A program made the position numbers and the translations under genes. The notes below the pieces were generated by a model. That model saw nothing but the letters and a program-made list of their open reading frames with translations, was not told the origin of the DNA and did no database searches. A stretch of DNA of 64,000 nt from Paenibacillus amylolyticus (lineage in GTDB: Bacteria; Bacillota; Bacilli; Paenibacillales; Paenibacillaceae). Where the stretch lies: positions 3,596,001 to 3,660,000 of the forward strand of contig NZ_CP121451.1 of NCBI RefSeq assembly GCF_029689945.1, given 5' to 3'. Shown here piece by piece: positions 1 to 64,000 of the stretch. Each line of letters opens with the position of its first letter. Within the stretch, counting starts at the first letter, position 1.

Positions 1-500
1 GCATCGAGATTCGCGGAAAGGATCATCTGCTGCAATTGATGCAGGAATTCTCGCATGCGAAGAGAGAATATGATCGCTTCGCAGAAGCGCTGGAAATGGT
101 CAAAACGACCGGATATGGCATTGCTGCTCCATCTCTCGCCGAGATGGCTCTGGATGAACCTGAGCTCATTCGTCAGGGCACCAAATTTGGCGTACGCCTG
201 AAAGCAACGGCGCCGTCCATTCACATGATCCGGGTTGATGTGGAATCGGAGTTCGCTCCAATCATCGGCACGGAGAAGCAAAGTGAGGAACTGGTGAGAT
301 ACCTGATGCAGGACTTCGAGAACGATCCGATTAAGGTATGGGATTCAGACATGTTCGGCCGTTCACTGCACTCCATCGTGCGAGAAGGGATTCAGGGCAA
401 GATTGCCATGATGCCGGATAATGCAAGATACAAATTGCAAGAGACGCTGGGAAGAATCATTAACGAAGGTTCAGGTGGCCTGATCGCTATCATTCTGTAA
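1..500 (+). CDS. spoIVA: Stage IV sporulation protein A, C-terminal part
   Basis: The reading frame is already open at the left edge (first full codon at base 3), so the 5' end lies outside the window. The visible part is about 165 residues and contains the conserved end of SpoIVA, including DDPIKVWDSDMFG-like (NDPIKVWDSDMFGRSLHSIV) and a GLIAIIL terminus. SpoIVA is an ATP-driven morphogenetic protein that polymerises on the forespore surface as the coat basement layer; the ATPase part would be in the missing N-terminal half. It is followed by its own terminator. Its position upstream of hup matches Bacillus. Recognition is from family knowledge of this very conserved C-terminus. Confidence 0.93.
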   Translation, partial: IEIRGKDHLLQLMQEFSHAKREYDRFAEALEMVKTTGYGIAAPSLAEMALDEPELIRQGTKFGVRLKATAPSIHMIRVDVESEFAPIIGTEKQSEELVRYLMQDFENDPIKVWDSDMFGRSLHSIVREGIQGKIAMMPDNARYKLQETLGRIINEGSGGLIAIIL

Positions 501-506
501 GACTTC

Positions 507-543
507 AAAAGACCGTAAGGGGGATCCCCTCGCGGTCTTTTTT
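507..543 (+). terminator. Terminator after spoIVA
   Basis: AAAAGACCG and CGGTCTTTT form a perfect 9-bp stem around a G/C-rich loop, and the 3' arm runs into a T tract. It lies 7 nt after the spoIVA stop and isolates the following ABC transporter genes. Confidence 0.85.
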
Positions 544-607
544 CTGTGATTTCTTTATTTTGGATGAAATGGGTGGGAAGGATAGTACTTTCAAAAAAAC
601 TTAGCGA

Positions 608-631
608 GTTTTAGCTTTAAATTGCTAAAAC
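608..631. promoter_or_regulatory. 8-bp inverted repeat upstream of the sugar ABC promoter
   Basis: GTTTTAGC (608-615) and GCTAAAAC (624-631) are exact inverted repeats separated by 8 nt. The repeat ends just before the proposed -35 box at 635. This is a possible operator for an unidentified sugar-responsive regulator; no regulator gene is adjacent. Confidence 0.4.
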
Positions 632-634
632 CCA

Positions 635-663
635 TTTACATACTAGGGATTAGCCGTTATATT
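635..663 (+). promoter_or_regulatory. Putative sigma-A promoter of the sugar ABC transporter
   Basis: TTTACA (635-640), a 17-nt spacer and TATATT (658-663). It lies 50 nt upstream of the substrate-binding protein start and between two inverted repeats. The match is good but not consensus. Confidence 0.5.
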
Positions 664-676
664 AATATTCAACTAT

Positions 677-692
677 TGTGATTGAGATCACA
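677..692. promoter_or_regulatory. CRP/FNR-type palindrome
   Basis: TGTGATTGAGATCACA is a perfect palindrome that matches TGTGA-N6-TCACA, the half-site pattern of CRP/FNR family regulators. It lies about 14 nt after the proposed -10 box, so a bound protein would probably repress. Which regulator binds in this organism is unknown. Confidence 0.5.
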
Positions 693-715
693 GAGAGTGG
701 ACAGGGGAGACAGAG

Positions 716-1813
716 ATGAAAAGAAGAGAGACAAAATGGGTATGGTTAAGTGTGTTATTAGTATTTACACTAGCGCTGTCCGCTTGCGGAATTAAAAAAG
801 AACCAGCAGCAACTCCAGCTTCGGGTGCATCAGATGATACACCAAAAACGGAAGCAGTTACAGGCCCTCTAAGCGGCAAACGCATTGCACTTATTATGGA
901 ATTCAATACAGGTACCTTCTCGCAGCAATATGTACAGGGTGTAAAAGAAGAAATCGAGAAATTCGGTGGTGAACTGACGACGTTTGTTGCCGATAATGAC
1001 AAAGCGAAGATGGTATCTTTGCTTGATAGCGCAATTAATCAGAAATTCGATGCCATTCTCACGGATCACGGGGATTCCCTGTTAGAGCCAGGCGTGAAGA
1101 AGGCAGTGGAACAGAACATTCCAGTCGTTGTGTTTGACGCAGCTATCAGTGTTCCGGGAGCTACCGTGCTGTCGCAGGATGACCAGAAGATGGCTGAGCT
1201 CACACTGGAGCAAATGAAAAAGGATATCAATGGACAAGGTAATATCGTCAAAGTATGGGTAGCTGGTTTTGCACCGATGGAACGCCGTCAGATTGCATAC
1301 GGTGAATTCCTGAAAGCTAATCCGGACATCAAGGAAATAGCTACATTCGGTTCTGCACAGAACCCGGCACTGGATACTCAAGCCAAAATGGAAGCAATTC
1401 TCAAGCAATATCCAAAAGGTGAAATTACAGCTGTATGGGCTGCATGGGACGAGTTCGCCAAAGGTGCTGCACGTGCGATTCAACAAGCTGGACGTGATGA
1501 GATCAAAGTGTATGGTATCGATATGAGTGATGAGGATCTGCAAATGATCCAGGACCCTAAGAATCCTTGGGTCGCTTCTGCTGCGGTTGATCCAACGGAT
1601 ATTGGTCGCGTTCAAGTCCGTTATGCATATCAGAAACTGAACGGGGACGAGACAGAAGATGCAGTTGTCCTTAACCCGGTCTACGTTCAACGTGAAGCTC
1701 TGCCAGATAAACAAATCTCCACTTCGGAGCTGTCCGAGTTCGTTGAAGGTTGGGGTGGCAGCACACAAGGCATCAAGGATTGGATGAGCGAATACGGAAT
1801 TACTGCTAAATAA
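716..1813 (+). CDS. Sugar ABC transporter substrate-binding lipoprotein
   Basis: A 365-residue secreted lipoprotein. A basic N-terminus (MKRRETKW), a hydrophobic stretch and the lipobox LSAC put the lipidated cysteine at residue 24, followed by a Pro/Ala/Ser-rich linker. The mature part resembles the ribose/galactose periplasmic-binding-protein group (Peripla_BP_4), with an early ALIMEFNTGTFSQQYVQGV segment and a later VWAAWDEFAKGAARAIQQAG segment. It should capture a sugar outside the cell and deliver it to the ATPase and permease encoded next. GGGGAGA at 704-710 is the ribosome site. The exact sugar cannot be read from sequence. A strong terminator directly follows. Confidence 0.88.
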   Translation: MKRRETKWVWLSVLLVFTLALSACGIKKEPAATPASGASDDTPKTEAVTGPLSGKRIALIMEFNTGTFSQQYVQGVKEEIEKFGGELTTFVADNDKAKMVSLLDSAINQKFDAILTDHGDSLLEPGVKKAVEQNIPVVVFDAAISVPGATVLSQDDQKMAELTLEQMKKDINGQGNIVKVWVAGFAPMERRQIAYGEFLKANPDIKEIATFGSAQNPALDTQAKMEAILKQYPKGEITAVWAAWDEFAKGAARAIQQAGRDEIKVYGIDMSDEDLQMIQDPKNPWVASAAVDPTDIGRVQVRYAYQKLNGDETEDAVVLNPVYVQREALPDKQISTSELSEFVEGWGGSTQGIKDWMSEYGITAK

Positions 1814-1825
1814 GCAGCGTATGGG

Positions 1826-1850
1826 AAGCGCGCCGCAAGGCGCGCTTTTT
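1826..1850 (+). terminator. Intra-operon terminator after the binding-protein gene
   Basis: AAGCGCGCC (1826-1834), a GCAA loop and GGCGCGCTT (1839-1847) form a perfect 9-bp stem running into TTT. It sits between the binding-protein and ATPase genes, where partial termination would keep binding protein in excess over the membrane parts. Confidence 0.85.
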
Positions 1851-1923
1851 CAAACGTATTGAAGATATGAGGTCTGGGTGAAAAAGGGATGCTCCCGGAA
1901 GGGAACGATTGGAGGTTAACATC

Positions 1924-3441
1924 ATGAGCACTGCACCAATCCTGCTCCAAATGGAACATATCCACAAGCAGTTTTCAGGTATTCCTGCACTGAAGGATGT
2001 GGATTTCTCTGTAAAAGGTGGGGAGATTCATGCGTTGTTGGGTGCCAATGGTGCCGGCAAGAGCACGTTAATGAAAATTCTGTCCGGTGCCTATCCATTG
2101 GATCAGGGAACAATTCGGTTGAGTGGACAAACGCTTCATTTAAGTTCTCCGGGAGACGCGAAGGCAAGCGGTATTCACTGTGTCTATCAGGAAGTGGATG
2201 CGGCACTGGTGCCACAGTTGACGGCTGCGGAGAACATTATGTTGGATCAGCTGGCTTCGACTGCGGGCGGTTGGTGGAAAAGTCCGCGGAAGCTGCAACA
2301 GCGTGCGGTTGAGGCTTTAAAGGAGTTAGGGGCGGATATATCTGTTCACCAGAAAGTGGCTGATCTGACGCTTGCAGAAAAACAGATGATACTACTGGCG
2401 CGGATCTTGATTCAGGATGCCAAGGTTATCATTTTTGACGAACCGACTGCACCGCTGAGTCAGGAAGAAACGGATGCGTTTTTCAGAATAGTACATTTAT
2501 TAAAGGAACGTGGTGTAGCCTGCATTTTCATTACCCATCGTCTTGCCGAAGTGACAGGTCATTGTGATCGCGTAACGGTGATGAGAGATGGGCAGCATGT
2601 ATTTGCCGGTGAAGCAAAGGGGCTGACAATCAACGATCTGGTTACTCAGATGCTGGGCAAACCCTTTGAAGAAGAGTTTCCGAAGACGGAAGCACCCGTG
2701 GGGGAGCTGCTATTGGAGGCCCGTGGACTTCGTCGTGGAGTGAAAGTCAAAGGTGTTGACCTCTCTGTACGTCGAGGAGAAGTCCTTGCTGTGGTTGGTC
2801 TGGTAGGGGCGGGTAAAACCGAAAGCTCTCGTTTGCTGATTGGTGCAGATCGGCTGGAGGGAGGCGAGATCCGGTTGAACAACCGTAATCTCCGCCTGTC
2901 TCAGCCTGCGGATGCGGCGGCTATGGGAATTGTTTCTGTACCGGAGGAGCGACGTAAACAAGGAATTCTGATTCAGGAGAACGTGGAACGGAATTTAAGC
3001 CTGCCTTTGCTAAGTCGTCTTAGTACATTAGGTTTCGTGAGCCGCAAGCGGGAACGCCTCAATGCAGAGTCATTGGTGCAACAGCTTGGAATTAAAACAT
3101 CTTCGGTGAAGCAGGAAGTGAAATACCTAAGCGGTGGTAATCAGCAGAAGGTAGCCATTGGCAAATGGCTTAATGCGGATGCGGATGTATTTATATTTGA
3201 TGAGCCAACCAAAGGCGTGGATATTGGAGCAAAAAGTGACATTTTCCGCATCATCAATGAACTGGCATTGGCGGGCAAGGGTGTAATCTATTTTACCTGT
3301 GAGCTGGATGAAGGCATGGGAATTGGTGACCGAATTGCTGTCATGTGCGAAGGTGTTATCGTAAAAGAGTTCAAACGGGGCGAGACTAATCAAGAACAGC
3401 TGCTATACTATGCAAGCGGTGGACAAGAGGTGCAGTCATGA
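1924..3441 (+). CDS. Sugar ABC transporter ATP-binding protein, double cassette (RbsA/MglA type)
   Basis: About 505 residues with two fused ABC cassettes, as in RbsA, MglA and XylG. Cassette 1 has Walker A GANGAGKS (residues 40-47), a degenerate signature (LTLAEKQ) and Walker B VIIFDEPTAP. Cassette 2 has a GLVGAGKTE P-loop, the full signature LSGGNQQK and VFIFDEPTKGVD. The ATG at 1924 is chosen over an in-frame TTG at 1909 because GGAGGT (1911-1916) is well placed for it and overlaps the TTG. It energises sugar import with the permease, whose start overlaps this stop by ATGA. Confidence 0.9.
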   Translation: MSTAPILLQMEHIHKQFSGIPALKDVDFSVKGGEIHALLGANGAGKSTLMKILSGAYPLDQGTIRLSGQTLHLSSPGDAKASGIHCVYQEVDAALVPQLTAAENIMLDQLASTAGGWWKSPRKLQQRAVEALKELGADISVHQKVADLTLAEKQMILLARILIQDAKVIIFDEPTAPLSQEETDAFFRIVHLLKERGVACIFITHRLAEVTGHCDRVTVMRDGQHVFAGEAKGLTINDLVTQMLGKPFEEEFPKTEAPVGELLLEARGLRRGVKVKGVDLSVRRGEVLAVVGLVGAGKTESSRLLIGADRLEGGEIRLNNRNLRLSQPADAAAMGIVSVPEERRKQGILIQENVERNLSLPLLSRLSTLGFVSRKRERLNAESLVQQLGIKTSSVKQEVKYLSGGNQQKVAIGKWLNADADVFIFDEPTKGVDIGAKSDIFRIINELALAGKGVIYFTCELDEGMGIGDRIAVMCEGVIVKEFKRGETNQEQLLYYASGGQEVQS

Positions 3442-4424
3442 AGGATAAATCACTGGATTTTGCGTTCCGTTACGGGGCGATTATCGTCATTATTGGAGTT
3501 ATTGCATTTTTCGGCATTAAATTGCCTTATTTCTTTACGTATAGTAACTTGACCGATATTCTGGGCTCGATCTCAATCGTGACGTTTGTAGCGATCGGTG
3601 TTACGTTATCCCTTATTGTGGATGGATTTGATCTCTCGGCAGGGGCAACGGTCTCATTGACAACGGTCGTTACTGCCTCGTTAATGATCTGGTATCAACA
3701 ACCCCTGGCGATTGTCATTATTGTGCCACTGATTATTGGGGCTGTGATTGGTTTGCTGAACGCCTTGCTCATTGTAAAATTGCGTATTCCGGATTTGCTG
3801 GCAACCCTTGCCACGATGTACATCATCGGAGGCATTCACAAAACGTATGCTCAGGGATATACCATTTACAATCATATGCAGTTCCCTGATGGGAGCAAAG
3901 CTGCGGGAGAAATGGACCCGACATTCCTGCAGATAGGGCAGGGAAAATGGCTGGGTATGCCGATATCGGTTATCCTGCTGCTCATTGCGGTAATAGGTGT
4001 GCATATCTTTTTGACGTATACGAAATATGGGCGTCAGATGTACATTACAGGTGGTAATGAGGAAGCTGCACGATTGTCTGGGATCAAGGTGAACAAGGTG
4101 CGTACGCTTGCTTATGTAGCCGCTGGAGTGTTCGCAGCAATCGGTGGTATCATCTATGCTTCCAAAGTGGGATCTGGGCAAATTGATGCGGGATCGCCGT
4201 TGTTAATGGAATCCGTAGCTGCAGTATTTGTCGGTTTCTCTGTCTTTGGTGCGGGTAAACCGAATGTCATCGGAACCTTCATCGGTTCGGTTCTGATTGG
4301 TGTTCTTGTGAACGGGTTAACGATGATGAACGTACAGTATTTCACGCATGATATTGTAAAAGGTGGGGTTCTCGTGCTTGCCCTGGCGGTTACATTTTAC
4401 GTCTTAAACCGCAACCGGACTTGA
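3438..4424 (+). CDS. Sugar ABC transporter permease (RbsC type)
   Basis: A 328-residue, very hydrophobic protein with many membrane segments, of the BPD_transp_2 permease group (RbsC/XylH). The conserved cytoplasmic EAA-like region appears as ITGGNEEAARLSGIKVNKV. It forms the channel with the double ABC ATPase encoded immediately upstream; the ATGA overlap at 3438-3441 indicates translational coupling. The substrate is unknown; ribose-, xylose- or galactose-type sugars are the usual cargo for this three-gene layout. There is no strong terminator downstream, only a weak TCTGAAA/TTTCAGA stem (4465-4487). Confidence 0.9.
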   Translation: MKDKSLDFAFRYGAIIVIIGVIAFFGIKLPYFFTYSNLTDILGSISIVTFVAIGVTLSLIVDGFDLSAGATVSLTTVVTASLMIWYQQPLAIVIIVPLIIGAVIGLLNALLIVKLRIPDLLATLATMYIIGGIHKTYAQGYTIYNHMQFPDGSKAAGEMDPTFLQIGQGKWLGMPISVILLLIAVIGVHIFLTYTKYGRQMYITGGNEEAARLSGIKVNKVRTLAYVAAGVFAAIGGIIYASKVGSGQIDAGSPLLMESVAAVFVGFSVFGAGKPNVIGTFIGSVLIGVLVNGLTMMNVQYFTHDIVKGGVLVLALAVTFYVLNRNRT

Positions 4425-4561
4425 AATTGTGGGCTGTCTGTATTAGTATGAAATTTGTTCAGCGTCTGAAATGCCCGTGGTTTCAGATGACATTCTGCCG
4501 AAAATGACTGTTGACCGCAGGCGGAGATTTGTGTTCATCGCTCAAGATGTACGTAGATTTT

Positions 4562-4590
4562 TTGCGTATGAACGTATATTTCGCTATAAA
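4562..4590 (+). promoter_or_regulatory. Putative hup promoter
   Basis: TTGCGT (4562-4567), a 17-nt spacer and TATAAA (4585-4590), about 50 nt upstream of the HU start codon. This is a good sigma-A match for a highly expressed gene. Confidence 0.6.
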
Positions 4591-4641
4591 ACGGAAACAC
4601 AGTATAACATTCAGGACATTGATACAGGAGGTGAAAAACAA

Positions 4642-4914
4642 ATGAACAAATCAGACTTGATTACACACGTATCTGAAGCGACTGAATTGTCCAAAAAAGA
4701 TGTAACGAAAGCGGTTGATGCCGTATTCGAAGCAATCTCTGGGGCTCTTCAAAGCGGAGATAAAGTACAATTGGTTGGTTTTGGGAACTTCGAAGTTCGC
4801 GAGCGCTCTGCACGTAAAGGACGCAACCCGCAAACAGGTGAAGAAATCGAAATTCCTGCGAGCAAAATTCCTGCATTTAAACCAGGTAAAGCGCTCAAAG
4901 ACGGAATTAAATAA
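4642..4914 (+). CDS. hup: DNA-binding protein HU
   Basis: A 90-residue HU protein, the full normal length. It begins [20 protein letters not shown] and carries the arm motif [10 protein letters not shown] and the terminal [14 protein letters not shown] bends and compacts DNA as a dimer throughout the nucleoid. The ATG at 4642 has a strong AGGAGGTG eight bases upstream; a longer in-frame opening from 4471 lacks homology and a ribosome site. It is transcribed alone, between its own promoter and a terminator. In Bacillus the homolog hbs has the same place, after spoIVA and before mtrB. Confidence 0.97.
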
Positions 4915-4941
4915 GATTTCTACATATTCCATATGTCGACA

Positions 4942-4970
4942 AAAAGACCGTGACTTGTTCACGGCCTTTT
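4942..4970. terminator. Bidirectional terminator between hup and a minus-strand small gene
   Basis: AAAAGACCGTGA (4942-4953) pairs with TCACGGCCTTTT (4959-4970), with one A-C mismatch. A residues on the left and T residues on the right allow it to serve the converging genes hup (+) and the 53-codon gene (-). Confidence 0.75.
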
Positions 4971-4979
4971 CTTTGCCCT

Positions 4980-5141
4980 TTAACGATGATCGTTGCCGCT
5001 ATCCGAATACTCGGGAGCATCCTTTTGCCCGGTATAAGCAACCAGAATCAGTTCTTCGCCAGCAGCTGCAGACAGATGCTGTTCAATTTCTTTTAACTGT
5101 TGGATATGCTCGTCTGTAAGAGCGGCAGGGGTGTACTTCAT
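4980..5141 (-). CDS. Small conserved-looking protein of unknown function (53 aa)
   Basis: A minus-strand frame of 54 codons begins MKYTPAALTDEHIQQLKEIE and ends YSDSGNDHR. AGAAAGGAGAA lies just upstream of the ATG in the minus sense, and the shared hup terminator lies just past its stop. The product is acidic and soluble, with a probable amphipathic helix in the first 25 residues and a short LILVAYTG strand, and has no cysteines or membrane segment. I do not recognise the family. It diverges from mtrB. Its length equals that of the anti-TRAP protein RtpA, but the cysteine zinc motif of RtpA is absent. Confidence 0.6.
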   Translation of the reverse strand: MKYTPAALTDEHIQQLKEIEQHLSAAAGEELILVAYTGQKDAPEYSDSGNDHR

Positions 5142-5225
5142 GCAGATTCTCCTTTCTGTAGCTGTACAACTGTAGTATGACCCGAGGTTGGCTTCTTCTT
5201 GCGGTATATTCGCATAAGGCGCAGG

Positions 5226-5231
5226 TTGACA
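5226..5231 (+). promoter_or_regulatory. Possible mtrB -35 element
   Basis: A perfect TTGACA lies 58 nt upstream of the mtrB start. The matching -10 (around 5249-5254) is poor, so the assignment is tentative. Confidence 0.3.
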
Positions 5232-5288
5232 AATGAAACAATCTTAATCATCATTAACGCTATCGAACGAAGGAAGGGGACATGCGTG

Positions 5289-5510
5289 ATGGATCATCCA
5301 ACCGGCAATGATTATATTGTAATTAAGGCAGAGGAAAATGGTGTCCAGGTGATCGGATTAACCCGAGGTCAGGATACACGTTTTCACCACACCGAGAAAT
5401 TGGACAAGGGTGAAGTGATGTTTGCCCAATTTACGACTCATACTTCAGCTATTAAAATCCGGGGCAAAGCCACGCTGATTACTAAGCATGGACAGATTGA
5501 ATCGGAGTAA
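5289..5510 (+). CDS. mtrB: trp RNA-binding attenuation protein (TRAP)
   Basis: A 73-residue TRAP subunit. Starting at the ATG at 5289, residue numbers coincide with the Bacillus subtilis protein: the RNA-contacting K37, K56 and R58 and the tryptophan-pocket residues T25, T30, Q47, T49 and S53 are all present. TRAP forms an 11-subunit ring that, when loaded with tryptophan, wraps RNA carrying about 11 spaced NAG triplets. Such a target is visible in this window at 14978-15042, ahead of trpE, so the circuit looks complete. AAGGAAGGGG precedes the start; a GTG one codon earlier (5286) is an alternative. It is followed by a strong terminator. Confidence 0.96.
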
Positions 5511-5541
5511 TGGACAGATTATGTACATTTAAGTAAAGATT

Positions 5542-5562
5542 GCAGGCATAGCCTGCTTTTTT
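5542..5562 (+). terminator. Terminator after mtrB
   Basis: GCAGGC, ATA, GCCTGC and six T residues. It is a compact intrinsic terminator about 30 nt after the mtrB stop. Confidence 0.85.
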
Positions 5563-5582
5563 CATTGTACAATGAGGTATGA

Positions 5583-5618
5583 GCCTTTACCGGACAGACT
5601 ACACTAACAGGTAAAGGC
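5583..5618 (+). repeat. 9-bp inverted repeat just upstream of a ribosome site
   Basis: GCCTTTACC (5583-5591) and GGTAAAGGC (5610-5618) are exact inverted repeats with an 18-nt loop, ending two bases before the GGAGG of the next gene. The stem could modulate translation of that gene or act as an operator. There is no T tract. Confidence 0.45.
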
Positions 5619-5630
5619 AGGGAGGCGTAT

Positions 5631-6182
5631 ATGAAACCGCGGATGATTGTTACTGCTTCAATGCTGGCAACGGTTGCGGCGGTCTTTCTGCTTGTTGTGA
5701 TACAAAACCTACATATGCGTACATGGGGTGGGGAAAACGTACAACCTGCCTCTGCATCACATCATCCAGTTCAATTGACGAATGACAATCTGGTTGATCT
5801 GTTAAGCTCCATGCAACTATCTACACCCATTGCAAGAGTGGAATGGAAACAATCTATTTTGAGGCTGGACCTCAAAGTTAAAGGAACGGGTACAAGTTAC
5901 ACTGAAATCTATGAGAACATGGCAGCTGTGGCAGATTTGGGCTTTCGGAGTCTGGATAACGTGGATCAGGTGCTGCTGCGTGTGATGGCAGAAGATGAAT
6001 GGATGCATAAACGACATCTGTTGCTTGCTGCCGACATTCGGCGCGGAGAGTGGCCCTTGTATGCGATTGACACATTGCGGAACTGGAAAAGTGCGACCTT
6101 TTCAGACGAATTGAAGGACTGGTTTCATTTGATGGAGACCGAACTCTGGAAGAAGCAGTTCGAAATGACAAGTCAGGGGTAA
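5631..6182 (+). CDS. Membrane-anchored protein of unknown function
   Basis: A 183-residue protein with one N-terminal membrane segment (about residues 6-25, MIVTASMLATVAAVFLLVVI) and the rest probably outside the cell. The outer part has alternating hydrophobic residues (ARVEWKQSILRLDLKVKGTG) suggesting beta structure, then helical segments. I do not recognise the family; its place between mtrB and hepS suggests a lineage-specific gene. GGGAGGCG precedes the ATG. It could be a signal-anchored envelope protein; nothing in it indicates an enzyme. Confidence 0.7.
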   Translation: MKPRMIVTASMLATVAAVFLLVVIQNLHMRTWGGENVQPASASHHPVQLTNDNLVDLLSSMQLSTPIARVEWKQSILRLDLKVKGTGTSYTEIYENMAAVADLGFRSLDNVDQVLLRVMAEDEWMHKRHLLLAADIRRGEWPLYAIDTLRNWKSATFSDELKDWFHLMETELWKKQFEMTSQG

Positions 6183-6220
6183 TAGAATAAGCAGGATTCA
6201 GTGCGTGCCCGATCAACATA

Positions 6221-6229
6221 TGCTATAAT
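6221..6229 (+). promoter_or_regulatory. Extended -10 promoter of the hepS operon
   Basis: TGCTATAAT is an extended -10 element (TGn-TATAAT) 57 nt upstream of the hepS ATG. The -35 region is poor, as is common for extended -10 promoters. Confidence 0.55.
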
Positions 6230-6285
6230 ATATAAGATTGTAGTGCAGAAATGGTTTAACAATGTTAAGGCTTCGGAGGCTGAGA

Positions 6286-7149
6286 ATGAATTCATATCGC
6301 GTACCCCAACTAGCAAAGAAATATACGGATTACGACATGATTCGACAACATACGGAAATCCCATCATTTCCGGATAGCCGGGCACGTCTGTTGCAGGTAT
6401 TTGTGGGCCGCACAGACGAAAAGGTGCATCAAGAGTTATATGCTCTTGCAACTTCGCTCGTTCAGTTGGCCATGGATACGCATGATCGAATCGATACTAT
6501 TTCCGGTGAGCGGAGAGAGCAGGAGATGCGTTCACGCCAATTGAACGTACTCGCCGGAGATTATTTAAGTAGCCGTTTCTATCAATTGCTTGCCCATGCG
6601 GGCAGAATTGAAATGATTGGCAAACTCAGTGGTGCCGTATCCGAAGTGAACGCACGCAAGATGACGCTGTATGAACGGATGAAGAAGCTTCTCGTTTCGG
6701 CTGACGAATACTTGCGTGAAACGGTACAGCTGAGGATGCAGCTGTTTCTTTCATTTACAGGCATGATTCCAGATAAGGAAGAGTCACTGTGGAACAGCCT
6801 GTTGACCGAATTCAGCACCTGCGAAACGATCGTGGAAGAATTGAATTGGATGAATGATGACAAACAATATCTTCACAGCTATGCATACTGGCACATCAAC
6901 GAGCATGGTAATGACGACGAGCGCAATGTACTGCGTCAGTCTGAACCGGATGCACGTGCATGGAACGCTATGGTGCTGAAGCATAGGGTTGGCGAGGTTT
7001 TGCTGGACAAGCTTCGTGAGTGTACACACCGCATTCAACTGTTGTTGCAAGACGAAGAAGGGCGGATGGGTTTGCATGAGATACACGCAATTCTTGAGCC
7101 TTACTTGGCATATTTGCAGCCTTCACATGCGGCAGTAAGGGAAGATTGA
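6286..7149 (+). CDS. hepS: Heptaprenyl diphosphate synthase component 1
   Basis: About 287 residues matching the HEPPP_synt_1 family. The N-terminal part reads VPQLAKKYTDYDMI and later ATSLVQLAMDTHDRI, and GDYLSSRFYQLLAHAG is characteristic. HepS is the non-catalytic partner of HepT; together they make the C35 side chain of menaquinone-7. The ATG at 6286 is chosen over one at 6262 because GGAGG lies six bases upstream. The gene heads a cluster of menaquinone genes that ends with hepT. It is somewhat longer than the roughly 250-residue Bacillus protein. Confidence 0.87.
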   Translation: MNSYRVPQLAKKYTDYDMIRQHTEIPSFPDSRARLLQVFVGRTDEKVHQELYALATSLVQLAMDTHDRIDTISGERREQEMRSRQLNVLAGDYLSSRFYQLLAHAGRIEMIGKLSGAVSEVNARKMTLYERMKKLLVSADEYLRETVQLRMQLFLSFTGMIPDKEESLWNSLLTEFSTCETIVEELNWMNDDKQYLHSYAYWHINEHGNDDERNVLRQSEPDARAWNAMVLKHRVGEVLLDKLRECTHRIQLLLQDEEGRMGLHEIHAILEPYLAYLQPSHAAVRED

Positions 7150-7164
7150 GGGGGAGACAGACGA

Positions 7165-7893
7165 ATGGGGAGCGGAGAGACCAAACCGAAAGAAGAACAT
7201 GTCCATTCGGTTTTTCAGAGTATAGCCGGAAAATATGATGTCATGAATGATATTCTAAGCTTCCGCAGACACAAGGCTTGGCGCAAATTCACCATGAAAA
7301 AGATGAATATGTCCAAAGGTGACACCGGTCTTGATTTGTGCTGCGGCACATGTGACTGGACGCTTGCTATGGCAGAGGCAAGTGAAACGGGGCACATGCA
7401 CGGACTTGATTTCAGCAGCAACATGCTGGAGGTCGGCCAGACGAAGATTAATGCGATGCAGCGTCAGAATCAAATTACCCTGACACAGGGAAATGCCATG
7501 TCACTTCCTTTTGAAGACAATTCATTTGATTATGTGACCATTGGATTCGGGCTTCGTAATGTACCTGATCTCAGACAAGTGTTGTCTGAGATGAAACGTG
7601 TGGTCAAACCGGGCGGTATGGTTGTGTGTCTGGAATTGTCCAAGCCTACATGGCAACCGTTCAAAGGCATTTATTATTTTTATTTTGAGAAGGTTTTACC
7701 GAATCTTGGCAAAGTGTTTGCCAAAAGTTTTGAGCAGTACAAATGGCTGCCGGACTCACTTGCTATTTTCCCGGGAAGGAAGGAACTGGCGGACATTTTT
7801 GCGGAAACCGGATTACAGCAAGTGCAGGCCTACCCTCTGACCGGAGGAATCGCGGCACTGCATATTGGAACCAAGGAGAATCAGCATGTTTAG
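7165..7893 (+). CDS. menG: Demethylmenaquinone methyltransferase
   Basis: A 242-residue SAM-dependent methyltransferase of the UbiE/MenG family. The SAM motif is LDLCCGTCDWTLAMAEA; other family signatures are FQSIAGKYDVMNDILSF near the start and GFGLRNVPDLRQVL in the middle. It catalyses the last step of menaquinone synthesis, C-methylation of demethylmenaquinone. GGGGGAGACAG precedes the start. The next gene begins 8 nt before this stop, so the two are probably translated together. Confidence 0.95.
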   Translation: MGSGETKPKEEHVHSVFQSIAGKYDVMNDILSFRRHKAWRKFTMKKMNMSKGDTGLDLCCGTCDWTLAMAEASETGHMHGLDFSSNMLEVGQTKINAMQRQNQITLTQGNAMSLPFEDNSFDYVTIGFGLRNVPDLRQVLSEMKRVVKPGGMVVCLELSKPTWQPFKGIYYFYFEKVLPNLGKVFAKSFEQYKWLPDSLAIFPGRKELADIFAETGLQQVQAYPLTGGIAALHIGTKENQHV

Positions 7894-8752
7894 GAAAATT
7901 CGCATCTTTTTAGAAATGATCAAGATTGAACATACGCTTTTTGCTTTACCCTTTGCATTTATGGGGGCCATTCTCGGCTCCATGGTAGTGAATGATACCT
8001 TCCCAAGCTGGATGCAGATCATGTGGGTATTGCTTGCGATGGTAGGCGCACGTAGTGCTGCATTCGGTTTGAACCGGATTATTGACCAAGCGATTGATGG
8101 CAAAAATCCGCGGACCGCAATGAGAGCAATCCCTGCAGGGCTGTTGAAAAATGGGGAAGTTGTTATATTTGTCATTATCTCATTTGTATTGTTATTCTGG
8201 GCCTCATCGAATCTTAATGTATTATCCATGCAGCTGTTGCCTATTGCTGTGTTTATGCTGGTACTGTACTCGTACACCAAACGATTCACATGGTTATGCC
8301 ACGTCGTACTTGGAATGACGATTGGTTTGGCCCCTCTTGGTGGCTGGGTGGCTGTCACGGGGACAATGGATTGGACAGCGATTGTGCTGTACGTTACGAT
8401 TGTGTTCTGGACAGCGGGCTTTGATATTATCTATGCGTGTCAGGATCTGGAATTCGACCAGGGAGAAGGCCTTCATTCCATACCTTCCCGGTTTGGTCTG
8501 GTCCAATCATTGCAGATCGCGAAGTTCTTCCATGTGATTACTGCCATTGGTTTTCTTGTTCTGTTGTTGATAACAGATCTGAGCTGGTGGTATGGTGCAG
8601 GTATGTTGGTCACGTATGGTATTCTTTTCTATCAGCATTATATTGTATCGCCCAATGATATGAGCCGTGTTCAAACCGCATTTTTTACCATGAACAGTCT
8701 GCTTAGTATAATCGTATTTACGTTCACTCTGATTGATCTGGCGGTGAAATAA
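7886..8752 (+). CDS. UbiA-family polyprenyltransferase, probably for menaquinone (MqnP-like)
   Basis: A 288-residue integral membrane prenyltransferase. Both Asp-rich Mg-diphosphate motifs of the UbiA family are present: NRIIDQAIDGKNPRT and YACQDLEFDQGEG. The ATG at 7886 is preferred over an in-frame TTG at 7865 because AAGGAGAA lies just upstream. It is unlike the Bacillus MenA and sits with menG, ubiX and an mqnA-like remnant; this suggests the futalosine (Mqn) route, where MqnP prenylates dihydroxynaphthoate carboxylate. The assignment to MqnP rather than 4-hydroxybenzoate prenyltransferase is inferred from context. Confidence 0.85.
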   Translation: MFRKIRIFLEMIKIEHTLFALPFAFMGAILGSMVVNDTFPSWMQIMWVLLAMVGARSAAFGLNRIIDQAIDGKNPRTAMRAIPAGLLKNGEVVIFVIISFVLLFWASSNLNVLSMQLLPIAVFMLVLYSYTKRFTWLCHVVLGMTIGLAPLGGWVAVTGTMDWTAIVLYVTIVFWTAGFDIIYACQDLEFDQGEGLHSIPSRFGLVQSLQIAKFFHVITAIGFLVLLLITDLSWWYGAGMLVTYGILFYQHYIVSPNDMSRVQTAFFTMNSLLSIIVFTFTLIDLAVK

Positions 8753-9373
8753 ATGGTGCAGCAGCCGGACAATAAACGACTGGTTGTCGGAATTACCGGA
8801 GCGAGTGGCAGCATATACGGCATTCGATTAATTGAAACGCTGCTTGATTTGGAATATAACGTTCATTTGGTCATATCCAATGCAGGATGGCGTGTACTGA
8901 AAGAAGAATTGGATTGGGATGTGACGAATCGGGATGCGGTGCTGGAAGAAAAGTTCGGCAACCGCGCCGGTTCGCTGATCTATCATCCTGTGAGTGATAT
9001 AGGGGCTTCCATTGCAAGTGGTTCATATCTGGCCGATGGCATGATTATCATGCCATGTTCCATGGGAACTCTTTCGTCCATCGCGCAGGGGTCATCGGAT
9101 AACCTGATGTCCCGTGCAGCTGATGTGATGATGAAAGAGGGAAGAACATTGATCCTGGTACCACGTGAGACGCCTCTTCATGCAATCCATCTGGAGAACA
9201 TGCTGAAGCTCTCTCGTCTTGGTGTCCGAATGATCCCGGCTATGCCTGCTTTTTATTACAAACCTCAGACTATGGATGAGTTGATTCTGTTTTTGGTGGG
9301 TAAAGTGCTGGATAGCCTGCGGATCCCACATCAACTGTTTACAAGATGGGGAGAACCGGATGAAAGGGGATAA
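8753..9373 (+). CDS. ubiX: UbiX flavin prenyltransferase
   Basis: A 206-residue flavoprotein of the UbiX/Pad family. The FMN-binding start LVVGITGASGSIYGIRLIE and the later IIMPCSMGTLSSIAQGSSDN and LVPRETPLHAIHLENM blocks are classic. It makes prenylated FMN, the cofactor of UbiD-type decarboxylases. In futalosine-type menaquinone synthesis a UbiD-like decarboxylase acts after the UbiA prenyltransferase; no such decarboxylase is in this window. Its start directly follows the upstream stop, and its own stop overlaps an ATG (TAATG, 9371-9375) of the degraded mqnA-like frame. Confidence 0.95.
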   Translation: MVQQPDNKRLVVGITGASGSIYGIRLIETLLDLEYNVHLVISNAGWRVLKEELDWDVTNRDAVLEEKFGNRAGSLIYHPVSDIGASIASGSYLADGMIIMPCSMGTLSSIAQGSSDNLMSRAADVMMKEGRTLILVPRETPLHAIHLENMLKLSRLGVRMIPAMPAFYYKPQTMDELILFLVGKVLDSLRIPHQLFTRWGEPDERG

Positions 9374-9720
9374 TGACTGAGTCCGACACAAGGCCGTTTT
9401 TTGCCAAGGTATTGCTCGGTTTATTTGTCCCCCAAATCCCGGGGTATTGGTGAGTGCTGATGGTAAGTCTTCATGAACCACAGTCTTGACCCATGCTCCG
9501 GCAACTTCTGTATTTTGTTTCAGAACAAGTCGCAGAGTTTAATTCCCGGGTGTCGGCCATGACATTCGGAGAAGAAGATTACGTTAGATTACCTTATAGA
9601 AAAACACAAGCAAGAACGGTAAGCCGGATTTTTCGTAATGCCTGCAATCCCGACTTGCTGGAGGGGAAGGTAAGCATGGATTTATGGACTGACAATACGC
9701 TGACACGGGTGAACGAATGA
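9373..9720 (+). pseudogene. Collapsed mqnA-like gene (chorismate dehydratase) remnant
   Basis: An intact mqnA would be about 850 nt; here only 348 nt lie between ubiX and hepT. An ATG at 9373 (MTESDTRP) quickly runs into a stop. In shifting frames, pieces resembling MqnA follow in order: VLVSADGK near 9440, THAPATSV near 9487, TFGEEDYVRL near 9561, and a closing FRNACNPDLLEGKVSMDLWT with a final TRVNE. The last frame (9493-9720, 75 residues) stays open to its stop and overlaps hepT by ATGA. This implies several deletions, not one indel. MqnA dehydrates chorismate in the futalosine pathway. Identity rests on my memory of the family plus context, and is moderate. Confidence 0.5.
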
Positions 9721-10691
9721 AACTACTGGACATTTTCGGGTTGTTAAAAAAGGACATGGATTACATTGAGAAAGAATTGTATCGCAGTGTTCGAGGAGAG
9801 CAGAAGCTGCTGAGCGAAACGTCACTACATTTGCTCAAAGCAGGAGGAAAACGGTTGCGGCCCGTTTTTGTGTTACTTGGCGGGAAATTTGGTACATATG
9901 ACATTGAACGTCTGAAGCTGGTTGCGGTTCCGCTGGAACTCATTCATTCCGCATCCCTCGTCCATGATGATGTGATTGATAATGCGGAGACACGCCGAGG
10001 CAAACCCACGGTGAAGTCAAAATGGGATAATCGGATTGCCATGTACACTGGAGACTATATCTATGGAAAGGCACTTGAAATGACTGCCGGATTATCTGAT
10101 CCAGCCATTCATCGTATTCTTGCCAAAGCCATGGTTCAGATGTCCATTGGTGAAATGGAGCAAATTCGCGACTTTTTCAATACAGGACAAAGTGTTCGTA
10201 ACTATCTGCTGCGGATTCGCCGTAAAACGGCACTTCTGATTGCGGTTAGCTGTCAGTTGGGGGCATTGGCGACACGTGCGCCTGAGCATGTATCTTCCTT
10301 GCTGTACACGTACGGGTACAATGTAGGGATGGCTTTCCAGATTCAGGATGATGTACTGGATCTGGTAGGTACGGAGAAACAACTTGGCAAGCCACCTGGC
10401 AGTGACATGAAGCAAGGCAATATTACTCTTCCAGTACTTTATGCTCTAGAAGAATCCGATCTGCGGGACCCTTTGCTTAAGGAGATTTCCCGTGTCCAGC
10501 ATGAGGAAGGACGGGCAAGCGCATCGGATGCCATTGGAATGATTCGCCAAAGTCAAGGAATTGCTAAAGCAGAAGCCCTTGCTGACCGATATATGAAGAA
10601 AGCGCTCGATGCTCTCGATCAGTTACCTAACATCAAGACGACCAAAAACCTGCGTGATATCGCTCATTTTGTGGTTAAACGCACGCATTAA
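9717..10691 (+). CDS. hepT: Heptaprenyl diphosphate synthase component 2
   Basis: A 324-residue trans-prenyltransferase. The first Asp-rich motif lies at residues 84-88 (DDVID, within SASLVHDDVIDNAETRRGKP), the second reads FQIQDDVLDLVG, and GGKRLRPVFVLL is the substrate-binding block. This is the catalytic subunit that elongates farnesyl to heptaprenyl diphosphate for menaquinone-7, working with HepS encoded upstream. Its ATG overlaps the stop of the preceding frame (ATGA, 9717-9720). Confidence 0.95.
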   Translation: MKLLDIFGLLKKDMDYIEKELYRSVRGEQKLLSETSLHLLKAGGKRLRPVFVLLGGKFGTYDIERLKLVAVPLELIHSASLVHDDVIDNAETRRGKPTVKSKWDNRIAMYTGDYIYGKALEMTAGLSDPAIHRILAKAMVQMSIGEMEQIRDFFNTGQSVRNYLLRIRRKTALLIAVSCQLGALATRAPEHVSSLLYTYGYNVGMAFQIQDDVLDLVGTEKQLGKPPGSDMKQGNITLPVLYALEESDLRDPLLKEISRVQHEEGRASASDAIGMIRQSQGIAKAEALADRYMKKALDALDQLPNIKTTKNLRDIAHFVVKRTH

Positions 10692-10845
10692 ACATTGTAT
10701 GACCTTCGACTCTCCGATCGCTCATACCCTTAGATGAACAGACCTGTGAGATTCCTCATTGGGAGGATTTGGACATGTATGTTACAATCAAAGGGATTGC
10801 GTTTACATAGTGATTAACTTTGAACCGTGAGTGAGGAGTGAGCTA

Positions 10846-11287
10846 ATGGATCGTACATTTTTGATGGTGAAGCCGGATGGTGTGCAGCGTGGATTGATTG
10901 GTCGTATTATTAGCCGTCTGGAAGACAAAGGATTCAAGTTGGTGGCAGGCAAACTGGTGCAGATGTCTGAGGATCAGGCCAAACGCCATTATGCTGAACA
11001 TGAGGGCAAACCGTTTTTCGATGAGCTGGTTCGTTTTATCACATCTGGGCCTGTATTTGCCATGGTGTGGGAAGGGGACGACATTGTGGCGCTTGCGCGC
11101 ATCGTCATCGGTAAAACCAATGTGAAGGAAGCGGCTCCGGTACCATTCGCGGAGACTTCGCCAGCCACACACCACATAACCTGATTCATGGGGCAGATTC
11201 TGCAGAAAGTGCTTCCGTGAAGCAGCCAATTTCTTTGCTTCAGATGAACTGGTGGTTTACGACAAGAGCATCGCAGCCTGGTTGTAA
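10846..11287 (+). CDS. ndk: Nucleoside diphosphate kinase (frame broken twice)
   Basis: Reads [20 protein letters not shown], as in NDK, which balances nucleoside triphosphates through a phospho-histidine. The frame is lost at about 11138: one G is missing from CCGGTACC, since CCG-GGT-ACC restores [13 protein letters not shown]. It shifts again at about 11216, where TCC-CGT would restore [19 protein letters not shown] and the stop at 11285. The [11 protein letters not shown] block with the active-site histidine lies between the two breaks. The span is 442 nt against an expected 444, consistent with two lost bases. Without repair the frame ends at 11184. I read this as sequence error in an intact gene. 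GTGAGGAGTGAG precedes the ATG. Confidence 0.9.
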
Positions 11288-11312
11288 TTATTAGCCAAAA
11301 GGGTGATACACG

Positions 11313-12107
11313 ATGCTGGAGCAAGAACAACTACTAGACCCGGATTACACCGGATTCATTCGTAAAATCAAAGAGAGCACAGGCATTGATCTTGCTCAAT
11401 ACAAGGAAGGCCAGATGAAAAGACGGCTGACCACACTTCGCAACAAAAACGGGTTTCATACATTTTCTAACTTTTTTGATGCTATGCAGAAAGATAAATC
11501 ATTGTTCTATGAGTTTCTTGATCGTATGACCATTAACGTGTCTGAATTCTGGCGTAATCCCAATCGTTGGGAAGTGCTGCGGGACGAGATCCTGCCTGAG
11601 CTGCTGGGCTCCAAGCGTCGTGTGAAGGTCTGGAGTGCAGCATGTTCAACAGGTGAAGAGCCTTATACACTTGCTATGATTCTGGACACAATGGGTATTT
11701 TGAAGGAAAGCTCGATTACGGCAAGTGATCTGGATGAAGGTGCGTTGGCCAAAGCCAAGGAAGGGCGTTATATGGAACGCTCCCTTAAGGATGTGCCGAA
11801 GGAAACGGCGAACCGATACTTCAAGCAGGATGGCCTGGTATACCGTATTGATGAGCAACTCAAAACTTCGATCAAGTTCATGAAACAAAATTTGCTTGTG
11901 GACCGTTTTGACGATGGTTACGATCTGATTGTGTGCCGGAATGTCATGATCTATTTTACCGAGGAAGCCAAAAACCTGTTGTATCACAAATTTGCAGCAA
12001 GTTTGCGACCAGGCGGTATTTTGTTTGTAGGCAGTACGGAGCAGATCTTCTCGCCGGGACAATATGGTCTGGAGACAGCAGAGACATTTTTCTATCGGAA
12101 AAAATAA
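11313..12107 (+). CDS. cheR: Chemotaxis protein methyltransferase CheR
   Basis: A 264-residue CheR with the N-terminal helical domain ([20 protein letters not shown]) and the SAM domain, including [28 protein letters not shown] and [12 protein letters not shown]. It methylates glutamates on chemoreceptors, so this organism is probably motile. In Bacillus cheR also lies between ndk and aroC. AAAGGGTG precedes the start. A long stem follows the stop. Confidence 0.95.
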
Positions 12108-12124
12108 TGTTAATGGTTGTTCAG

Positions 12125-12157
12125 CCGTCTGAAGCACATGTACATGTGTTCAGGCGG
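12125..12157 (+). terminator. Stem-loop after cheR
   Basis: CCGTCTGAAGCACATG pairs with CATGTGTTCAGGCGG with one or two mismatches. It is followed by TTATTTG rather than a clean T tract, so termination is probable but may be partial. Confidence 0.5.
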
Positions 12158-12174
12158 TTATTTGTATACCAAGT

Positions 12175-12223
12175 ACAAGAAAGAGCCGACTTTCTTGTCA
12201 AAGCCGGTCAGCTATACTATAAT
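12175..12223 (+). promoter_or_regulatory. aroC promoter with an inverted repeat over the -35 box
   Basis: TTGTCA (12195-12200), a 17-nt spacer and TATAAT (12218-12223) form a near-consensus sigma-A promoter 63 nt before aroC. ACAAGAAAG (12175-12183) and CTTTCTTGT (12190-12198) are exact inverted repeats whose right arm overlaps the -35 box, as expected of an operator. Confidence 0.65.
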
Positions 12224-12285
12224 AAGCAAAGAAATTATGGGATTTTAGCAATGTGAAGTTTAACAGTTTAAAGGGGGAACGTATT

Positions 12286-13455
12286 ATGAGTTTACGCTAT
12301 TTAACCGCAGGGGAGACGCACGGACCCCAATTGACCGCTATTATTGAAGGATTGCCAAGTAATTTGACGATTGATTTTGAAGAACTGAATTTCCAGCTTC
12401 ACCGCCGCCAAAAGGGATATGGTCGTGGACGCCGGATGCAGATCGAGAAGGATCAGGCAAATTTCGTTGGTGGTATCCGTCACGGATATACAACGGGTGC
12501 TCCGGTAGCGCTTGTTGTTCAAAATAATGACTGGAAACATTGGCAGAATATTATGAATATTGAGCCGATCGAAGGTAGTGACGAAGAGAAACGTCGCGTT
12601 CATCGCCCTCGTCCGGGACACGCCGATCTGAACGGTGGACTCAAGTACAATCTCAAAGACTTGCGTAACGTACTGGAGCGCTCCAGTGCACGTGAGACAA
12701 CGGTGCGTGTGGCCTGTGGTGCCATTGCACGTCAATTCCTGGCTGAATTCGGAATCAAGGTAGCTGGACGTGTACTGCGTATTGGTGAGATCGAAGCTCC
12801 GTATCAGGACCTTCCGATTGATGAACTGATCGCTGTGACAGAAGCTTCTTCTGTACGTGTTACGGATGCTGAGACAGAGAAGAAAATGGAAGCCTATATC
12901 GACCAGATCAAACAAGAAGGCGATTCCATCGGAGGAATCGTGGAATGTATCGTTGAAGGTGTACCTATTGGTCTGGGTAGTTATGTTCAATACGATCGCA
13001 AACTGGATGCACGAATCGCACAAGGCGTAATGTCCATTAATGCATTCAAAGGTGTAGAGATTGGTATCGGATTCGAAGCCGGAGTCATTCGGGGGTCTCA
13101 GGTGCATGATGAGATTATGCATACGGATGAGCGCGGCTACCACCGGGCTACCAACCGTCTGGGTGGGTTCGAAGGTGGCATGACCAACGGAATGCCAGTG
13201 GTTGTACGTGGTGTGATGAAGCCAATCCCAACGCTGTACAAGCCGCTGCAAAGTGTTGACATCGATACGAAAGAAGCATTTACGGCTCAGGTTGAACGCT
13301 CAGATGCTTGTGCTGTACCTGCAGCTAGTGTGGTTATGGAGCATGTTGTAGCTTGGGAGATTGCCAAGGCATTCCTGGAGAAATTCGGCGGGGATTCCAT
13401 GGAAGAGATCCGTGCTAATGTTGCTAGTTATAACGCTCAATTGGAGAATTACTAA
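12286..13455 (+). CDS. aroC: Chorismate synthase
   Basis: A 389-residue chorismate synthase. It shows [37 protein letters not shown] and [17 protein letters not shown]. It converts EPSP to chorismate, the branch point for tryptophan, tyrosine, phenylalanine, folate and, by some routes, menaquinone. The ATG at 12286 has AAGGGGG upstream; a longer in-frame opening from 12253 lacks homology. It is the first gene of the aromatic supra-operon, with aroB starting two bases after its stop. Confidence 0.96.
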
Positions 13456-13456
13456 T

Positions 13457-14551
13457 ATGCGTCAGCTGACGGTACAGTTGGAGGAACGCTCATATCCGAT
13501 TCTGATTGGCAGCGGTCTATTGGCACAAGCCCCTCTATATTTTGAGCAATATGGCTTAACCAAAAAAAGTCCGTTACTCATCATTACAGATGAAAATGTG
13601 GCTCCCAAATACTTGTCAGGTTTGGAGCAAACGCTGCGTACGGCTGGTTATACAGTCGTATCGGCGGTTGTCCCTTCTGGTGAAACATCGAAATCCCTTT
13701 CGGTGTTTCAGGATATGATGACTGTCGCGATCGAAGGCAAATTGGATCGGAGTTCTGCGATTCTGGCCCTAGGTGGTGGTGTCGTAGGTGATCTGGCTGG
13801 CTTTGTTGCCGCTACATATATGCGTGGAATCAAGTTTGTTCAAGTTCCTACAACGATTTTGGCGCATGACAGCAGTGTGGGCGGAAAGGTGGCTGTCAAT
13901 CATCCGCTGGCCAAAAATATGATCGGTGCATTCCATCAGCCCGAGCTTGTACTTTATGATGTGGATACACTTCAATCTTTGCCGCCACGAGATGTCTCGG
14001 CAGGTCTGTCAGAGATGCTGAAGCATGGGCTAATCCGTGATGAGGCTTTTGCACATTGGTGTGAGGAGCATGCGGAAGAGTTGCTTGCGCTTAATCCGGA
14101 AGCACTGGGATACGGCTTGGAGCGAGGGTGCGGTATTAAGGCAGAGATTGTATCCAGAGACGAACGTGAGAATGGAGAACGTGCGTTATTGAACCTGGGA
14201 CATACGATTGGTCATGCCATTGAAGCGATTGCCGGTTATGGAGAGTTTCTGCACGGAGAAGCGATATCCATCGGTATGGCGGGTTCAGCATTGCTCGGTG
14301 AGAAGCTCGGTGCGCCAGCGGGGCTCTATGCAGATACCGTCCGCATGCTGCGCTCCCTTCGCCTTCCGACAACGATGCCTGCACACCTGGACACGGATGC
14401 ATTGATGGAAGCGATGATGCATGACAAAAAGTTCCGTGAAGGTCATATGGTGTTCATCGTTCCTGATCGGATTGGGGCTGCAAGAATTGTGAAGGACGTA
14501 CCTGTCTCGGCAGTTCGGGACGTCATTGAAATGCTCAGGAAGGGAGAATAA
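13457..14551 (+). CDS. aroB: 3-dehydroquinate synthase
   Basis: About 364 residues. The NAD site reads LALGGGVVGDLAGFVAATYM, the active-site region PTTILAHDSSVGGKVAVNHP, and the zinc histidines lie in LNLGHTIGHAIEAIAGYGEF. It converts DAHP to 3-dehydroquinate, the second step of the shikimate pathway. The ATG at 13457 follows the aroC stop directly and has GGAG 10 nt upstream; the longer frame from 13361 would run inside aroC and lacks family residues. aroH follows after 5 nt. Confidence 0.96.
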   Translation: MRQLTVQLEERSYPILIGSGLLAQAPLYFEQYGLTKKSPLLIITDENVAPKYLSGLEQTLRTAGYTVVSAVVPSGETSKSLSVFQDMMTVAIEGKLDRSSAILALGGGVVGDLAGFVAATYMRGIKFVQVPTTILAHDSSVGGKVAVNHPLAKNMIGAFHQPELVLYDVDTLQSLPPRDVSAGLSEMLKHGLIRDEAFAHWCEEHAEELLALNPEALGYGLERGCGIKAEIVSRDERENGERALLNLGHTIGHAIEAIAGYGEFLHGEAISIGMAGSALLGEKLGAPAGLYADTVRMLRSLRLPTTMPAHLDTDALMEAMMHDKKFREGHMVFIVPDRIGAARIVKDVPVSAVRDVIEMLRKGE

Positions 14552-14556
14552 CAGCC

Positions 14557-14933
14557 ATGGTCACACGGGAATTCGCGGGGCTACAACAGTCACGCAGAAC
14601 AATGAAGAACAGATTTTAAAGGAAACGGCTGTATTGTTGCAGGAGATCGTGGATCGCAATGAGATTCAACCAGAAGATATCTGCAGTGTGTGGATTACAT
14701 TAACTGGGGATCTGGACGCTGCTTTCCCGGCAAAAGCTATTCGCCAACTGGATGGCTGGGAGCTCGTACCACTCATGTGTGCACTGGAGGTTCCGGTCAA
14801 AGGTGCCTTGGCACAGTGTATTCGTTTCATGGTGCATGTGAATACGAACAAAGCCCAGAATGAAATTAATCATGTGTATTTGAATGGAGCACAGGCATTA
14901 CGTCCGGATTTGGCAGCACCTTCTGGCTCTTAA
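14557..14933 (+). CDS. aroH: Monofunctional chorismate mutase AroH type (frameshifted near the start)
   Basis: The body matches the AroH family: GIRGATTVTQNNEEQIL, DLDAAFPAKAIRQLDGWELV and HVYLNGAQALRPDL. It rearranges chorismate to prephenate for tyrosine and phenylalanine. The expected ATG at 14557 has AAGGGAGAA upstream but is out of frame with the body; adding one G to the GGG at 14567-14569 gives MVTRGIRGATT, the family start. Otherwise translation would have to begin inside aroB (frame open from 14526). The missing G is most likely a sequencing error. It ends the aro segment before the trp leader. Confidence 0.9.
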
Positions 14934-14942
14934 GTCAGTGGG

Positions 14943-14971
14943 TTGTCAAACGGAACATAATGATGTATAGT
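14943..14971 (+). promoter_or_regulatory. trp operon promoter
   Basis: TTGTCA (14943-14948), a 17-nt spacer and TATAGT (14966-14971), starting 9 nt after the aroH stop. The predicted start site near 14978 places the TRAP target at the very 5' end of the transcript. Read-through from aroH would also cover it. Confidence 0.7.
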
Positions 14972-14977
14972 GAGAAC

Positions 14978-15042
14978 CAGTTGAGTAGAGTAGAGATTGA
15001 GCTGAGAGCAGCTGAGCTAGTTGAGTATATAGCAGAGTCCAG
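14978..15042 (+). promoter_or_regulatory. TRAP binding site: 11-13 NAG triplets in the trp leader RNA
   Basis: GAG, TAG or CAG triplets start at 14978, 14983, 14988, 14993, 14999, 15004, 15009, 15014, 15018, 15023, 15030, 15035 and 15040, mostly 2-3 nt apart. This is the spacing TRAP needs to wrap RNA around its 11-subunit ring. The first triplets (CAGTTGA, 14978-14984) can also pair with TCAACTG (15072-15078), a possible antiterminator that bound TRAP would disrupt. Together with mtrB in the same window this strongly supports TRAP attenuation. Confidence 0.88.
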
Positions 15043-15360
15043 TGGGTGGTAACCGGGGCAACAGAAACCGGTCAACTGATTCACGGTACGTCGTGCTACG
15101 GAAGTTGTAACAGGTACAGGGCGAACAAATTTGTCATAGGACATCTTTTGTTTTGATATATTTTGGTACAAACACAATCAATGCACTATCCCGTATTTAC
15201 TAATACCGGATGGAGTAGTTGAAGTGTTATAACTGATTTATTTTCCCAAATTGGATAAAGTGAGATGTATCCATTCAGCGACCTGTGAATAATCCGAGAG
15301 CGAAGTATAGGGACTTGTTATTTATGAAACATCACCCTGTTAAATACAGCTTATAACCAA

Positions 15361-15388
15361 ACCTCTACCTGATGGTAGAGGTTTTTTT
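15361..15388 (+). terminator. Strong terminator in the trp leader
   Basis: ACCTCTACC, TGAT, GGTAGAGGT and six T residues form a perfect 9-bp stem with a T tract. It lies about 320 nt after the TRAP site and 278 nt before trpE, so it must be crossed by any transcript from the trp promoter. The stretch 15080-15360 holds no gene; it has a smaller stem (CCGTATT/AATACCGG, 15190-15210) and a weak TGTC/GACA stem before TCTTTTGTTTT (15132-15154). Confidence 0.88.
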
Positions 15389-15416
15389 CATTGTATATTA
15401 AATCGTTTCTTCTTCC

Positions 15417-15644
15417 CCTATAAGTTCAACTAATCTTTTACACAATAACGAAGAGGACAGAAATAACGTGAAGAAGCGAAGCGTTCGCCTAAAAGCTTTC
15501 TGAAAGAAAGCTACATCGGAAGCATGCGCTATCCCCGGATTTTCCCTTTAGAAAGGGAATCAAAAAAATCTGGGGATAACAGCGATCGGAAGGTTGTTCT
15601 GTCATCGGAGTGCTCAGTGTAACCTCTTTAGTTGAACTTACCTA
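15417..15644. mobile_element. Candidate MITE-like or structured-RNA element with 13-bp terminal inverted repeats
   Basis: TAAGTTCAACTAA (15421-15433) and TTAGTTGAACTTA (15628-15640) are perfect inverted repeats, flanked on both sides by the direct repeat CCTA (15417-15420, 15641-15644). The 194-nt interior has no gene but several stems: GCGAA/TTCGC (15476-15488), AGCTTTCT/AGAAAGCT (15494-15512), and a long one, TATCCCCGGATTTT with AAAATCTGGGGATA (15530-15578), enclosing TTCCCTTT/AAAGGGAA. ATCGGA occurs three times (15515, 15585, 15604). This fits a small non-autonomous transposable element or a folded RNA inserted between the trp terminator and trpE. Confidence 0.55.
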
Positions 15645-15665
15645 AATCTGAAAGGACGTGATCTG

Positions 15666-17235
15666 ATGATAACGCCAAACGTTAATCAAGTACTGAAAAT
15701 GTCAAATGAGTATAATCTGATTCCGGTAGTCAAACGGATTCTGGCAGATATGGAGACACCGATTCGAATATTCCGCCGTTATGCTGACAACGACCGGGCA
15801 TTCCTGTTGGAAAGTGTAGAGGGAGGGATCCAATGGGCGAGATACTCGTTCATCGGTACAGATCCGTTTCTGATGATTTCGGCCAAGAAGGGTCGGATTG
15901 TTGTAGAAGAAGCAGGGAAAACTCGTGAGTTGCCAGGCAAACCGATCGAGGAACTGAAAGCACTGCTTCGTAAGTATCGCAGTCCAAAAGATGATGAAGC
16001 TGCCACCATTCACAGGTGGAGCCATTGGTTTCTTTGGATACGATCTGCTGTCTTATTATGAGAAGCTTCCAGCTCATGCGCTGGATGACCTGAATATGGA
16101 TGACATTCGCTTCATGTTCTGTGACCAGATCATCGTGTTTGACCATGTGAAGCAGCAGATGCTGCTCGTCGGTAATGTACACGTCAAGGACGGTGCAACG
16201 GATGACGAGATACGTCAAGCGTATGCAGTGACTTCAGAAAAGCTGGAGCAGGCTGCAGAACGGTTGCAGCAGCAAGGACCAGGCGAAAACCTGAATCCGC
16301 GTTCCATTCCGGGAGACGTGGAACTGGGGGATATTCGCTCCAACCTCACAAAGGAGCAATTTATCGGTAATGTGGAGCAAGCAAAAGATTACATTCGCGC
16401 AGGTGATATTTTTCAAGTGGTACTATCCCAGCGTTTCCATATTGATACGGAAGTTTCTCCGCTTCACGTGTATCGTGTGCTTCGGACCATGAATCCATCA
16501 CCTTATATGTACTATCTCAAAATGGATGATGAGATTATCGTAGGTACTTCACCTGAAGCGCTGGTCAAGGTGGATGGAAATCGTGTGGAGACACGACCAA
16601 TTGCAGGCACACGTCCAAGAGGCGCAACAGAAGCGGAAGATCGTGCACTCGCTGCTGATCTGCTCCAGGATGAGAAGGAACGCGCAGAGCATTTGATGCT
16701 GGTTGATTTGGGCCGCAACGATCTGGGCCGGGTATCCAGCTTTGGCAGCGTGAAGTGTGACATGTTCATGGAGATTGAACGGTATTCTCATGTGATGCAC
16801 ATGGTATCCAACGTTACAGGCGAGCTTAGGGAAGACAAAGATTTCTTTGATGCGTTCCTCTCATGCCTGCCGGCGGGTACCGTATCCGGTGCACCGGAAG
16901 CTGCGTGCAATGGAGATTATCGCAGAACTGGAGAAAGAGGCACGGGTGCTTATGCAGGAGCAATCGGATATCTTGGATTCTCGGGTAACATGGATTCCTG
17001 TATTACGATTCGTACGATTATTTTCAAAAAAGGAAAAGCATATGTACAGGCCGGAGCAGGAATCGTATGGGATTCTGTGCCGGAGAATGAATATGAGGAA
17101 ACGGTGAACAAGGCTAAAGCATTGCTCAAAGCGATTCGAACAGCAGAAGCGATGTTTCCTGCCAAAGAAAAGGACAGCACGTTGAGACTGGCCAATGCAG
17201 ACTACTTTGTCACACCAGCGGCTGCCAAGAACTGA
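15666..17235 (+). CDS. trpE: Anthranilate synthase component I (three indels)
   Basis: TrpE makes anthranilate from chorismate with the TrpG glutaminase, which is not in this window. Correcting indels gives about 522 residues, the usual length. The N-terminal frame (LESVEGGIQWARYSFIG) runs from 15666; one extra A at 15997-15998 breaks SPKDDELPPFTGGAIGFFGY. The frame from 15991 carries the catalytic part (GTSPEALVKVDG, IAGTRPRGATEAEDRALA, DSVPENEYEET). Within it an extra G at 16896-16897 and a lost G at 16944-16946 compensate each other and garble VSGAPKLRAMEIIAELEKEA. AAAGGA precedes the ATG at 15666. The indels look technical. Expression should be controlled by the TRAP leader upstream. Confidence 0.92.
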
Positions 17236-17252
17236 GAAAGGAGAGACCGGAG

Positions 17253-18344
17253 ATGAACATAAACCCGATAATGAATGAGAACCCTGTAACCACAATTGCT
17301 GAGATTGCTCGTGAGGATGGCATGAAGAATGGCTTGGCGAAGATTTTGGAGGGCAGCCATCTGGAGCAAGCCGAAGCAAGAGATTTGATGTATTCGATCA
17401 TGAGAGGTGAGGCAACACCGGCTCAAATCGGAGGTTTGTTAATGGCGCTGCGGATGAAGGGGGAAACCGTGGATGAGATCACCGGATTTGCTGAAGCCAT
17501 GCGTGGTCAGGGCGGGCGAATTCTCACCGACGGCAGTGGTTTGCTGGACACTTGCGGAACGGGCGGATCGGGAATTCATAAATTCAACATCTCCACCGCT
17601 TCTGCCATCATTGCTTCGGCTGTTTCGGTTCGGGTCGCCAAACATGGCAACCGTTCTGCTTCAGGCAAAGCGGGAAGTGCGGATGTACTAGAGGCACTCG
17701 GTGTAAATATCCATCTGAACGGGGAGCAGGCCAGACAATGTCTGGATGATATCGGAATCTGTTTCTGTTTTGCCCAGGTATATCACCCTTCCATGCGACA
17801 TGCCGCAGGACCGAGAAAAGAACTGGGGGTTCGGACCATTTTCAACATGCTCGGACCTTTAACGAATCCTGCGGGAGCCGATCGCCAATTGCTTGGCCTG
17901 TATGATCGTTCCCGGACACCGATGATTGCTGAAGTACTGAATCGTCTTGGACTCAAAAGAGCGTTGGTCGTGGCCAGCCATGATGGTCTGGATGAAATCA
18001 GTATCTCAGCGCCGACGCAGGTATCTGAACTTCGCAATGGTCAAGTGCACACCTATGATATTGATCCACGTGATATGGGCTTGTCTCTGCATCCACTCGA
18101 AGCGGTACTTGGAGGAGATGCGGCACAGAATGCCGAAATTATTAAAAGGATCTTCCAGGGTGAGCAAAGTGCCTACCGTGATGTCGTTCTGTTGAACGCC
18201 GGAGCGTGCATCTATGTATCTGGTCTTGCAGATAGCATTGCTGAAGGGGTGACACTTGCCGCAGAAGCGGTAGATTCGGGCAAAGCTGCCGGGAAGCTTG
18301 AACAGTTAATTCATACAACGGAGGCGTACAGTCATGTATCTTGA
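17253..18344 (+). CDS. trpD: Anthranilate phosphoribosyltransferase
   Basis: A 363-residue TrpD. The PRPP site reads DTCGTGGSGIHKFNISTASA and KHGNRSASGKAGSADVLEAL; the anthranilate site region includes FAQVYHPSMRHAAGPRKELG and RTIFNMLGPLTNP. It joins anthranilate to PRPP in the second step of tryptophan synthesis. AAAGGAGAGACCGGAG precedes the ATG. The end overlaps trpC by 11 nt. The N-terminus carries roughly 15 extra residues compared with many homologs, so an internal start is possible. Confidence 0.95.
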   Translation: MNINPIMNENPVTTIAEIAREDGMKNGLAKILEGSHLEQAEARDLMYSIMRGEATPAQIGGLLMALRMKGETVDEITGFAEAMRGQGGRILTDGSGLLDTCGTGGSGIHKFNISTASAIIASAVSVRVAKHGNRSASGKAGSADVLEALGVNIHLNGEQARQCLDDIGICFCFAQVYHPSMRHAAGPRKELGVRTIFNMLGPLTNPAGADRQLLGLYDRSRTPMIAEVLNRLGLKRALVVASHDGLDEISISAPTQVSELRNGQVHTYDIDPRDMGLSLHPLEAVLGGDAAQNAEIIKRIFQGEQSAYRDVVLLNAGACIYVSGLADSIAEGVTLAAEAVDSGKAAGKLEQLIHTTEAYSHVS

Positions 18345-19122
18345 TCGAATCGTTGCAACCAAACATAAAGAAGTTGAAATGCTGGCACAGACATTTCGCA
18401 TGGATGAGGCTATCCGAAAAATCGAACAACTACCCGCAACCCGGGGGTTTGAACAAGCACTATCGAGCGGACGCAATCGCAAACTCGGCCTTATTGCTGA
18501 AGTGAAGAAGGCGTCGCCATCCAAAGGGTTAATTCGTCCTGATTTTCATCCGGTAGAGATTGCTGCTGCTTATGAACGAGCGGGTGCAGACTGCATTTCC
18601 GTATTAACGGATGTATCGTATTTTCAAGGGAGCAGCGAGTACCTGCTGGCTATTCATCAGGCGGTGAACATTCCGCTATTGCGCAAAGATTTTATTATAG
18701 ATGAACGACAGATTGCCGAGGCAAGATTACTGGGTGCGGACGCGATCCTGCTGATTGCCAGCATTCTGACACCAGAACAGATTCGTCAATATCTGGAATT
18801 CGCCAAAAGTTTGGGGCTGGATGCCTTAATTGAAGTCCACGATCGAACAGAACTGGAGCAGGTGCTGGAGATACCGCAGGCAACACTTGTGGGCATCAAC
18901 AATCGTAATTTGAAAACATTCGAAACCAGTTTGAACACAACACTGGATTTGATGGATTTGATTCCAAGAGGCGTTACCTTGATTAGCGAAAGTGGTATTG
19001 ACGGACCAGAATCAACAGTACCTCTAATCCAGGCCGGTGTTCATGGCATTCTCGTAGGTGAGCATCTCATGCGCAAGCATGATGTTGAGGCAGCTGTAAC
19101 GGAACTGATGGGACCGCGATGA
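18334..19122 (+). CDS. trpC: Indole-3-glycerol phosphate synthase
   Basis: A 262-residue TIM barrel. The catalytic lysines are seen in LIAEVKKASPSKG and LLRKDFIIDERQI, and the phosphate-binding end reads LISESGIDGPES and GILVGEHLMRK. It closes the indole ring of indole-3-glycerol phosphate. The gene starts 11 nt inside trpD, and trpF starts at its stop, so translation is coupled throughout this segment. Confidence 0.96.
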   Translation: MYLDRIVATKHKEVEMLAQTFRMDEAIRKIEQLPATRGFEQALSSGRNRKLGLIAEVKKASPSKGLIRPDFHPVEIAAAYERAGADCISVLTDVSYFQGSSEYLLAIHQAVNIPLLRKDFIIDERQIAEARLLGADAILLIASILTPEQIRQYLEFAKSLGLDALIEVHDRTELEQVLEIPQATLVGINNRNLKTFETSLNTTLDLMDLIPRGVTLISESGIDGPESTVPLIQAGVHGILVGEHLMRKHDVEAAVTELMGPR

Positions 19123-19859
19123 TGAATACATCCATACACGATGGCACAGGCGACAGTAGATCCGGACAAGGAAACCTGCTGCCGGCGGCCGTAAAAATAT
19201 GTGGACTTCAGGGCGTTGAAGTGCTAAAATCGATGATAAACTTGCCTGTGGATTACATTGGTGTTGTTTTTGCCAAATCACGCCGCCAAATCGAACCTGA
19301 GCAGGCTGCTGCATTAAGAACGGTATTGTTCGAATGGTCTGCCTATGATCGGCCGAAGCTGGCGGGTGTGTTTGTGAATCCTACGCTGGAAGAGCTGGAA
19401 CACATAATGGAGATTGCTCACCTGGATGTGATTCAACTGCATGGACAGGAGACTGCGGAGTTTTGCCGGCAGGTGAAGCAGCGGTGGGATGCCGAAGTGT
19501 TCAAGGTTTTTTCTTTTCCCAAAGATGAGACGGGTCCGGAAGCTGATAATGCAGCCATAAGGGCTCTCGATACTTATGATAAATTCGTGGATGCGATATT
19601 GCTTGATACCCATGATCCTTTATATGGAGGGGGCTCCGGGAAAACGTTTGCCTGGGAGCGAATTCCTGCGTACGCAGAATGGGCGAACAAGCGCAAAATC
19701 GCTCTGTTCGTTGCAGGAGGTTTACACCCGGACAATGTACAAGAACTAATACAGACATATTCACCTTTCGGCGTCGATGTATCCAGTGGCGTTGAGACAG
19801 AAGGTGTGAAGGATATTGATAAAATTACAGCATTCGTAGAAAGGGTGAAGCAGGCATGA
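19119..19859 (+). CDS. trpF: Phosphoribosylanthranilate isomerase
   Basis: A 246-residue TrpF, slightly long because of about 25 extra N-terminal residues before [15 protein letters not shown]. Other signatures are [28 protein letters not shown] and [17 protein letters not shown]. It catalyses the Amadori rearrangement between TrpD and TrpC. The start overlaps trpC (ATGATG at 19119), and its stop overlaps trpB by ATGA; a later start cannot be excluded. Confidence 0.95.
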
Positions 19860-21055
19860 CACATCAATTGCCGGATCAACACGGGCGTTTCGGTCACTTC
19901 GGAGGCCGCTTTGTACCTGAGACACTAATGAACGCACTCATTGAACTTGAGGAGGCTTATAGCCACTTCTCTGAAGACGAGGAATTCAATAAGGAACTGA
20001 ACTATCTGCTGAGCGAGTATTCGGGGCGTGAAACGCCATTGTATCATGCAGAGCAATTGTCACGCCGGTTGGGCGGGCCGAAAATTTATCTGAAACGCGA
20101 AGATCTCAATCATACAGGCGCGCACAAAATTAATAACGCCATTGGACAAGGTTTGCTTGCCAAACGGATGGGGAAAAAGAAAGTTATTGCCGAAACGGGT
20201 GCAGGTCAGCATGGCGTTGCAACGGCGACTGTAGCTGCATTGCTTGGACTGGAATGTAAAGTATTCATGGGCGAAGAGGATACAAAGCGTCAGCAGTTAA
20301 ACGTCTTTCGGATGAAGCTGCTTGGTGCAGAGGTGATTCCGGTAACGTCTGGAACACGTACACTGAAGGATGCAGGTAATGAAGCACTTCGTTATTGGGT
20401 CTCCAATGTGGAGGATACGTTCTATGTTCTTGGATCAGTAGTTGGCCCTCATCCATATCCAATGATGGTGCGAAATTTCCAACGTGTGATTGGGGATGAG
20501 ACCCGTCGTCAGATTCAGGAGATCGAAGGACGTTTACCGGATGTAATTGTAGCGGCTGTCGGTGGCGGAAGTAATGCGATTGGTATGTTCTATCCATTCA
20601 TCGGTGATCAGGATGTGAAGCTTGTTGGTGTTGAAGCTGCAGGCAAAGGGGTCGATACCGAGTATCATGCGGCGACAATGAGCAAAGGTACGCATGGTGT
20701 ATTCCAGGGTTCCATGAGCTATTTGCTGCAGGATGAATATGGACAGGTACAGGAAGCACATTCCATCTCGGCCGGGCTTGATTATCCGGGTGTTGGTCCG
20801 GAGCATTCCTATCTCAAGGATATTGAACGGGCAAAGTATGTACCGATCACGGATCAGGAAGCACTGGATGCCCTTCAACTCCTATGTCGGACGGAAGGCA
20901 TCATTCCTGCTCTGGAGTCTGCTCATGCGGTAGCTCAAGTTGTGAAACTAGCGCCTGAACTCACAGCAGATGATCTTGTAGTCATCTGTCTGTCGGGACG
21001 TGGAGATAAAGACGTTGAATCGATCATGAAATACACGGGAGGCGATTTGGGATGA
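19856..21055 (+). CDS. trpB: Tryptophan synthase beta chain
   Basis: A 399-residue TrpB. The PLP lysine lies in [18 protein letters not shown] and the phosphate clamp in [29 protein letters not shown] and [13 protein letters not shown] are also typical. It condenses indole with serine to give tryptophan, receiving indole from the alpha chain TrpA. Both ends overlap neighbours by ATGA. The frame is uninterrupted. Confidence 0.97.
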
Positions 21056-21857
21056 ATCTGATGGACCAGACCTTCCAGCAATTGAAGCAACAGAATCGCA
21101 CGGCACTTATTCCATTCTTAACCGTGGGAGACCCGGATGTGGAGACAACGATTGATATCATCAAGGAGCTTGAACAGGCCGGAGCGGATATATTGGAACT
21201 TGGTGTTCCCTATTCCGATCCACTTGCAGATGGCCCGGTTATTCAGCGTGCTTCCGAACGTGCGCTGAAAAGCCAGATTACGATTCGTACTGTGATGGAA
21301 ACCGCAGCAAAAGCTCGTAAGGCGGGTGTGAAACTGCCGTTTGTGCTGTTCACGTATTATAATCCGGTATTACAGACAGGACTGGATGTATTCTTTGAAG
21401 AATTGGTCAAACACGATATTAGTGGCATGATCATTCCGGATCTGCCGATTGAGGAAGCGGAAGAGATGCGAGAACGCGCCAATCTTGCTGGTGTACATCT
21501 GGTGCCGCTTGTTGCGCCTACATCGAATGCACGGATTGAGCGGATTGTGAATGGAGCAAGTGGCTTTATCTATTGTGTATCTTCTCTTGGGGTAACCGGA
21601 GAGAGAGCTTCTTCTTCAATGGTGTAGAAAGCTTCATCGAGACGGTGAAAAGTCTGACAGACCTCCCCGTAGCGGTAGGTTTCGGGATCTCCAGTCATGA
21701 GCAGGTAGCCCATTTCTCCCGCATCTGCGATGGGGTTGTTGTAGGCAGTGCTATCGTTCGTCAGGTGGAAGATGCGATTCCTCTGCTTGGAAATCCGGAT
21801 ACGCGTTCAGCGGGACTGTTGCAAATTCGCAACTTTGTGGCACAATTAAAGGGATAG
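21052..21857 (+). CDS. trpA: Tryptophan synthase alpha chain (single frameshift)
   Basis: TrpA cleaves indole-3-glycerol phosphate and channels indole to TrpB. The first frame (21052-21627) has [36 protein letters not shown] and [14 protein letters not shown]; the second, ending at 21857, has [19 protein letters not shown] and [11 protein letters not shown]. They join if one base is restored near 21608-21617, giving [13 protein letters not shown]. The corrected protein is about 268 residues, the normal length. As given, the first frame stops 77 codons short. Like the other breaks in this window, it looks like a lost base rather than decay, since trpB and the rest are intact. Confidence 0.93.
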
Positions 21858-21881
21858 GGGTGTCCTGAAAGGACATCCTTT
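21858..21881 (+). terminator. Weak stem-loop between trpA and hisC
   Basis: GGGTGTCCT pairs with AGGACATCC (one G-U) around GAA, followed by only three T residues. It probably attenuates rather than stops read-through to hisC. Confidence 0.4.
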
Positions 21882-21943
21882 GGACACGTGAGACGCATGA
21901 TTATTCGTGTCTAACATTATTTCAATATCAGGAGGCGGTCGGG

Positions 21944-23044
21944 TTGAAACCGAAATCCCAGATTGTCAATCTGCCTGTGTACAAGCCGGGCAAACCGATT
22001 GAAGAAGTAAAACGTGAACTGGGGCTTGAACAAGTCATCAAGCTGGCCTCCAACGAGAACCCGTACGGCAGTTCTCCTGCCGCCCTGGAAGCCATTACGA
22101 GAGAAATGGCTAATATAAGCATATACCCAGATGGCAGCTCGGTTGAACTGACGGGAGTTCTTGCCAAGCATCTTGGTGTTGAGCGGAACAACTTAATATT
22201 TGGGTGTGGTTCCGATGAGATTATTGCTCTGATTACGAGAGCATTCTTCTTGCCGGGCGATGAGACCATCATGGCGGATCAGACATTCTCCGTATACAAA
22301 AGCAATGCAGATATAGAGGGTGCCGTTACCATCGAAGTGCCTCTGAAGGATGGAACGCATGATCTGAGTGCCATGCTCGCACAGATCAACGATAAAACCA
22401 AAGCAGTGTGGGTGTGTAATCCAAATAATCCGACAGGCACAATTATCACAGAGCAGGAACTTACAGCCTTTATGGATCGTGTGCCTGCTCATGTAATGGT
22501 TATACTGGACGAAGCTTATTATGAATTCGTAACGGATGAAGCATATCCGCAAAGCGTACCCTTGATCGGACGGTATCCGAACTTGGTTATTCTGCGGACT
22601 TTCTCCAAAATTTACGGTTTGGCTTCACTCCGCATAGGATACGGTATTGCTCGTCCCGAAATTATTGATCTGATTAACCGTGTACGTGAGCCTTTTAACA
22701 CCTCCCGTTTCGCACAGGTTGCAGCCACGGCCGCACTGCTGGATCAGGATTTTGTCCAAGAGTGCGCAAAGCGGAATGCAACGGATCGGGATTTCCTGCA
22801 AAATGAATTTACACGGTTGGGATTGTCATATTTCCCTTCCCAGGGTAATTTCATTATGGTTGATCTGAACATGCCTTCGGCAACGGCGTTCCAATCCTTG
22901 CTCAAACAAGGCATTATCGTTCGCCCGGGATTTCACGTATACCCAACTTACATTCGTGTGTCCGTCGGAACATCAGAACAGAACCGTGCATTTGTCACGG
23001 CACTGGAGAACACGCTGGCTGAGAAGGCGGTAGCAAGCCCTTAA
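21944..23044 (+). CDS. hisC: Histidinol-phosphate (aromatic) aminotransferase
   Basis: A 366-residue class I/II PLP aminotransferase. It shows IKLASNENPYGSSPAALEAI, VCNPNNPTGTIITEQEL, VILDEAYYEFV and the PLP-lysine block LRTFSKIYGLASLRIGYG. In Bacillus the hisC gene at this place serves both histidine synthesis and transamination of prephenate-derived keto acids for tyrosine and phenylalanine; the position next to tyrA supports the same here. The start is TTG at 21944 with AGGAGGCGG upstream. Confidence 0.92.
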   Translation: MKPKSQIVNLPVYKPGKPIEEVKRELGLEQVIKLASNENPYGSSPAALEAITREMANISIYPDGSSVELTGVLAKHLGVERNNLIFGCGSDEIIALITRAFFLPGDETIMADQTFSVYKSNADIEGAVTIEVPLKDGTHDLSAMLAQINDKTKAVWVCNPNNPTGTIITEQELTAFMDRVPAHVMVILDEAYYEFVTDEAYPQSVPLIGRYPNLVILRTFSKIYGLASLRIGYGIARPEIIDLINRVREPFNTSRFAQVAATAALLDQDFVQECAKRNATDRDFLQNEFTRLGLSYFPSQGNFIMVDLNMPSATAFQSLLKQGIIVRPGFHVYPTYIRVSVGTSEQNRAFVTALENTLAEKAVASP

Positions 23045-23070
23045 TACTGGCGATGAAAGAGTGAGGACCC

Positions 23071-24165
23071 ATGAAACTAAAAATTGCAATGATTGGTGTA
23101 GGACTCATCGGCGGTTCACTTGCGCTCTGCTTCAAAGGCAAGCCAGGTGTAACCGTGATGGGCTACGCCCACATGGATGAACTGAAGGACAAGTACATAG
23201 CGAGCGGTGTAGTGGATGATGCTACGCTCTCTCTGGAAGAAGCGGTAGAGGATGCCGACTTTATTTTTTTGTGCGTTCCCGTAGGTTTGCTTGAATCCTA
23301 TTTCGAGAAACTCTCCAAGCTACCATTGAAAAAAGGATGTATCATCACGGACGTAGGAAGTACCAAGGCTTCCATTGCCGCTTGTGCCGAGCATGTGAGG
23401 CTGACTGACGCTTACTTCATTGGTGGTCATCCTATGGCAGGGTCGGAGCGTGCAGGTGTGGATGCGGCCTCAGCCGTGTTGTTTGAGAATGCATACTATG
23501 TCTTAACCCCTTCAGAACATGTACCTGAGGAGGCTTACAGCAGGTTGTCTGAGCTGCTTGCGTATACGCGGGCACAGATCGTGCGTGTGGAGCCTCTGCT
23601 GCACGATGACATCGTGGGGGCGATTAGTCATCTGCCCCATGTTATTGCTGTAGCACTGGTAAATCAGGTGCGTGAATACAATGATTCGAATCCGCTATAT
23701 AAAATGCTTGCCGCAGGGGGCTTCCGAGATATTACCCGGATTGCGTCCAGTGATGCGATTGTGTGGAGAGATATCTTGCTTAGCAACCGTGATGTACTGC
23801 TGGGCTTGCTTAAAGACTGGAATAGCCAGATGACGGCGTTCACGGATATGCTGGAGCATAAGAACGGTGAAGGCATAGAGGAGGCATTCCGTCAGGCACG
23901 TGAGTTCCGCAGTGTGTTGCCTGAACGACGCAAAGGCATGATTTCCCCGTTGTTTGATCTGTACACGGATGTCCAGGATGCGCCGGGGATGATCGGCAAG
24001 ATTGCAACGGAGCTTGGGGCAAATGACATTAACTTGAGTAACCTGGAGATTATCGAAAACCGGGTGGATGTGCCGGGCATTATGCGCCTGTCTTTCCGTC
24101 AGGAAGAAGATATGGAACGGGCCAAGACATTATTGGATTCCTTGGGTTATCAAGTGTGGATATAA
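23071..24165 (+). CDS. tyrA: Prephenate dehydrogenase with C-terminal ACT domain
   Basis: A 364-residue TyrA. The N-terminal NAD fold reads IAMIGVGLIGGSLALCFKG; the catalytic block is IGGHPMAGSERAGVDAAS and the C-terminal half of the dehydrogenase includes AAGGFRDITRIASSD. From about residue 295 an ACT domain (DAPGMIGKIATELGANDINL) suggests feedback control by an amino acid, usually tyrosine. It oxidises prephenate to 4-hydroxyphenylpyruvate. It is the last gene of the aro-trp cluster; aroE, next in Bacillus, is absent. A clean terminator follows. Confidence 0.95.
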   Translation: MKLKIAMIGVGLIGGSLALCFKGKPGVTVMGYAHMDELKDKYIASGVVDDATLSLEEAVEDADFIFLCVPVGLLESYFEKLSKLPLKKGCIITDVGSTKASIAACAEHVRLTDAYFIGGHPMAGSERAGVDAASAVLFENAYYVLTPSEHVPEEAYSRLSELLAYTRAQIVRVEPLLHDDIVGAISHLPHVIAVALVNQVREYNDSNPLYKMLAAGGFRDITRIASSDAIVWRDILLSNRDVLLGLLKDWNSQMTAFTDMLEHKNGEGIEEAFRQAREFRSVLPERRKGMISPLFDLYTDVQDAPGMIGKIATELGANDINLSNLEIIENRVDVPGIMRLSFRQEEDMERAKTLLDSLGYQVWI

Positions 24166-24174
24166 GGCGAGATA

Positions 24175-24196
24175 GAGGGCGGAAGCCCTCTTTTTT
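24175..24196 (+). terminator. Terminator of the aromatic supra-operon
   Basis: GAGGGC, GGAA, GCCCTC and six T residues, beginning 10 nt after the tyrA stop. Confidence 0.9.
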
Positions 24197-24305
24197 GTGA
24201 GGTTATACTGAAGGTGTCCATGGAATTTTTTTATGTGAAAAAAAAGGAGTTATTATCCTGAATTACCGAAAGATATATTGATTTCGAATATTTTTACTTA
24301 AAGTG

Positions 24306-24334
24306 TTGACAAAATGAAAACGTATACATATAAT
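24306..24334 (+). promoter_or_regulatory. Consensus sigma-A promoter
   Basis: TTGACA (24306-24311), exactly 17 nt, then TATAAT (24329-24334): a perfect match at both boxes. No gene begins within 500 nt downstream, but a terminator lies about 85 nt away, implying a short RNA. Confidence 0.85.
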
Positions 24335-24339
24335 AAGGG

Positions 24340-24424
24340 TACAGTATGGTTTCTCTCCACTCCTATCCAATAACTGTATTGCTCCACGTGAGCAATGGCC
24401 GCTTATGTAAGCGGTCTTTTTTTT
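24340..24424 (+). ncRNA. Candidate small RNA of about 85 nt
   Basis: A consensus promoter is followed by ATTGCTC/GAGCAAT (about 24378-24396), then a CCGCTT/AAGCGG terminator stem and eight T residues (24398-24424). The unpaired 5' part, TTTCTCTCCACTCCTATCC, is C/T-rich and could pair with Shine-Dalgarno sequences. An ATG at 24346 has no ribosome site and its frame reads through the terminator, so it is unlikely to be coding. It does not resemble 6S, tmRNA, SRP RNA or RNase P RNA. The rest of 24425-24560 is A/T-rich with nothing else recognised. Confidence 0.5.
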
Positions 24425-24561
24425 GTCTTTTAAAAGTTATCGGCTCAATATTATATATTGATATTTACATATTCAAAAACATCCCATTTCATTTATCTGT
24501 TTACATTTTTTTTGATTCAATTGACCGAAAAGTTCCCCTTGAATAAAAAAAATCACATTTT

Positions 24562-24588
24562 TGTAACCTTTTCAGTATCTTGTTCGTC
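24562..24588 (+). promoter_or_regulatory. ECF-type promoter, probably autoregulatory
   Basis: TGTAACC (24562-24568), 16 nt and CGTC (24585-24588) match the AAC / CGTC pattern of Bacillus ECF sigma promoters. The first gene downstream encodes an ECF sigma factor (24907), so this is likely its own promoter, leaving a leader of about 310 nt. Confidence 0.55.
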
Positions 24589-24687
24589 TATATATGCAAG
24601 GCTTATCAAAAAGGCTCTAAATGAAGTCATGAACTTAAAAATGAATGCATATGAATGACAGGTCAGGTTCTGTGGATTGCAATGGAT

Positions 24688-24717
24688 TTGCCAGGATGAT
24701 GCAGACCGTTGTACAAT
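24688..24717 (+). promoter_or_regulatory. Possible sigma-A promoter of the ECF sigma operon
   Basis: TTGCCA (24688-24693), 18 nt and TACAAT (24712-24717). It could give basal expression alongside the ECF-type promoter upstream. Confidence 0.4.
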
Positions 24718-24809
24718 AAATACTGTTAATGTAGAAACGTTGGGGAAATTGCCATTACATAGGGAAATTTGGCGGGAAGGCCAGTTATGGCGCTGAACGC
24801 TGTTTATAT

Positions 24810-24831
24810 GCGGTGAAAACCGCAACTTTTT
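24810..24831 (+). terminator. Terminator-like stem in the ECF sigma leader
   Basis: GCGGT, GAAA, ACCGC then AACTTTTTT: a short stem with a GNRA-type loop and T tract, 75 nt before the sigma gene. It may attenuate transcription. Confidence 0.4.
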
Positions 24832-24906
24832 TGTGCCTGTTCGGTAATACATGGATAGAGTCGAACGGGAGAAGCACATGGATGGGCGAGGAGGGGTCGC
24901 ACTCAA

Positions 24907-25500
24907 ATGACGGATTCCCAGTTGATTCGAGAGATCAAGGAAGGTAACCTGGAGTTATATTCCGAGCTGATGAGTCGTTATCAGCGTAAAATACTGGCTT
25001 TCGTATATCATATGTTGAAAAGTTCCAATATGGAGCTGCTTGCGGAAGATCTCTGTTCTGAGACTTTCTATAAAGCGTTCCGCAGTCTACACTCTTTCCG
25101 TGAGGTGGATGCCTCATTCTCAACCTGGTTATATACCATTGCGAGAAATACGGTACTGAGTGAGCTTCGCAAACAGCGCAGCGGAAATGTCCCACTTGAA
25201 GAGAGCGGGATCGTTCCTGTTGCTCCTTCGGAGAATGCACCGGAGTACGCTGTATTGCGCAGTGAGCGGGTGATGCTGGTTAGAGACGCGATTAACAACT
25301 TGCCGGAGAAGCAACGTTCTGCGATCATACTCCGCGAGTATGATCAGCTAGACTACCAAGAGATTGCGAATATTCTTGGGCAGAGCGTCAGTTCTGTGAA
25401 ATCGCTATTATTCAGAGCAAGATCGAGCGTAAAAACTCAATTGGAACCTTATTTCTTCGAACCGGTGTACGAGCCATATGAAGGGATGAAGAACCGATGA
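24907..25500 (+). CDS. ECF-family RNA polymerase sigma factor
   Basis: A 197-residue sigma-70 of the extracytoplasmic-function group. Region 2 covers YHMLKSSNMELLAEDLCSET and SFREVDASFSTWLYTIARNT; region 4 covers LPEKQRSAIILREYDQLDYQ and SVSSVKSLLFRARSSV, the -35-binding helix-turn-helix. GAGGAGGGG lies upstream. Its stop overlaps the next gene, an anti-sigma factor, by ATGA, the usual arrangement. The promoter at 24562 fits ECF autoregulation. The signal is unknown; envelope stress is typical of the group. Confidence 0.92.
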   Translation: MTDSQLIREIKEGNLELYSELMSRYQRKILAFVYHMLKSSNMELLAEDLCSETFYKAFRSLHSFREVDASFSTWLYTIARNTVLSELRKQRSGNVPLEESGIVPVAPSENAPEYAVLRSERVMLVRDAINNLPEKQRSAIILREYDQLDYQEIANILGQSVSSVKSLLFRARSSVKTQLEPYFFEPVYEPYEGMKNR

Positions 25501-26135
25501 ATTGCAATGAAGCCCAGGAACTGTTTGCACTGGTCTGGGACTTGCCGGAAAATCATCCTCAGCGGAATGCATTTCATGCTCATCTCGCTGGTTGTGAAGA
25601 GTGCTCCGAGCAGTTTGAGGTCTGGGAAGAAGCCCAAATCTTGCTGCACAGCATCCCGGTTCCAGTGACAGAACAACAGGCAGAGAGAGTGAACCGTAAC
25701 GTTATGGACCGGATCTATGCGGAGTCTCCATGGTTATTGCCGGAAGAGGCAAAGGTTAATCGTTTCTCTGCTGCGATCCGCAAGCATATGTCTTTGTGGA
25801 TTGCCGCGTTCCTGGCTATTTTTTTATGCAGCTTTCTGTACATGGCAATGTTTAAGCCAGATGTATCAGAAGCTGAGCAAACCCAAGTTGTTGCTACGGG
25901 TATTCTGGAGACAGGGGTTGCCGGAAGCGCACCTTCGTCATCTGGATTGTATCAGTACGACATGACTGGAGCGGATAGAGGGAGTATTATGGAACCCTTT
26001 GTTGTGAGCATGGGACCTGCTTATCCTCAGTATTGGATGGCTCTTTCCTTACTTGCAATAGGTATGGCGTTATTTCTCTCGGACGTATGCATCGAACAAC
26101 GAATAAACGCAAACAAAGTGCGAGTGCATAGGTAA
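25497..26135 (+). CDS. Membrane zinc-binding anti-sigma factor
   Basis: A 212-residue protein. Its N-terminal cytoplasmic part has the zinc anti-sigma signature H-x3-C-x2-C (HLAGCEEC, around residues 30-37) with an earlier Cys-Asn start. A first membrane segment is at about 98-118 (LWIAAFLAIFLCSFLYMAMF) and a second near 180-197 (YWMALSLLAIGMALFLSD), leaving about 60 residues outside. It should hold the upstream sigma factor until a signal acts on it. It is coupled to the sigma gene by ATGA. Confidence 0.87.
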   Translation: MNCNEAQELFALVWDLPENHPQRNAFHAHLAGCEECSEQFEVWEEAQILLHSIPVPVTEQQAERVNRNVMDRIYAESPWLLPEEAKVNRFSAAIRKHMSLWIAAFLAIFLCSFLYMAMFKPDVSEAEQTQVVATGILETGVAGSAPSSSGLYQYDMTGADRGSIMEPFVVSMGPAYPQYWMALSLLAIGMALFLSDVCIEQRINANKVRVHR

Positions 26136-26174
26136 TAACCTTTCGTTCGCCGTGTGGAGAAATGAGGGATGTAA

Positions 26175-26774
26175 GTGCAAATCGGGCTTATTCGTCACGG
26201 TCTTACAGACTGGAATGCGGCGGGCCGAATACAAGGGCAGACAGATATACCTTTGAATGGGGAAGGTCGTGCACAGGCAGAGCGGCTGGGAAGACGTCTG
26301 TTGATGGAAGAATACCAGTGGGACTATATCATCACAAGTGGATTATCACGGGCACAGGAAACAGGCGAGATTATCTCTAAACTGTTGAATGTACCTATGC
26401 TTGAGCCGGACGCACGGTTGAAGGAAAGGGCTTTTGGTCAGATTGAAGGTCTGACTTCAGAAGAACGGGTTGCCCGTTGGGGCAAATCCTGGGAGACATT
26501 GGACTTGGGACAGGAGCAGATCGCGGATATCCAGATTCGTGCACTGGCGTTTCTGGAAGATCTATGGTCTGCCTATCCGGACCAAAACGTGCTCATTGTC
26601 ACTCACGGAGCTTTTCTGGCCAACCTGTTAACAGCCTTGTTTAAAGATCGGTATACAGAACGAATTGGAAACTTGTCGTTAACGATCCTCGAAAAGGAAC
26701 GTGATGACTGGAGTCCGCTGTTATATAATTGCACACGACATCTGTCTTTGGACACAGCGAAACAACCTGAGTAA
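26175..26774 (+). CDS. Histidine phosphatase family protein
   Basis: A 199-residue protein of the phosphoglycerate mutase-like superfamily. The catalytic RHG motif is at the N-terminus (IGLIRHGLTDWNAAGRIQG), the second histidine is in LIVTHGAFLANLL, and the acidic residue is in LKERAFGQIEG. Members include CobC and PhoE-type phosphatases, and the substrate cannot be read from sequence. The start is GTG at 26175 with GAGGGATG upstream. A terminator follows. Confidence 0.87.
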   Translation: MQIGLIRHGLTDWNAAGRIQGQTDIPLNGEGRAQAERLGRRLLMEEYQWDYIITSGLSRAQETGEIISKLLNVPMLEPDARLKERAFGQIEGLTSEERVARWGKSWETLDLGQEQIADIQIRALAFLEDLWSAYPDQNVLIVTHGAFLANLLTALFKDRYTERIGNLSLTILEKERDDWSPLLYNCTRHLSLDTAKQPE

Positions 26775-26794
26775 CCAACTTGGGTTGTTTTTTT
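26761..26794 (+). terminator. Terminator after the histidine phosphatase gene
   Basis: AACAACCTGAG pairs with CTTGGGTTGTT (two wobble pairs) and runs into seven T residues. The left arm overlaps the end of the coding sequence. Confidence 0.75.
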
Positions 26795-26882
26795 GCGTTT
26801 TATGGGGAATAAAGGTTTTATATTGATTTCAAACCTCTCATTTTTCTTCTGATTGGTCAACTTGAGGCATAGTATGATTAAC

Positions 26883-26925
26883 AAATCCATTTCATTATTT
26901 ACTCAAGTTAATATGAAATGGATTT
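26883..26925. repeat. 13-bp perfect inverted repeat
   Basis: AAATCCATTTCAT (26883-26895) and ATGAAATGGATTT (26913-26925) are exact inverted repeats with a 17-nt spacer and no T tract. It lies 125 nt before the next gene and a few bases after a possible -10 (TATGAT, 26873-26878), so it could be an operator or an RNA stem. Confidence 0.5.
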
Positions 26926-27050
26926 AAACGTAAAAGATTTCCAAAAAGAGGTTTAGATTATGGGAATTCCGTCAACGATGTTTACAAAACCAATCTATTT
27001 CAGGCTTCAAATCTGCAGCCGAAGTAGTTAACGGGCGAGGCGATGGACCC

Positions 27051-28169
27051 ATGAATCTAGCGGATATGCTTACTTTTGCCGATATTGGCCAGCTTAATCG
27101 AATAGCAGACTATTACCAATGTGATTGCAAGCCCAACTCCAAACATGAACTCATCCAGAGTATTCTCACGACATTGGGCAGCAAACCCTTTTTTGAGCAG
27201 CAGGTACGTCAACTGAATCAAGCAGATCAGCGGTTTTTGAACAACTTGTTGTTTGATCCTCGCCAGTATTATGGTATGGAAGAACTCATTGCCATAGCCC
27301 GTCAATCGATGGACAAAAAGGAGAGTGAGGCTGGCGCGAGTCCACGTGATCTGATCATTCGCTTCAATAAAAGTGGATGGTTATTCAATGGGACAACGCA
27401 GCAGACCAGGTATTTGTATCAGGTGCCACAGGATCTGAAATTAAGATTCAGGGATGTGTTATCCACACATCTGCGAGCAGGGATCACCCAAACAACGGAA
27501 CCGCCCATGTATCGGGAAGAGTATCATCTCTTAGCGGATGATCTCAAGTTATTCCTGCAGTTTGTCCAGCAACACGAAATTGCACTTAACGCCGAAGGCA
27601 TGATGTACCGACGCTCTCAACAGCAGATTATGGAGCATCTGCACATTAGTGAGGAATTGGTGGGCAAAGGTGGATGGAGATTCGGATATGGCCGTTCGTT
27701 TAAGGATTACCCGGATCGTTTCGCCCTTCTCTACGACTATGCATTTCACCATCGGCTGGTTCGTGAGGAGCAAGGCATGCTGAAGCTATCGCCAGCAGGA
27801 GAAGACAAGCTGGGTGCTGAGAATACAGCCGAAATGATACAGCTATTTAGGTTTTGGTTAAGATTGTATAAAGGTGCAATTCCCAATCTGTCCTCTATTG
27901 TGTATTGGACAGGCGAATGTGCCCTGGAATGGTCAACCGCCGAGTCACTGTTTCGTCAGATCGGTCCATTCATACAGCCGTTCTATTATGATACGACCGA
28001 GGCCATCTATGATAACCGAATTGTTAAAATGATGTTGCATCTTGGCATGGTTCGTATTGGGGAACATGAGGAAGGCCGGACGATACAAATGACAGCCTGG
28101 GGTTCACGCCTTGCTTCATCCTGTCGTTCCATCACAGGAGACATCACCCCTATTATGTTTGACAATTGA
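27051..28169 (+). CDS. Conserved-looking protein of unknown function (372 aa)
   Basis: A 372-residue soluble protein that I do not recognise. The N-terminal 45 residues (LNRIADYYQCDCKPNSKHEL) look like a SAP- or Rho-N-like helical nucleic-acid-binding region. The centre is rich in helices and aromatic residues (YREEYHLLADDLKLFLQFVQ) and resembles winged-helix repeats. No catalytic motif, signal peptide or membrane segment is seen. It is monocistronic or leads a short operon with the carbonic-anhydrase-like gene 44 nt downstream. A DNA-associated role is only a guess. Confidence 0.7.
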   Translation: MNLADMLTFADIGQLNRIADYYQCDCKPNSKHELIQSILTTLGSKPFFEQQVRQLNQADQRFLNNLLFDPRQYYGMEELIAIARQSMDKKESEAGASPRDLIIRFNKSGWLFNGTTQQTRYLYQVPQDLKLRFRDVLSTHLRAGITQTTEPPMYREEYHLLADDLKLFLQFVQQHEIALNAEGMMYRRSQQQIMEHLHISEELVGKGGWRFGYGRSFKDYPDRFALLYDYAFHHRLVREEQGMLKLSPAGEDKLGAENTAEMIQLFRFWLRLYKGAIPNLSSIVYWTGECALEWSTAESLFRQIGPFIQPFYYDTTEAIYDNRIVKMMLHLGMVRIGEHEEGRTIQMTAWGSRLASSCRSITGDITPIMFDN

Positions 28170-28213
28170 AGGACAAGTTGCTAAAATCACTCCCAAATTA
28201 AGGAGTGATAATA

Positions 28214-28720
28214 ATGATAATCCCATACAAAGGTCTACAGCCTCAGTTACACCCTTCGGTATATATGGCTGAAGGTGCTAAACTAATCGGTGATTTGAGA
28301 ATGGGAGAAGAGTCTTCCGTCTGGTTCAATGCAGTCCTAAGGGCTGATTTGGCTCCTATCATCATTGGAAAGCGCTGTAATATTCAAGATAACGTTGTCG
28401 GGCATGTCAATACGGACCAACCTTTGATTTTGGGAGACGATGTTTCAGTAGGACATACAGCGATCATTCATGGTTGTCATATTGGAACGGGATCATTAAT
28501 CGGCATGGGAGCCATTCTGCTGAATGGAGCCGACATTGGCGAATATACGCTGATTGGAGCCGGTTCTGTTGTTACTGAAAATACTAAAATTCCGCCCTAT
28601 ACTCTTGCTTTGGGGACACCTGCCAAAGTGATACGTGAACTGACTGATGCCGATCTGGAGCGGATGTCCAGAACTTCACTGGGTTATGTGACCAAAGGAA
28701 AAGAATATAGGAGCTCTTAA
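28214..28720 (+). CDS. Gamma-carbonic-anhydrase family protein (left-handed beta-helix)
   Basis: A 168-residue left-handed beta-helix protein of hexapeptide repeats (ILGDDVSVGHTAIIHGCHIG, LIGMGAILLNGADIG). Histidines equivalent to the zinc ligands of gamma-carbonic anhydrases lie in VVGHVNTD and GHTAIIHGCHIG. Relatives include YtoA, YrdA and PaaY; some bind zinc without strong activity, so function is uncertain. The ATG at 28214 with AAGGAGTG is preferred over an in-frame GTG at 28205. Confidence 0.88.
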   Translation: MIIPYKGLQPQLHPSVYMAEGAKLIGDLRMGEESSVWFNAVLRADLAPIIIGKRCNIQDNVVGHVNTDQPLILGDDVSVGHTAIIHGCHIGTGSLIGMGAILLNGADIGEYTLIGAGSVVTENTKIPPYTLALGTPAKVIRELTDADLERMSRTSLGYVTKGKEYRSS

Positions 28721-28743
28721 ATCCGTTTTGGAGGTGCATCCTA

Positions 28744-28923
28744 TTGGATAAAATGAAAGTTACGTATGAAGTCATGTTGGGGCTGGCAGCTGAGATGGTG
28801 TGGGACGAAGCGCTTCGCAAACAACGCAGCGAGAAACTCTATATGGAAATCGATAAAGCGTTAGCTACCGGAGACGAAGTAGCTTTCCGGAGTCTGACGG
28901 ATGAACTGAGGACCATAAACTGA
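28744..28923 (+). CDS. Small IDEAL-domain protein (59 aa)
   Basis: Sixty codons from TTG at 28744, with GGAGGTG seven bases upstream, reading through MKVTYEVMLGLAAEMVWDEA to a TGA at 28921. The C-terminal half, MEIDKALATGDEVAFRSLTD, matches the short IDEAL helical domain known from Bacillus YpiB and ComK-regulator proteins. In Bacillus ypiB lies in this neighbourhood but is longer; here only the IDEAL part is present. It probably acts by protein-protein contact. Confidence 0.7.
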   Translation: MDKMKVTYEVMLGLAAEMVWDEALRKQRSEKLYMEIDKALATGDEVAFRSLTDELRTIN

Positions 28924-28948
28924 GGGCAAAATATATTCTTTCTGAGAT

Positions 28949-28982
28949 AAAAGGAAATACGCAGACGCGTGTTTCCTTTTTT
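28949..28982 (+). terminator. Terminator after the IDEAL-domain gene
   Basis: AAAAGGAAATACGC pairs with GCGTGTTTCCTTTT (one mismatch) around AGAC, running into a T tract. Confidence 0.88.
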
Positions 28983-29074
28983 GGTATGTGTAATTCCAAA
29001 ATGAATGTCTGGATTTATAAGATATGCTCATATATAATATGGGAATAAAATGGATAGAGAGGGGATATAGGGAA

Positions 29075-29497
29075 TTGAAATTCAGTGAGATGACTCAAGA
29101 CAGCTGGGCTGAACTGCAACTCTATCTGGATACATGCCTTATTCCATACACAGCGCTTAGCGGTGAGCAGTCGCCGGTTGAAGTTACCGAGGCATTGGAG
29201 CGGCTGAGAGATTTTCTGGATCTGGTCGAAATTCCTTTCAAAGGGAGAATCGTGACTTATCCAGCCTTTCATTATGCTAATCCGGAATTGTCAATGACAT
29301 TAAATTCCTTGTCCGCACAGCTTAAGTCCTCAGGATTCAAATATGTGGTTATTATGTCATCCGATGGGCATTTGGATGGAGTGGAGATTCCTTCTGCTGA
29401 TTTGGTTTTGAGTCGGTCTGTGTTAACTCATGCTGTTGGAGAAGAGGCAATTGCGAGATTTGTAGGGGAAAAAATACGAGAGTTGTGGAAAAAATAG
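29075..29497 (+). CDS. ypiF: YpiF-like protein (DUF2487)
   Basis: About 140 residues beginning LKFSEMTQDSWAELQLYLDT, with GRIVTYPAFHY and YVVIMSSDGHLDGVEIPSAD. It fits the small DUF2487/YpiF family encoded just before qcrA in Bacillus; function is unknown. The TTG start at 29075 is chosen because AGAGGGGATA lies suitably upstream; an ATG at 29024 has no ribosome site. Identification is mainly by position and general resemblance. Confidence 0.7.
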   Translation: MKFSEMTQDSWAELQLYLDTCLIPYTALSGEQSPVEVTEALERLRDFLDLVEIPFKGRIVTYPAFHYANPELSMTLNSLSAQLKSSGFKYVVIMSSDGHLDGVEIPSADLVLSRSVLTHAVGEEAIARFVGEKIRELWKK

Positions 29498-29534
29498 TTT
29501 TTGGCCATAAATGTGACAATTTTACAACATTTTT

Positions 29535-29552
29535 TTAATAACGCTTTCAATT
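29535..29552. promoter_or_regulatory. Possible catabolite-responsive (cre) site upstream of qcrA
   Basis: Read on the minus strand, TTGAAAGCGTTATTAA resembles the CcpA operator pattern TGWAANCGNTNWCA, missing the last C. It lies about 30 nt before the -35 box. The Bacillus qcr operon is known to be repressed by CcpA, which supports the reading. Confidence 0.4.
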
Positions 29553-29578
29553 GTACCTTAAAAATGTGTGACAAATTC

Positions 29579-29607
29579 TTGACGGTGTTCTAGGGCTACT
29601 ATATGAT
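29579..29607 (+). promoter_or_regulatory. qcrABC promoter
   Basis: TTGACG (29579-29584), 17 nt, TATGAT (29602-29607), 83 nt before qcrA. It is close to the sigma-A consensus. Confidence 0.7.
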
Positions 29608-29689
29608 TATGTATGTTCTAGTAAGTCGTGGAATTTATGAAAATGAAAACGTTTGAGAGAGTTGGCTGAAAAAGGGGGTTGGAGACAGT

Positions 29690-30232
29690 ATGAGCAGTGA
29701 GCATGACGACCACGAAGCTTCATTGAAATTGCCAAGCCGCATGGAGATGTCACGCAGGCAGTTTTTGACGTACACGCTTGGTGGAGCTACAGCCTACATG
29801 GCCGCCGGTGCAATCCTTCCTATGGTCCGTTTTGCGGTGGACCCGATATTGCAACATAAGGGAGAAGGCACCTCTGTCAAAGTAGCTGAGATCAGCAAAA
29901 TTACGAACGAGCCTCAAGAATTTACCTTTGAACTTAAACAACAGGATGGTTGGTATCTGAGTAATGCATCGTTAGTGGCGTGGATTCGCAAAGATGAGCA
30001 GGGTAAAATTTATGCACTCTCACCTATCTGTAAACATCTGGGATGTACAGTGGGCTGGAACAGTGACAAGCAGTACCCTGACGAGTATCATTGCCCCTGC
30101 CATGGCGCGCACTATGACAAGGAAGGGAAGAATCTTGCCGTAGCCCCCAAACCGCTGGATGAGTATGTAGTCAAGGAAGAGCAGGGTTGGGTATATCTGG
30201 GCGACATTGTTCCGAACACCCGAGTGAATTAG
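29690..30232 (+). CDS. qcrA: Menaquinol:cytochrome c reductase Rieske iron-sulfur subunit
   Basis: A 180-residue protein. After a short cytoplasmic lead comes a Tat-like SRRQFL and a membrane anchor (about residues 25-48). The 2Fe-2S ligands are C114 and H116 within CKHLGC and C135/H138 within CPCHGAH, with C119 and C137 for the disulfide. It passes electrons from menaquinol to cytochrome c in the bc-type complex with QcrB and QcrC, encoded immediately downstream. GGGGGTTGGAGA precedes the ATG. Confidence 0.96.
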   Translation: MSSEHDDHEASLKLPSRMEMSRRQFLTYTLGGATAYMAAGAILPMVRFAVDPILQHKGEGTSVKVAEISKITNEPQEFTFELKQQDGWYLSNASLVAWIRKDEQGKIYALSPICKHLGCTVGWNSDKQYPDEYHCPCHGAHYDKEGKNLAVAPKPLDEYVVKEEQGWVYLGDIVPNTRVN

Positions 30233-30247
30233 GAGGCGTGAACGCAG

Positions 30248-30919
30248 ATGTTTAAAAATGTCTATGACTGGATTGACGAGCGTCTTGACATCACGCCAAT
30301 CTGGCGGGACGTTGCGGATCATGAAGTTCCAGAGCATGTAAATCCGGCTCATCACTTTTCCGCATTCGTGTACTGCTTTGGTGGATTGACGTTCTTTATT
30401 ACCGTTATTCAGATTCTGTCAGGCATGTTCCTGACCATGTATTACGTACCTGATATTATCAATGCCTACGCAAGTGTGGAGTACCTGCAAACCAAAGTAG
30501 CCTTCGGCCAAATTGTTCGCGGCATGCACCACTGGGGAGCCAGTCTGGTTATCGTAATGATGTTCTTACATACGATGCGTGTGTTCTTTACAGGCTCTTA
30601 CAAGGCACCGCGTGAAATGAACTGGGTTGTCGGCATGCTGATTTTCTTCGTCATGTTGGGCCTGGGGTTGACAGGATACTTGTTGCCATGGGATAACAAA
30701 GCCTATTTCGCAACAAAAGTAACACTGGAGATTGCCAACACGGTTCCTTGGTTGGGACCGATTATTAAAGAATTCCTGCAAGGTGGTACGATTGTCGGTG
30801 CACAGACATTGACACGATTCTTTGCCCTGCATGTATTCTTCCTCCCCGCTGTGCTTCTGGTGCTTCTGGTCGGACACTTTATCATGATCCGCAGACAGGG
30901 CATTTCGGGACCACTATAA
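30248..30919 (+). CDS. qcrB: Menaquinol:cytochrome c reductase cytochrome b subunit
   Basis: A 223-residue b6-type cytochrome b with four membrane helices. Heme histidines lie in GMHHWGASLVIVMMFLHTMR and in FFALHVFFLP and LVGHFIMIRR; LGLTGYLLPWDNKAYFATKV is the conserved quinone-site loop. It carries the two b hemes of the complex. The short length fits the split b6/subunit IV arrangement; the rest is in QcrC. Confidence 0.96.
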   Translation: MFKNVYDWIDERLDITPIWRDVADHEVPEHVNPAHHFSAFVYCFGGLTFFITVIQILSGMFLTMYYVPDIINAYASVEYLQTKVAFGQIVRGMHHWGASLVIVMMFLHTMRVFFTGSYKAPREMNWVVGMLIFFVMLGLGLTGYLLPWDNKAYFATKVTLEIANTVPWLGPIIKEFLQGGTIVGAQTLTRFFALHVFFLPAVLLVLLVGHFIMIRRQGISGPL

Positions 30920-30941
30920 ATCAAAGAAGGGAGGAATCGCA

Positions 30942-31825
30942 ATGGCTCACGGACATAAGAAGGATGATGAGGAAAAGGTTATCTTTGTCGGTGATTCACG
31001 GGTCCGTAAAGGCGCGGGATTCATTACCCCTCCTGATTACACGGCGTATCCCGGCAAATCAGAAGCCTTTATTCCAAACTTTCTGCTGAAAGAATGGATG
31101 GTTGGTGTCGTTGTATTGGTGGGAATTCTGGTTCTGACGATCTCGGAACCTGCACCTCTTGGGTATCCGGCCAATCCAAGCGCATCCGTCATTCCCATGC
31201 CGGACTGGTACTTCCTTTTTCTGTATCAGTACTTGAAGTATCCTTACGCATCGGGCGATTACGTTCTGCTCGGGGTACTGGGGGTCAGCGGAGTCGCTTT
31301 CGGAGCTTTGCTGCTGGCACCTTTTCTGGACACAGGCAAGGAGCGGCGTTTCTATAAACGCCCCATTGCTTCATCACTGATGATTTTGTCGGTCATTTCT
31401 GTATTCTACCTGACGAATGTAGCGTGGACGCACTACGAGCATGAGTTGGAGGCAACTGGACAGAAGCCTGAACATATTCAACGTGAAGAAGAAGCACTGG
31501 AGAGGCGTGAACAGGGGCTCCCACCAGTTTCGAATGCACCCGGACAGCAAGAGGAAGTTGCAATCGTGGAGCAGGATGATCCTGCCATGGAAACGTACAA
31601 GAAGGCCGGCTGTATCGGTGCCATGCAGCTGATATGAAGGGCGCAAGTGGACCTTCACTACGGGGTGTGGGTGACAAGCACAGTCAGGAAGAGATTCTGA
31701 CCATTATCAAAGAAGGTTATAATGAGATGCCTCCCCAGTACAATCAAGCGATTGCTCAAGGTGTTACAGATGAAGAGATCACTCATCTGACCGAATGGCT
31801 TGCGAAACAGAAGGCAGAACAGTAA
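30942..31825 (+). CDS. qcrC: Menaquinol:cytochrome c reductase cytochrome b/c subunit (frameshift inside the heme motif)
   Basis: A subunit IV-cytochrome c fusion of about 294 residues after correction. The first frame has SVIPMPDWYFLFLYQYLKYP and three hydrophobic segments; the c domain follows a Glu-rich linker. The heme motif should read CIGCH; at 31617-31620 TATCGGTGCC lacks a T, so the frame ends at AMQLI (31637) and the c domain (DMKGASGPSLRGVGDKHS) continues in another frame to 31825. As given, the heme c could not be attached. The break resembles the other single-base losses here, so I treat the gene as intact. Confidence 0.93.
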
Positions 31826-31843
31826 AATCGAAATAACCAATGA

Positions 31844-31874
31844 AACCTGATCGTTTATGCGGTCAGGTTTTTTT
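31844..31874 (+). terminator. Terminator after qcrC
   Basis: AACCTGATCG pairs with CGGTCAGGTT (one mismatch) and runs into seven T residues, 19 nt after the stop. Confidence 0.88.
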
Positions 31875-31936
31875 GAAGTGTTTTTTGGACTGCACCGTAT
31901 CGTGCAAAATATATAATGAAGGAAGGGGCAGGGAAC

Positions 31937-32563
31937 GTGGCTTTATCGTTTTTCTGGAGTAGGGAATTTCTGACCAATCGTTATTTCCTGTGGCTATTAT
32001 TTTGGTGTAATGCGGTAGGGACGGTATACGGATACATCTGGTACGGAGAGCAGATGAAGTTGACGCTGGCTGAGCAACCGGCGTGGCAGATCGTATTTGT
32101 GCCAGACAGTCCAACAGCAAGTTTGTTTTTTACTTTGGCACTGCTATGGATCTTGTACCCACCTCGATCCATCATCATTAAACGGATCGGACATGTGATT
32201 CAGGCGCTTGCCGTGGTCACATCTGTGAAATATGGCGTATGGGCCGTATCCATTATTTTCGCTGGCTGGATGCAAGGTGGGACACAACACTGGCAAGACT
32301 GGATGTTGATTGCTTCGCATAGTGCGATGGCCATTGAAGCTCTGATATATGTACGCTTTTTCGGTTTCCGCTGGGCTGCTCTTGTCATTGCAGGTCTCTG
32401 GACGCTGTTGAACGATACGATGGATTATACATATGATATTTACCCTTGGTTACCCGCTTCCCTCTACGACCATGTTGATGGTGTGCGTAATTTCACTCTC
32501 GGGCTGACGCTCGTTAGCATTCTGAGTGCGTGGCTTGCGCTCAGACAAGCGAAACGTACCTGA
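31937..32563 (+). CDS. ypjA: YpjA-like membrane protein (DUF1405)
   Basis: About 208 residues with five or six membrane segments. Family features are FLTNRYFLWLLFWCNAVGTV near the start and LLNDTMDYTYDIYPWLPASL near the end. The function is unknown; in Bacillus ypjA also follows qcrC. The GTG at 31937 is preferred because AAGGAAGGGG lies just before it, whereas an in-frame ATG at 31916 has no ribosome site. A terminator separates it from qcrC. Confidence 0.85.
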   Translation: MALSFFWSREFLTNRYFLWLLFWCNAVGTVYGYIWYGEQMKLTLAEQPAWQIVFVPDSPTASLFFTLALLWILYPPRSIIIKRIGHVIQALAVVTSVKYGVWAVSIIFAGWMQGGTQHWQDWMLIASHSAMAIEALIYVRFFGFRWAALVIAGLWTLLNDTMDYTYDIYPWLPASLYDHVDGVRNFTLGLTLVSILSAWLALRQAKRT

Positions 32564-32629
32564 TCTCAGATGTTCTGCTTGTTCTAAGGAACTGTCCCGC
32601 GCCATACATTGGTGGTGGGAGGGATGTCC

Positions 32630-33499
32630 ATGAAGAGAAAGTTTGGGATCAAGACCGGGTTATTGGTGGTATCGTTCATGGCTCTACTGCTTTGGACGAA
32701 CTTAGCATATCGTGTATCCGCGCAAAGTGAAGCTTTGAATTCGATGACAGATCAGCAAGTGTCCACAAGCAATTCAATAGCACAACTGAATGAGGAAGCA
32801 ACCCTATTGTATCGTCAGGCGCTCGAGAACAATATTGAAGAAGTGCGAGGAAGCATTCTGCGTATCAGTAAAAGTCTGGAGCATATCTCCTTTGAGGGAC
32901 AAACGACTGTTGAGGGCATTCACGCATTGTCTGAAACCATAGTTGAAGTGAAACAAGCCGTTGTGAAGGTGAAAAATGACGATGCTTCTCTTCAGCAGTC
33001 CTCTGCCAAACTCAGGCTTGCAGCAGATAGCCTCGCGAATCCAACCAAGCCTCTATGGTTGCAGTATTATAAAATCGTGAAAAACGATCTGGACGCTTTA
33101 TCCGCTGCTACAAATCAAGGGCAAACTGCGGCCGTACTGGCAAACCGCTACACCGTTCTGGAAGAGCATTATGAGACGATTCGACCTGCTGCACTGATTC
33201 GCCGTGAACCGTATGAGATTGCTCAGATGGACGCTTGGTTATCTCATACCAAAGGGCTTACCGCTGCAAAGCAGCCTGATCTTACTCAGTTAAAGAGTAT
33301 GGTGGGCCACGGAGAGGAACTGGTGAACCAGTTATTTGGTCGCGAGAAGGACGAGAGTGCCTTTGTACCGTTTGTACAAGGTCCAGATCGCAGGGCAGCC
33401 GGGCTGCTGATTAGTTCAGTCATTGTGGCGACGCTAAGTTACGCTGGATATCGTAAATATCGCGCACAGCAGCAGGGGATATTTCCTTTTCGGCGCTAA
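32630..33499 (+). CDS. ypjB: Sporulation protein YpjB
   Basis: About 289 residues with a signal peptide (KTGLLVVSFMALLLWTNLAY), a largely helical extracytoplasmic region and a membrane segment near the end (AAGLLISSVIVATLSYAGY). In Bacillus ypjB sits in the same place and is annotated as a sporulation protein; its molecular role is unknown. GGGAGGG lies just before, and the ATG at 32630 fits its spacing better than one at 32624. Identification relies on position and architecture. Confidence 0.78.
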   Translation: MKRKFGIKTGLLVVSFMALLLWTNLAYRVSAQSEALNSMTDQQVSTSNSIAQLNEEATLLYRQALENNIEEVRGSILRISKSLEHISFEGQTTVEGIHALSETIVEVKQAVVKVKNDDASLQQSSAKLRLAADSLANPTKPLWLQYYKIVKNDLDALSAATNQGQTAAVLANRYTVLEEHYETIRPAALIRREPYEIAQMDAWLSHTKGLTAAKQPDLTQLKSMVGHGEELVNQLFGREKDESAFVPFVQGPDRRAAGLLISSVIVATLSYAGYRKYRAQQQGIFPFRR

Positions 33500-33539
33500 T
33501 TAGATATAAACGTGACCATGGTACATCTATAAAAAAAGA

Positions 33540-33589
33540 CCTCTTTTCACATAAACAGCCAAGCGGACGGCTTTTCATGTGAAAAGAGG
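33540..33589. terminator. Bidirectional terminator between ypjB and a YitT gene
   Basis: CCTCTTTTCACAT (33540-33552) and ATGTGAAAAGAGG (33577-33589) are exact inverted repeats, with A residues to the left and T-rich sequence to the right. It serves converging ypjB (+) and the YitT gene (-). Confidence 0.85.
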
Positions 33590-33613
33590 TTTCTTTGTAA
33601 TTTCTGTACGATG

Positions 33614-34483
33614 TCAGCTTTCTTTGAAACCTTCTCCATGTACATCGTGGACATCGCTGATGATGACAAAAGCTCTGGGGTCAATGGATCGTACAATGGT
33701 CTGCAGACGTCTGAACTCTTGCCTGGAGATTACGCAGTAGGCCATATGTTTGGCCTGTTTGGAGTACGCACCAATGGCTGGAATAAGGGTAACGCCGCGG
33801 TCCATATCCCGTGTGATCTGGTCCGCAATTTCGGGTGCATGGTCACTAATGATCATAAATGCCCGGGCGGAATAGGCACCTTCCTGTATAAAGTCGATGA
33901 CTTTGGAGGCAATGAATACAGCTACGAGCGTATACAGAATTTTTTCTTTGGGGATGTAGATGAGAGAGAGCCCGATAATGACAAAATCGATGCCCAGTAG
34001 CACTCGTCCCATACTCCACCCATACTTGCGGTTGAGAATACGAGCAATGATGTCTGAACCGCCCGTCGTACCACCCCATCGAAATACGATGCCAAGACCG
34101 GCTCCTAAGGTGACACCTGCATATAGTGCTGCTAACAGTAAGTCATTCTCGGTATGTAATGGTTCTATCCAGCCCAGATGAATCAACTTCTCAAACAACC
34201 ACAGAAAAACGGTCAATGCCCCGATTCCGATACCCGTATAGATCATCTGTTTGCCGCCCAAAATTTTGAGCCCAATCAAAAAGAGCGGAACATTAAGAAT
34301 CAACGTCGTAAGTGAAGGGGAGATGCCGAAAGCGTAATTGATCAGCACGGTCACTCCGGTGAGTCCACCTTCCATAAGCTGGTTGGGGATAATGAAATAG
34401 AGCAGCCCAAAGGCATATAAGGCTGTACCCAGCAGGATGGGGAGTACCAATTTAACTTGAACCCAGGTTTTGGCAGTGCTCAT
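33614..34483 (-). CDS. YitT family membrane protein (DUF2179)
   Basis: About 289 residues. Five to six membrane segments make up the first two thirds (LVLPILLGTALYAFGLLYFI, VTLGAGLGIVFRWGGTTGGS), followed by a cytoplasmic DUF2179 domain that includes FMIISDHAPEIADQITRDMD and a final VIISDVHDVHGEGF. Transport substrate is unknown. The ATG at 34483 is chosen because GAGGGAT lies just upstream in the minus sense; a longer frame reaches 34522. In Bacillus ypjC of the same family is found here. Confidence 0.88.
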   Translation of the reverse strand: MSTAKTWVQVKLVLPILLGTALYAFGLLYFIIPNQLMEGGLTGVTVLINYAFGISPSLTTLILNVPLFLIGLKILGGKQMIYTGIGIGALTVFLWLFEKLIHLGWIEPLHTENDLLLAALYAGVTLGAGLGIVFRWGGTTGGSDIIARILNRKYGWSMGRVLLGIDFVIIGLSLIYIPKEKILYTLVAVFIASKVIDFIQEGAYSARAFMIISDHAPEIADQITRDMDRGVTLIPAIGAYSKQAKHMAYCVISRQEFRRLQTIVRSIDPRAFVIISDVHDVHGEGFKES

Positions 34484-34656
34484 AAGATCCCTCGCTGTAG
34501 ATAAATTAGAATGAAGAAGCAATCATTCCCATCATAGTATACCTGTTTATTGATTCTTTAAAAATGATTTGTCACTGATGATGGTGGAAGTGAATCTAAA
34601 TAACTGATATTATTAGGAACAAATACGACATCATTTCAAAAGGAGAATCCGTTCTC

Positions 34657-34986
34657 ATGGAGAAAAGCATCGCAGAAATGCAGCGTGAGGTTGATCAGTA
34701 TATCTCCCAGTTCAAGGAGGGTTATTTCAGTCCACTGGCCATGTTGGCCCGGATGTCTGAAGAGGTTGGGGAGCTTGCCAGGGAAGTGAATCATGAGTTC
34801 GGCGAGAAGCCGAAGAAGTCTTCCGAAGCAGCCAACTCCATTGAACTTGAGCTTGGAGATATTTTATTTATCACGATTTGTTTTGCAAACTCACTGGGAA
34901 TTGATCTGGCTGAGGCACACGACAAAGTCATGCATAAATTTAACACCCGCGATGCCAATCGGTGGACTCCCAAAAACACCGATTAG
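34657..34986 (+). CDS. ypjD: MazG-like nucleotide pyrophosphohydrolase
   Basis: A 109-residue all-alpha MazG-like protein. The metal-binding E-E-x-x-E (SEEVGELAREV) and E-x-x-D (ELGDILF) motifs are present. It hydrolyses nucleoside triphosphates, perhaps for pool cleaning. AAAGGAGAATCC precedes the ATG. In Bacillus ypjD precedes dapB in the same way; here a TPR gene intervenes. Confidence 0.9.
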   Translation: MEKSIAEMQREVDQYISQFKEGYFSPLAMLARMSEEVGELAREVNHEFGEKPKKSSEAANSIELELGDILFITICFANSLGIDLAEAHDKVMHKFNTRDANRWTPKNTD

Positions 34987-35036
34987 GCGTAGATTACATA
35001 TGCTGTACCATCACCCGATCGGGGAGGGTCAGCTTA

Positions 35037-35561
35037 ATGATGAAACCGGAAGAATATATGCAGCAGGCATACCGCTGCATATTGCAAAATGATTTTGAGC
35101 AGGCGATTCGCTGGTTCGAGTCAGCCATTGACGCTCATCCAAAACATGCGGAGCTATATTATCGCTGTTCCATTACACATGCCCGCAGCAAGCATCTGGT
35201 TCCAGCGCTTGAATATGCGCGTAAGGCGGTTGAACTGGCGCCAGGAACAGAAGAGTATATTTTGCATCTGCAGACATTGGAAGCGAAACAATTGACCTCC
35301 AGAGCGAAGTTGCTGTTGGAGCAGGCAGGTATAGCAACACAGGAGCGCTATGTGGAAGCGTCAACGCTTCTGCAAGAAGCGGTCAGACTTGATCCGCTCT
35401 CCGTGGAAGCCCATGTGATGCTTGCGTTGGCTTACAGTGATTTGAATGAATTTGACTATGCAATTCAGGCCCTCCGTGAGGCCATTGTACTGGACCCGCA
35501 GAATGGGCAACTGCATCAGTTATTACAGGAAATCAAGCAACGTATGAAATCCATTCAATAA
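35037..35561 (+). CDS. TPR-repeat protein
   Basis: A 174-residue helical-repeat protein with about four tetratricopeptide units (DFEQAIRWFESAIDAHPKHA, DYAIQALREAIVLDPQNG). TPR repeats bind other proteins, and no other domain is visible. The start at 35037 is chosen because GGGGAGGG lies just upstream; the longer frame from 34962 would overlap the upstream gene. I cannot name a partner. Confidence 0.8.
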   Translation: MMKPEEYMQQAYRCILQNDFEQAIRWFESAIDAHPKHAELYYRCSITHARSKHLVPALEYARKAVELAPGTEEYILHLQTLEAKQLTSRAKLLLEQAGIATQERYVEASTLLQEAVRLDPLSVEAHVMLALAYSDLNEFDYAIQALREAIVLDPQNGQLHQLLQEIKQRMKSIQ

Positions 35562-35640
35562 GAATTCGATTGCAATGCGTTCTTTCGAATTGAAATGGAT
35601 TCAACGAAATGATCCAATATAGTGAGGAGATGCAGTCAAT

Positions 35641-36444
35641 ATGAGTGAAGTCATTAGAGTTGCCGTGATCGGAGCGGCTGGCCGAATGGGCCGTGAAGTT
35701 GTGAAATTGGTGCTTCAGGACCCCGAATTGGAGCTTGCAGCGGCTGTCAACCGCTCCGGAGCAGGCACGGATGCAGGAACCCTTGTTGGTTTGCCGGAGT
35801 GTGGGGTGCTGGTGACTGATGATATCGAAATGGCGTTTGCCGAAACAAAACCTCAGGTGATGGTTGATTTTACAGTGCCGCAATATGCTTTTGCACATAC
35901 GGAGATCGCGATCCGTCATGGAGTTAGACCTGTCATGGGTGTTACCGGCTTTACGCCGGAGCAGATTGAACAGTTGGACAAGCAGTGCCAGGACAAAGGA
36001 ATTGGAGGGCTTATTGCCCCGAACTTCTCGATCGGTGCCATTCTGATGATGCGATTCGCAGCACAGGCTGCCAAACATATGCCGAATGTGGAGATTATCG
36101 AGTATCACGGGGATCAGAAGCTGGATGCTCCTTCAGGAACAGCGATCAAAACTGCTGAACTGATTGCTGCCAATCGGGAGGAACTTCGTCAGGGTAACCC
36201 GAATGAGGAAGAAATCATTGAAGGATCACGCGGTGGTTATTACAATGGCTTCCGAATTCACAGTGTACGATTGCCTGGCGTATTCGCGCAGCAGGAAGTG
36301 GTTTTCGGAGATTACGGACAATCACTCAAAATTCGGCATGACTCCTACGAGCGTGCAGGTTATATGCCTGGTGTTAAGATTGGTGTGCAAAAGGTTATGG
36401 AATACACAGGAATGATCTACGGATTTGACCACTTTATCGACTAA
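35641..36444 (+). CDS. dapB: 4-hydroxy-tetrahydrodipicolinate reductase
   Basis: A 267-residue DapB. The nucleotide site is [14 protein letters not shown], the family signature [20 protein letters not shown], and [10 protein letters not shown] is in the NAD domain. It makes tetrahydrodipicolinate for lysine, peptidoglycan and the spore's dipicolinic acid. It is followed 11 nt later by mgsA. GTGAGGAGATG precedes the ATG. Confidence 0.96.
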
Positions 36445-36455
36445 AGGAGATTGTC

Positions 36456-36896
36456 ATGTTGAAAATAGCATTTATCGCCCATGATCGTAAAAAAGAAGAG
36501 ATGGTTAATTTCGTGACAGCGTATGAACCTGTTTTTACGGACCATCAATTGTATTCTACAGGAACAACTGGCCTTCGTATTATGGAAGGAACGTCTTTGA
36601 AGATTCATCGATTCGAATCAGGTCCACTGGGCGGAGATCAGCAGATTGGAGCTTTGGTTGCGCAAAATGAGATGGATCTGATTATTTTCCTGCGCGATCC
36701 ACTGATGGCACAACCGCACGAGCCGGATATTAATGCGTTGTTACGTCTTTGTGATGTGCAGGGAATTCCACTTGCCACCAATATCGCAACCGCTGAGATT
36801 CTCGTTAAGGCTCTGGATCGTGGCGATTTTGCCTGGAGAGAGCTGGTACATAAATACAAGCCGGAGGCTGGATTGAATTCGGGTGATTCCGAATGA
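36456..36896 (+). CDS. mgsA: Methylglyoxal synthase
   Basis: A 146-residue MgsA with [19 protein letters not shown], the phosphate-binding TGTTGLRI and catalytic [14 protein letters not shown]. It converts dihydroxyacetone phosphate to methylglyoxal. Its stop overlaps bshB1 by ATGA; bacillithiol made by the next two genes helps detoxify methylglyoxal, which makes the pairing sensible. Confidence 0.95.
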
Positions 36897-37591
36897 GTCT
36901 GGATATTCTCATCTTTGGAGCACATGCGGACGATGCGGAGATCGGTATGGGTGGAACGATTGCCAAACATACCGCTGCTGGCTTGAAAGTAGGCGTATGT
37001 GATCTGACTCGTGCCGAGATGTCTTCCAATGGAACAGTAGAGCGCAGAACCGAGGAAGCGGAGCAAGCCTCCCGCGTCCTCGGTCTTTCGTGTCGAACGA
37101 ATCTGGGGCTCCCAGATCGCGGCTTGTATCTTACGCCTGAACATGTACAGGCGATTACGGCTGAGATACGGCGTCACGCTCCTCGGATGGTATTTGCTCC
37201 CTATTGGGAAGATCGTCATCCGGATCATGTCAATTGCAGTAAGCTTGTGCAGGAGGCTGTATTTAACGCGAAACTTCGGAACTACATGCCGGACATGCCT
37301 GCCGTGCAGGTGAAGGAACTTTATTTTTACTTTATTAATGACATTGGACCTACGGATTTGATTGTTGATATTACGGAACACTATGAGCAAAAAGAATCAT
37401 CACTGCTCTCTTATCGTTCCCAATTCGAACAGGGAGAGGGCACAGTCTCGACACCCTTGAATCAAGGGTATATTGAGCGTGTAAGAGCCCGGGATTCCTT
37501 GCTTGGACAGCGCAGTCTAATTCCGTTTGCAGAAGGTTTTGCTACAATTACGCCTTATGTGGTTCATCAATTTGGTCCGAGTACCCCATAA
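36893..37591 (+). CDS. bshB1: Bacillithiol biosynthesis deacetylase BshB1
   Basis: A 232-residue LmbE/PIG-L zinc deacetylase. Zinc and catalytic residues lie in [14 protein letters not shown] and [15 protein letters not shown]. It removes the acetyl group from GlcNAc-malate, the second step of bacillithiol synthesis, acting on the product of the downstream bshA. It begins within the mgsA stop (ATGA, 36893-36896). Confidence 0.94.
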
Positions 37592-37689
37592 AGATTTTAC
37601 ATTTCACGTATTAATGAGACGAATGTTTCATTATTCCGTTGCATTATATCAACCTGCATGAAGCGGGAGATCAAAGGAGCGTCAACCGG

Positions 37690-38849
37690 ATGGATCAAAA
37701 GCTAAAAATAGGCATCACCTGTTATCCGTCCCTCGGCGGGTCTGGCGTTGTCGCAACGGAGCTGGGCAAATTGCTTGCAGAACAGGGGCATCAGGTCCAT
37801 TTTATTGCCAACAGTATCCCGTTCAGACTGGGTTCATTCCAGAAAAATATTTTTATCACGAAGTTGAAGTCAATGATTATTATGTGTTCCGTTATCCACC
37901 GTATGATCTGTCACTGGCAACCAAGATGGCCCAGGTGGCCAAGTCGCAGCAGCTGGATCTGCTGCATGTTCACTATGCTGTGCCACACGCAGTATGTGCT
38001 TTTCTTGCGAAACAGATGGTAGGAGACGGTCTGAAAGTAGTAACTACATTACATGGAACGGATATTACGGTTCTGGCTCAGGATGAATCTCTGAAGGATC
38101 TCATTCGTCTTGCCATTAATGAAAGTGACGCGGTCACTGCGGTATCCAAAGATTTGATTCGGGAAACGGTCGAATTGCTCGACATTCAGCGTCCAATCGA
38201 TCTGACCTATAACTTTATTGACAAACGAATATATTATCCGCGGGATGCTGCCAGTCTGCGAAGAGACTTTGCTGCGCCCGACGAGAAAATATTAATGCAT
38301 ATTTCCAACTTCCGACCGGTGAAGAGAACTCAGGATGTGGTAGAGGTCTTCCGTCAGGTACAGGAGCAGGTTCCAGCCAAACTGTTATTTGTAGGTGAGG
38401 GGCCTGATTTGCCGAAGATGCAATGGAAAATTAATGATCTTGGCTTAAATGATAAGGTTCATTTCCTTGGCAAACAAGATGATATTGCCCAGGTGATCTC
38501 CATGGCTGACGTGTTGATGCTTCCATCGGAGAAGGAAAGTTTTGGGCTTGTAGCACTTGAAGCAATGGCTTGCGGCGTACCTACGATCGGTTCACAGGCT
38601 GGAGGAATTCCGGAACTGGTCTTACATGGCAAGACGGGATTCTTATCCGCGATTGGGGATACACAATCCATGGCCGAGAACACGATCCGTTTGTTAACAG
38701 ATGATCGTTTGGCTGCAGAGTTCAGGGAATCATGTCTTCAACGCGCACATCACGACTTCTGCAATGATGCCATTCGGCATGAATATGAACAGATTTATTA
38801 CCGGGTGCTGGGAAGGGAAGTTCCAAACTTGAAGCCGGTTTGCGGTTAA
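37690..38849 (+). CDS. bshA: N-acetyl-alpha-D-glucosaminyl L-malate synthase (single frameshift)
   Basis: A GT4 glycosyltransferase making GlcNAc-malate, the first step of bacillithiol. The start ([20 protein letters not shown]) is in one frame from 37690; the rest ([49 protein letters not shown]) is in another, open from 37884. Adding one T to the T run at 37850-37854 joins them as [13 protein letters not shown] and yields about 386 residues, the family length. AAAGGAG lies nine bases before the ATG. I read the break as a sequencing error. Confidence 0.93.
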
Positions 38850-38909
38850 TCAAAAGGTTACGAGATGATCTGTGCATACCACAACAGGCAAGAGAAGAGG
38901 TGATATGTA

Positions 38910-40208
38910 GTGGTTCAATGGACACAGGTAGATCGTGAAATGGCCATTCAAAGTGAGAATGTACTCACAACATTAAACGAACATGGCCACAAGGCATATT
39001 GGGTAGGTGGTTGTGTTCGTGACGAATTGCTGGAACGAGTTGTAGACGATATGGATATCACAACTTCTGCTTCTCCCCAACAAGTCATGGACTTGTTCGA
39101 CGATTGCATTCCTACAGGTTTGCAACATGGGACAGTTACTGTGCGTTCAGGCGCTTATTACTTTGAAGTGACCACCTTTCGAACAGAATCCGAATATCAG
39201 GATAACCGCAGACCTGCTGCGGTTCAATTTGTTCAGGATATCAAGGAAGATTTACAGCGGCGTGACTTCACAATGAATGCTCTTGCGATGGACGTCACTG
39301 GTACAATTGTTGACCCGTTTGGTGGACAGGCTGATATCAAGGAAGAGCGAGTCCGATGTGTAGGTTCTGCGATGGAACGATTTGGTGAGGATGCACTGCG
39401 AATGCTCCGCTGTGTCCGGTTTGCTTCGGTATTTGATTTCAAAATTGCCCATAACACGTGGAAGGGTCTTGTAAGGCAGAAAGACCTGCTTCAACATATA
39501 GCGATGGAACGGGTACGCACCGAGATGGTAAAAATGATGTCAGGACCGCATCCTCTAAGAGGGTTGGAGCTCTTATACAGAAGTGATGCGCTTGCACACA
39601 TCAAAGCGCCGGTTAGCTCGGCTCGCTTTAACAAGACGCTGTTAGCCAATCTGGAACAATTGTCAGGTGAGCATGTGTTGCTCCGCTGGTCACTCATCCT
39701 CATTGCTGGCGGTTACAGCAAGGATGAAGCAGATGTATTATTACGACAGTGGACATTCTCCAATGAACATCGTTCTCGTATGACCGGTGTCCTTCAGGTG
39801 GACCAGTTGATTCATACCTCCGTTCAGGAACAGAAGGATACAGCCAGTCTCCGTTCCGATTGGATCGTTACGGTACTGGCTTGTGGTGTTCAGGCAGCGG
39901 ATGATTGGCTTCGAATACAGTCTATACTGCCAGCAGGGTGGCGAAATCAACCCGAACAGGCAGAAATGCAGGGCGTTTTGGTTCAGGAATGTGCAGCTCA
40001 ATGGAGTCAATCGATCCCTGTGCATGAATTGAAAGAGCTGGACATCACAGGGGAACAAGTGTTGCAAATGGTGCAGCGTAAAGGCGGACCTTGGCTGGGG
40101 CAACTGATGAAACATTTGTTACGACAAACGGCGATTGGAACGATAGCGAATCAGCATGAAGCGCTAAGCGCAGAAGTGAAGCGGGTGGTTCAAGATGACC
40201 AAGCATGA
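38910..40208 (+). CDS. cca: CCA tRNA nucleotidyltransferase
   Basis: A 432-residue class II enzyme with AYWVGGCVRDELLERVVDDM, the DMDI metal site, and the RRDFTMNALAMD and GEDALRMLRCVRFA blocks. It adds CCA to tRNA 3' ends; essential where tRNA genes lack CCA. The start is GTG at 38910 with AGAGGTGATATG upstream. The end overlaps birA by 14 nt. Confidence 0.95.
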   Translation: MVQWTQVDREMAIQSENVLTTLNEHGHKAYWVGGCVRDELLERVVDDMDITTSASPQQVMDLFDDCIPTGLQHGTVTVRSGAYYFEVTTFRTESEYQDNRRPAAVQFVQDIKEDLQRRDFTMNALAMDVTGTIVDPFGGQADIKEERVRCVGSAMERFGEDALRMLRCVRFASVFDFKIAHNTWKGLVRQKDLLQHIAMERVRTEMVKMMSGPHPLRGLELLYRSDALAHIKAPVSSARFNKTLLANLEQLSGEHVLLRWSLILIAGGYSKDEADVLLRQWTFSNEHRSRMTGVLQVDQLIHTSVQEQKDTASLRSDWIVTVLACGVQAADDWLRIQSILPAGWRNQPEQAEMQGVLVQECAAQWSQSIPVHELKELDITGEQVLQMVQRKGGPWLGQLMKHLLRQTAIGTIANQHEALSAEVKRVVQDDQA

Positions 40209-41172
40209 AGATCTGTTACATATGTTATTGAATGCAGAAGGACGATTCGTATCGGGTGAAGAGATCAGTCGTCATCTGTCCATCAGTCGGACTGCTGTGT
40301 GGAAACATGTGAACAAGTTGCGAGACATGGGGTATGAGTTTGAAGCTGTGTCCCGCAAAGGGTATCGACTGGTGACGAAGCCGGATAGCATTGACGCTAC
40401 CGCCCTCCAATTGGCACTGGATACAACCGTATTTGGCCGTAAGGCTATTCTGCTGCCCTCGACCTTGTCTACGCAAGGGGATGTACTGAAGCTAGCTGAG
40501 GAGGGGCAATCTGAAGGTGCTGTAGTCATTGCGGAAGAACAAACAGGCGGCAGAGGACGTTTTGGTCGAAAGTGGTTCTCTCCTCCGGGTAAAGGAATCT
40601 GGATGAGTGTCCTGCTGCGCCCTGATCTGCCGCTTCAGCACACCCCGCAGCTTACTCTATTAACAGGGGTGGCTGTATGTCGTGCTGTTCGAGCTTGTAC
40701 AGGAGTGGATGCAGGCATCAAATGGCCCAACGATCTGTTGATTGATGGACGCAAGGTATGTGGCATATTGCTTGAATCTACAGTGGAAGATCATGAAGTC
40801 AAATACTGCATTGCAGGTATAGGCGTTGACGTGAACTTTGATTCCGAGGATTATCCGGAAGATCTAACCACAATTGCGACTTCGCTCAAGATGGAGACGG
40901 GCAGCCCGTGGATCGGACCAAGCTCACGGCTGCTGATTTTAACCGAGCTGGAACAGTTATATTTTTTGTATCAAAGAGAAGGATTTGGTGTGATCTCAGC
41001 CCTATGGGAGGCCCTGTCCATATCGATGAATCGAGAGATTAAAGTGACGAATCCTCATGGCGTCATGGAGGGGAAGGCAATCGGTCTTGACCCTTCTGGA
41101 GCACTCCTTGTGGAGAAACATGATGGAGAACATACACTAGTCATCTCGGGTGAGATTTCCTGGAAATCGTAA
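40195..41172 (+). CDS. birA: Bifunctional biotin-protein ligase / biotin operon repressor
   Basis: A 325-residue BirA. An N-terminal winged helix (GEEISRHLSISRTAVWKHVN) precedes the ligase domain with TGGRGRFGRKWFSPPGKG and KWPNDLLIDGRKVCGILLE, then a small C-terminal SH3-like domain. It biotinylates carboxylases and represses biotin genes when biotinyl-AMP accumulates. It starts 14 nt inside cca. Confidence 0.95.
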   Translation: MTKHEDLLHMLLNAEGRFVSGEEISRHLSISRTAVWKHVNKLRDMGYEFEAVSRKGYRLVTKPDSIDATALQLALDTTVFGRKAILLPSTLSTQGDVLKLAEEGQSEGAVVIAEEQTGGRGRFGRKWFSPPGKGIWMSVLLRPDLPLQHTPQLTLLTGVAVCRAVRACTGVDAGIKWPNDLLIDGRKVCGILLESTVEDHEVKYCIAGIGVDVNFDSEDYPEDLTTIATSLKMETGSPWIGPSSRLLILTELEQLYFLYQREGFGVISALWEALSISMNREIKVTNPHGVMEGKAIGLDPSGALLVEKHDGEHTLVISGEISWKS

Positions 41173-41232
41173 ACAATTTGTCGAATTTTCACTGGTAAAA
41201 TGAACACAAGACGTGAAGTTTGGGCAGAACTT

Positions 41233-41475
41233 TGGTATACTGTGTTCGTGAGGCGATATTGGCTAATGCAGACCGAATTGCACTCCCGTAACAGTAACCT
41301 TTGTTCTGCTTTGATGTGTTTAATAGAAGCAGATCGCAGTGCAAGAATGAAATACGTTTAAGTGAGTTGTTGGATTCTGCTCTGAGCCGAAGAGGACCGA
41401 GACAGAAGGGACGATCGCAAGTGACTCTTTTTTGACTTTTCGGGACTTTTTAGTGGAAAACTAAAAGGTTTTTTT
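41233..41475 (+). promoter_or_regulatory. Structured panB leader with promoter and terminator-like stem
   Basis: The 345-nt birA-panB gap has no gene. An extended -10 (TGGTATACT, 41233-41241) starts a leader with nested stems: TTGCACT (41279-41285) with AGTGCAA (41338-41344), enclosing TCTGCTT with AAGCAGA. A terminator-like hairpin follows, TTTTAGT (41448-41454) with ACTAAAA (41460-41466) plus seven T residues, 43 nt before panB. This is the layout of a cis-acting attenuator. A conserved pan RNA motif has been reported upstream of panB in Firmicutes; I cannot confirm that this is it. Confidence 0.5.
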
Positions 41476-41517
41476 GTTGCGTTTTATTTGAAAAGAAGAA
41501 AGGAGCCATGAGAGAAA

Positions 41518-42393
41518 ATGGCAAACAAACAAGCGATGAATATTGTGAAAATGAAAAAATACAAGCAGGATGGCGTGCCGCTTACTATGATCACGGCTTA
41601 CGATTATCCAACAGCGCTCCTCGCTGAGGAAGCGGGTATTGATCTGATCCTGGTTGGTGATTCACTTGGCAATGTCGTGCTGGGGTATAACTCGACGCTA
41701 CCGGTGACCATCGACGATATGGTGTATCACACACGTTCCGTTGTGCGCGGGGCTGAGAAGACGTTTATTGTGGCTGATATGCCTTTTATGACTTATCATG
41801 GCAGCGTGGATGAGACGCTTAAGGGTGTACGTCGATTGATGCAAGAAGGGCATGCCCATGCGGTCAAAATGGAAGGCGGAGTCGAAATAGCGGACACCGT
41901 CAGAGCAGTTGTGCAAGCAGGTGTGCCTGTTCTTGGACATATTGGACTCACACCTCAATCGGTTAATCAGATCGGCGGTTACCGCATTCAGGGCAAGGAT
42001 GCAGCAGATGCGAAACGTCTGATGGACGAAGCCAAAGCCCTGGAAGCAGCTGGCGCGTTTGGCATTGTACTTGAACTGGTTACGGAAGAAGTTGCACGGG
42101 CGATCTCGGAGGAACTGTCCATCCCTACCATCGGAATTGGTGCAGGACGTGGCTGTGACGGTCAGGTACTGGTATTCCACGATGTGGTTCAATACGCCTC
42201 TCCATATACGCCCAAACGTTTTGTCAAAACCTATGGAGATGTGGGTACACTAATCAGAACCAGCATCGAAGCTTACGTGAAAGAAGTTAAAGATCGTGCA
42301 TTCCCGGCCGAAGAGCATGTATTCAATGCTGCGGATGGTGTTCTGGACCAACTGTATGGACAACGCAAAGAAAAGGTGGGGAGTAACTCATGA
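41518..42393 (+). CDS. panB: 3-methyl-2-oxobutanoate hydroxymethyltransferase
   Basis: A 291-residue PanB. Typical blocks are MITAYDYPTALLAEEAGIDL, LVGDSLGNVVLGYNSTLPVT and the IGIGAGRGCDGQVLVFHDV region. It makes ketopantoate, the first step to pantothenate and coenzyme A. AAAGGAG precedes the ATG. Its stop overlaps panC by ATGA. Expression may be set by the structured leader upstream. Confidence 0.96.
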   Translation: MANKQAMNIVKMKKYKQDGVPLTMITAYDYPTALLAEEAGIDLILVGDSLGNVVLGYNSTLPVTIDDMVYHTRSVVRGAEKTFIVADMPFMTYHGSVDETLKGVRRLMQEGHAHAVKMEGGVEIADTVRAVVQAGVPVLGHIGLTPQSVNQIGGYRIQGKDAADAKRLMDEAKALEAAGAFGIVLELVTEEVARAISEELSIPTIGIGAGRGCDGQVLVFHDVVQYASPYTPKRFVKTYGDVGTLIRTSIEAYVKEVKDRAFPAEEHVFNAADGVLDQLYGQRKEKVGSNS

Positions 42394-43286
42394 AAGTACT
42401 ACGGACGATCTCAGAGTTAAGACAGGAGCTCAGCTTGAAGCGTCAAGCGATTCGGCCCAATGGGTCCGTTGTAGGGCTGGTACCGACCATGGGTTATCTT
42501 CATCAAGGGCATGCAAGCTTGATGCAGGCAGCCAGACAACAGAGTGATATCGTGGTATTAAGCATATTCGTTAATCCAATTCAATTTGGCCCTAATGAAG
42601 ATTTTGACAGCTACCCGCGCGATGAAGCCAGGGATGTGGAAACAGCACGTTCACAAGGAGTGGATATCGTATTTATTCCCTCAGTTGAAGAGATGTATCC
42701 ACAGGCAACACAGACGACGGTATCTGTCTCCAAACTGACAGAGCGCCTATGTGGCGCTTCCCGTCCAGGACATTTTGACGGAGTAACGACTGTAGTCTCC
42801 AAGCTCTTCAACATTGTACAACCACAGCGTGCATTTTTTGGCATGAAAGACGCTCAGCAGGTTGCAGTCATTCAACAGATGGTGAATGATTTGAATATGC
42901 CTGTGGACATTGTACCCTGTCCGATTGTGCGCGAAGAGGATGGTCTTGCTCTCAGTTCACGTAATGTCTACCTTAGCGCAGAACAACGTACGCAGGCCCT
43001 GGTTCTGTCGAAGGCGCTGCGCGCAGCTCAGGAAGCCGCAGACACAGGTGTAGCTAGGAATGCCTCAGATATCCGTCGTATTCTGCGTGAGCAGATTGCA
43101 ACCTCACCACTTGCAGTGATCGACTACGCTGAGATTCAGGCTTTTCCAAGTCTGGAGCCGCTGTCCGATCTGGAAGAGGTTCAAGGTCGTGAGGATCTGC
43201 TCATTGCACTTGCGGTGAAATTCGGAAAAACAAGATTGATTGACAATATAAGGTTGCAAAAATCGGAGGTCCTATCCCATGTTTAG
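42390..43286 (+). CDS. panC: Pantoate-beta-alanine ligase
   Basis: A 298-residue PanC of the nucleotidyltransferase fold. The HxGH-type motif is in [38 protein letters not shown] and [18 protein letters not shown] are family blocks. It joins pantoate with beta-alanine from PanD. It overlaps panB (ATGA) and panD (8 nt). Confidence 0.96.
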
Positions 43287-43662
43287 AACACTCATGAAAT
43301 CCAAAATTCACCGCGCAACGGTAACGGAAGCCAACCTGAATTATGTGGGCAGCATTACCATAGATGAAGACCTGATGGAAACATCCGACTTAATGGAAAA
43401 CGAAAAAGTTCAAATTGTGAACAACAACAATGGTGCACGTCTGGAAACTTATGTGATTCCAGGACCGCGCGGAAGCGGGGTCATATGTCTTAACGGTGCA
43501 GCTGCGCGTCTGGTGCAACCTGGAGACAACGTCATTATCATTTCTTATGCCATGATGTCGCAAGAAGAGGCAAATACGCACAAACCAACCGTTGTATTCG
43601 TAGATGGACAGAATAAGCCTGTACAAACCATGAAGCAGGAAGTCCACGCAACAATTATGTAA
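43279..43662 (+). CDS. panD: Aspartate 1-decarboxylase
   Basis: A 127-residue PanD proenzyme. The self-cleavage site is Gly24-Ser25 ([10 protein letters not shown]), which produces the pyruvoyl group; K9 and the later [11 protein letters not shown] block are also conserved. It makes beta-alanine for PanC. It starts 8 nt within panC. Confidence 0.97.
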
Positions 43663-43689
43663 TCGACTGGTAAGGAGAATGAAATCGGC

Positions 43690-43744
43690 CCTTGAAGCAA
43701 AAAATGAGTACAGGTCACTGCACTAATCCATTTTTTCAAGGGTG
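43690..43744 (+). repeat. Long bulged stem upstream of a TPR gene
   Basis: CCCTTG and CAAGGG, then AAAAAATG and CATTTTTT, pair in register with a 4-nt bulge (AAGC) on the left side. The stem ends immediately before GGTGGGGA, the ribosome site of the next gene. It may terminate panD transcription or gate translation of the TPR gene. Confidence 0.4.
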
Positions 43745-43755
43745 GGGATGCAACG

Positions 43756-44403
43756 ATGTTCCAGCATGTTTTCGCAGAAATGAACGACATGTTAGATGAA
43801 ATTATCAAGAGCTATCCTTCCGCTGAAGGCCTGAACAAACAAGAATTGCTGCAAAAGTGGAATTTGCTTAAGCGGATGAGTGACGGAATGCTGGATGAAT
43901 GGCTGATGTTTGAAGAAAAGATGAGCCAGGTCAGGGAACGGGAGATGGATAAGCCAGCTTCCCTTGAGCCAGAACAGGAAGCTGTCACGGCTCTGCCTGA
44001 ACTTCATCTGGAATGTTTCAGTCGAGGTCAGGGTTATTTCAAATTACAGATGTATCCGCAGGCGATCATGCAATTCTCCCGGGTTGTGGCCGATTATCCC
44101 GAGAGTGCGTTGACTCGATTCTACCTGGCGCTCGCGTATCTGAATCTGGAACAAATCGCCGAAGCCGGGACTCATTTGCAGCAGATCATGTATCTCAAGG
44201 GTTCACCTCGCTTGAAGGGACTTGTATGTAACGCCCTGGGCTGTATTCAAGCCAAGCTTGGGAATCCGGAAGCTGCATGTTCACTCTTTGCACAGGCCCT
44301 TCAGTACGACCCGACATTGACCGAACCACTGTACAACATGGAAGCATGCAGGTTGAACAGGGGAAAATTGCAATATGCTAATCAGCTGACGACCCTTCAT
44401 TAA
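43756..44403 (+). CDS. TPR-repeat protein of unknown function
   Basis: A 215-residue soluble protein. The first 80 residues are helical and acidic (LNKQELLQKWNLLKRMSDGM); from about residue 90 three TPR-like units follow (YPQAIMQFSRVVADYPESAL, GNPEAACSLFAQALQYDPTL). It probably mediates protein contacts. Its place between panD and dinG is not one I know from Bacillus. Confidence 0.78.
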   Translation: MFQHVFAEMNDMLDEIIKSYPSAEGLNKQELLQKWNLLKRMSDGMLDEWLMFEEKMSQVREREMDKPASLEPEQEAVTALPELHLECFSRGQGYFKLQMYPQAIMQFSRVVADYPESALTRFYLALAYLNLEQIAEAGTHLQQIMYLKGSPRLKGLVCNALGCIQAKLGNPEAACSLFAQALQYDPTLTEPLYNMEACRLNRGKLQYANQLTTLH

Positions 44404-44421
44404 GCGGGAATTCGGCGACAA

Positions 44422-44468
44422 AAACGGTGTTCCCTCCTTTGGCATAGCGGCGGGGACACCGCTTTTTT
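44422..44468 (+). terminator. Terminator before dinG
   Basis: AAACGGTGTTCCC pairs with GGGGACACCG (one mismatch) across a 17-nt loop, followed by CTTTTTTG. Confidence 0.8.
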
Positions 44469-44542
44469 GTCAGTTAATTTTCAAATCCCCTTTTTTTGCT
44501 ATGCTGTAACATAGACTGGAATGGAAGGGATCGTACATTGCA

Positions 44543-47404
44543 ATGAAATTTGCCGTATTGGATTTCGAAACAACCGGCACGCAGTCCGACGGTGAGATTA
44601 TACAGGCCGGACTTGCCATCATAGATCATGACAACAGCATAGCTCAAATATATAGTTCTTATGTGAACCCCGGTGTCCCGATTCCCCCGTTTATTTCGGG
44701 GTTAACGGGGATTACCGATGAAGATGTGGCGGACGCTCCATCACTCGAAGAGATGATGATGGAGATGGTGCCGTTGCTTAACGATGTGGTGCTTGTTGGA
44801 CACAACGTTGCTTTTGATTTTCACTTTTTACAGAATGCACTTGACCGCTGTGGTTATCTGCCTTTCACGGGCCGTATTCTGGATACCATTGATTTTCTGA
44901 AGATTACGTTCCCATCACTGGGTTCGTATCAACTCGGTTATGTGTCTTCTGAATTTGGATTTCAACATGATCGACCTCATCAGGCAGACAGTGATGCATT
45001 GGCGACAGCCTATGTATTGCTCAAGTGTCTGGAGGAGTTAAAGGAATTACCACTCATAACGATTCAGCGGCTCAGTGACCTGTTCGCACCAGAAGATAGT
45101 GACTTAGGTTGGTTCCTAGACGGGATGCGCAGTGAGAAGGAAGCAGAGCCGATTCAGGATCTGGACGGACACACCTATTATCGGCAGCTTGCTCTGAATG
45201 TAAGTGATTGGACTGATATTGGTGCACCACGTGACGAGCGGGAGGGTAATCCTCTTGATGGGGTAACCTTCGAACAGTTTATGGACCAGGTTCGGGAGAA
45301 CCTGAAGGACACGTTGGATCATTACGAAGAGCGTGAAGCGCAAACTCAGATGTTCAGCAGTGTAAGGCAAGCCCTGGATGAAGAGAAACATCTCTTGATC
45401 GAAGCTGGAACGGGTACCGGCAAATCGCTGGGTTATCTGTTGCCTGCAATTTACGAAAGTGTGAAGCAAGAACAGAAAGTCATGGTCAGCACGCATACGA
45501 TCAATCTACAGGAGCAATTGAGAGAGCGGGACATTCCGATGCTGACCCAAGTGGTTCCTTTTCCGTTTAAGGCTGCTGTCTTCAAAGGACGTGGACATTA
45601 TCTGTGCCTGCGCAAATTCGAACACAAGATCAATAAACGTGAATTCGCTACACCGAAAGAGGATTATTTCACAGCCGCGCAGATGATTGTGTGGCTTACA
45701 CAGACCGAAACCGGTGATGACGAGGAACTTAACCTTAGCGGACGCGGAGGCGACTTCTGGGAAACGGTACAGAGTGAGTCTGAGTCGTGTCTGGGAAGAT
45801 CCTGTCCATGGTTCCGCAAATGTTTCTATCATCGTGCCAAACATGAGGCCGGGTTGTCTGATATCGTCATCACCAATCATTCCAAATTGTTTACCGATGT
45901 CAAAGCGGCGCATCAGCTGTTGCCAGCCTATGAGAGTCTTGTGATTGATGAGGCCCATCATCTCGAGGATGTAGCGGGTAAGCATCTTGGCATGCATATG
46001 AAATATTTCACGTTGGTTCATACGCTGACCCGTCTGTTTAAAGACAGTCGTAATGGACAACTGCCAATGCTTCGTTCGCAGCTATCCGGGCATGAAAATT
46101 CGGTGCAATGGGGCTCCATGGTGGATCAGATGTTCCCGCTGGCTGTTGAGGTCAAGGAACTGTGGGATCGTATGAGTGATGCCCTGTTCGGTCTGTTGCC
46201 TGAACGAAGTGATGCTTCACCAGGCGAGACAGGGCAATTTTCCCTGCGTCTGAAGGCCTCTCAGAAACCTGCGAAATGGCAGGAGTTGCAGGATATGGAG
46301 AATCAGATCCATGTAACTCTGGGTGATTTGGTTCGCAAAGGGGACAAATTGCTGCTTGAGGTGAAAGAGGATCAGGATGATTATCAATCGGATAGTCTGA
46401 TCACGGACATTACTGGACTGCTGAAAGACCTGACCACATTGAAGGATAATCTGCGCTTCTTCATGCGTATGGATGATGCCAAAACGGTGTACTGGATGGA
46501 AGCCAGCGGTCAGTTCCGCAGTAAATCGCTTCAACTATATGCTGTACCTGTAGATGTCAGTGCACAACTTAAGGATTTGTTTTTTGATAAAAAGAAAAGC
46601 GTTGTGCTTACCTCGGCTACGCTCTCTGTGGATAAGTCATTCCAGTTCATGATTGAGCAGCTTGGTTTGCAAGAAGCCTCTGAGAATAATCGACTCTTAA
46701 CGTCGATGCTGCCGTTACCTTTTAACTATCGTGATCAAGCACTTTTGGTGATTCCGCGTGATTTCCCGAGTGTGAAGGGCAGCGTGGGTGATGCGCACTT
46801 TGTCAATATGCTGGTGCAGTCACTCGCAGAGACCGCAATTGCCACGCGTGGACGCATGATGGTTCTGTTTACTTCATACAAGATGCTGCGACAGGTCTAT
46901 GACCCGTTGAAGGAAGCATTGTCCGGTAACGACATCTCGTTGTTGGGCCAAGGCGTGGACAGTGGAAGTCGCTCCAAGTTGACTCGCAGGTTCCAGGAGG
47001 CCAAAGCTACAGTGCTTTTGGGAACTAGCAGCTTCTGGGAGGGTGTAGATATTCCGGGAGAAGCACTGACCTGTCTCGCTATTGTGAGATTGCCTTTCCA
47101 GCCGCCGAATCATCCGTTGGTGGAAGCCAAGAGTGAGCTGCTTCAGGAACAGAAGAAAAATCCGTTCATGAAACTGTCCGTGCCGCAAGCAGTTATTCGT
47201 TTCAAGCAGGGATTTGGCCGACTGGTGCGTACAGCGAAGGACAGAGGTATTGTCATCGTTTATGATACTCGGGTGATTGAAGCGTACTATGGTAAATTCT
47301 TTTTATATTCATTACCTGGTCCAAAAATGGAGCATATGCTCACGGAGCAGATGGTTCCACGAATTACCGAGTGGTTAGAACAACCTGCCAATGAACAAGA
47401 ATAA
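44543..47404 (+). CDS. dinG: DinG: exonuclease-helicase
   Basis: 953 residues. The N-terminal DnaQ-type 3'-5' exonuclease has FAVLDFETTGTQSDGEI, GHNVAFDFHFLQ and HQADSDALATA. The XPD/DinG helicase has Walker A LIEAGTGTGKSLGYLLPA, a DEAH box (VIDEAHHL) and QGFGRLVRTAKDRG. Four cysteines (HYLCLRK, SESC, GRSC, RKCFYH) are placed like the Fe-S ligands of DinG/XPD; the Staphylococcus aureus enzyme is reported to lack the cluster, so this member may be a true helicase. It acts in DNA repair. Confidence 0.95.
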   Translation: MKFAVLDFETTGTQSDGEIIQAGLAIIDHDNSIAQIYSSYVNPGVPIPPFISGLTGITDEDVADAPSLEEMMMEMVPLLNDVVLVGHNVAFDFHFLQNALDRCGYLPFTGRILDTIDFLKITFPSLGSYQLGYVSSEFGFQHDRPHQADSDALATAYVLLKCLEELKELPLITIQRLSDLFAPEDSDLGWFLDGMRSEKEAEPIQDLDGHTYYRQLALNVSDWTDIGAPRDEREGNPLDGVTFEQFMDQVRENLKDTLDHYEEREAQTQMFSSVRQALDEEKHLLIEAGTGTGKSLGYLLPAIYESVKQEQKVMVSTHTINLQEQLRERDIPMLTQVVPFPFKAAVFKGRGHYLCLRKFEHKINKREFATPKEDYFTAAQMIVWLTQTETGDDEELNLSGRGGDFWETVQSESESCLGRSCPWFRKCFYHRAKHEAGLSDIVITNHSKLFTDVKAAHQLLPAYESLVIDEAHHLEDVAGKHLGMHMKYFTLVHTLTRLFKDSRNGQLPMLRSQLSGHENSVQWGSMVDQMFPLAVEVKELWDRMSDALFGLLPERSDASPGETGQFSLRLKASQKPAKWQELQDMENQIHVTLGDLVRKGDKLLLEVKEDQDDYQSDSLITDITGLLKDLTTLKDNLRFFMRMDDAKTVYWMEASGQFRSKSLQLYAVPVDVSAQLKDLFFDKKKSVVLTSATLSVDKSFQFMIEQLGLQEASENNRLLTSMLPLPFNYRDQALLVIPRDFPSVKGSVGDAHFVNMLVQSLAETAIATRGRMMVLFTSYKMLRQVYDPLKEALSGNDISLLGQGVDSGSRSKLTRRFQEAKATVLLGTSSFWEGVDIPGEALTCLAIVRLPFQPPNHPLVEAKSELLQEQKKNPFMKLSVPQAVIRFKQGFGRLVRTAKDRGIVIVYDTRVIEAYYGKFFLYSLPGPKMEHMLTEQMVPRITEWLEQPANEQE

Positions 47405-47523
47405 TGATTGTTTTGTTCGATATATCATTGCATGACACGATCAATTGGCGTTAAACTTTATTAGATATTTCCGTATCCGATCAAAAAAGTTTGCACGTAA
47501 GAACTTATAACCTAAATTACAAG

Positions 47524-47575
47524 GAGCATTCTGTATAAAATGTCACGTCTATCTCTGAGTTTATACAGAATGCTC
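47524..47575. repeat. 16-bp perfect inverted repeat upstream of rex
   Basis: GAGCATTCTGTATAAA (47524-47539) and TTTATACAGAATGCTC (47560-47575) are exact inverted repeats with a 20-nt loop, followed by ATCTTTTC. It may end dinG transcription or fold at the start of the rex RNA; a possible promoter (TTGCAC 47491, TAAATT 47513) would start transcription at the first arm. Confidence 0.6.
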
Positions 47576-47622
47576 ATCTTTTCATCTATTATTTTATCGT
47601 AGGCTTGGTAAGGGGAGCAAGA

Positions 47623-48276
47623 ATGAAATCGGATAAAATTTCGGAAGCGGTGGTACGACGTCTGCCTGTATACTTGCGCTATTTGAGCGAGTTGCATCAG
47701 CGTGAGGTGGCTACTGTTTCTTCACAAGAGCTTGGACAGAGGCTGGATCTGAATCCGGCCCAAATCCGAAAAGACCTGGCTTATTTCGGTGATTTTGGTC
47801 GTAAAGGGATCGGGTATGATGTATCCTATCTGATTGAGAAGATTCGTCATATTCTCAAAATCGATCAGCAAATCAATGTAGCTCTGGTAGGTGCGGGTAA
47901 CCTCGGACAGGCCTTGTCCAATTACAATGCATATCTGAAAGATAACATGAAGATTGTAGCTGTATTCGATGCGTATGGACCGAAGATTGGTAGTCAAATC
48001 AACAGTTTGAAAGTAAAACCAATGAATGAACTGACGGAAGCGGTTAAAGCGGATAACATCCGCATCGGAATTATTACCGTTCCGGATACGGAAGCACAAA
48101 ATGTAGCTGATCAGCTGATTGAATCTGGGATTGAAGCGATCCTTAATTTTGCGCCAACTATTCTAAAAACACCGCCGCACATCCGCATTCATCATGCTGA
48201 CTTTACAACGGATCTGCTAAGTTTGGCCTATTACTTGGAGACTGGAAAGGACGACGAGGAAGATGACAACAAATAG
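47623..48276 (+). CDS. rex: Redox-sensing transcriptional repressor Rex
   Basis: A 217-residue Rex. The N-terminal winged helix reads ISEAVVRRLPVYLRYLSEL and LDLNPAQIRKDLAYFGDFG; the Rossmann domain reads NVALVGAGNLGQALSNY. A C-terminal swap helix contacts the partner. Rex senses NADH/NAD and represses fermentation and respiration genes. The ATG at 47623 has AGGGGAG upstream. Its end overlaps mtaD by 14 nt. No Rex operator was recognised upstream. Confidence 0.95.
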   Translation: MKSDKISEAVVRRLPVYLRYLSELHQREVATVSSQELGQRLDLNPAQIRKDLAYFGDFGRKGIGYDVSYLIEKIRHILKIDQQINVALVGAGNLGQALSNYNAYLKDNMKIVAVFDAYGPKIGSQINSLKVKPMNELTEAVKADNIRIGIITVPDTEAQNVADQLIESGIEAILNFAPTILKTPPHIRIHHADFTTDLLSLAYYLETGKDDEEDDNK

Positions 48277-49566
48277 ATGGGTAATTCATAACGGCAAATT
48301 TGCCGTGAATGAAGGCGCAACCTGGAATGTGGTTCAAGGATACATGGTTGTCGAGAATGACAAGATTGTGCATATTGGTGAGACATTGCCGGATGGAGAT
48401 GAAAATTGTACCAAAGTGGATGGAAAAGGATTGTTCTTCCTGCCGGGTCTGATCAATACGCATGGTCATGCAGCGATGTCATTGCTTAGAGGGCACGGAG
48501 ATGATCTTGCGTTGCAGGTATGGCTGCAGGAGAAAATGTGGCCGATGGAAGCGAAAATGACTTCAGAAGACGTATACTGGGGAAGTTCGCTATCCGTGCT
48601 TGAAATGGTAAAAGGCGGAACGACAGCGTTCCTGGACATGTATGATCACATGGATCAGGTTGCCAAAGTGGTGGAGCAATCCGGCGTTAGAGCCGCACTG
48701 GCACGTGGTGTAATCGGACTATGCTCGGAAGAAGAGCAAATGCGGAAGCTGGAGGAGTCGGCAGCGTTTGCACGGGAGTGGAATGGACAGGCAGATGGTC
48801 GCATCACAACCGTTATCTCGCCACATGCACCATATACATGCCCTCCAGACTACATAGAGAAGCTGGTACAGGTCGCGAACGACCTGAACCTTCCCTGCAT
48901 ACCCATATGTCGGAAACGCTTCGTGAAGTCGAACAGAACGTTACAGACTACGGATTGCGTCCTGTGGCACATCTGGAGAAACTGGGCTTTTTCTCCCGTC
49001 CATCCCTGGTTGCACATGCCGTGCATCTGAATGACGAAGAGATTGAGATTTTGGCCCGTCATGATGTAGCTGTATCCCATAACCCGGGTAGTAATCTGAA
49101 ACTGGCTTCCGGTGTTGCTCGCGTACCTGCGTTGCTGAAAGCGGGAGTTACCGTGTCACTTGGAACAGACGGACCGGCAAGCAACAACAACCTGGATATG
49201 TTCGAAGAAATGAGACTGGCTGCCTTGATCCACAAAGGTGTGTCGGGTGACCCGACGGCTGTGCCAGCAGGTGAAGCATTGCTACTGGGAACGTCCTATG
49301 GCGCTAAATCCATCTTCTTGAACAATACCGGAGCACTCCGGGTCGGTATGAAAGCTGATTTTATCGCGCTGGACATTGAACAGGCACATTTCTATCCACA
49401 TACGGATCTGATCTCGCACACGATCTATTCGGCTTCTGCGAAAGATGTGGAGCACGTGTGGGTGGATGGGAAACAAATCGTGAAGCATGGCGAATGTCTG
49501 ACGCTGGATGAAGAGCGCATTTTGCGTGAGTCTCAATTGGCATTTGATGGTCTGCTTGCGCGTTAA
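48263..49566 (+). CDS. mtaD: 5-methylthioadenosine/S-adenosylhomocysteine deaminase (single frameshift)
   Basis: An amidohydrolase of about 434 residues after correction. The zinc HxH is in GLINTHGHAAMSLLRGHGDD, other ligands in LHTHMSETLREVEQN and LVAHAVHL, and the last in SLGTDGPASNNNLDMFEEM. It deaminates S-adenosylhomocysteine and methylthioadenosine. The frame from 48263 breaks at CCC 48893-48895: one more C gives NLPLHTHMSET and joins the second frame, which ends at 49566. The start lies 14 nt inside rex. The related methionine-salvage genes lie at the right end of the window. Confidence 0.9.
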
Positions 49567-49605
49567 TTGCAGGTGAGAGCATCTTAGGGAAAGGAAGTTC
49601 GGCTT

Positions 49606-50134
49606 TTGAAGAAAAAAAGAAGTGGATATGGATTTCGCTGCTTGTGCTGGTTCTGATTCTGTTTGGACTTCAGCGTTATTATGTATATGTCACGCAGGAC
49701 CAGCGCAAGGAAGAAGCGCTCGCCATACAGGCGGCACAGAAACAACTGGGCATTACATCCCATGATGAATTGCGTAAGTACATCTGGGGGACAAAGAAGG
49801 CTCTGACAATATCTACTGGACCCTGATCGGCAAAAACAAGGATAACCAGGATGTGATGGTCTGGGTCAAATTTGACGCTAACAATCAACCTGCTACGGGT
49901 GCAAACGCTATACACAGCGAGTTGCTGCAAAATGGCATGTCCGAGACGCAGATCCGTAATCGTTTCAGTTCTGAAGTTCCTGCAGGTGAGATTAAGCGAA
50001 TCATGCCCGGCGTGGTGAATGGCATATATGTGTGGCAAGTGTATTATAAAGACGGTACGCATAACCACTATCGGTTTTATCGGTTTAGCAATGGAGAACA
50101 GGTGGACTTGGTCTACACACTCCCGAACAGCTAG
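49606..50134 (+). CDS. ypmB: YpmB-like membrane protein (two frameshifts)
   Basis: After correction about 175 residues: one N-terminal membrane segment (VLVLILFGLQRYYVYV), then a PepSY-like exterior (DNQDVMVWVKFDANNQ, GEIKRIMPGVVNGIYVWQVY). DUF5590/YpmB lies here in Bacillus between dinG and asnS. A TTG start at 49606 leads into a 7-A run; one more A puts KKKKWIWISLL in frame. A second missing base in the G run 49786-49790 separates 49644-49826 from 49853-50134; GGG-GAC restores WGDKEGSDNIYWTL. Both look like homopolymer errors. Function is unknown. Confidence 0.75.
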
Positions 50135-50171
50135 CACAAATAGAGTTACTTCGATAGAGAATTAGAAATGA

Positions 50172-50211
50172 AAAGAACCGGCAGACGGATATCCGACTGA
50201 ACCGGTTCTTT
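50172..50211 (+). terminator. Terminator after ypmB
   Basis: AAAGAACCGG (50172-50181) and CCGGTTCTTT (50202-50211) form a perfect 10-bp stem whose 20-nt loop contains CGGATATCCG. The T tract is short. The rest of the 300-nt gap is A/T-rich; a TATACT at 50301-50306 might be a -10 box, with no good -35. Confidence 0.7.
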
Positions 50212-50442
50212 GTGTTGCCTGTTTAAATAATTTTGATTTAAATAGTTAAAATTAATAATTTATTCATATTTTCGCCTTCGAAATTGTATATACGATGTGA
50301 TATACTCAGATATGTACTCAAAGATACATTCAAATTAAATAAATCCTGTCGAATTTTTCGTAGGAGTCCATGTACACATATTCGTAATATACCAAATAAG
50401 CCAGTAGATTAGGGCTAAAAAATCTGGGAGGAGTGATTCATT

Positions 50443-50970
50443 TTGAAGCTAAAAGTATTGCCTGTTGCTTTAACTGCCGTCATTTCAGCCGTTTTGTTGT
50501 TCGGAGGTTGGTTTGTGTATCGTCAGGTGGCCGTACAGAATCCGATTGAAAAGATGGTCACCCAGTACGATGGAGTCAATGACGTTCAATTAACTATTAA
50601 CCGCAATGACGTACAATTGAAACTGGATCTGCAACCGGATGTTGATTTGGGCAGACTGGTTCAATATATTCACAAAGAAGGACAGACTTTAATTGGAGCA
50701 CGTTCACTCAAGTTGGATGTTGTGGATCATTCCAGTGAAGCACTGGAGAATTGGTGGGGTGATGCGATGTTTACCGTAGCTCAGGCGATGGAGAACAAGC
50801 AATACACCGAGATTACACCGACGTTGTCCAAGATGGCGACGAATGGAATCAAGGTTAATACAGCGATGGATGACAACAATGTATATGTCAGTCTCAGAGA
50901 CGGAGATGCCAGCAAGTTTATTATTCTGCCGCGTGTGCCCGGTCAGATAGGAGTGTGGCCTAATGCTTAA
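50443..50970 (+). CDS. Membrane-anchored partner of a compact FtsH-like protease (unknown function)
   Basis: A 175-residue protein with one membrane segment (PVALTAVISAVLLFGGWFVY, residues 7-26) and about 145 residues likely outside: a strand-rich part (DVQLTINRNDVQLKLDLQPD) then helices. The start is TTG at 50443 after GGGAGGAGTG. Its last 8 nt overlap the next gene, so the two are translationally coupled. I do not recognise the family. Since the downstream FtsH-like protein lacks an extracytoplasmic domain, this protein may supply one; this is an inference. Confidence 0.75.
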   Translation: MKLKVLPVALTAVISAVLLFGGWFVYRQVAVQNPIEKMVTQYDGVNDVQLTINRNDVQLKLDLQPDVDLGRLVQYIHKEGQTLIGARSLKLDVVDHSSEALENWWGDAMFTVAQAMENKQYTEITPTLSKMATNGIKVNTAMDDNNVYVSLRDGDASKFIILPRVPGQIGVWPNA

Positions 50971-52464
50971 GTGGACAAAAGAAGTTGCCATCGGATTTTT
51001 TCCCGTATTGATTATTTTTCTTGCCTTTACTGGTGTTAATATTGTTCCGATTCTGATTGCAGCGGTATTGGTCGGAGCCTTGCTGTTCATGATGCAAATG
51101 CGTGGCGGGATTACCGTTGGTGCAGCACAGGAACGTAAACGGAAGAAAAAAGGACCTTCCAAACTTACTTTTGAAGAAATTGGTGGTCAGGATAGTGCCA
51201 AGCAGGAGTTGCGTGAAGCGCTTGATTTTCTCATCAAACATGAAGAGATCCGCAAGTTCGGGATTCGCCCGTTAAAAGGAATTTTGCTGACAGGCCCTCC
51301 AGGGACAGGTAAAACGCTGATGGCCAAAGCGGCTGCCCATTACACCGATTCTGTATTCGTCGCTGCATCGGGTAGTGAATTCGTGGAGATGTATGTTGGT
51401 GTGGGTGCCAGCAGAATTCGGGATTTGTTCAAGGAAGCTAGAACCCGTGCCACCAAGGAAAATAAAGAAAACGCCATTATATTTATCGATGAAATCGATG
51501 TCATCGGGGAAAACGGGAGGGCGGTCAACAGCGCGAGTACGACCAGACGCTGAATCAGCTCTTGACGGAAATGGATGGAATCTACTCTTCCGATACGCCG
51601 AGAATACTGGTGATCGCTGCAACGAATCGCAAAGAAATGCTGGACAGCGCCCTCACGCGCCCAGGACGTTTTGACCGTCATATTCAAGTGGACTTGCCCG
51701 ACAAGAAGGGCAGAAAGCATATTCTTGAATTGCATGCGGTGAACAAACCTCTGATGAAAGAAGTTAATCTGGAGAAGACAGCTGAAGAATCATATGGTTT
51801 CTCCGGTGCACAGCTCGAAAGTGTGATGAACGAAGCAGCAATATACGCCATGCGGGATGGACTGTTAAACATTGAACAGCGCCACTTGTCTCTGGCTATT
51901 GATAAAGTCATGATGGGTGAGAAGACAGATCGTGAGTCCAGTGTAGAAGAGAAGAAAAGGGTTGCCATTCATGAATTGGGGCATGCCATTATGGCTGAAC
52001 TTGTTCGTCCAGGCAGTGTAAGCCAGGTAGCACTCAGTCCGCGTGGACAGGCTCTCGGTTATGTGCGTCATAACCCGCAACAGGAACAATTTCTCTATAC
52101 GAAGCGCTTTCTGGAAGAGCAGATCATGATTGCGCTCGGAGGGGCAGCTGCGGAGGAAATGTACTATGGTGGACGTTCGACAGGTTCACGCAATGACTTT
52201 GATCAGGCAACCAATGTGGTGCAAACGATGATGGCTTCCGGATTGACTTCACTTGGGATCGTGAACATGGAAATGGTCACAACCGAGGAACTCATGCGAG
52301 AGAATAAACTGATTCTGCAAGAACTGATGGAACATACGAAACGTTTGCTTGAAGAGCAGCGGACAATTTTCGACAATTCACTCGACATCTTGATTCGTGA
52401 AGAAGTATTGTCTGGCGAACAATTTCGTTGTCAATTTCGTGACAGTGCCCTTTTACCAGCATAA
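50963..52464 (+). CDS. FtsH-like AAA+ membrane metalloprotease, compact form (single frameshift)
   Basis: About 500 residues after correction. Two membrane segments (8-23, 26-45) are joined by only a few residues, so the usual FtsH outer domain is missing. Then come the AAA domain with Walker A GPPGTGKT (111-118), FIDEIDVIG, the SRH region (ATNRKEMLDSALTRPGRFDR), and an M41 protease domain with HELGH and later GGRSTGSRNDFDQATN. The frame breaks in the G run 51506-51509; one more G restores DVIGGKREGGQQREYDQTLN. It would degrade membrane proteins. It is probably a paralog; housekeeping FtsH is larger (about 650 residues). Confidence 0.85.
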
Positions 52465-52490
52465 TTTATTTATGCTGGTTATTTTTTTTT
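52455..52490 (+). terminator. Terminator after the FtsH-like gene
   Basis: ACCAGCATAA and TTATGCTGGT form a perfect 10-bp stem with a TTTAT loop and a long T tract. The left arm contains the stop codon. Confidence 0.92.
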
Positions 52491-52534
52491 ACTTTTCACT
52501 CGTGCTAAGATATTATTATATGTTGGGTCGAAAT

Positions 52535-52562
52535 TTGTAATTTTCGGCGAACAGGGTACAAT
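52535..52562 (+). promoter_or_regulatory. Putative promoter of the hbd-ackA operon
   Basis: TTGTAA (52535-52540), 16 nt and TACAAT (52557-52562), 36 nt before the dehydrogenase start. Confidence 0.5.
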
Positions 52563-52597
52563 AGAGAAATAGAGAACCGAAAGGATGGAGCAGAACC

Positions 52598-53470
52598 ATG
52601 TTTTTCAAAAAAATAGGAGTTGTCGGCGGCGGTACGATGGGACAAGGTATTTCCCAGATGCTCGCAGCCAAAGGACTTGATGTGCTTCTCGTGGAGCATA
52701 CAACACAAAAGCTGGATCATGCATATGACATGATCGAAACCAATCTGGATAAACAACTGGAGAAATGGGCGATTACCAAAGCGGAGAAGAAATTGATTCT
52801 TTCCCGTATCACCAAGGTAGCTCATTTGGCTGAACTTGGAACTTGCGACATGGTCATTGAGACGATTTCAGAGGATCTGGATGCGAAAAAAGCAGTATTC
52901 AGTCAACTGGACCAGGTTTGCCCTAGCAATGTTATTCTGGCAAGTAATACTTCCACGCTGAGTTTGACCGAGCTGGCAAGCTCGACCAAATACCCAGAGC
53001 GTGTTATTGGTATGCACTTTATTCACCCGGTATCCCGGGTTGATCTTGTAGAGATTATTCGTGGACTGAAAACTTCGGATACGACATTCGAAGAGACCCG
53101 TCGTTTTGTTGAAGAAGTAGCGGACAAAAAAGGAGTTATGATCTATGAATCACCTGGATTCGTAACTTCACGCTTGATCTGTCTGCTGATTAACGAAGCA
53201 CTGCATGTATTGCAAGAAGGTGTTGCATCTGCGGAAGATATCGATGATGCAATGCGTATTGGATACAACTTCCAACATGGACCACTCGAAATGGCTGACC
53301 GTTTCGGATTGGATTCTGTTGAAGCTGCACTCGAAAGAATGTTCCGTGAATTCGGAGAATTGAAATATCGTCCTTCCACAGTCCTGAAGAAAATGGTGCG
53401 TGCAGGACACCTGGGTGTCAAAACAGGCGAAGGATTCTTCAAGTACGACAAGGATGGTGACCGACTGTGA
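52598..53470 (+). CDS. 3-hydroxyacyl-CoA dehydrogenase (3-hydroxybutyryl-CoA dehydrogenase type)
   Basis: A 290-residue NAD(P)-dependent dehydrogenase. The NAD site is GVVGGGTMGQGISQML; the catalytic His lies in RVIGMHFIHPVSRVDLVEII, and the C-terminal part includes GFVTSRLICLLINEALHVLQ and the DDAMRIGYNFQHGPLEMAD block. It acts in butyrate or fatty-acid metabolism, as Hbd/MmgB do. It is coupled with ackA, whose GTG start lies in its stop (GTGA). Confidence 0.9.
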   Translation: MFFKKIGVVGGGTMGQGISQMLAAKGLDVLLVEHTTQKLDHAYDMIETNLDKQLEKWAITKAEKKLILSRITKVAHLAELGTCDMVIETISEDLDAKKAVFSQLDQVCPSNVILASNTSTLSLTELASSTKYPERVIGMHFIHPVSRVDLVEIIRGLKTSDTTFEETRRFVEEVADKKGVMIYESPGFVTSRLICLLINEALHVLQEGVASAEDIDDAMRIGYNFQHGPLEMADRFGLDSVEAALERMFREFGELKYRPSTVLKKMVRAGHLGVKTGEGFFKYDKDGDRL

Positions 53471-54672
53471 AAGTACTCGTAATTAATGCGGGGAGTTCCT
53501 CGCTCAAATATCAACTGTATAACATGACTGACGAATCTGTCCTGGCTAAAGGTCTGGTGGAGCGGATCGGAATGGATTCTTCAATCCTGACACACAAACC
53601 GACAGGCCGTGAGGATGTTACAGAAGTTAGTGAAATTCTGGAACACACAACAGCAATCCGTAAAGTCATTGATATTTTGACTGACAAAGAAAATGGCGTA
53701 CTGGATTCTGTAAGTGAGATTCAAGCTGTTGGACACCGCGTTGTTCACGGTGGTGAAGCATTTAAAGAATCTGCACTGGTAGATGACGCATCCAAAGCGG
53801 AAATCCGTCGTTTGTTCGACTTGGCTCCACTTCATAACCCGGCAGCCATGATGGGTATTCGTGCGGCTGAAGCCAATATGCCGGGTGTTCCACAGGTTAT
53901 GGTCTTTGATACAGCGTTCCATCAAACGATGCCTGAAAAAGCATATCTGTATGCCATTCCGCGTGTACTTTACAAAAAATATAAAGTACGTCGTTACGGC
54001 GCGCACGGTACTTCCCATGATTTCGTAAGCAAGGCTGCTGCTGAGTACTTGGATCGTCCAGTGGAAGATCTGAAAATTATCACATGCCACGTGGGTAACG
54101 GCGGTAGTGTAACAGCAGTTAAAGGTGGCGTATCCGTGGATACTTCCATGGGTATGACTCCACTTGAGGGTCTGATGATGGGAACACGTTCTGGTGACCT
54201 TGACCCAGCCATCGTACCTTATGTGATGAACAAGGAAGAACTGAGCGTAAGCGAAGTGAACTCCATGTTGAACAAACACAGTGGACTGCTTGCAATCTCC
54301 GGAATCAGCAGTGACATGCGTGAAATTACGGAAGGCATGGAGAATGGCGATGCCAACTCCACACTTGCTTTTGAAATGTACGAATACCGTCTGCGTAAAT
54401 ACATCGGTTCATATGCAGCTGCAATGAACGGTGTAGACGTGATTGTGTTTACAGCTGGTGTAGGTGAGAACTCCGTTGTTCTTCGCCAAAAAGTATGTGA
54501 GCAACTCACCTATCTGGGTGTTGAACTGGATGAAGCGCTGAATGCCATTCGTTCTGGCGAGCCACGCCGGATCACAACAGCGAATTCCAAAGTGGAAGTT
54601 CTCGTTGTGCCAACGAACGAAGAATTGGTCATTGCACGCGATACGCACCGAATCGTATTGAATTCTCAGTAA
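53467..54672 (+). CDS. ackA: Acetate kinase
   Basis: A 401-residue AckA of the acetate/sugar kinase fold: VLVINAGSSSLKYQLY at the start, VFDTAFHQTMPEKAYLYAIP, RYGAHGTSHDFV and MGMTPLEGLMMGTRSGDLDP. It interconverts acetyl phosphate and acetate with ATP. The start is GTG at 53467, overlapping the previous stop. The frame is uninterrupted. Confidence 0.97.
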   Translation: MKVLVINAGSSSLKYQLYNMTDESVLAKGLVERIGMDSSILTHKPTGREDVTEVSEILEHTTAIRKVIDILTDKENGVLDSVSEIQAVGHRVVHGGEAFKESALVDDASKAEIRRLFDLAPLHNPAAMMGIRAAEANMPGVPQVMVFDTAFHQTMPEKAYLYAIPRVLYKKYKVRRYGAHGTSHDFVSKAAAEYLDRPVEDLKIITCHVGNGGSVTAVKGGVSVDTSMGMTPLEGLMMGTRSGDLDPAIVPYVMNKEELSVSEVNSMLNKHSGLLAISGISSDMREITEGMENGDANSTLAFEMYEYRLRKYIGSYAAAMNGVDVIVFTAGVGENSVVLRQKVCEQLTYLGVELDEALNAIRSGEPRRITTANSKVEVLVVPTNEELVIARDTHRIVLNSQ

Positions 54673-54707
54673 TCTAACTGTAAAGTAAATATAGAATGAC
54701 AAGGAAG

Positions 54708-54743
54708 TGCAGAGGACAGGCATAAGCCTGCCCGCTGCATTTT
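54708..54743 (+). terminator. Stem-loop between ackA and asnS
   Basis: TGCAG...CAGGC, ATAA, GCCTG...CTGCA form a two-part stem with small internal loops, followed by four T residues. It is a probable weak terminator. Confidence 0.55.
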
Positions 54744-54773
54744 CAAATTCAGGAACCAAGGGGAGATATGGGC

Positions 54774-56069
54774 ATGAATACGAATTGTGTAATTCGTAAT
54801 GTGAACGAGCATGTGGGCGAGACCGTAACAATCGGTGCCTGGATTAACAACAAACGTTCCAGCGGTAAAATTCAGTTTTTGCAGCTGCGTGATGGAACCG
54901 GATATATTCAAGGGGTTGTTGTAAAGAGTGAAGTTAGTGAAGAGATCTGGAATAATGCCAAGAGCCTGACACAAGAAAGTTCTTTGTATGTTACAGGTAT
55001 TATTCGGGAAGAACCTCGCAGTGCGTCCGGTTACGAGATGACTGTAACAGGGGTTGAGATCATTCACCTGACTGAAAACTATCCCATCACACCTAAAGAG
55101 CACGGTGTTGATTTCTTGATGGACCACCGTCATCTGTGGCTTCGTTCTACGAAGCAACGCGCGGTTATGGTGATTCGTGCCGAAATTATCCGCGCTGTTC
55201 AGCAGTTCTTTGATGGTAACGGATTCACACAAGTTGATCCTCCGATTCTGACACCATCGTCTGCGGAAGGAACAACAAACTTGTTCCACATCAAATACTT
55301 TGATGAAGATGCTTACCTGACACAAAGTGGTCAATTGTACATGGAAGCAGCAGCCATGGCGCTGGGCAAAGTATATTCCTTTGGTCCAACATTCCGTGCG
55401 GAGAAGTCCAAAACACGTCGCCACTTGATTGAGTTCTGGATGATTGAGCCGGAAATGGCATTTGTAGATCACGAGGAGAGTCTGCGTGTTCAAGAGAAAT
55501 TTATCGCTCATGTCGTTCAATCCGTGGTGAAAAACTGCCGTGCAGAACTGGAATCCATCGGTCGTGATGTATCCAAACTCGAAGGCATTGTAGCGCCATT
55601 CCCGCGAATTACGTATGATGAAGCGATCGAATTCCTTCATGGACAAGGCTTTGATATTCCTTGGGGAGAAGACTTCGGTGCACCGCACGAAACAGCGATT
55701 GCTGAGAAGTACAATACACCCGTCTTTATCACACATTACCCTGCAGGAATCAAAGCTTTCTATATGAAACCAGATCCGAATCGTCCGGAAGTTGTTCTCT
55801 GTGCCGATATGATTGCACCAGAAGGTTACGGAGAGATTATTGGCGGTTCGCAGCGTATCGATGATCCGGAATTGATGCAACAACGTTTTGAGGAGCACAA
55901 TCTCTCGGATGAAGCTTACCAATGGTATCTGGATTTGCGTAAATACGGATCGGTTCCTCACTCCGGTTTCGGTCTGGGATTGGAGCGGACGGTAGCATGG
56001 ATCTGTGGATTGGATCATGTGCGTGAAACAATCGCATTCCCACGTATGCTCTATCGTCTGTATCCTTAA
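54774..56069 (+). CDS. asnS: Asparaginyl-tRNA synthetase
   Basis: A 431-residue class II tRNA synthetase. An OB-fold tRNA-binding domain ([20 protein letters not shown]) precedes the catalytic core: [40 protein letters not shown] (motif 2) and [20 protein letters not shown] (motif 3). It charges tRNA-Asn. The ATG at 54774 fits AGGGGAG upstream; one at 54768 is too close. In Bacillus asnS also precedes dnaD. Confidence 0.96.
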
Positions 56070-56089
56070 TGCTTAATCGAGGAGCCGCT

Positions 56090-56794
56090 ATGGGAGACAC
56101 CACATCCAAAGCTTGGTTGGATGGAGCAGCGTATGGCATGACTTCGGGTGCAGCCCATCTGCCGTATGCCTTATTACGTTATTATCATCAGCTTGGCCTA
56201 TCAGATGCAGAAGTACTTCTTCTGATACAGCTGCTAGGGTTCCGTCAGGCGGAGTTCAATGAGTTTCCCACGCTTGAAGAGCTTGCGGGACGCATGGGAC
56301 TTGCACCTGAGGGTATCGCCAGAATGTTGCAGCGTCTGATGAGGGATGGATATATCGCCATCGATGAGCATCGGGACGAGGAACGTGACATCCAGTATGA
56401 GCGATATGATTTACATGGATTATTCGTCAAGCTTGCAGCGTGCACTGCCGAAGAAATGGCTGCATTCCGTGCGGAGCAGCAAAGCAGCAGTACAGCACGT
56501 CAAGATTCGAACAGTGTTCAAAAAGAAGAGGAAGAACGGAACATGTTCTCCATCTTTGAAAAAGAATTCGGACGTCCGCTCTCTCCAATGGAGTGTGAGA
56601 CGATATCCAGCTGGTTGGATCAGGACCGTTATCAGGAGGAATTGATTCTAATGGCTCTGAAAGAAGCGGTTTTTGCAGGCAAAGTACATTTCCGGTATAT
56701 CGATCGAATCTTGCTTGAGTGGAGCCGTAATCGTGTCAAGACCGTTCAAGACGCAAAGGCATACACGCAGCGCTTTCGTAATGGTGGACGTTAA
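56090..56794 (+). CDS. dnaD: DNA replication initiation protein DnaD
   Basis: About 234 residues: an N-terminal winged helix (LRYYHQLGLSDAEVLLLIQL, EFPTLEELAGRMGL) and a C-terminal DnaD/DnaB2 domain (FSIFEKEFGRPLSPMECETI, ALKEAVFAGKVHFRYIDRIL). DnaD helps load the replicative helicase at origins and restart sites. The ATG at 56090 follows GAGGAG; an ATG at 56069 is an alternative. nth, next in Bacillus, is not here. Confidence 0.93.
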   Translation: MGDTTSKAWLDGAAYGMTSGAAHLPYALLRYYHQLGLSDAEVLLLIQLLGFRQAEFNEFPTLEELAGRMGLAPEGIARMLQRLMRDGYIAIDEHRDEERDIQYERYDLHGLFVKLAACTAEEMAAFRAEQQSSSTARQDSNSVQKEEEERNMFSIFEKEFGRPLSPMECETISSWLDQDRYQEELILMALKEAVFAGKVHFRYIDRILLEWSRNRVKTVQDAKAYTQRFRNGGR

Positions 56795-56805
56795 TTCAAG
56801 TGCAG

Positions 56806-56850
56806 ACAGGCACAACAAACAGGCCAGAAGTCATTCTGTGCCTGTTTTTT
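56806..56850 (+). terminator. Terminator after dnaD
   Basis: ACAGGCACA (56806-56814) and TGTGCCTGT (56837-56845) form a perfect 9-bp stem, followed by five more T residues. Confidence 0.88.
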
Positions 56851-56998
56851 GGATTACAGAATGGCATGAGTGCTGAGTGATCACCGATATCAACCTTTCA
56901 GGCAAATGAAATTACGTTGTTTTATAAAAAATTTGATGGATTACGCAGGGGTTAACACACAAGCTGTCGTCTATTGTAGTGGAGAGGAGGGGAGAGTT

Positions 56999-57550
56999 AT
57001 TGATGAAGCGCGCGTAATTGAACAAATCCGTCAAGGAGATACATCGCAGATGCGTATTCTGATTGATAAATATAGCCAGCATGTATACCATGTGGCCTAT
57101 TCCGTACTCAGGAACGATCAGGAAGCACAGGATGCAGCTCAGGAGGCGTTCATACAGATGTATAAATCTCTCCCCGACTATCGCTCCGAAGGTTTCAAAA
57201 CGTGGTTAACCCGAATTGCCTTTCACAAAGCGATTGATGCCAAACGCAAGCTGGGCAGGCGAACGGCTGAGGATCTGGGTGGAGAAGAAAAAATAATAAA
57301 CATGCCCGGACGGGATGAAGACGTTCTTACCCGTCTCGTTCGTGAAGAACGTCAGGATAAACTTCGTGAACGAATCAATCAGTTGCCTGCTCAGCACCGT
57401 GACATTATCACTGCGTATTATCTAAGTGAAAAGAATTATGAGCAGATTGCCAATGATGCACAGGTGGCTGTGAAGACCGTGGAATCCCGCTTGTATCGTG
57501 CCCGGCAGTGGATTCGAAAACATTGGAAGGAGGATGATTGGCGTGAGTGA
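56999..57550 (+). CDS. RNA polymerase sigma factor, ECF-like
   Basis: About 183 residues of clear homology, from IDEARVIEQIRQGDTSQMRI. Region 2 reads RNDQEAQDAAQEAFIQMYKS and region 4 LPAQHRDIITAYYLSEKNYE and VAVKTVESRLYRARQW. The frame is open from a GTG at 56870, but the extra 43 residues look non-homologous. The strong AGGAGGGGAG site points to about 56999, where the in-frame codon is ATT; a rare start or a local base error is possible, and an ATG at 56936 is an alternative. The anti-sigma gene overlaps its end by 8 nt. Confidence 0.85.
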   Translation: MDEARVIEQIRQGDTSQMRILIDKYSQHVYHVAYSVLRNDQEAQDAAQEAFIQMYKSLPDYRSEGFKTWLTRIAFHKAIDAKRKLGRRTAEDLGGEEKIINMPGRDEDVLTRLVREERQDKLRERINQLPAQHRDIITAYYLSEKNYEQIANDAQVAVKTVESRLYRARQWIRKHWKEDDWRE

Positions 57551-57995
57551 ACAGGAAAAGTATACTGCTGCGAAATGGAAAGATTATATTGATGGCCGCA
57601 TGAGTGAAACTCAAGCAAACCAGATGGAACAGCTTCTGATGGAAGACACGGATGCGATGGACAACTATCTGGAAGCACTCGGTATCCATGGGGATCTGCC
57701 ACCTCTACACGATCCAGCAGGCTTTGCGGATTCCGTCATGTATCGGATTGAGGACATTCAATCCTCCAAGGCACAACGCAAATCCCGTGCTGGACGCAAT
57801 CGGCGCTGGCTTGAACATAAAGTTTTTCATTACGCGGTAGCTGCCTGTTTGACATTGATCTTCCTCTCGTCTGGACTTTTTGACAAGGTAGCGCCTTATC
57901 ACAAGTTCCAGGATGGTGACCACAGAGGGTCTTTTACCGAGAAATGGACAGAGGCAGCCACTTCATGGCTGGATAACCTCAAGCCTAAACCATAA
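57543..57995 (+). CDS. Anti-sigma factor, membrane-anchored
   Basis: A 150-residue protein from GTG 57543 (AAGGAGG upstream). The cytoplasmic part, about 95 residues, is acidic and helical (AAKWKDYIDGRMSETQANQM); one membrane segment follows (HYAVAACLTLIFLSSGLF) and a short outer tail. It lacks the His-Cys-Cys zinc motif of the pair at 25.5 kb. It overlaps the sigma gene and probably holds that factor. Confidence 0.75.
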   Translation: MSEQEKYTAAKWKDYIDGRMSETQANQMEQLLMEDTDAMDNYLEALGIHGDLPPLHDPAGFADSVMYRIEDIQSSKAQRKSRAGRNRRWLEHKVFHYAVAACLTLIFLSSGLFDKVAPYHKFQDGDHRGSFTEKWTEAATSWLDNLKPKP

Positions 57996-58032
57996 ATGGT
58001 TTCGCATTGCCTGAACAGAAAGGATGACGACT

Positions 58033-59255
58033 GTGCACACAGATCGTAACAAGTTACTCGCATTTTTATTAAACCTGATACCCGGTCTTGGCTTTATGTA
58101 TTGGGGTCGAGCGGCAAGAGCCGTAATCTACCCATTGCTTTTTTTCGGAACAGCTGTTGGTTCAGTCATGCTGGCGATGCTGCTTGCTGAACATGATTTA
58201 TTGATTATTGGTGCCATTTTTGCGGCTTTCTTCTGGGGGATCAGTATGCTGGACATGATTATTGTTCTGCTCCGTGCACCTACTGCCCGGGATGCTCAAT
58301 ACAGGGGCGGCTACGGAGCACATTACGGACCACAACATCCAGGAGCAGCCTACCAGGGAGCACACATGGGCCAGCAAGGGCCAATGGAGCAGGGGAATGT
58401 AGATGAGCTGCATCATCAACAATCTGGTGGTGAATATGGACATTATGAGGGCCTCCAGGGTCAACCGATGTATCAAAAAGGCACGGAGGGTGAACGATTC
58501 TTCACCATTTTACTCTCATTTGTTCCAGGATTGGGACATCTGCATCTCGGATTGTTGCATCGTGGATTGTCCTTCCTGATGGCGTTCTTTGGTTCGTTTG
58601 CCATGATGGTTTTTGTCGCTTCAATCACCAATGAATCGGTGTTTTTAATGTTCCTGCTCATCCTGCCTGTAATTTGGGTATACTGCATGTTTGACGCGGT
58701 GCAGCATGTCCATCGCAAGCAGGCTGGTGAAGTGTTGCAGGATCGGACATTATTCGAAGAATTGGAAATGGGAAGAGAAGCCGGCAGACGTAGCAAAGTG
58801 CTTGCAACGCTGTTATCCGCTTTTCCAGGTGCGGGTCATCTCTATCTGGGGTTGCAAAAAGAGGCATGCAATTGATGTTTCTGTTCCTGGCAAGCATCTA
58901 TGTATTGGACCTGCTTCATTTATCAGTGTTTCTGTTCATGATTCCGTTGATCTGGTTCTACAGCTTTTTTGATGGGCTACAGTGCTCCAGCCGTTATGGA
59001 CGCGAGCCGTTGGTTGATCAACCGATCCTGAAGGATTGGGCCCGTCATCAGCGACTGATTGGATTTGGGATCGCCGCTCTGGGTCTCTATTACCTGGCAA
59101 TCCGGCTTGTCATTCCACAACTCAATGAGCTGTTCCCTAATGCATTAATGACTTACGAGATTCGTTCCTACCTGAACACCGTCATTGTATCCTTGCTGCT
59201 CATTTTCGGCGGTTTGAAACTGCTGTTTGGCAAGCAACGGGATGATCGACTGTGA
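58033..59255 (+). CDS. Membrane protein with three PGLGHLYLG-type repeats (single frameshift)
   Basis: About 408 residues after correction. Three similar modules, each a membrane hairpin, begin LLNLIPGLGFMYWGRAARAV, LLSFVPGLGHLHLGLLHRGL and LLSAFPGAGHLYLGLQKRGM, resembling the TM2 motif; each is followed by a conserved tail with a D near the end (SMLDMIIVLL, YCMFDAVQH, YSFFDGLQ). A Gly/Gln/His-rich stretch (about 95-150) links the first two. The frame breaks in the A run 58856-58860, where one more A restores LQKRGMQL. GTG at 58033 is the likely start, with AAAGG upstream. Function unknown; it follows the sigma/anti-sigma pair and may be their partner. Confidence 0.78.
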
Positions 59256-59335
59256 TTTACGATCCAAGTTGAATTGAGATTATTTACACTGACACTTCGA
59301 GGTTATTTCTGGGAATTCAGTATTCCTACAACCTA

Positions 59336-59377
59336 AAAACACGCCAAGGGCTATATATACAGCCTTTAGCGTGTTTT
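59336..59377. terminator. Bidirectional terminator between converging operons
   Basis: AAAACACGC (59336-59344) and GCGTGTTTT (59369-59377) are exact inverted repeats, with inner AGGGCT/AGCCTT pairing. It serves the repeat-protein gene (+) and mtnB (-). Confidence 0.88.
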
Positions 59378-59412
59378 CTGTTATGCATCTCTCATTTTGA
59401 AATGAATGATTG

Positions 59413-60066
59413 CTATCTCGTAGCACCCTTCAGCAGAAGTTGACGGTACATCACTTCGAATAGGAATTCGAAAGCTTCCAGATGGCGTTTTGCTTCAAAA
59501 GCATCTTTGCCCCACGCGTATATGCCGTGATTACGAAGCAAGATTCCTGGCACATTGGCATCAAGGACACCTGGCACCAGTTCGGCAATGGATGGAATGT
59601 CTGCAAAGTTAGGCAGAACAGGTACCCGAATCTCCGCATTTTCTTCCCAGATGTTGAACGCCTTAATCAGTTCGATGCCCTGAATCGGCACTTGACCCTC
59701 TGCGCCAAAGAATTCGCTGATCAGGTTGTTAAACACGGTATGCACGTGGAATACAGCACCGCAGCCGGTCAAACGATAGATCTCACAGTGGATCAACGTT
59801 TCGGCACTTGGTTTCAACGTAGTTGTCTCAATTGCTTTGCCGTGTTTGTCCACAAAAAGGAAGTCTTCCGGTGTGCGCAGAGATTTGTCTTTGCCAGAGG
59901 CGGTAACCGCAAAATAAAATTGCTCCGGGTCAAAATCTCCTACACGCATCGACAGATTGCCACTTGTTCCGGGGAACCAGTTACGACTGGCGAACAATGC
60001 TTTAATATCAGCCAGTTCTTCAAGGACCTGACGTTTGTGTTCCAATGTAATCTTCTCAAAACCCAT
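59413..60066 (-). CDS. mtnB: Methylthioribulose-1-phosphate dehydratase
   Basis: A 217-residue class II aldolase-like protein. Zinc ligands lie in CGAVFHVHTVFNNLISEF and RNHGIYAWG; FPGTSGNLSMRVGD and VTASGKDKSL are substrate-site blocks. It dehydrates methylthioribulose-1-phosphate to the diketone used by MtnW, whose gene lies upstream. It is the last gene of the minus-strand operon; the bidirectional terminator follows. The start is 3 nt from the mtnX stop. Confidence 0.94.
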   Translation of the reverse strand: MGFEKITLEHKRQVLEELADIKALFASRNWFPGTSGNLSMRVGDFDPEQFYFAVTASGKDKSLRTPEDFLFVDKHGKAIETTTLKPSAETLIHCEIYRLTGCGAVFHVHTVFNNLISEFFGAEGQVPIQGIELIKAFNIWEENAEIRVPVLPNFADIPSIAELVPGVLDANVPGILLRNHGIYAWGKDAFEAKRHLEAFEFLFEVMYRQLLLKGATR

Positions 60067-60069
60067 CGT

Positions 60070-60747
60070 TTACAGCACTCCTTGTGTTTGCTTCTGCTTC
60101 ATATCTTCGATGATATCGTAAAATGTAGCGAATGGCACATGATCCACACCAAGTTCAATACATTTATCTGTCAAAATGGAGCGGGAGTAGACAAGATCGG
60201 CGATCTTGGCACCCTCAAAATCTGTCAGACTGTCTCCAATAAGAATTCGGTTATACTGTTCTTCCGGAAAGGTACGAATCACAGTGGTTTTACACATGCC
60301 GCAGCCATTCTCACAAGGAGGTTGGCAGGGATGCGGCCATTCAATTCGAATAGTTTCACCCGAGAAGTCAGCTCCATTACAATAGACATGATCCTTGGGG
60401 ATATCGAATGGCGCGAGTAAGGGTTCGATAAAGAAGTCCATGCCACCGCTGGTCACATTAAATTCGATCCCTTCGCTGCGAACGTAGTCAAGAAACTCGC
60501 TGAATCCTTCACGAATGCCCGCTTGTCCAAGCACAAACTCCACAATTTCATCTTTTTGCGATGCAGGCAACAGAGCAAACATGGCTCCGACACCTTCACG
60601 CAGCGAGATGTTCTGCTCAATCGTATCTTTCATAATCGCTTCAATGCCTTCAGGCTTGAAATGTTTCATGATCGCCACAATATTGTCCGAGAGGGTAATC
60701 GTACCATCAAAGTCACAGAAAATGACTGTTTTCTTATCACTTCTCAT
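60070..60747 (-). CDS. mtnX: 2-hydroxy-3-keto-5-methylthiopentenyl-1-phosphate phosphatase
   Basis: A 225-residue HAD phosphatase with VIFCDFDGTITLSDN (motif I), NVTSGGMDFF (motif II) and LIGDSLTDFEGAKIADL (motif III). A Cys-rich PPCENGCGMCKT loop is typical of MtnX. It dephosphorylates the product of MtnW. The ATG at 60747 overlaps the mtnW stop (ATGA) and is preferred over a longer frame from 60762. Confidence 0.93.
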   Translation of the reverse strand: MRSDKKTVIFCDFDGTITLSDNIVAIMKHFKPEGIEAIMKDTIEQNISLREGVGAMFALLPASQKDEIVEFVLGQAGIREGFSEFLDYVRSEGIEFNVTSGGMDFFIEPLLAPFDIPKDHVYCNGADFSGETIRIEWPHPCQPPCENGCGMCKTTVIRTFPEEQYNRILIGDSLTDFEGAKIADLVYSRSILTDKCIELGVDHVPFATFYDIIEDMKQKQTQGVL

Positions 60748-61967
60748 CGTTCGCCACCCCACAGGTCCAGTGCACTTTTGAGCTCCGGATGCTCGGTTGC
60801 ATATTGCGCGAGTGGTATGGAGCGCTGAGCTGCCTCAATCGCTTGCAGGAATGCCCGTCCGCCTGCCTCAGTGCCCATTGGATGCCCATGAATACCGCCG
60901 CCAGCATTAACGATGACATCTGTGCCAAAGTCGCGCAAAATAAGCGGTACAAGGCCTGGATGGATGCCGGCTGAAGGTACAGGCATACTCGTTCTCACTG
61001 GCAGATCAGATGACAAAAGCTGCTCAGTGATGGCCATATTTTCTTCCTTCGGCATCGTTACCGATCCATAAGGAGAAGGGAAGAGCACCAGATCGGCACC
61101 CGCAAGACGCATCAACTGGCCAAGTACAACCGAAGCCGAGATGCCGTAATGTGGTGAAGGATACAATGCTCCTGCAAGAGCAGGGTGAGCCATAATCGGC
61201 ACATTAATGTCAGGATCACTGCTGAGTTCATGCAGGACATCATACCCGTAGGACAATACGTTGAATAACAATGCATTTGCTCCTGCACCAATGGCACGTT
61301 CAGCTTGCTCTTTGAGACGAGAGGTAGGCCCGGTGAGATTGGTTGCATACAGTAGCTTCTTGCCCGTCTCCTGGCGTGCCTGTTCGGCAGCTTTCATGCA
61401 GACCTCAACTCTTTTTTCGATCGGTGTCAATTTATTCTCGAACAGTATTTCATCGTCCTTGATCAGATCCACGCCTCCAAGAGCCTGACGAATAAATTGT
61501 TCACGCAGTTCATCAGCGTTCAGCCCGATGACGGATTTGAAGATACTCATTAACAGCGGACGGTCATGTACGCCAAGCAGATCACGAACACCATTCAGTC
61601 CGAACTTGGGTCCGGGGAATGCACGGAGGAAGCCATCCGAGAAACCAAGCTTTGTCAATTTGATTCGGCCATCCATTGAGATTTTGCCAAAGACCGTCAC
61701 GAGCAAGGCAGGGATATCACGGCTGAAATTAATATCCGGATATCCAATAGTAATATCCGCGTAACGTTCACCGGCAGTCATGCCATCAGCTTCATGTACG
61801 TCTACGCCTATGACTTCACCGAGATGCTTCTGCATGGCTTCACGTTGAACCTGTGGCAGCTCCGTCCAGCTACCCACGGTCATGCCGATCGCGATGGACT
61901 CGGCCTTTTTGCGAAAGTCTGCATGATCATCATGCAGACGATATGTGGCTGTGCACATGTTATTCAT
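60744..61967 (-). CDS. mtnW: 2,3-diketo-5-methylthiopentyl-1-phosphate enolase (RuBisCO-like)
   Basis: A 407-residue RuBisCO-like protein that enolises the diketone of the methionine-salvage pathway. The large-subunit fold is recognisable in FGKISMDGRIKLTKLGFSDG, LGGVDLIKDDEIL and VNAGGGIHGHPMGTEAGGRA; the usual RuBisCO carboxylation lysine context GGxDFxKDDE is changed to GGVDLIKDDE. It is coupled to proC (8 nt overlap) and mtnX (ATGA). Confidence 0.94.
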   Translation of the reverse strand: MNNMCTATYRLHDDHADFRKKAESIAIGMTVGSWTELPQVQREAMQKHLGEVIGVDVHEADGMTAGERYADITIGYPDINFSRDIPALLVTVFGKISMDGRIKLTKLGFSDGFLRAFPGPKFGLNGVRDLLGVHDRPLLMSIFKSVIGLNADELREQFIRQALGGVDLIKDDEILFENKLTPIEKRVEVCMKAAEQARQETGKKLLYATNLTGPTSRLKEQAERAIGAGANALLFNVLSYGYDVLHELSSDPDINVPIMAHPALAGALYPSPHYGISASVVLGQLMRLAGADLVLFPSPYGSVTMPKEENMAITEQLLSSDLPVRTSMPVPSAGIHPGLVPLILRDFGTDVIVNAGGGIHGHPMGTEAGGRAFLQAIEAAQRSIPLAQYATEHPELKSALDLWGGER

Positions 61968-62826
61968 TTTTCAAATCCCCTTCCAAAGCAGCTCCCATCT
62001 CCCGTGAGCGCTCTGCACAGCGGTTGACGGCTGCGATTACATTTTCAAAGAAATCTCCTTCGTCCAGTGTTTTCAGGGCTGCCTGGGTTGCCCCTCCCGG
62101 GGAGGTTACATCACTCCGAAGCTTCATCGGTTCCAAACCGGTTTGTTGTACCATACGTGACGCACCGAGCACCGTCTGAACTGTGAGATCACGAGATTGC
62201 TGACTGGATAAGCCACCACGAATACCTGCGGCAATCATGGCCTCCATCAAATAGTATACATAAGCTGGGCCGCTTCCGGAAATCCCTGTGAGCACTTCGA
62301 GTTTATCTTCAGGCACGATGGTCACGATACCCACCGCTTCAAACATGGTCATTACCGTACTGCGCTGTTCATCCGTAATCTCCGTAGAAAAGGCAATACC
62401 AGTTGCACCGAGTCCAATGGTACTGGATGTATTCGGCATGGTTCTGGCAATAGGTTGTTTACGACCGAGCAAGGACTGCATCGTGCGGATTGATAATCCG
62501 GCAATGACAGACACGATCAGTTGATCAGGTGATAACAACGGACCCAGTTCGCGCAGCGCAGCCGCAGCATCTTTCGGTTTCATGCACAGTACAATGACTG
62601 GAGTGGAGGCAAGATGATCCATAGATTGTGAGGCCGTTCCGGTATGTACGGCATAGCGGGTACTGAGCTCCTCCTGACGTTTCTGGTTGCTGCGGTTCAG
62701 CATCGTAATATCCTGAGGACGAACGACTAGGCGGGAGATCAATCCGCGCACGATGGCCTCAGCCATCGCGCCTGCTCCGTGGAAAGTAATCTTTTGTTGT
62801 AGTAACGTCTGTTGCTCTTGACTCAT
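61960..62826 (-). CDS. proC: Pyrroline-5-carboxylate reductase
   Basis: A 288-residue ProC. It has FHGAGAMAEAIVRGLISR (NADPH site), VLCMKPKDAAAALREL, and the conserved SGSGPAYVYYLMEAMIAAGI and SDVTSPGGATQAALKTLDEG. It completes proline synthesis. It lies between proA and the mtn genes with an 8-nt overlap to mtnW, so proline and methionine salvage seem co-transcribed. GGAGGAACG precedes the start in the minus sense. Confidence 0.95.
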   Translation of the reverse strand: MSQEQQTLLQQKITFHGAGAMAEAIVRGLISRLVVRPQDITMLNRSNQKRQEELSTRYAVHTGTASQSMDHLASTPVIVLCMKPKDAAAALRELGPLLSPDQLIVSVIAGLSIRTMQSLLGRKQPIARTMPNTSSTIGLGATGIAFSTEITDEQRSTVMTMFEAVGIVTIVPEDKLEVLTGISGSGPAYVYYLMEAMIAAGIRGGLSSQQSRDLTVQTVLGASRMVQQTGLEPMKLRSDVTSPGGATQAALKTLDEGDFFENVIAAVNRCAERSREMGAALEGDLKNE

Positions 62827-62862
62827 ATTTATCGTTCCTCCTATATAACTGGTGCTGGGATA

Positions 62863-64000
62863 TTATTGACGAATCTGTCCATTGCCGGTAATGCGATATT
62901 TGGTTGATGTGAGTGCTGGCAGTCCCATCGGTCCGCGTGCATGCAGTTTCTGCGTACTGATCCCGATCTCGGCTCCATAGCCAAATTCGTATCCGTCAGT
63001 GAAACGGGTGGATGCATTGTGATACACAGCTGCTGCATCCACATCATGCATGAAGCGTTCTGCATGGGCTGTATCCCGGGTTACGATACATTCGGAATGT
63101 TTGGTTCCGTAATGGGCGATGTGCTGCATCGCTTCGTCCAGATTCGCGACCACACGGATATTCAAAATATAATCGTTATACTCGGTCGCATAGTCTTCCT
63201 CGGTTGCCTCAAGGGCAGAAGGAACAAGACGGCGCACCGTGTCGCAACCTTTCAAGACCACATTGGCCTCACGGAATTGCTCGGCAAGAGCAGGCAGATG
63301 CTCTTCCGCATATGCGGCATGCAGCAGTAACGTTTCCATGGAATTACATACGGATGGACGTTGTGCCTTCGCGTTAATAGCGATTTCGGCTGCCATGATC
63401 GGATCAGCTGATTCATCCACATAGGTATGACAGATGCCAGCCCCGGTTTCAATAACAGGTACGGTTGCATTAGCAACCACATTACGAATGAGAGATGCTC
63501 CGCCGCGTGGAATGATGACATCGAGCAGTCCGTTCAACTTGAGCATTTCATCCACGGAAGCACGGTCCGCATCCTCAACCAGTTGCAGAGCATCCGCAGG
63601 CATGTCTGTCGTTGCGAGTGCCTGATGCAGCACCTCCACAATTTTGTGGTTAGAGGAGAGGGCAGAGGAACCGCCGCGCAGAAGCACTGCATTACCTGTT
63701 TTGAGACATAGTCCGGCGGCATCCACGGTTACATTAGGACGGGCTTCGTAGATAATGCCAATCAGGCCAATCGGTACTCTTGATTTTTCAACATGCAGTC
63801 CGTTAGGTCGGGTGAATGACTCCAAAACTTCCCCGACTGGATCAGGCAGATCTGCAATCTGACGTAAGCCTTCAGCAATGCCGGCAATGCGTTCCTTATT
63901 AAGTGCGAGTCGATCGAGCATCGATTCCGGCGTACCTTGTTCTCTGCCGCGTTCTAGATCTTCGGCATTTGCCGTAATGATGGAATCCGTCTCTGTAATC
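62863..64000 (-). CDS. proA: Gamma-glutamyl phosphate reductase, 5' end outside the window
   Basis: About 378 residues are visible; the frame is open to the right edge (ITETDSIITANAEDLERGRE). It has VLRGGSSALSSNHKIVEVLH, GGASLIRNVVANATVPVIET, the catalytic cysteine in RPSVCNSMETLLLH and the C-terminal STRFTDGYEFGYGAEIGIST. It reduces glutamyl phosphate to glutamate semialdehyde for proline synthesis. The missing N-terminus should be short, about 30-40 residues. proC follows 36 nt later. Confidence 0.96.
   Translation of the reverse strand, partial: ITETDSIITANAEDLERGREQGTPESMLDRLALNKERIAGIAEGLRQIADLPDPVGEVLESFTRPNGLHVEKSRVPIGLIGIIYEARPNVTVDAAGLCLKTGNAVLLRGGSSALSSNHKIVEVLHQALATTDMPADALQLVEDADRASVDEMLKLNGLLDVIIPRGGASLIRNVVANATVPVIETGAGICHTYVDESADPIMAAEIAINAKAQRPSVCNSMETLLLHAAYAEEHLPALAEQFREANVVLKGCDTVRRLVPSALEATEEDYATEYNDYILNIRVVANLDEAMQHIAHYGTKHSECIVTRDTAHAERFMHDVDAAAVYHNASTRFTDGYEFGYGAEIGISTQKLHARGPMGLPALTSTKYRITGNGQIRQ

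Follow-up and report, generated by a model that had tools for sequence, protein, structure and literature searches.

An apparent IS630-type miniature element with a conserved, predicted RNA fold precedes trpE and many other genes of Paenibacillus amylolyticus

Between the leader terminator and the trpE gene of the trp operon of Paenibacillus amylolyticus lies a densely folded stretch of about 220 bp, which raises the question whether it is a mobile element, a structured RNA or both, and whether it has a part in trp control. It stands in the 64,000 nucleotides analysed here (C1:3596001-3660000 of the genome, contig NZ_CP121451.1), hereafter called the window. A sequence-only reading had proposed a miniature inverted-repeat transposable element (MITE) or, equally well, a structured RNA, and had suggested that it could alter attenuation. 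The observation behind this reading is confirmed and the reading as a whole is partly supported: MITE and structured RNA appear to be right at the same time, and attenuation is not where the element is expected to act.

The perfect 13-bp inverted repeat described for the element was found exact, at 15421..15433 on the plus strand and 15628..15640 on the minus strand. In other copies of the family the terminal repeat is longer, about 18-19 bp (CTATATAAGTTGAACTAAA), together with an inner stretch of about 8 bp. Under a TA-target model the alignments of the family and of element-free trp sites, together with the match of the covariance model (CM), place the element at 15419..15642 (224 bp, plus strand, sense to trpE); the CM match of this copy covers 15413-15648 with an E-value of 4.5e-59. 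The nested internal stems and the three copies of ATCGGA are present as had been described, and the predicted RNA fold of 15417-15644 reaches -77.9 kcal/mol compared to -49.3 (sd 4.3) for 200 dinucleotide shuffles, none of which folded equally well (z -6.6).

Inside the repeats, all on the plus strand, an inner terminal stem pairs TTTACAC (15437..15443) with GTGTAA (15617..15622) and is a helix in both alignments of own-genome copies. It is followed by P2, in which GACAGAA (15456..15462) pairs with TTCTGTC (15597..15603) in the own-copy and cross-genus alignments, with covariation between genera. The hairpin P3 (GCGAA-GCG-TTCGC, 15476..15488) is weak, with 75% of the cells paired and one of four pairs changed on both sides, and next to it lies an optional hairpin module (15490..15527, borders approximate; stem AGCTTTCT/AGAAAGCT at 15494-15512), which is defined by the size classes of the family. 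The P5 stem TATCCCCGGATTT/AAATCTGGGGATA (15530..15578) with its inner hairpin at 15542-15559 is paired in 94.5% of the cells, and 12 of its 12 pairs are changed on both sides. A conserved linker, ACAGCGATCGGAAG (15579..15592), much of which is near invariant across genera, comes next. Downstream of the element follow a Shine-Dalgarno-like AAAGGA (15651..15656) and the trpE ATG at 15666, both on the plus strand.

No transposase is present inside the element, as had been stated, and the longest stop-free stretch is 51 codons in two typed consensus forms. A promoter was not found in the window copy, and the consensus forms gave only weak 9-of-12 matches. The 64-kb window holds no match above a gathering score of Rfam 15, a relaxed Rfam search of the element gave only matches far below the gathering scores, and 20 distant loci gave none. 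An origin from phage or plasmid was rejected, as 50,697 phage and 72,556 plasmid records gave no match at E 1e-5. Two further CM matches in the window were dropped: one at 50137-50254 (E 0.008), which resembles an ordinary terminator hairpin, and one that merely echoes the element on its antisense strand (E 0.0019).

The covariance model, built from 40 copies, was used to score the best 150 of 2,482 candidates in the 6.83-Mb genome. At least 150 family matches were obtained at E<=0.01 and at least 146 below 1e-15; the true number may be higher. A DNA search of the same genome gave, for the best 40 of 214 candidates, 40 long matches with 81-100% identity and one fragment. After leaving out the weakest copies and dropping three duplicate or cut rows, 137 of the 150 copies were examined. 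They are mainly about 190, 228 or 266 bp long, and these size classes differ by the hairpin module of about 38 bp, which occurs zero, one or two times. Compared with its nearest other copy in the genome, a copy has a median identity of 88%, and the best pair reaches 97.4%. Family matches at E<=1e-10 were found in 66 of 75 genomes of the genus, where at most the best 28 matches per genome were scored so that the copy numbers are lower bounds. In an evenly drawn order-wide set 59 of 119 genomes, from 11 of 34 genera, have a match at E<=1e-5, and thirteen chosen genomes from other genera and a second family hold 1-93 matches each with best E-values from 1e-26 to 7e-10.

The trp locus offers a direct comparison of filled and empty sites. 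trpE was found in all 40 genomes searched, and 30 trp loci, including that of the window, were read. The full element is present at nine of them (G000, G042, G049, G008, G011, G039, G016, G041 and G054), and one (G013) carries an internally deleted form, an arms-only kind of remnant. In twelve near relatives the leader is the same and the site is cleanly empty, one (G044) has unrelated extra sequence instead of the element, and seven belong to distant genomes with another leader. Among the 13 element-free near relatives five read TTCTACCTAAATC and six read TTCTACCTAATC. The long form stands at the trp site of G000 and G011 and the short form, which has no module, in G042, G039, G049, G008, G016, G041 and G054, so that the module either comes and goes within a resident copy or is exchanged by conversion between copies.

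From a species collection 66 named trp loci were compared, of which six have a match: P. xylanexedens DSM 21292, P. taichungensis NC1, sp. OVF10, sp. LS1, sp. OK003 and P. anaericanus. The match in the P. anaericanus trp leader (L283 1323-1454) is a distant core copy with different arms, perhaps an independent arrival. P. xylanexedens DSM 21292 gives the longest best alignment of the trp locus (92.7% over 3.3 kb), and the trpE half of the locus is 94-95% identical to two records that carry the labels P. polymyxa ISL-58 and sp. PAMC 26794. This places the host near the P. amylolyticus/xylanexedens group.

Ten further insertion sites were compared in 12 relatives. At nine of the ten the site is empty or nearly so in one relative or more, and the 30 fetched loci included no suitable one for the tenth. 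At one of these sites (L010) the gap was left unscored in two of ten loci, whose matches span the junction. The element is therefore a mobile, dispersed family, and the checks of copy number and of empty sites that had been suggested for it both came out in favour of mobility. The core can also be lost where the ends stay. At site L200 the arms alone are left in five of eight genomes, so the element is not essential there, and at site L217 the core is mostly kept in seven of 11 genomes and is lost, or the element absent, in four. In relatives of these two sites (loci L333-L349) what remains after core loss is a small hairpin made of the outer arms.

Insertion sequences of the IS630/Tc1-mariner group use a TA target and encode a transposase with HTH and DDE_3 domains, as described for ISY100 (PMC2170065). 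A possible partner of the element was found at locus L323 in another species of the genus, a 1162-bp element with the ends CTATATAAGTTGAACTAAAG and CTTTAGTTCAATTTATATAG. Its gene is split in two frames, and the resulting open pieces have matches to HTH families and to DDE_3 (PF13358, E 7.6e-37). The terminal repeats of this element are common to those of the family over about the first 19 bp. Relatives of the second open piece occur in 19 of the 75 genomes of the genus. Among 48 such transposase loci a matching end pair lies 0.7-1.5 kb apart at 12, which are nine distinct places as some were fetched twice, compared to 0.8 on average and at most four of 48 for 40 shuffled patterns; one of the nine places has a poor second end (four mismatches of 16, no CTATATA). 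The MITE-rich genomes G073, G066 and G089, with at least 28 copies each, are among the 19, and in G073 the transposase frames have no stops in the matched part, so that both MITE and transposase are present. Given these matching ends at transposase loci, the element is best classed as an IS630-type MITE, a MITE being one half of the sequence-only reading. It resembles this group in a probable TA target and in the common ends, and differs in that it has no transposase and that its interior appears to be an unrelated RNA.

In a search for DDE_3 the P. amylolyticus genome gave no match and eight of 23 genomes did; a DDE_3 scrap was seen in G008. With the transposase protein no match was obtained in the P. 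amylolyticus genome or in ten near relatives (G040, G011, G002, G042, G049, G022, G008, G039, G016 and G023). The likely partner is thus missing from the genome studied, and this absence counts against current movement in it and in these ten relatives.

CCTA does stand on both sides of the element, at 15417-15420 and 15641-15644, as had been noted. However, it was rejected as the target duplication, since the element-free sites read TTCTACCTAA(A)TC. A duplication of TA fits the trp site and some other sites better. The junctions read TTCTACC-TA-AATC at trp, GGATATC-TA-TTACATCC at L079 and GAGC-TA-GAAGG at L010, and in the window the left copy of the duplicated TA would be at 15417..15418, now CC, and the right copy at 15643..15644. 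Later changes have blurred the target at single sites: the empty sites at L008 and L149 have no clear TA, the junction of the trp copy can also be read as a 3-bp duplication of ACC, and some sites are compatible with no duplication at all. Over the copies of the genome, C precedes TATATAA in 23 of 41 clean left ends and G follows TTATATA in 21 of 33 clean right ends, which points to TA in a CTAG context. A preference of IS630 for TA within CTAG is given in the title of Tenzen and Ohtsubo (1991), cited in PMC2170065.

The second half of the question, the RNA, was approached by covariation. Changes on both sides are seen in 46 of the 73 pairs of one model-based alignment of own-genome copies (78 rows) and in 43 of the 58 pairs of another (62 rows), and the covariation scores are 0.130 and 0.188 compared to 0.089 and 0.109 for shuffles and at most 0.072 for slid partners. 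The outer arms were unpaired in the model behind these alignments, and the inner TTTACAC stem was partly paired. Pairing is found in 74% and 68% of the cells for the outermost arms, and in more than 90% for the P2 and P5 stems. When the arms were considered separately (136 rows), the own right arm paired with -17.45 kcal/mol compared to -12.48 for permuted arms, the best of 100 permutations reaching -13.46. For 72 copies with divergent arms the values are -15.82 and -11.13 (best of 200 swaps -12.22), and the own pairing beats the swapped mean in 54 of the 72. In the core stems G-U cells outnumber A-C cells by 116 to 76 (p 0.005) and in the arms by 130 to 99 (p 0.05), omitting pairs with less than 60% Watson-Crick cells. 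The excess in the core stems leans to a sense RNA over a DNA hairpin, and mutation bias could contribute to it.

The stems also covary between genera. A MAFFT alignment of 58 cores, which was not fitted to the structure, holds 34 cores from other genera and P. anaericanus, 23 from the P. amylolyticus genome and the window copy (57 of 60 drawn cores were used). It shows changes on both sides in 33 of 40 pairs, with 290 double-change cells compared to 100 in the shuffled control and 22-79 for slid structures, and a covariation score of 0.323 compared to at most 0.116 for slid structures, where the named structure, derived from one row of the alignment, is favoured over its slid versions. RNAalifold alone, run on the same alignment, predicted 28 pairs, all of them with compensatory changes. 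Around ACAGCG the linker shows no or almost no variation across genera, and several unpaired positions of the core are near invariant. The interior of the element is therefore, as far as alignment and folding can tell, a conserved multi-branched structured RNA. The sequence-only reading had named a single copy, no empty site elsewhere and no covariation in the stems as what would speak against it; the opposite was found on all three counts.

The homologous cores in other genera and another family mostly stand without IS630-like ends. Such ends are present on both sides in only four of the 34 copies from other genera and P. anaericanus. The flanks of these 34 copies pair with their own partner at a mean of -15.5 compared to -11.7, and in seven of 34 the own pairing is in the top 5%. 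With so few IS630-like ends and so few strongly pairing flanks across genera, the core would be old and the ends not.

How the copies lie relative to genes was determined for the 137 examined copies. By simple ORF calling none of them lies inside an ORF. With the neighbours given as left|right in orientation relative to the element, +|+ was found for 72 copies, -|+ for 23, -|- for 21 and +|- for 18, one side being unknown for three; convergent neighbours are thus found for 18 of the 134 copies with both neighbours called. When a start codon with a Shine-Dalgarno-like site and an open frame was required within 150 nt, 76 copies have such a start on the right only, 15 on the left only, nine on both sides and 37 on neither (p 5e-11), and the distance from the right end to the start codon has a median of 31 nt (85 copies). 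The copies favour a sense position just upstream of Shine-Dalgarno sites more than expected by chance. Among 19 copies of near relatives, some of them orthologues of copies in the P. amylolyticus genome and hence not all independent, 15 have a start on the right only, one on the left only and three on neither side, and among the 34 copies from other genera and P. anaericanus the numbers are 15, two and 17. The downstream genes are unrelated: 84 proteins fall into 123 Pfam families with at most three members per family.

Two other sources of the orientation were considered. The replication strand was rejected as the cause, for genes on the lagging strand have 15-20 sense and 7-8 antisense copies under three assumed replication termini. 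A dependence on copy age was not seen, the ratios being 30:3, 21:8 and 25:4 over three rank classes from nearest to most distant from the model.

For 64 sense copies that lie 12-60 nt before a start codon, the predicted unpaired fraction of the Shine-Dalgarno plus start region is 0.493 with the real element and 0.510 with the element removed (p 0.20). With the element reversed it drops to 0.444 (p 2e-4) and with the element shuffled to 0.443 (p 5e-5), a small predicted effect of 0.05. A self-contained leader fold would be expected to leave this region no less accessible than it is in the absence of the element. Our best guess is such a self-contained 5'-UTR fold which would keep translation open, and this would most probably account for the conservation of the fold as well as for the orientation.

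Taken with the ends, these results make it probable in our judgement that the element is a non-autonomous IS630-type MITE with a conserved multi-branched RNA interior, which would spread as follows. An IS630-family transposase acting in trans would cut the element at its inverted repeats, and the cut element would be pasted into a TA, mostly in leaders. It would then be transcribed within the 5' UTR of the next gene, where arms and core would fold into a closed structure and the ribosome binding site would stay free. A sense insertion would be cheap for the host, or would bring a gain through protection of the mRNA, and other insertions would be lost. At trpE the element may act on translation or on the life of the mRNA, not on the attenuation decision. 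The frequent loss of the core counts against a vital role. Against the reading as a whole stand further the absence of a common downstream function, the 88% median identity between nearest copies, the 37 of 137 copies with no start on either side and the 15 with one only on the antisense side, the small accessibility effect, the incomplete pairing of the outermost arms and the rarity of IS630-like ends in the other-genera set. A more tentative extension, to which we give somewhat less than an even chance, is that the core, with about 150 or more copies in one genome, represents a new and ancient class of mobile structured RNA of the Paenibacillales, occurring under differing ends in different lineages and acting in cis, as a ready-made 5'-UTR module, on translation or mRNA life of any gene downstream. 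If this is true, a DNA transposon carries an RNA function and is selected for it. The likelihoods that we attach to this and the other readings overlap and do not sum to one.

The strongest competitor is an ordinary IS630 MITE, in which the stems are relics of inverted repeats or DNA hairpins, the 5'-UTR bias reflects tolerated sites and the RNA has no role. This would agree with the ends in common with an insertion sequence, the empty sites, the absence of copies from called ORFs (0 of 137), the core loss at old sites and the lack of a common downstream function. Nevertheless we consider it unlikely. Stems of the core that covary between genera (33 of 40 pairs) lie far from the ends and are not explained by an inverted-repeat ancestry, and several non-paired positions are near invariant across genera. 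The bias is specific for orientation, with 72 sense and 21 antisense copies between co-directional genes, which is more than a choice of intergenic space. The G-U excess over A-C in the core stems (116 to 76) points the same way, and mutation bias could add to it.

Quite unlikely, in our view, is the converse, a class of cis-regulatory RNA (riboswitch-like or a protein-binding leader) that spread through the genome by copying and acquired transposon ends by chance. Conserved unpaired motifs in a multi-branched core found in at least two bacterial families, the sense 5'-UTR position with the start codon a median 31 nt away (85 copies) and the 30 of 34 copies of the other-genera set in which IS630-like ends are missing from at least one side would suit it. 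However, about 150 copies stand before unrelated genes, no terminator was found in the window copy, which does not overlap the Shine-Dalgarno site, the core is frequently lost and there are no Rfam matches. The preferred reading, an IS630-type MITE with a conserved RNA interior, can be set beside described repeats.

A mobile repeat with a conserved RNA fold is known in Firmicutes from the bcr1 repeats of the Bacillus cereus group, whose ends and target differ from those of the Paenibacillus element. The BOX of Streptococcus pneumoniae is described as a composite small mobile repeat with IS-like ends (ISSpn2) and an extensive RNA fold (Croucher et al., 2011, PMC3049150). It is similar in that its inner module (boxB) can be absent or multiple, where here the module occurs zero, one or two times, and one BOX lies upstream of the pneumococcal trp operon (PMC3049150). 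It differs in host and insertion sequence, the ends here matching an IS630-family element. BOX, RUP and SPRITE of pneumococcus are reported to be over-represented between convergent genes, and the description of BOX in PMC3049150 reports no sense bias before start codons, whereas the Paenibacillus element is strongly sense-biased. RUP of S. pneumoniae is similar as a MITE with ends resembling an IS630-family element, IS630-Spn1, but by its description it is set apart as a simple repeat of 107 bp, densest at 50-150 bp from genes and enriched between convergent genes (PMC3049150).

An IS630-type MITE is thus a known kind of element, and what is apparently undescribed is an order-wide structured RNA interior with a sense 5'-UTR habit, as Rfam 15 gave no match and no report of such a repeat in Paenibacillus was found among the matches listed for the openly accessible journal literature. 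Small bacterial repeats are often taken for parasites with incidental folds; here an RNA core is kept folded across genera. About 150 copies with matched empty sites in relatives make it possible to ask whether selection can act on a transposon through its RNA, and how such a module affects the many genes that it precedes. The family would be a new one for RNA annotation, and the window copy belongs to a trp operon whose leader is TRAP-like.

In this leader the upstream terminator of the sequence-only reading is indeed present (15359-15384, annotated as 15359..15391, plus strand). It is of the intrinsic type and belongs to the trp leader, between aroH and trpE and upstream of the element. Further upstream lies a TRAP-like run of 15 (G/T)AG triplets (14968-15037), the densest of the window, as only five of 25,562 overlapping stretches reach its level and all of these are there, and a gene for TRAP, mtrB, is found at 5289-5510 (PF02081, E 1.9e-40). 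Similar triplet runs were seen in trp leaders of several distant relatives. Every trpE message made by read-through would include the element, and as drawn the element cannot join the attenuation decision; an effect on attenuation is unlikely because the leader terminator precedes the element, which is present only in read-through transcripts. A trp-specific attenuation device, very improbable in our view, is largely refuted. In its favour are the position in the trp leader and the distant core copy found at the corresponding place in P. anaericanus; against it are the location behind the terminator, a (G/T)AG array and mtrB that can already account for trp control, and 13 of 30 trp loci which belong to near relatives without the element.

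trpE itself is split into overlapping frames in the window (15666-16061 and 15991-17235). In 39 of 39 other genomes it is one frame of 520-576 codons, and together with an estimated completeness of 95.8% this makes the split look like an assembly or sequencing error. trpA also seems to be split, into the overlapping frames 21052-21627 and 21573-21857.
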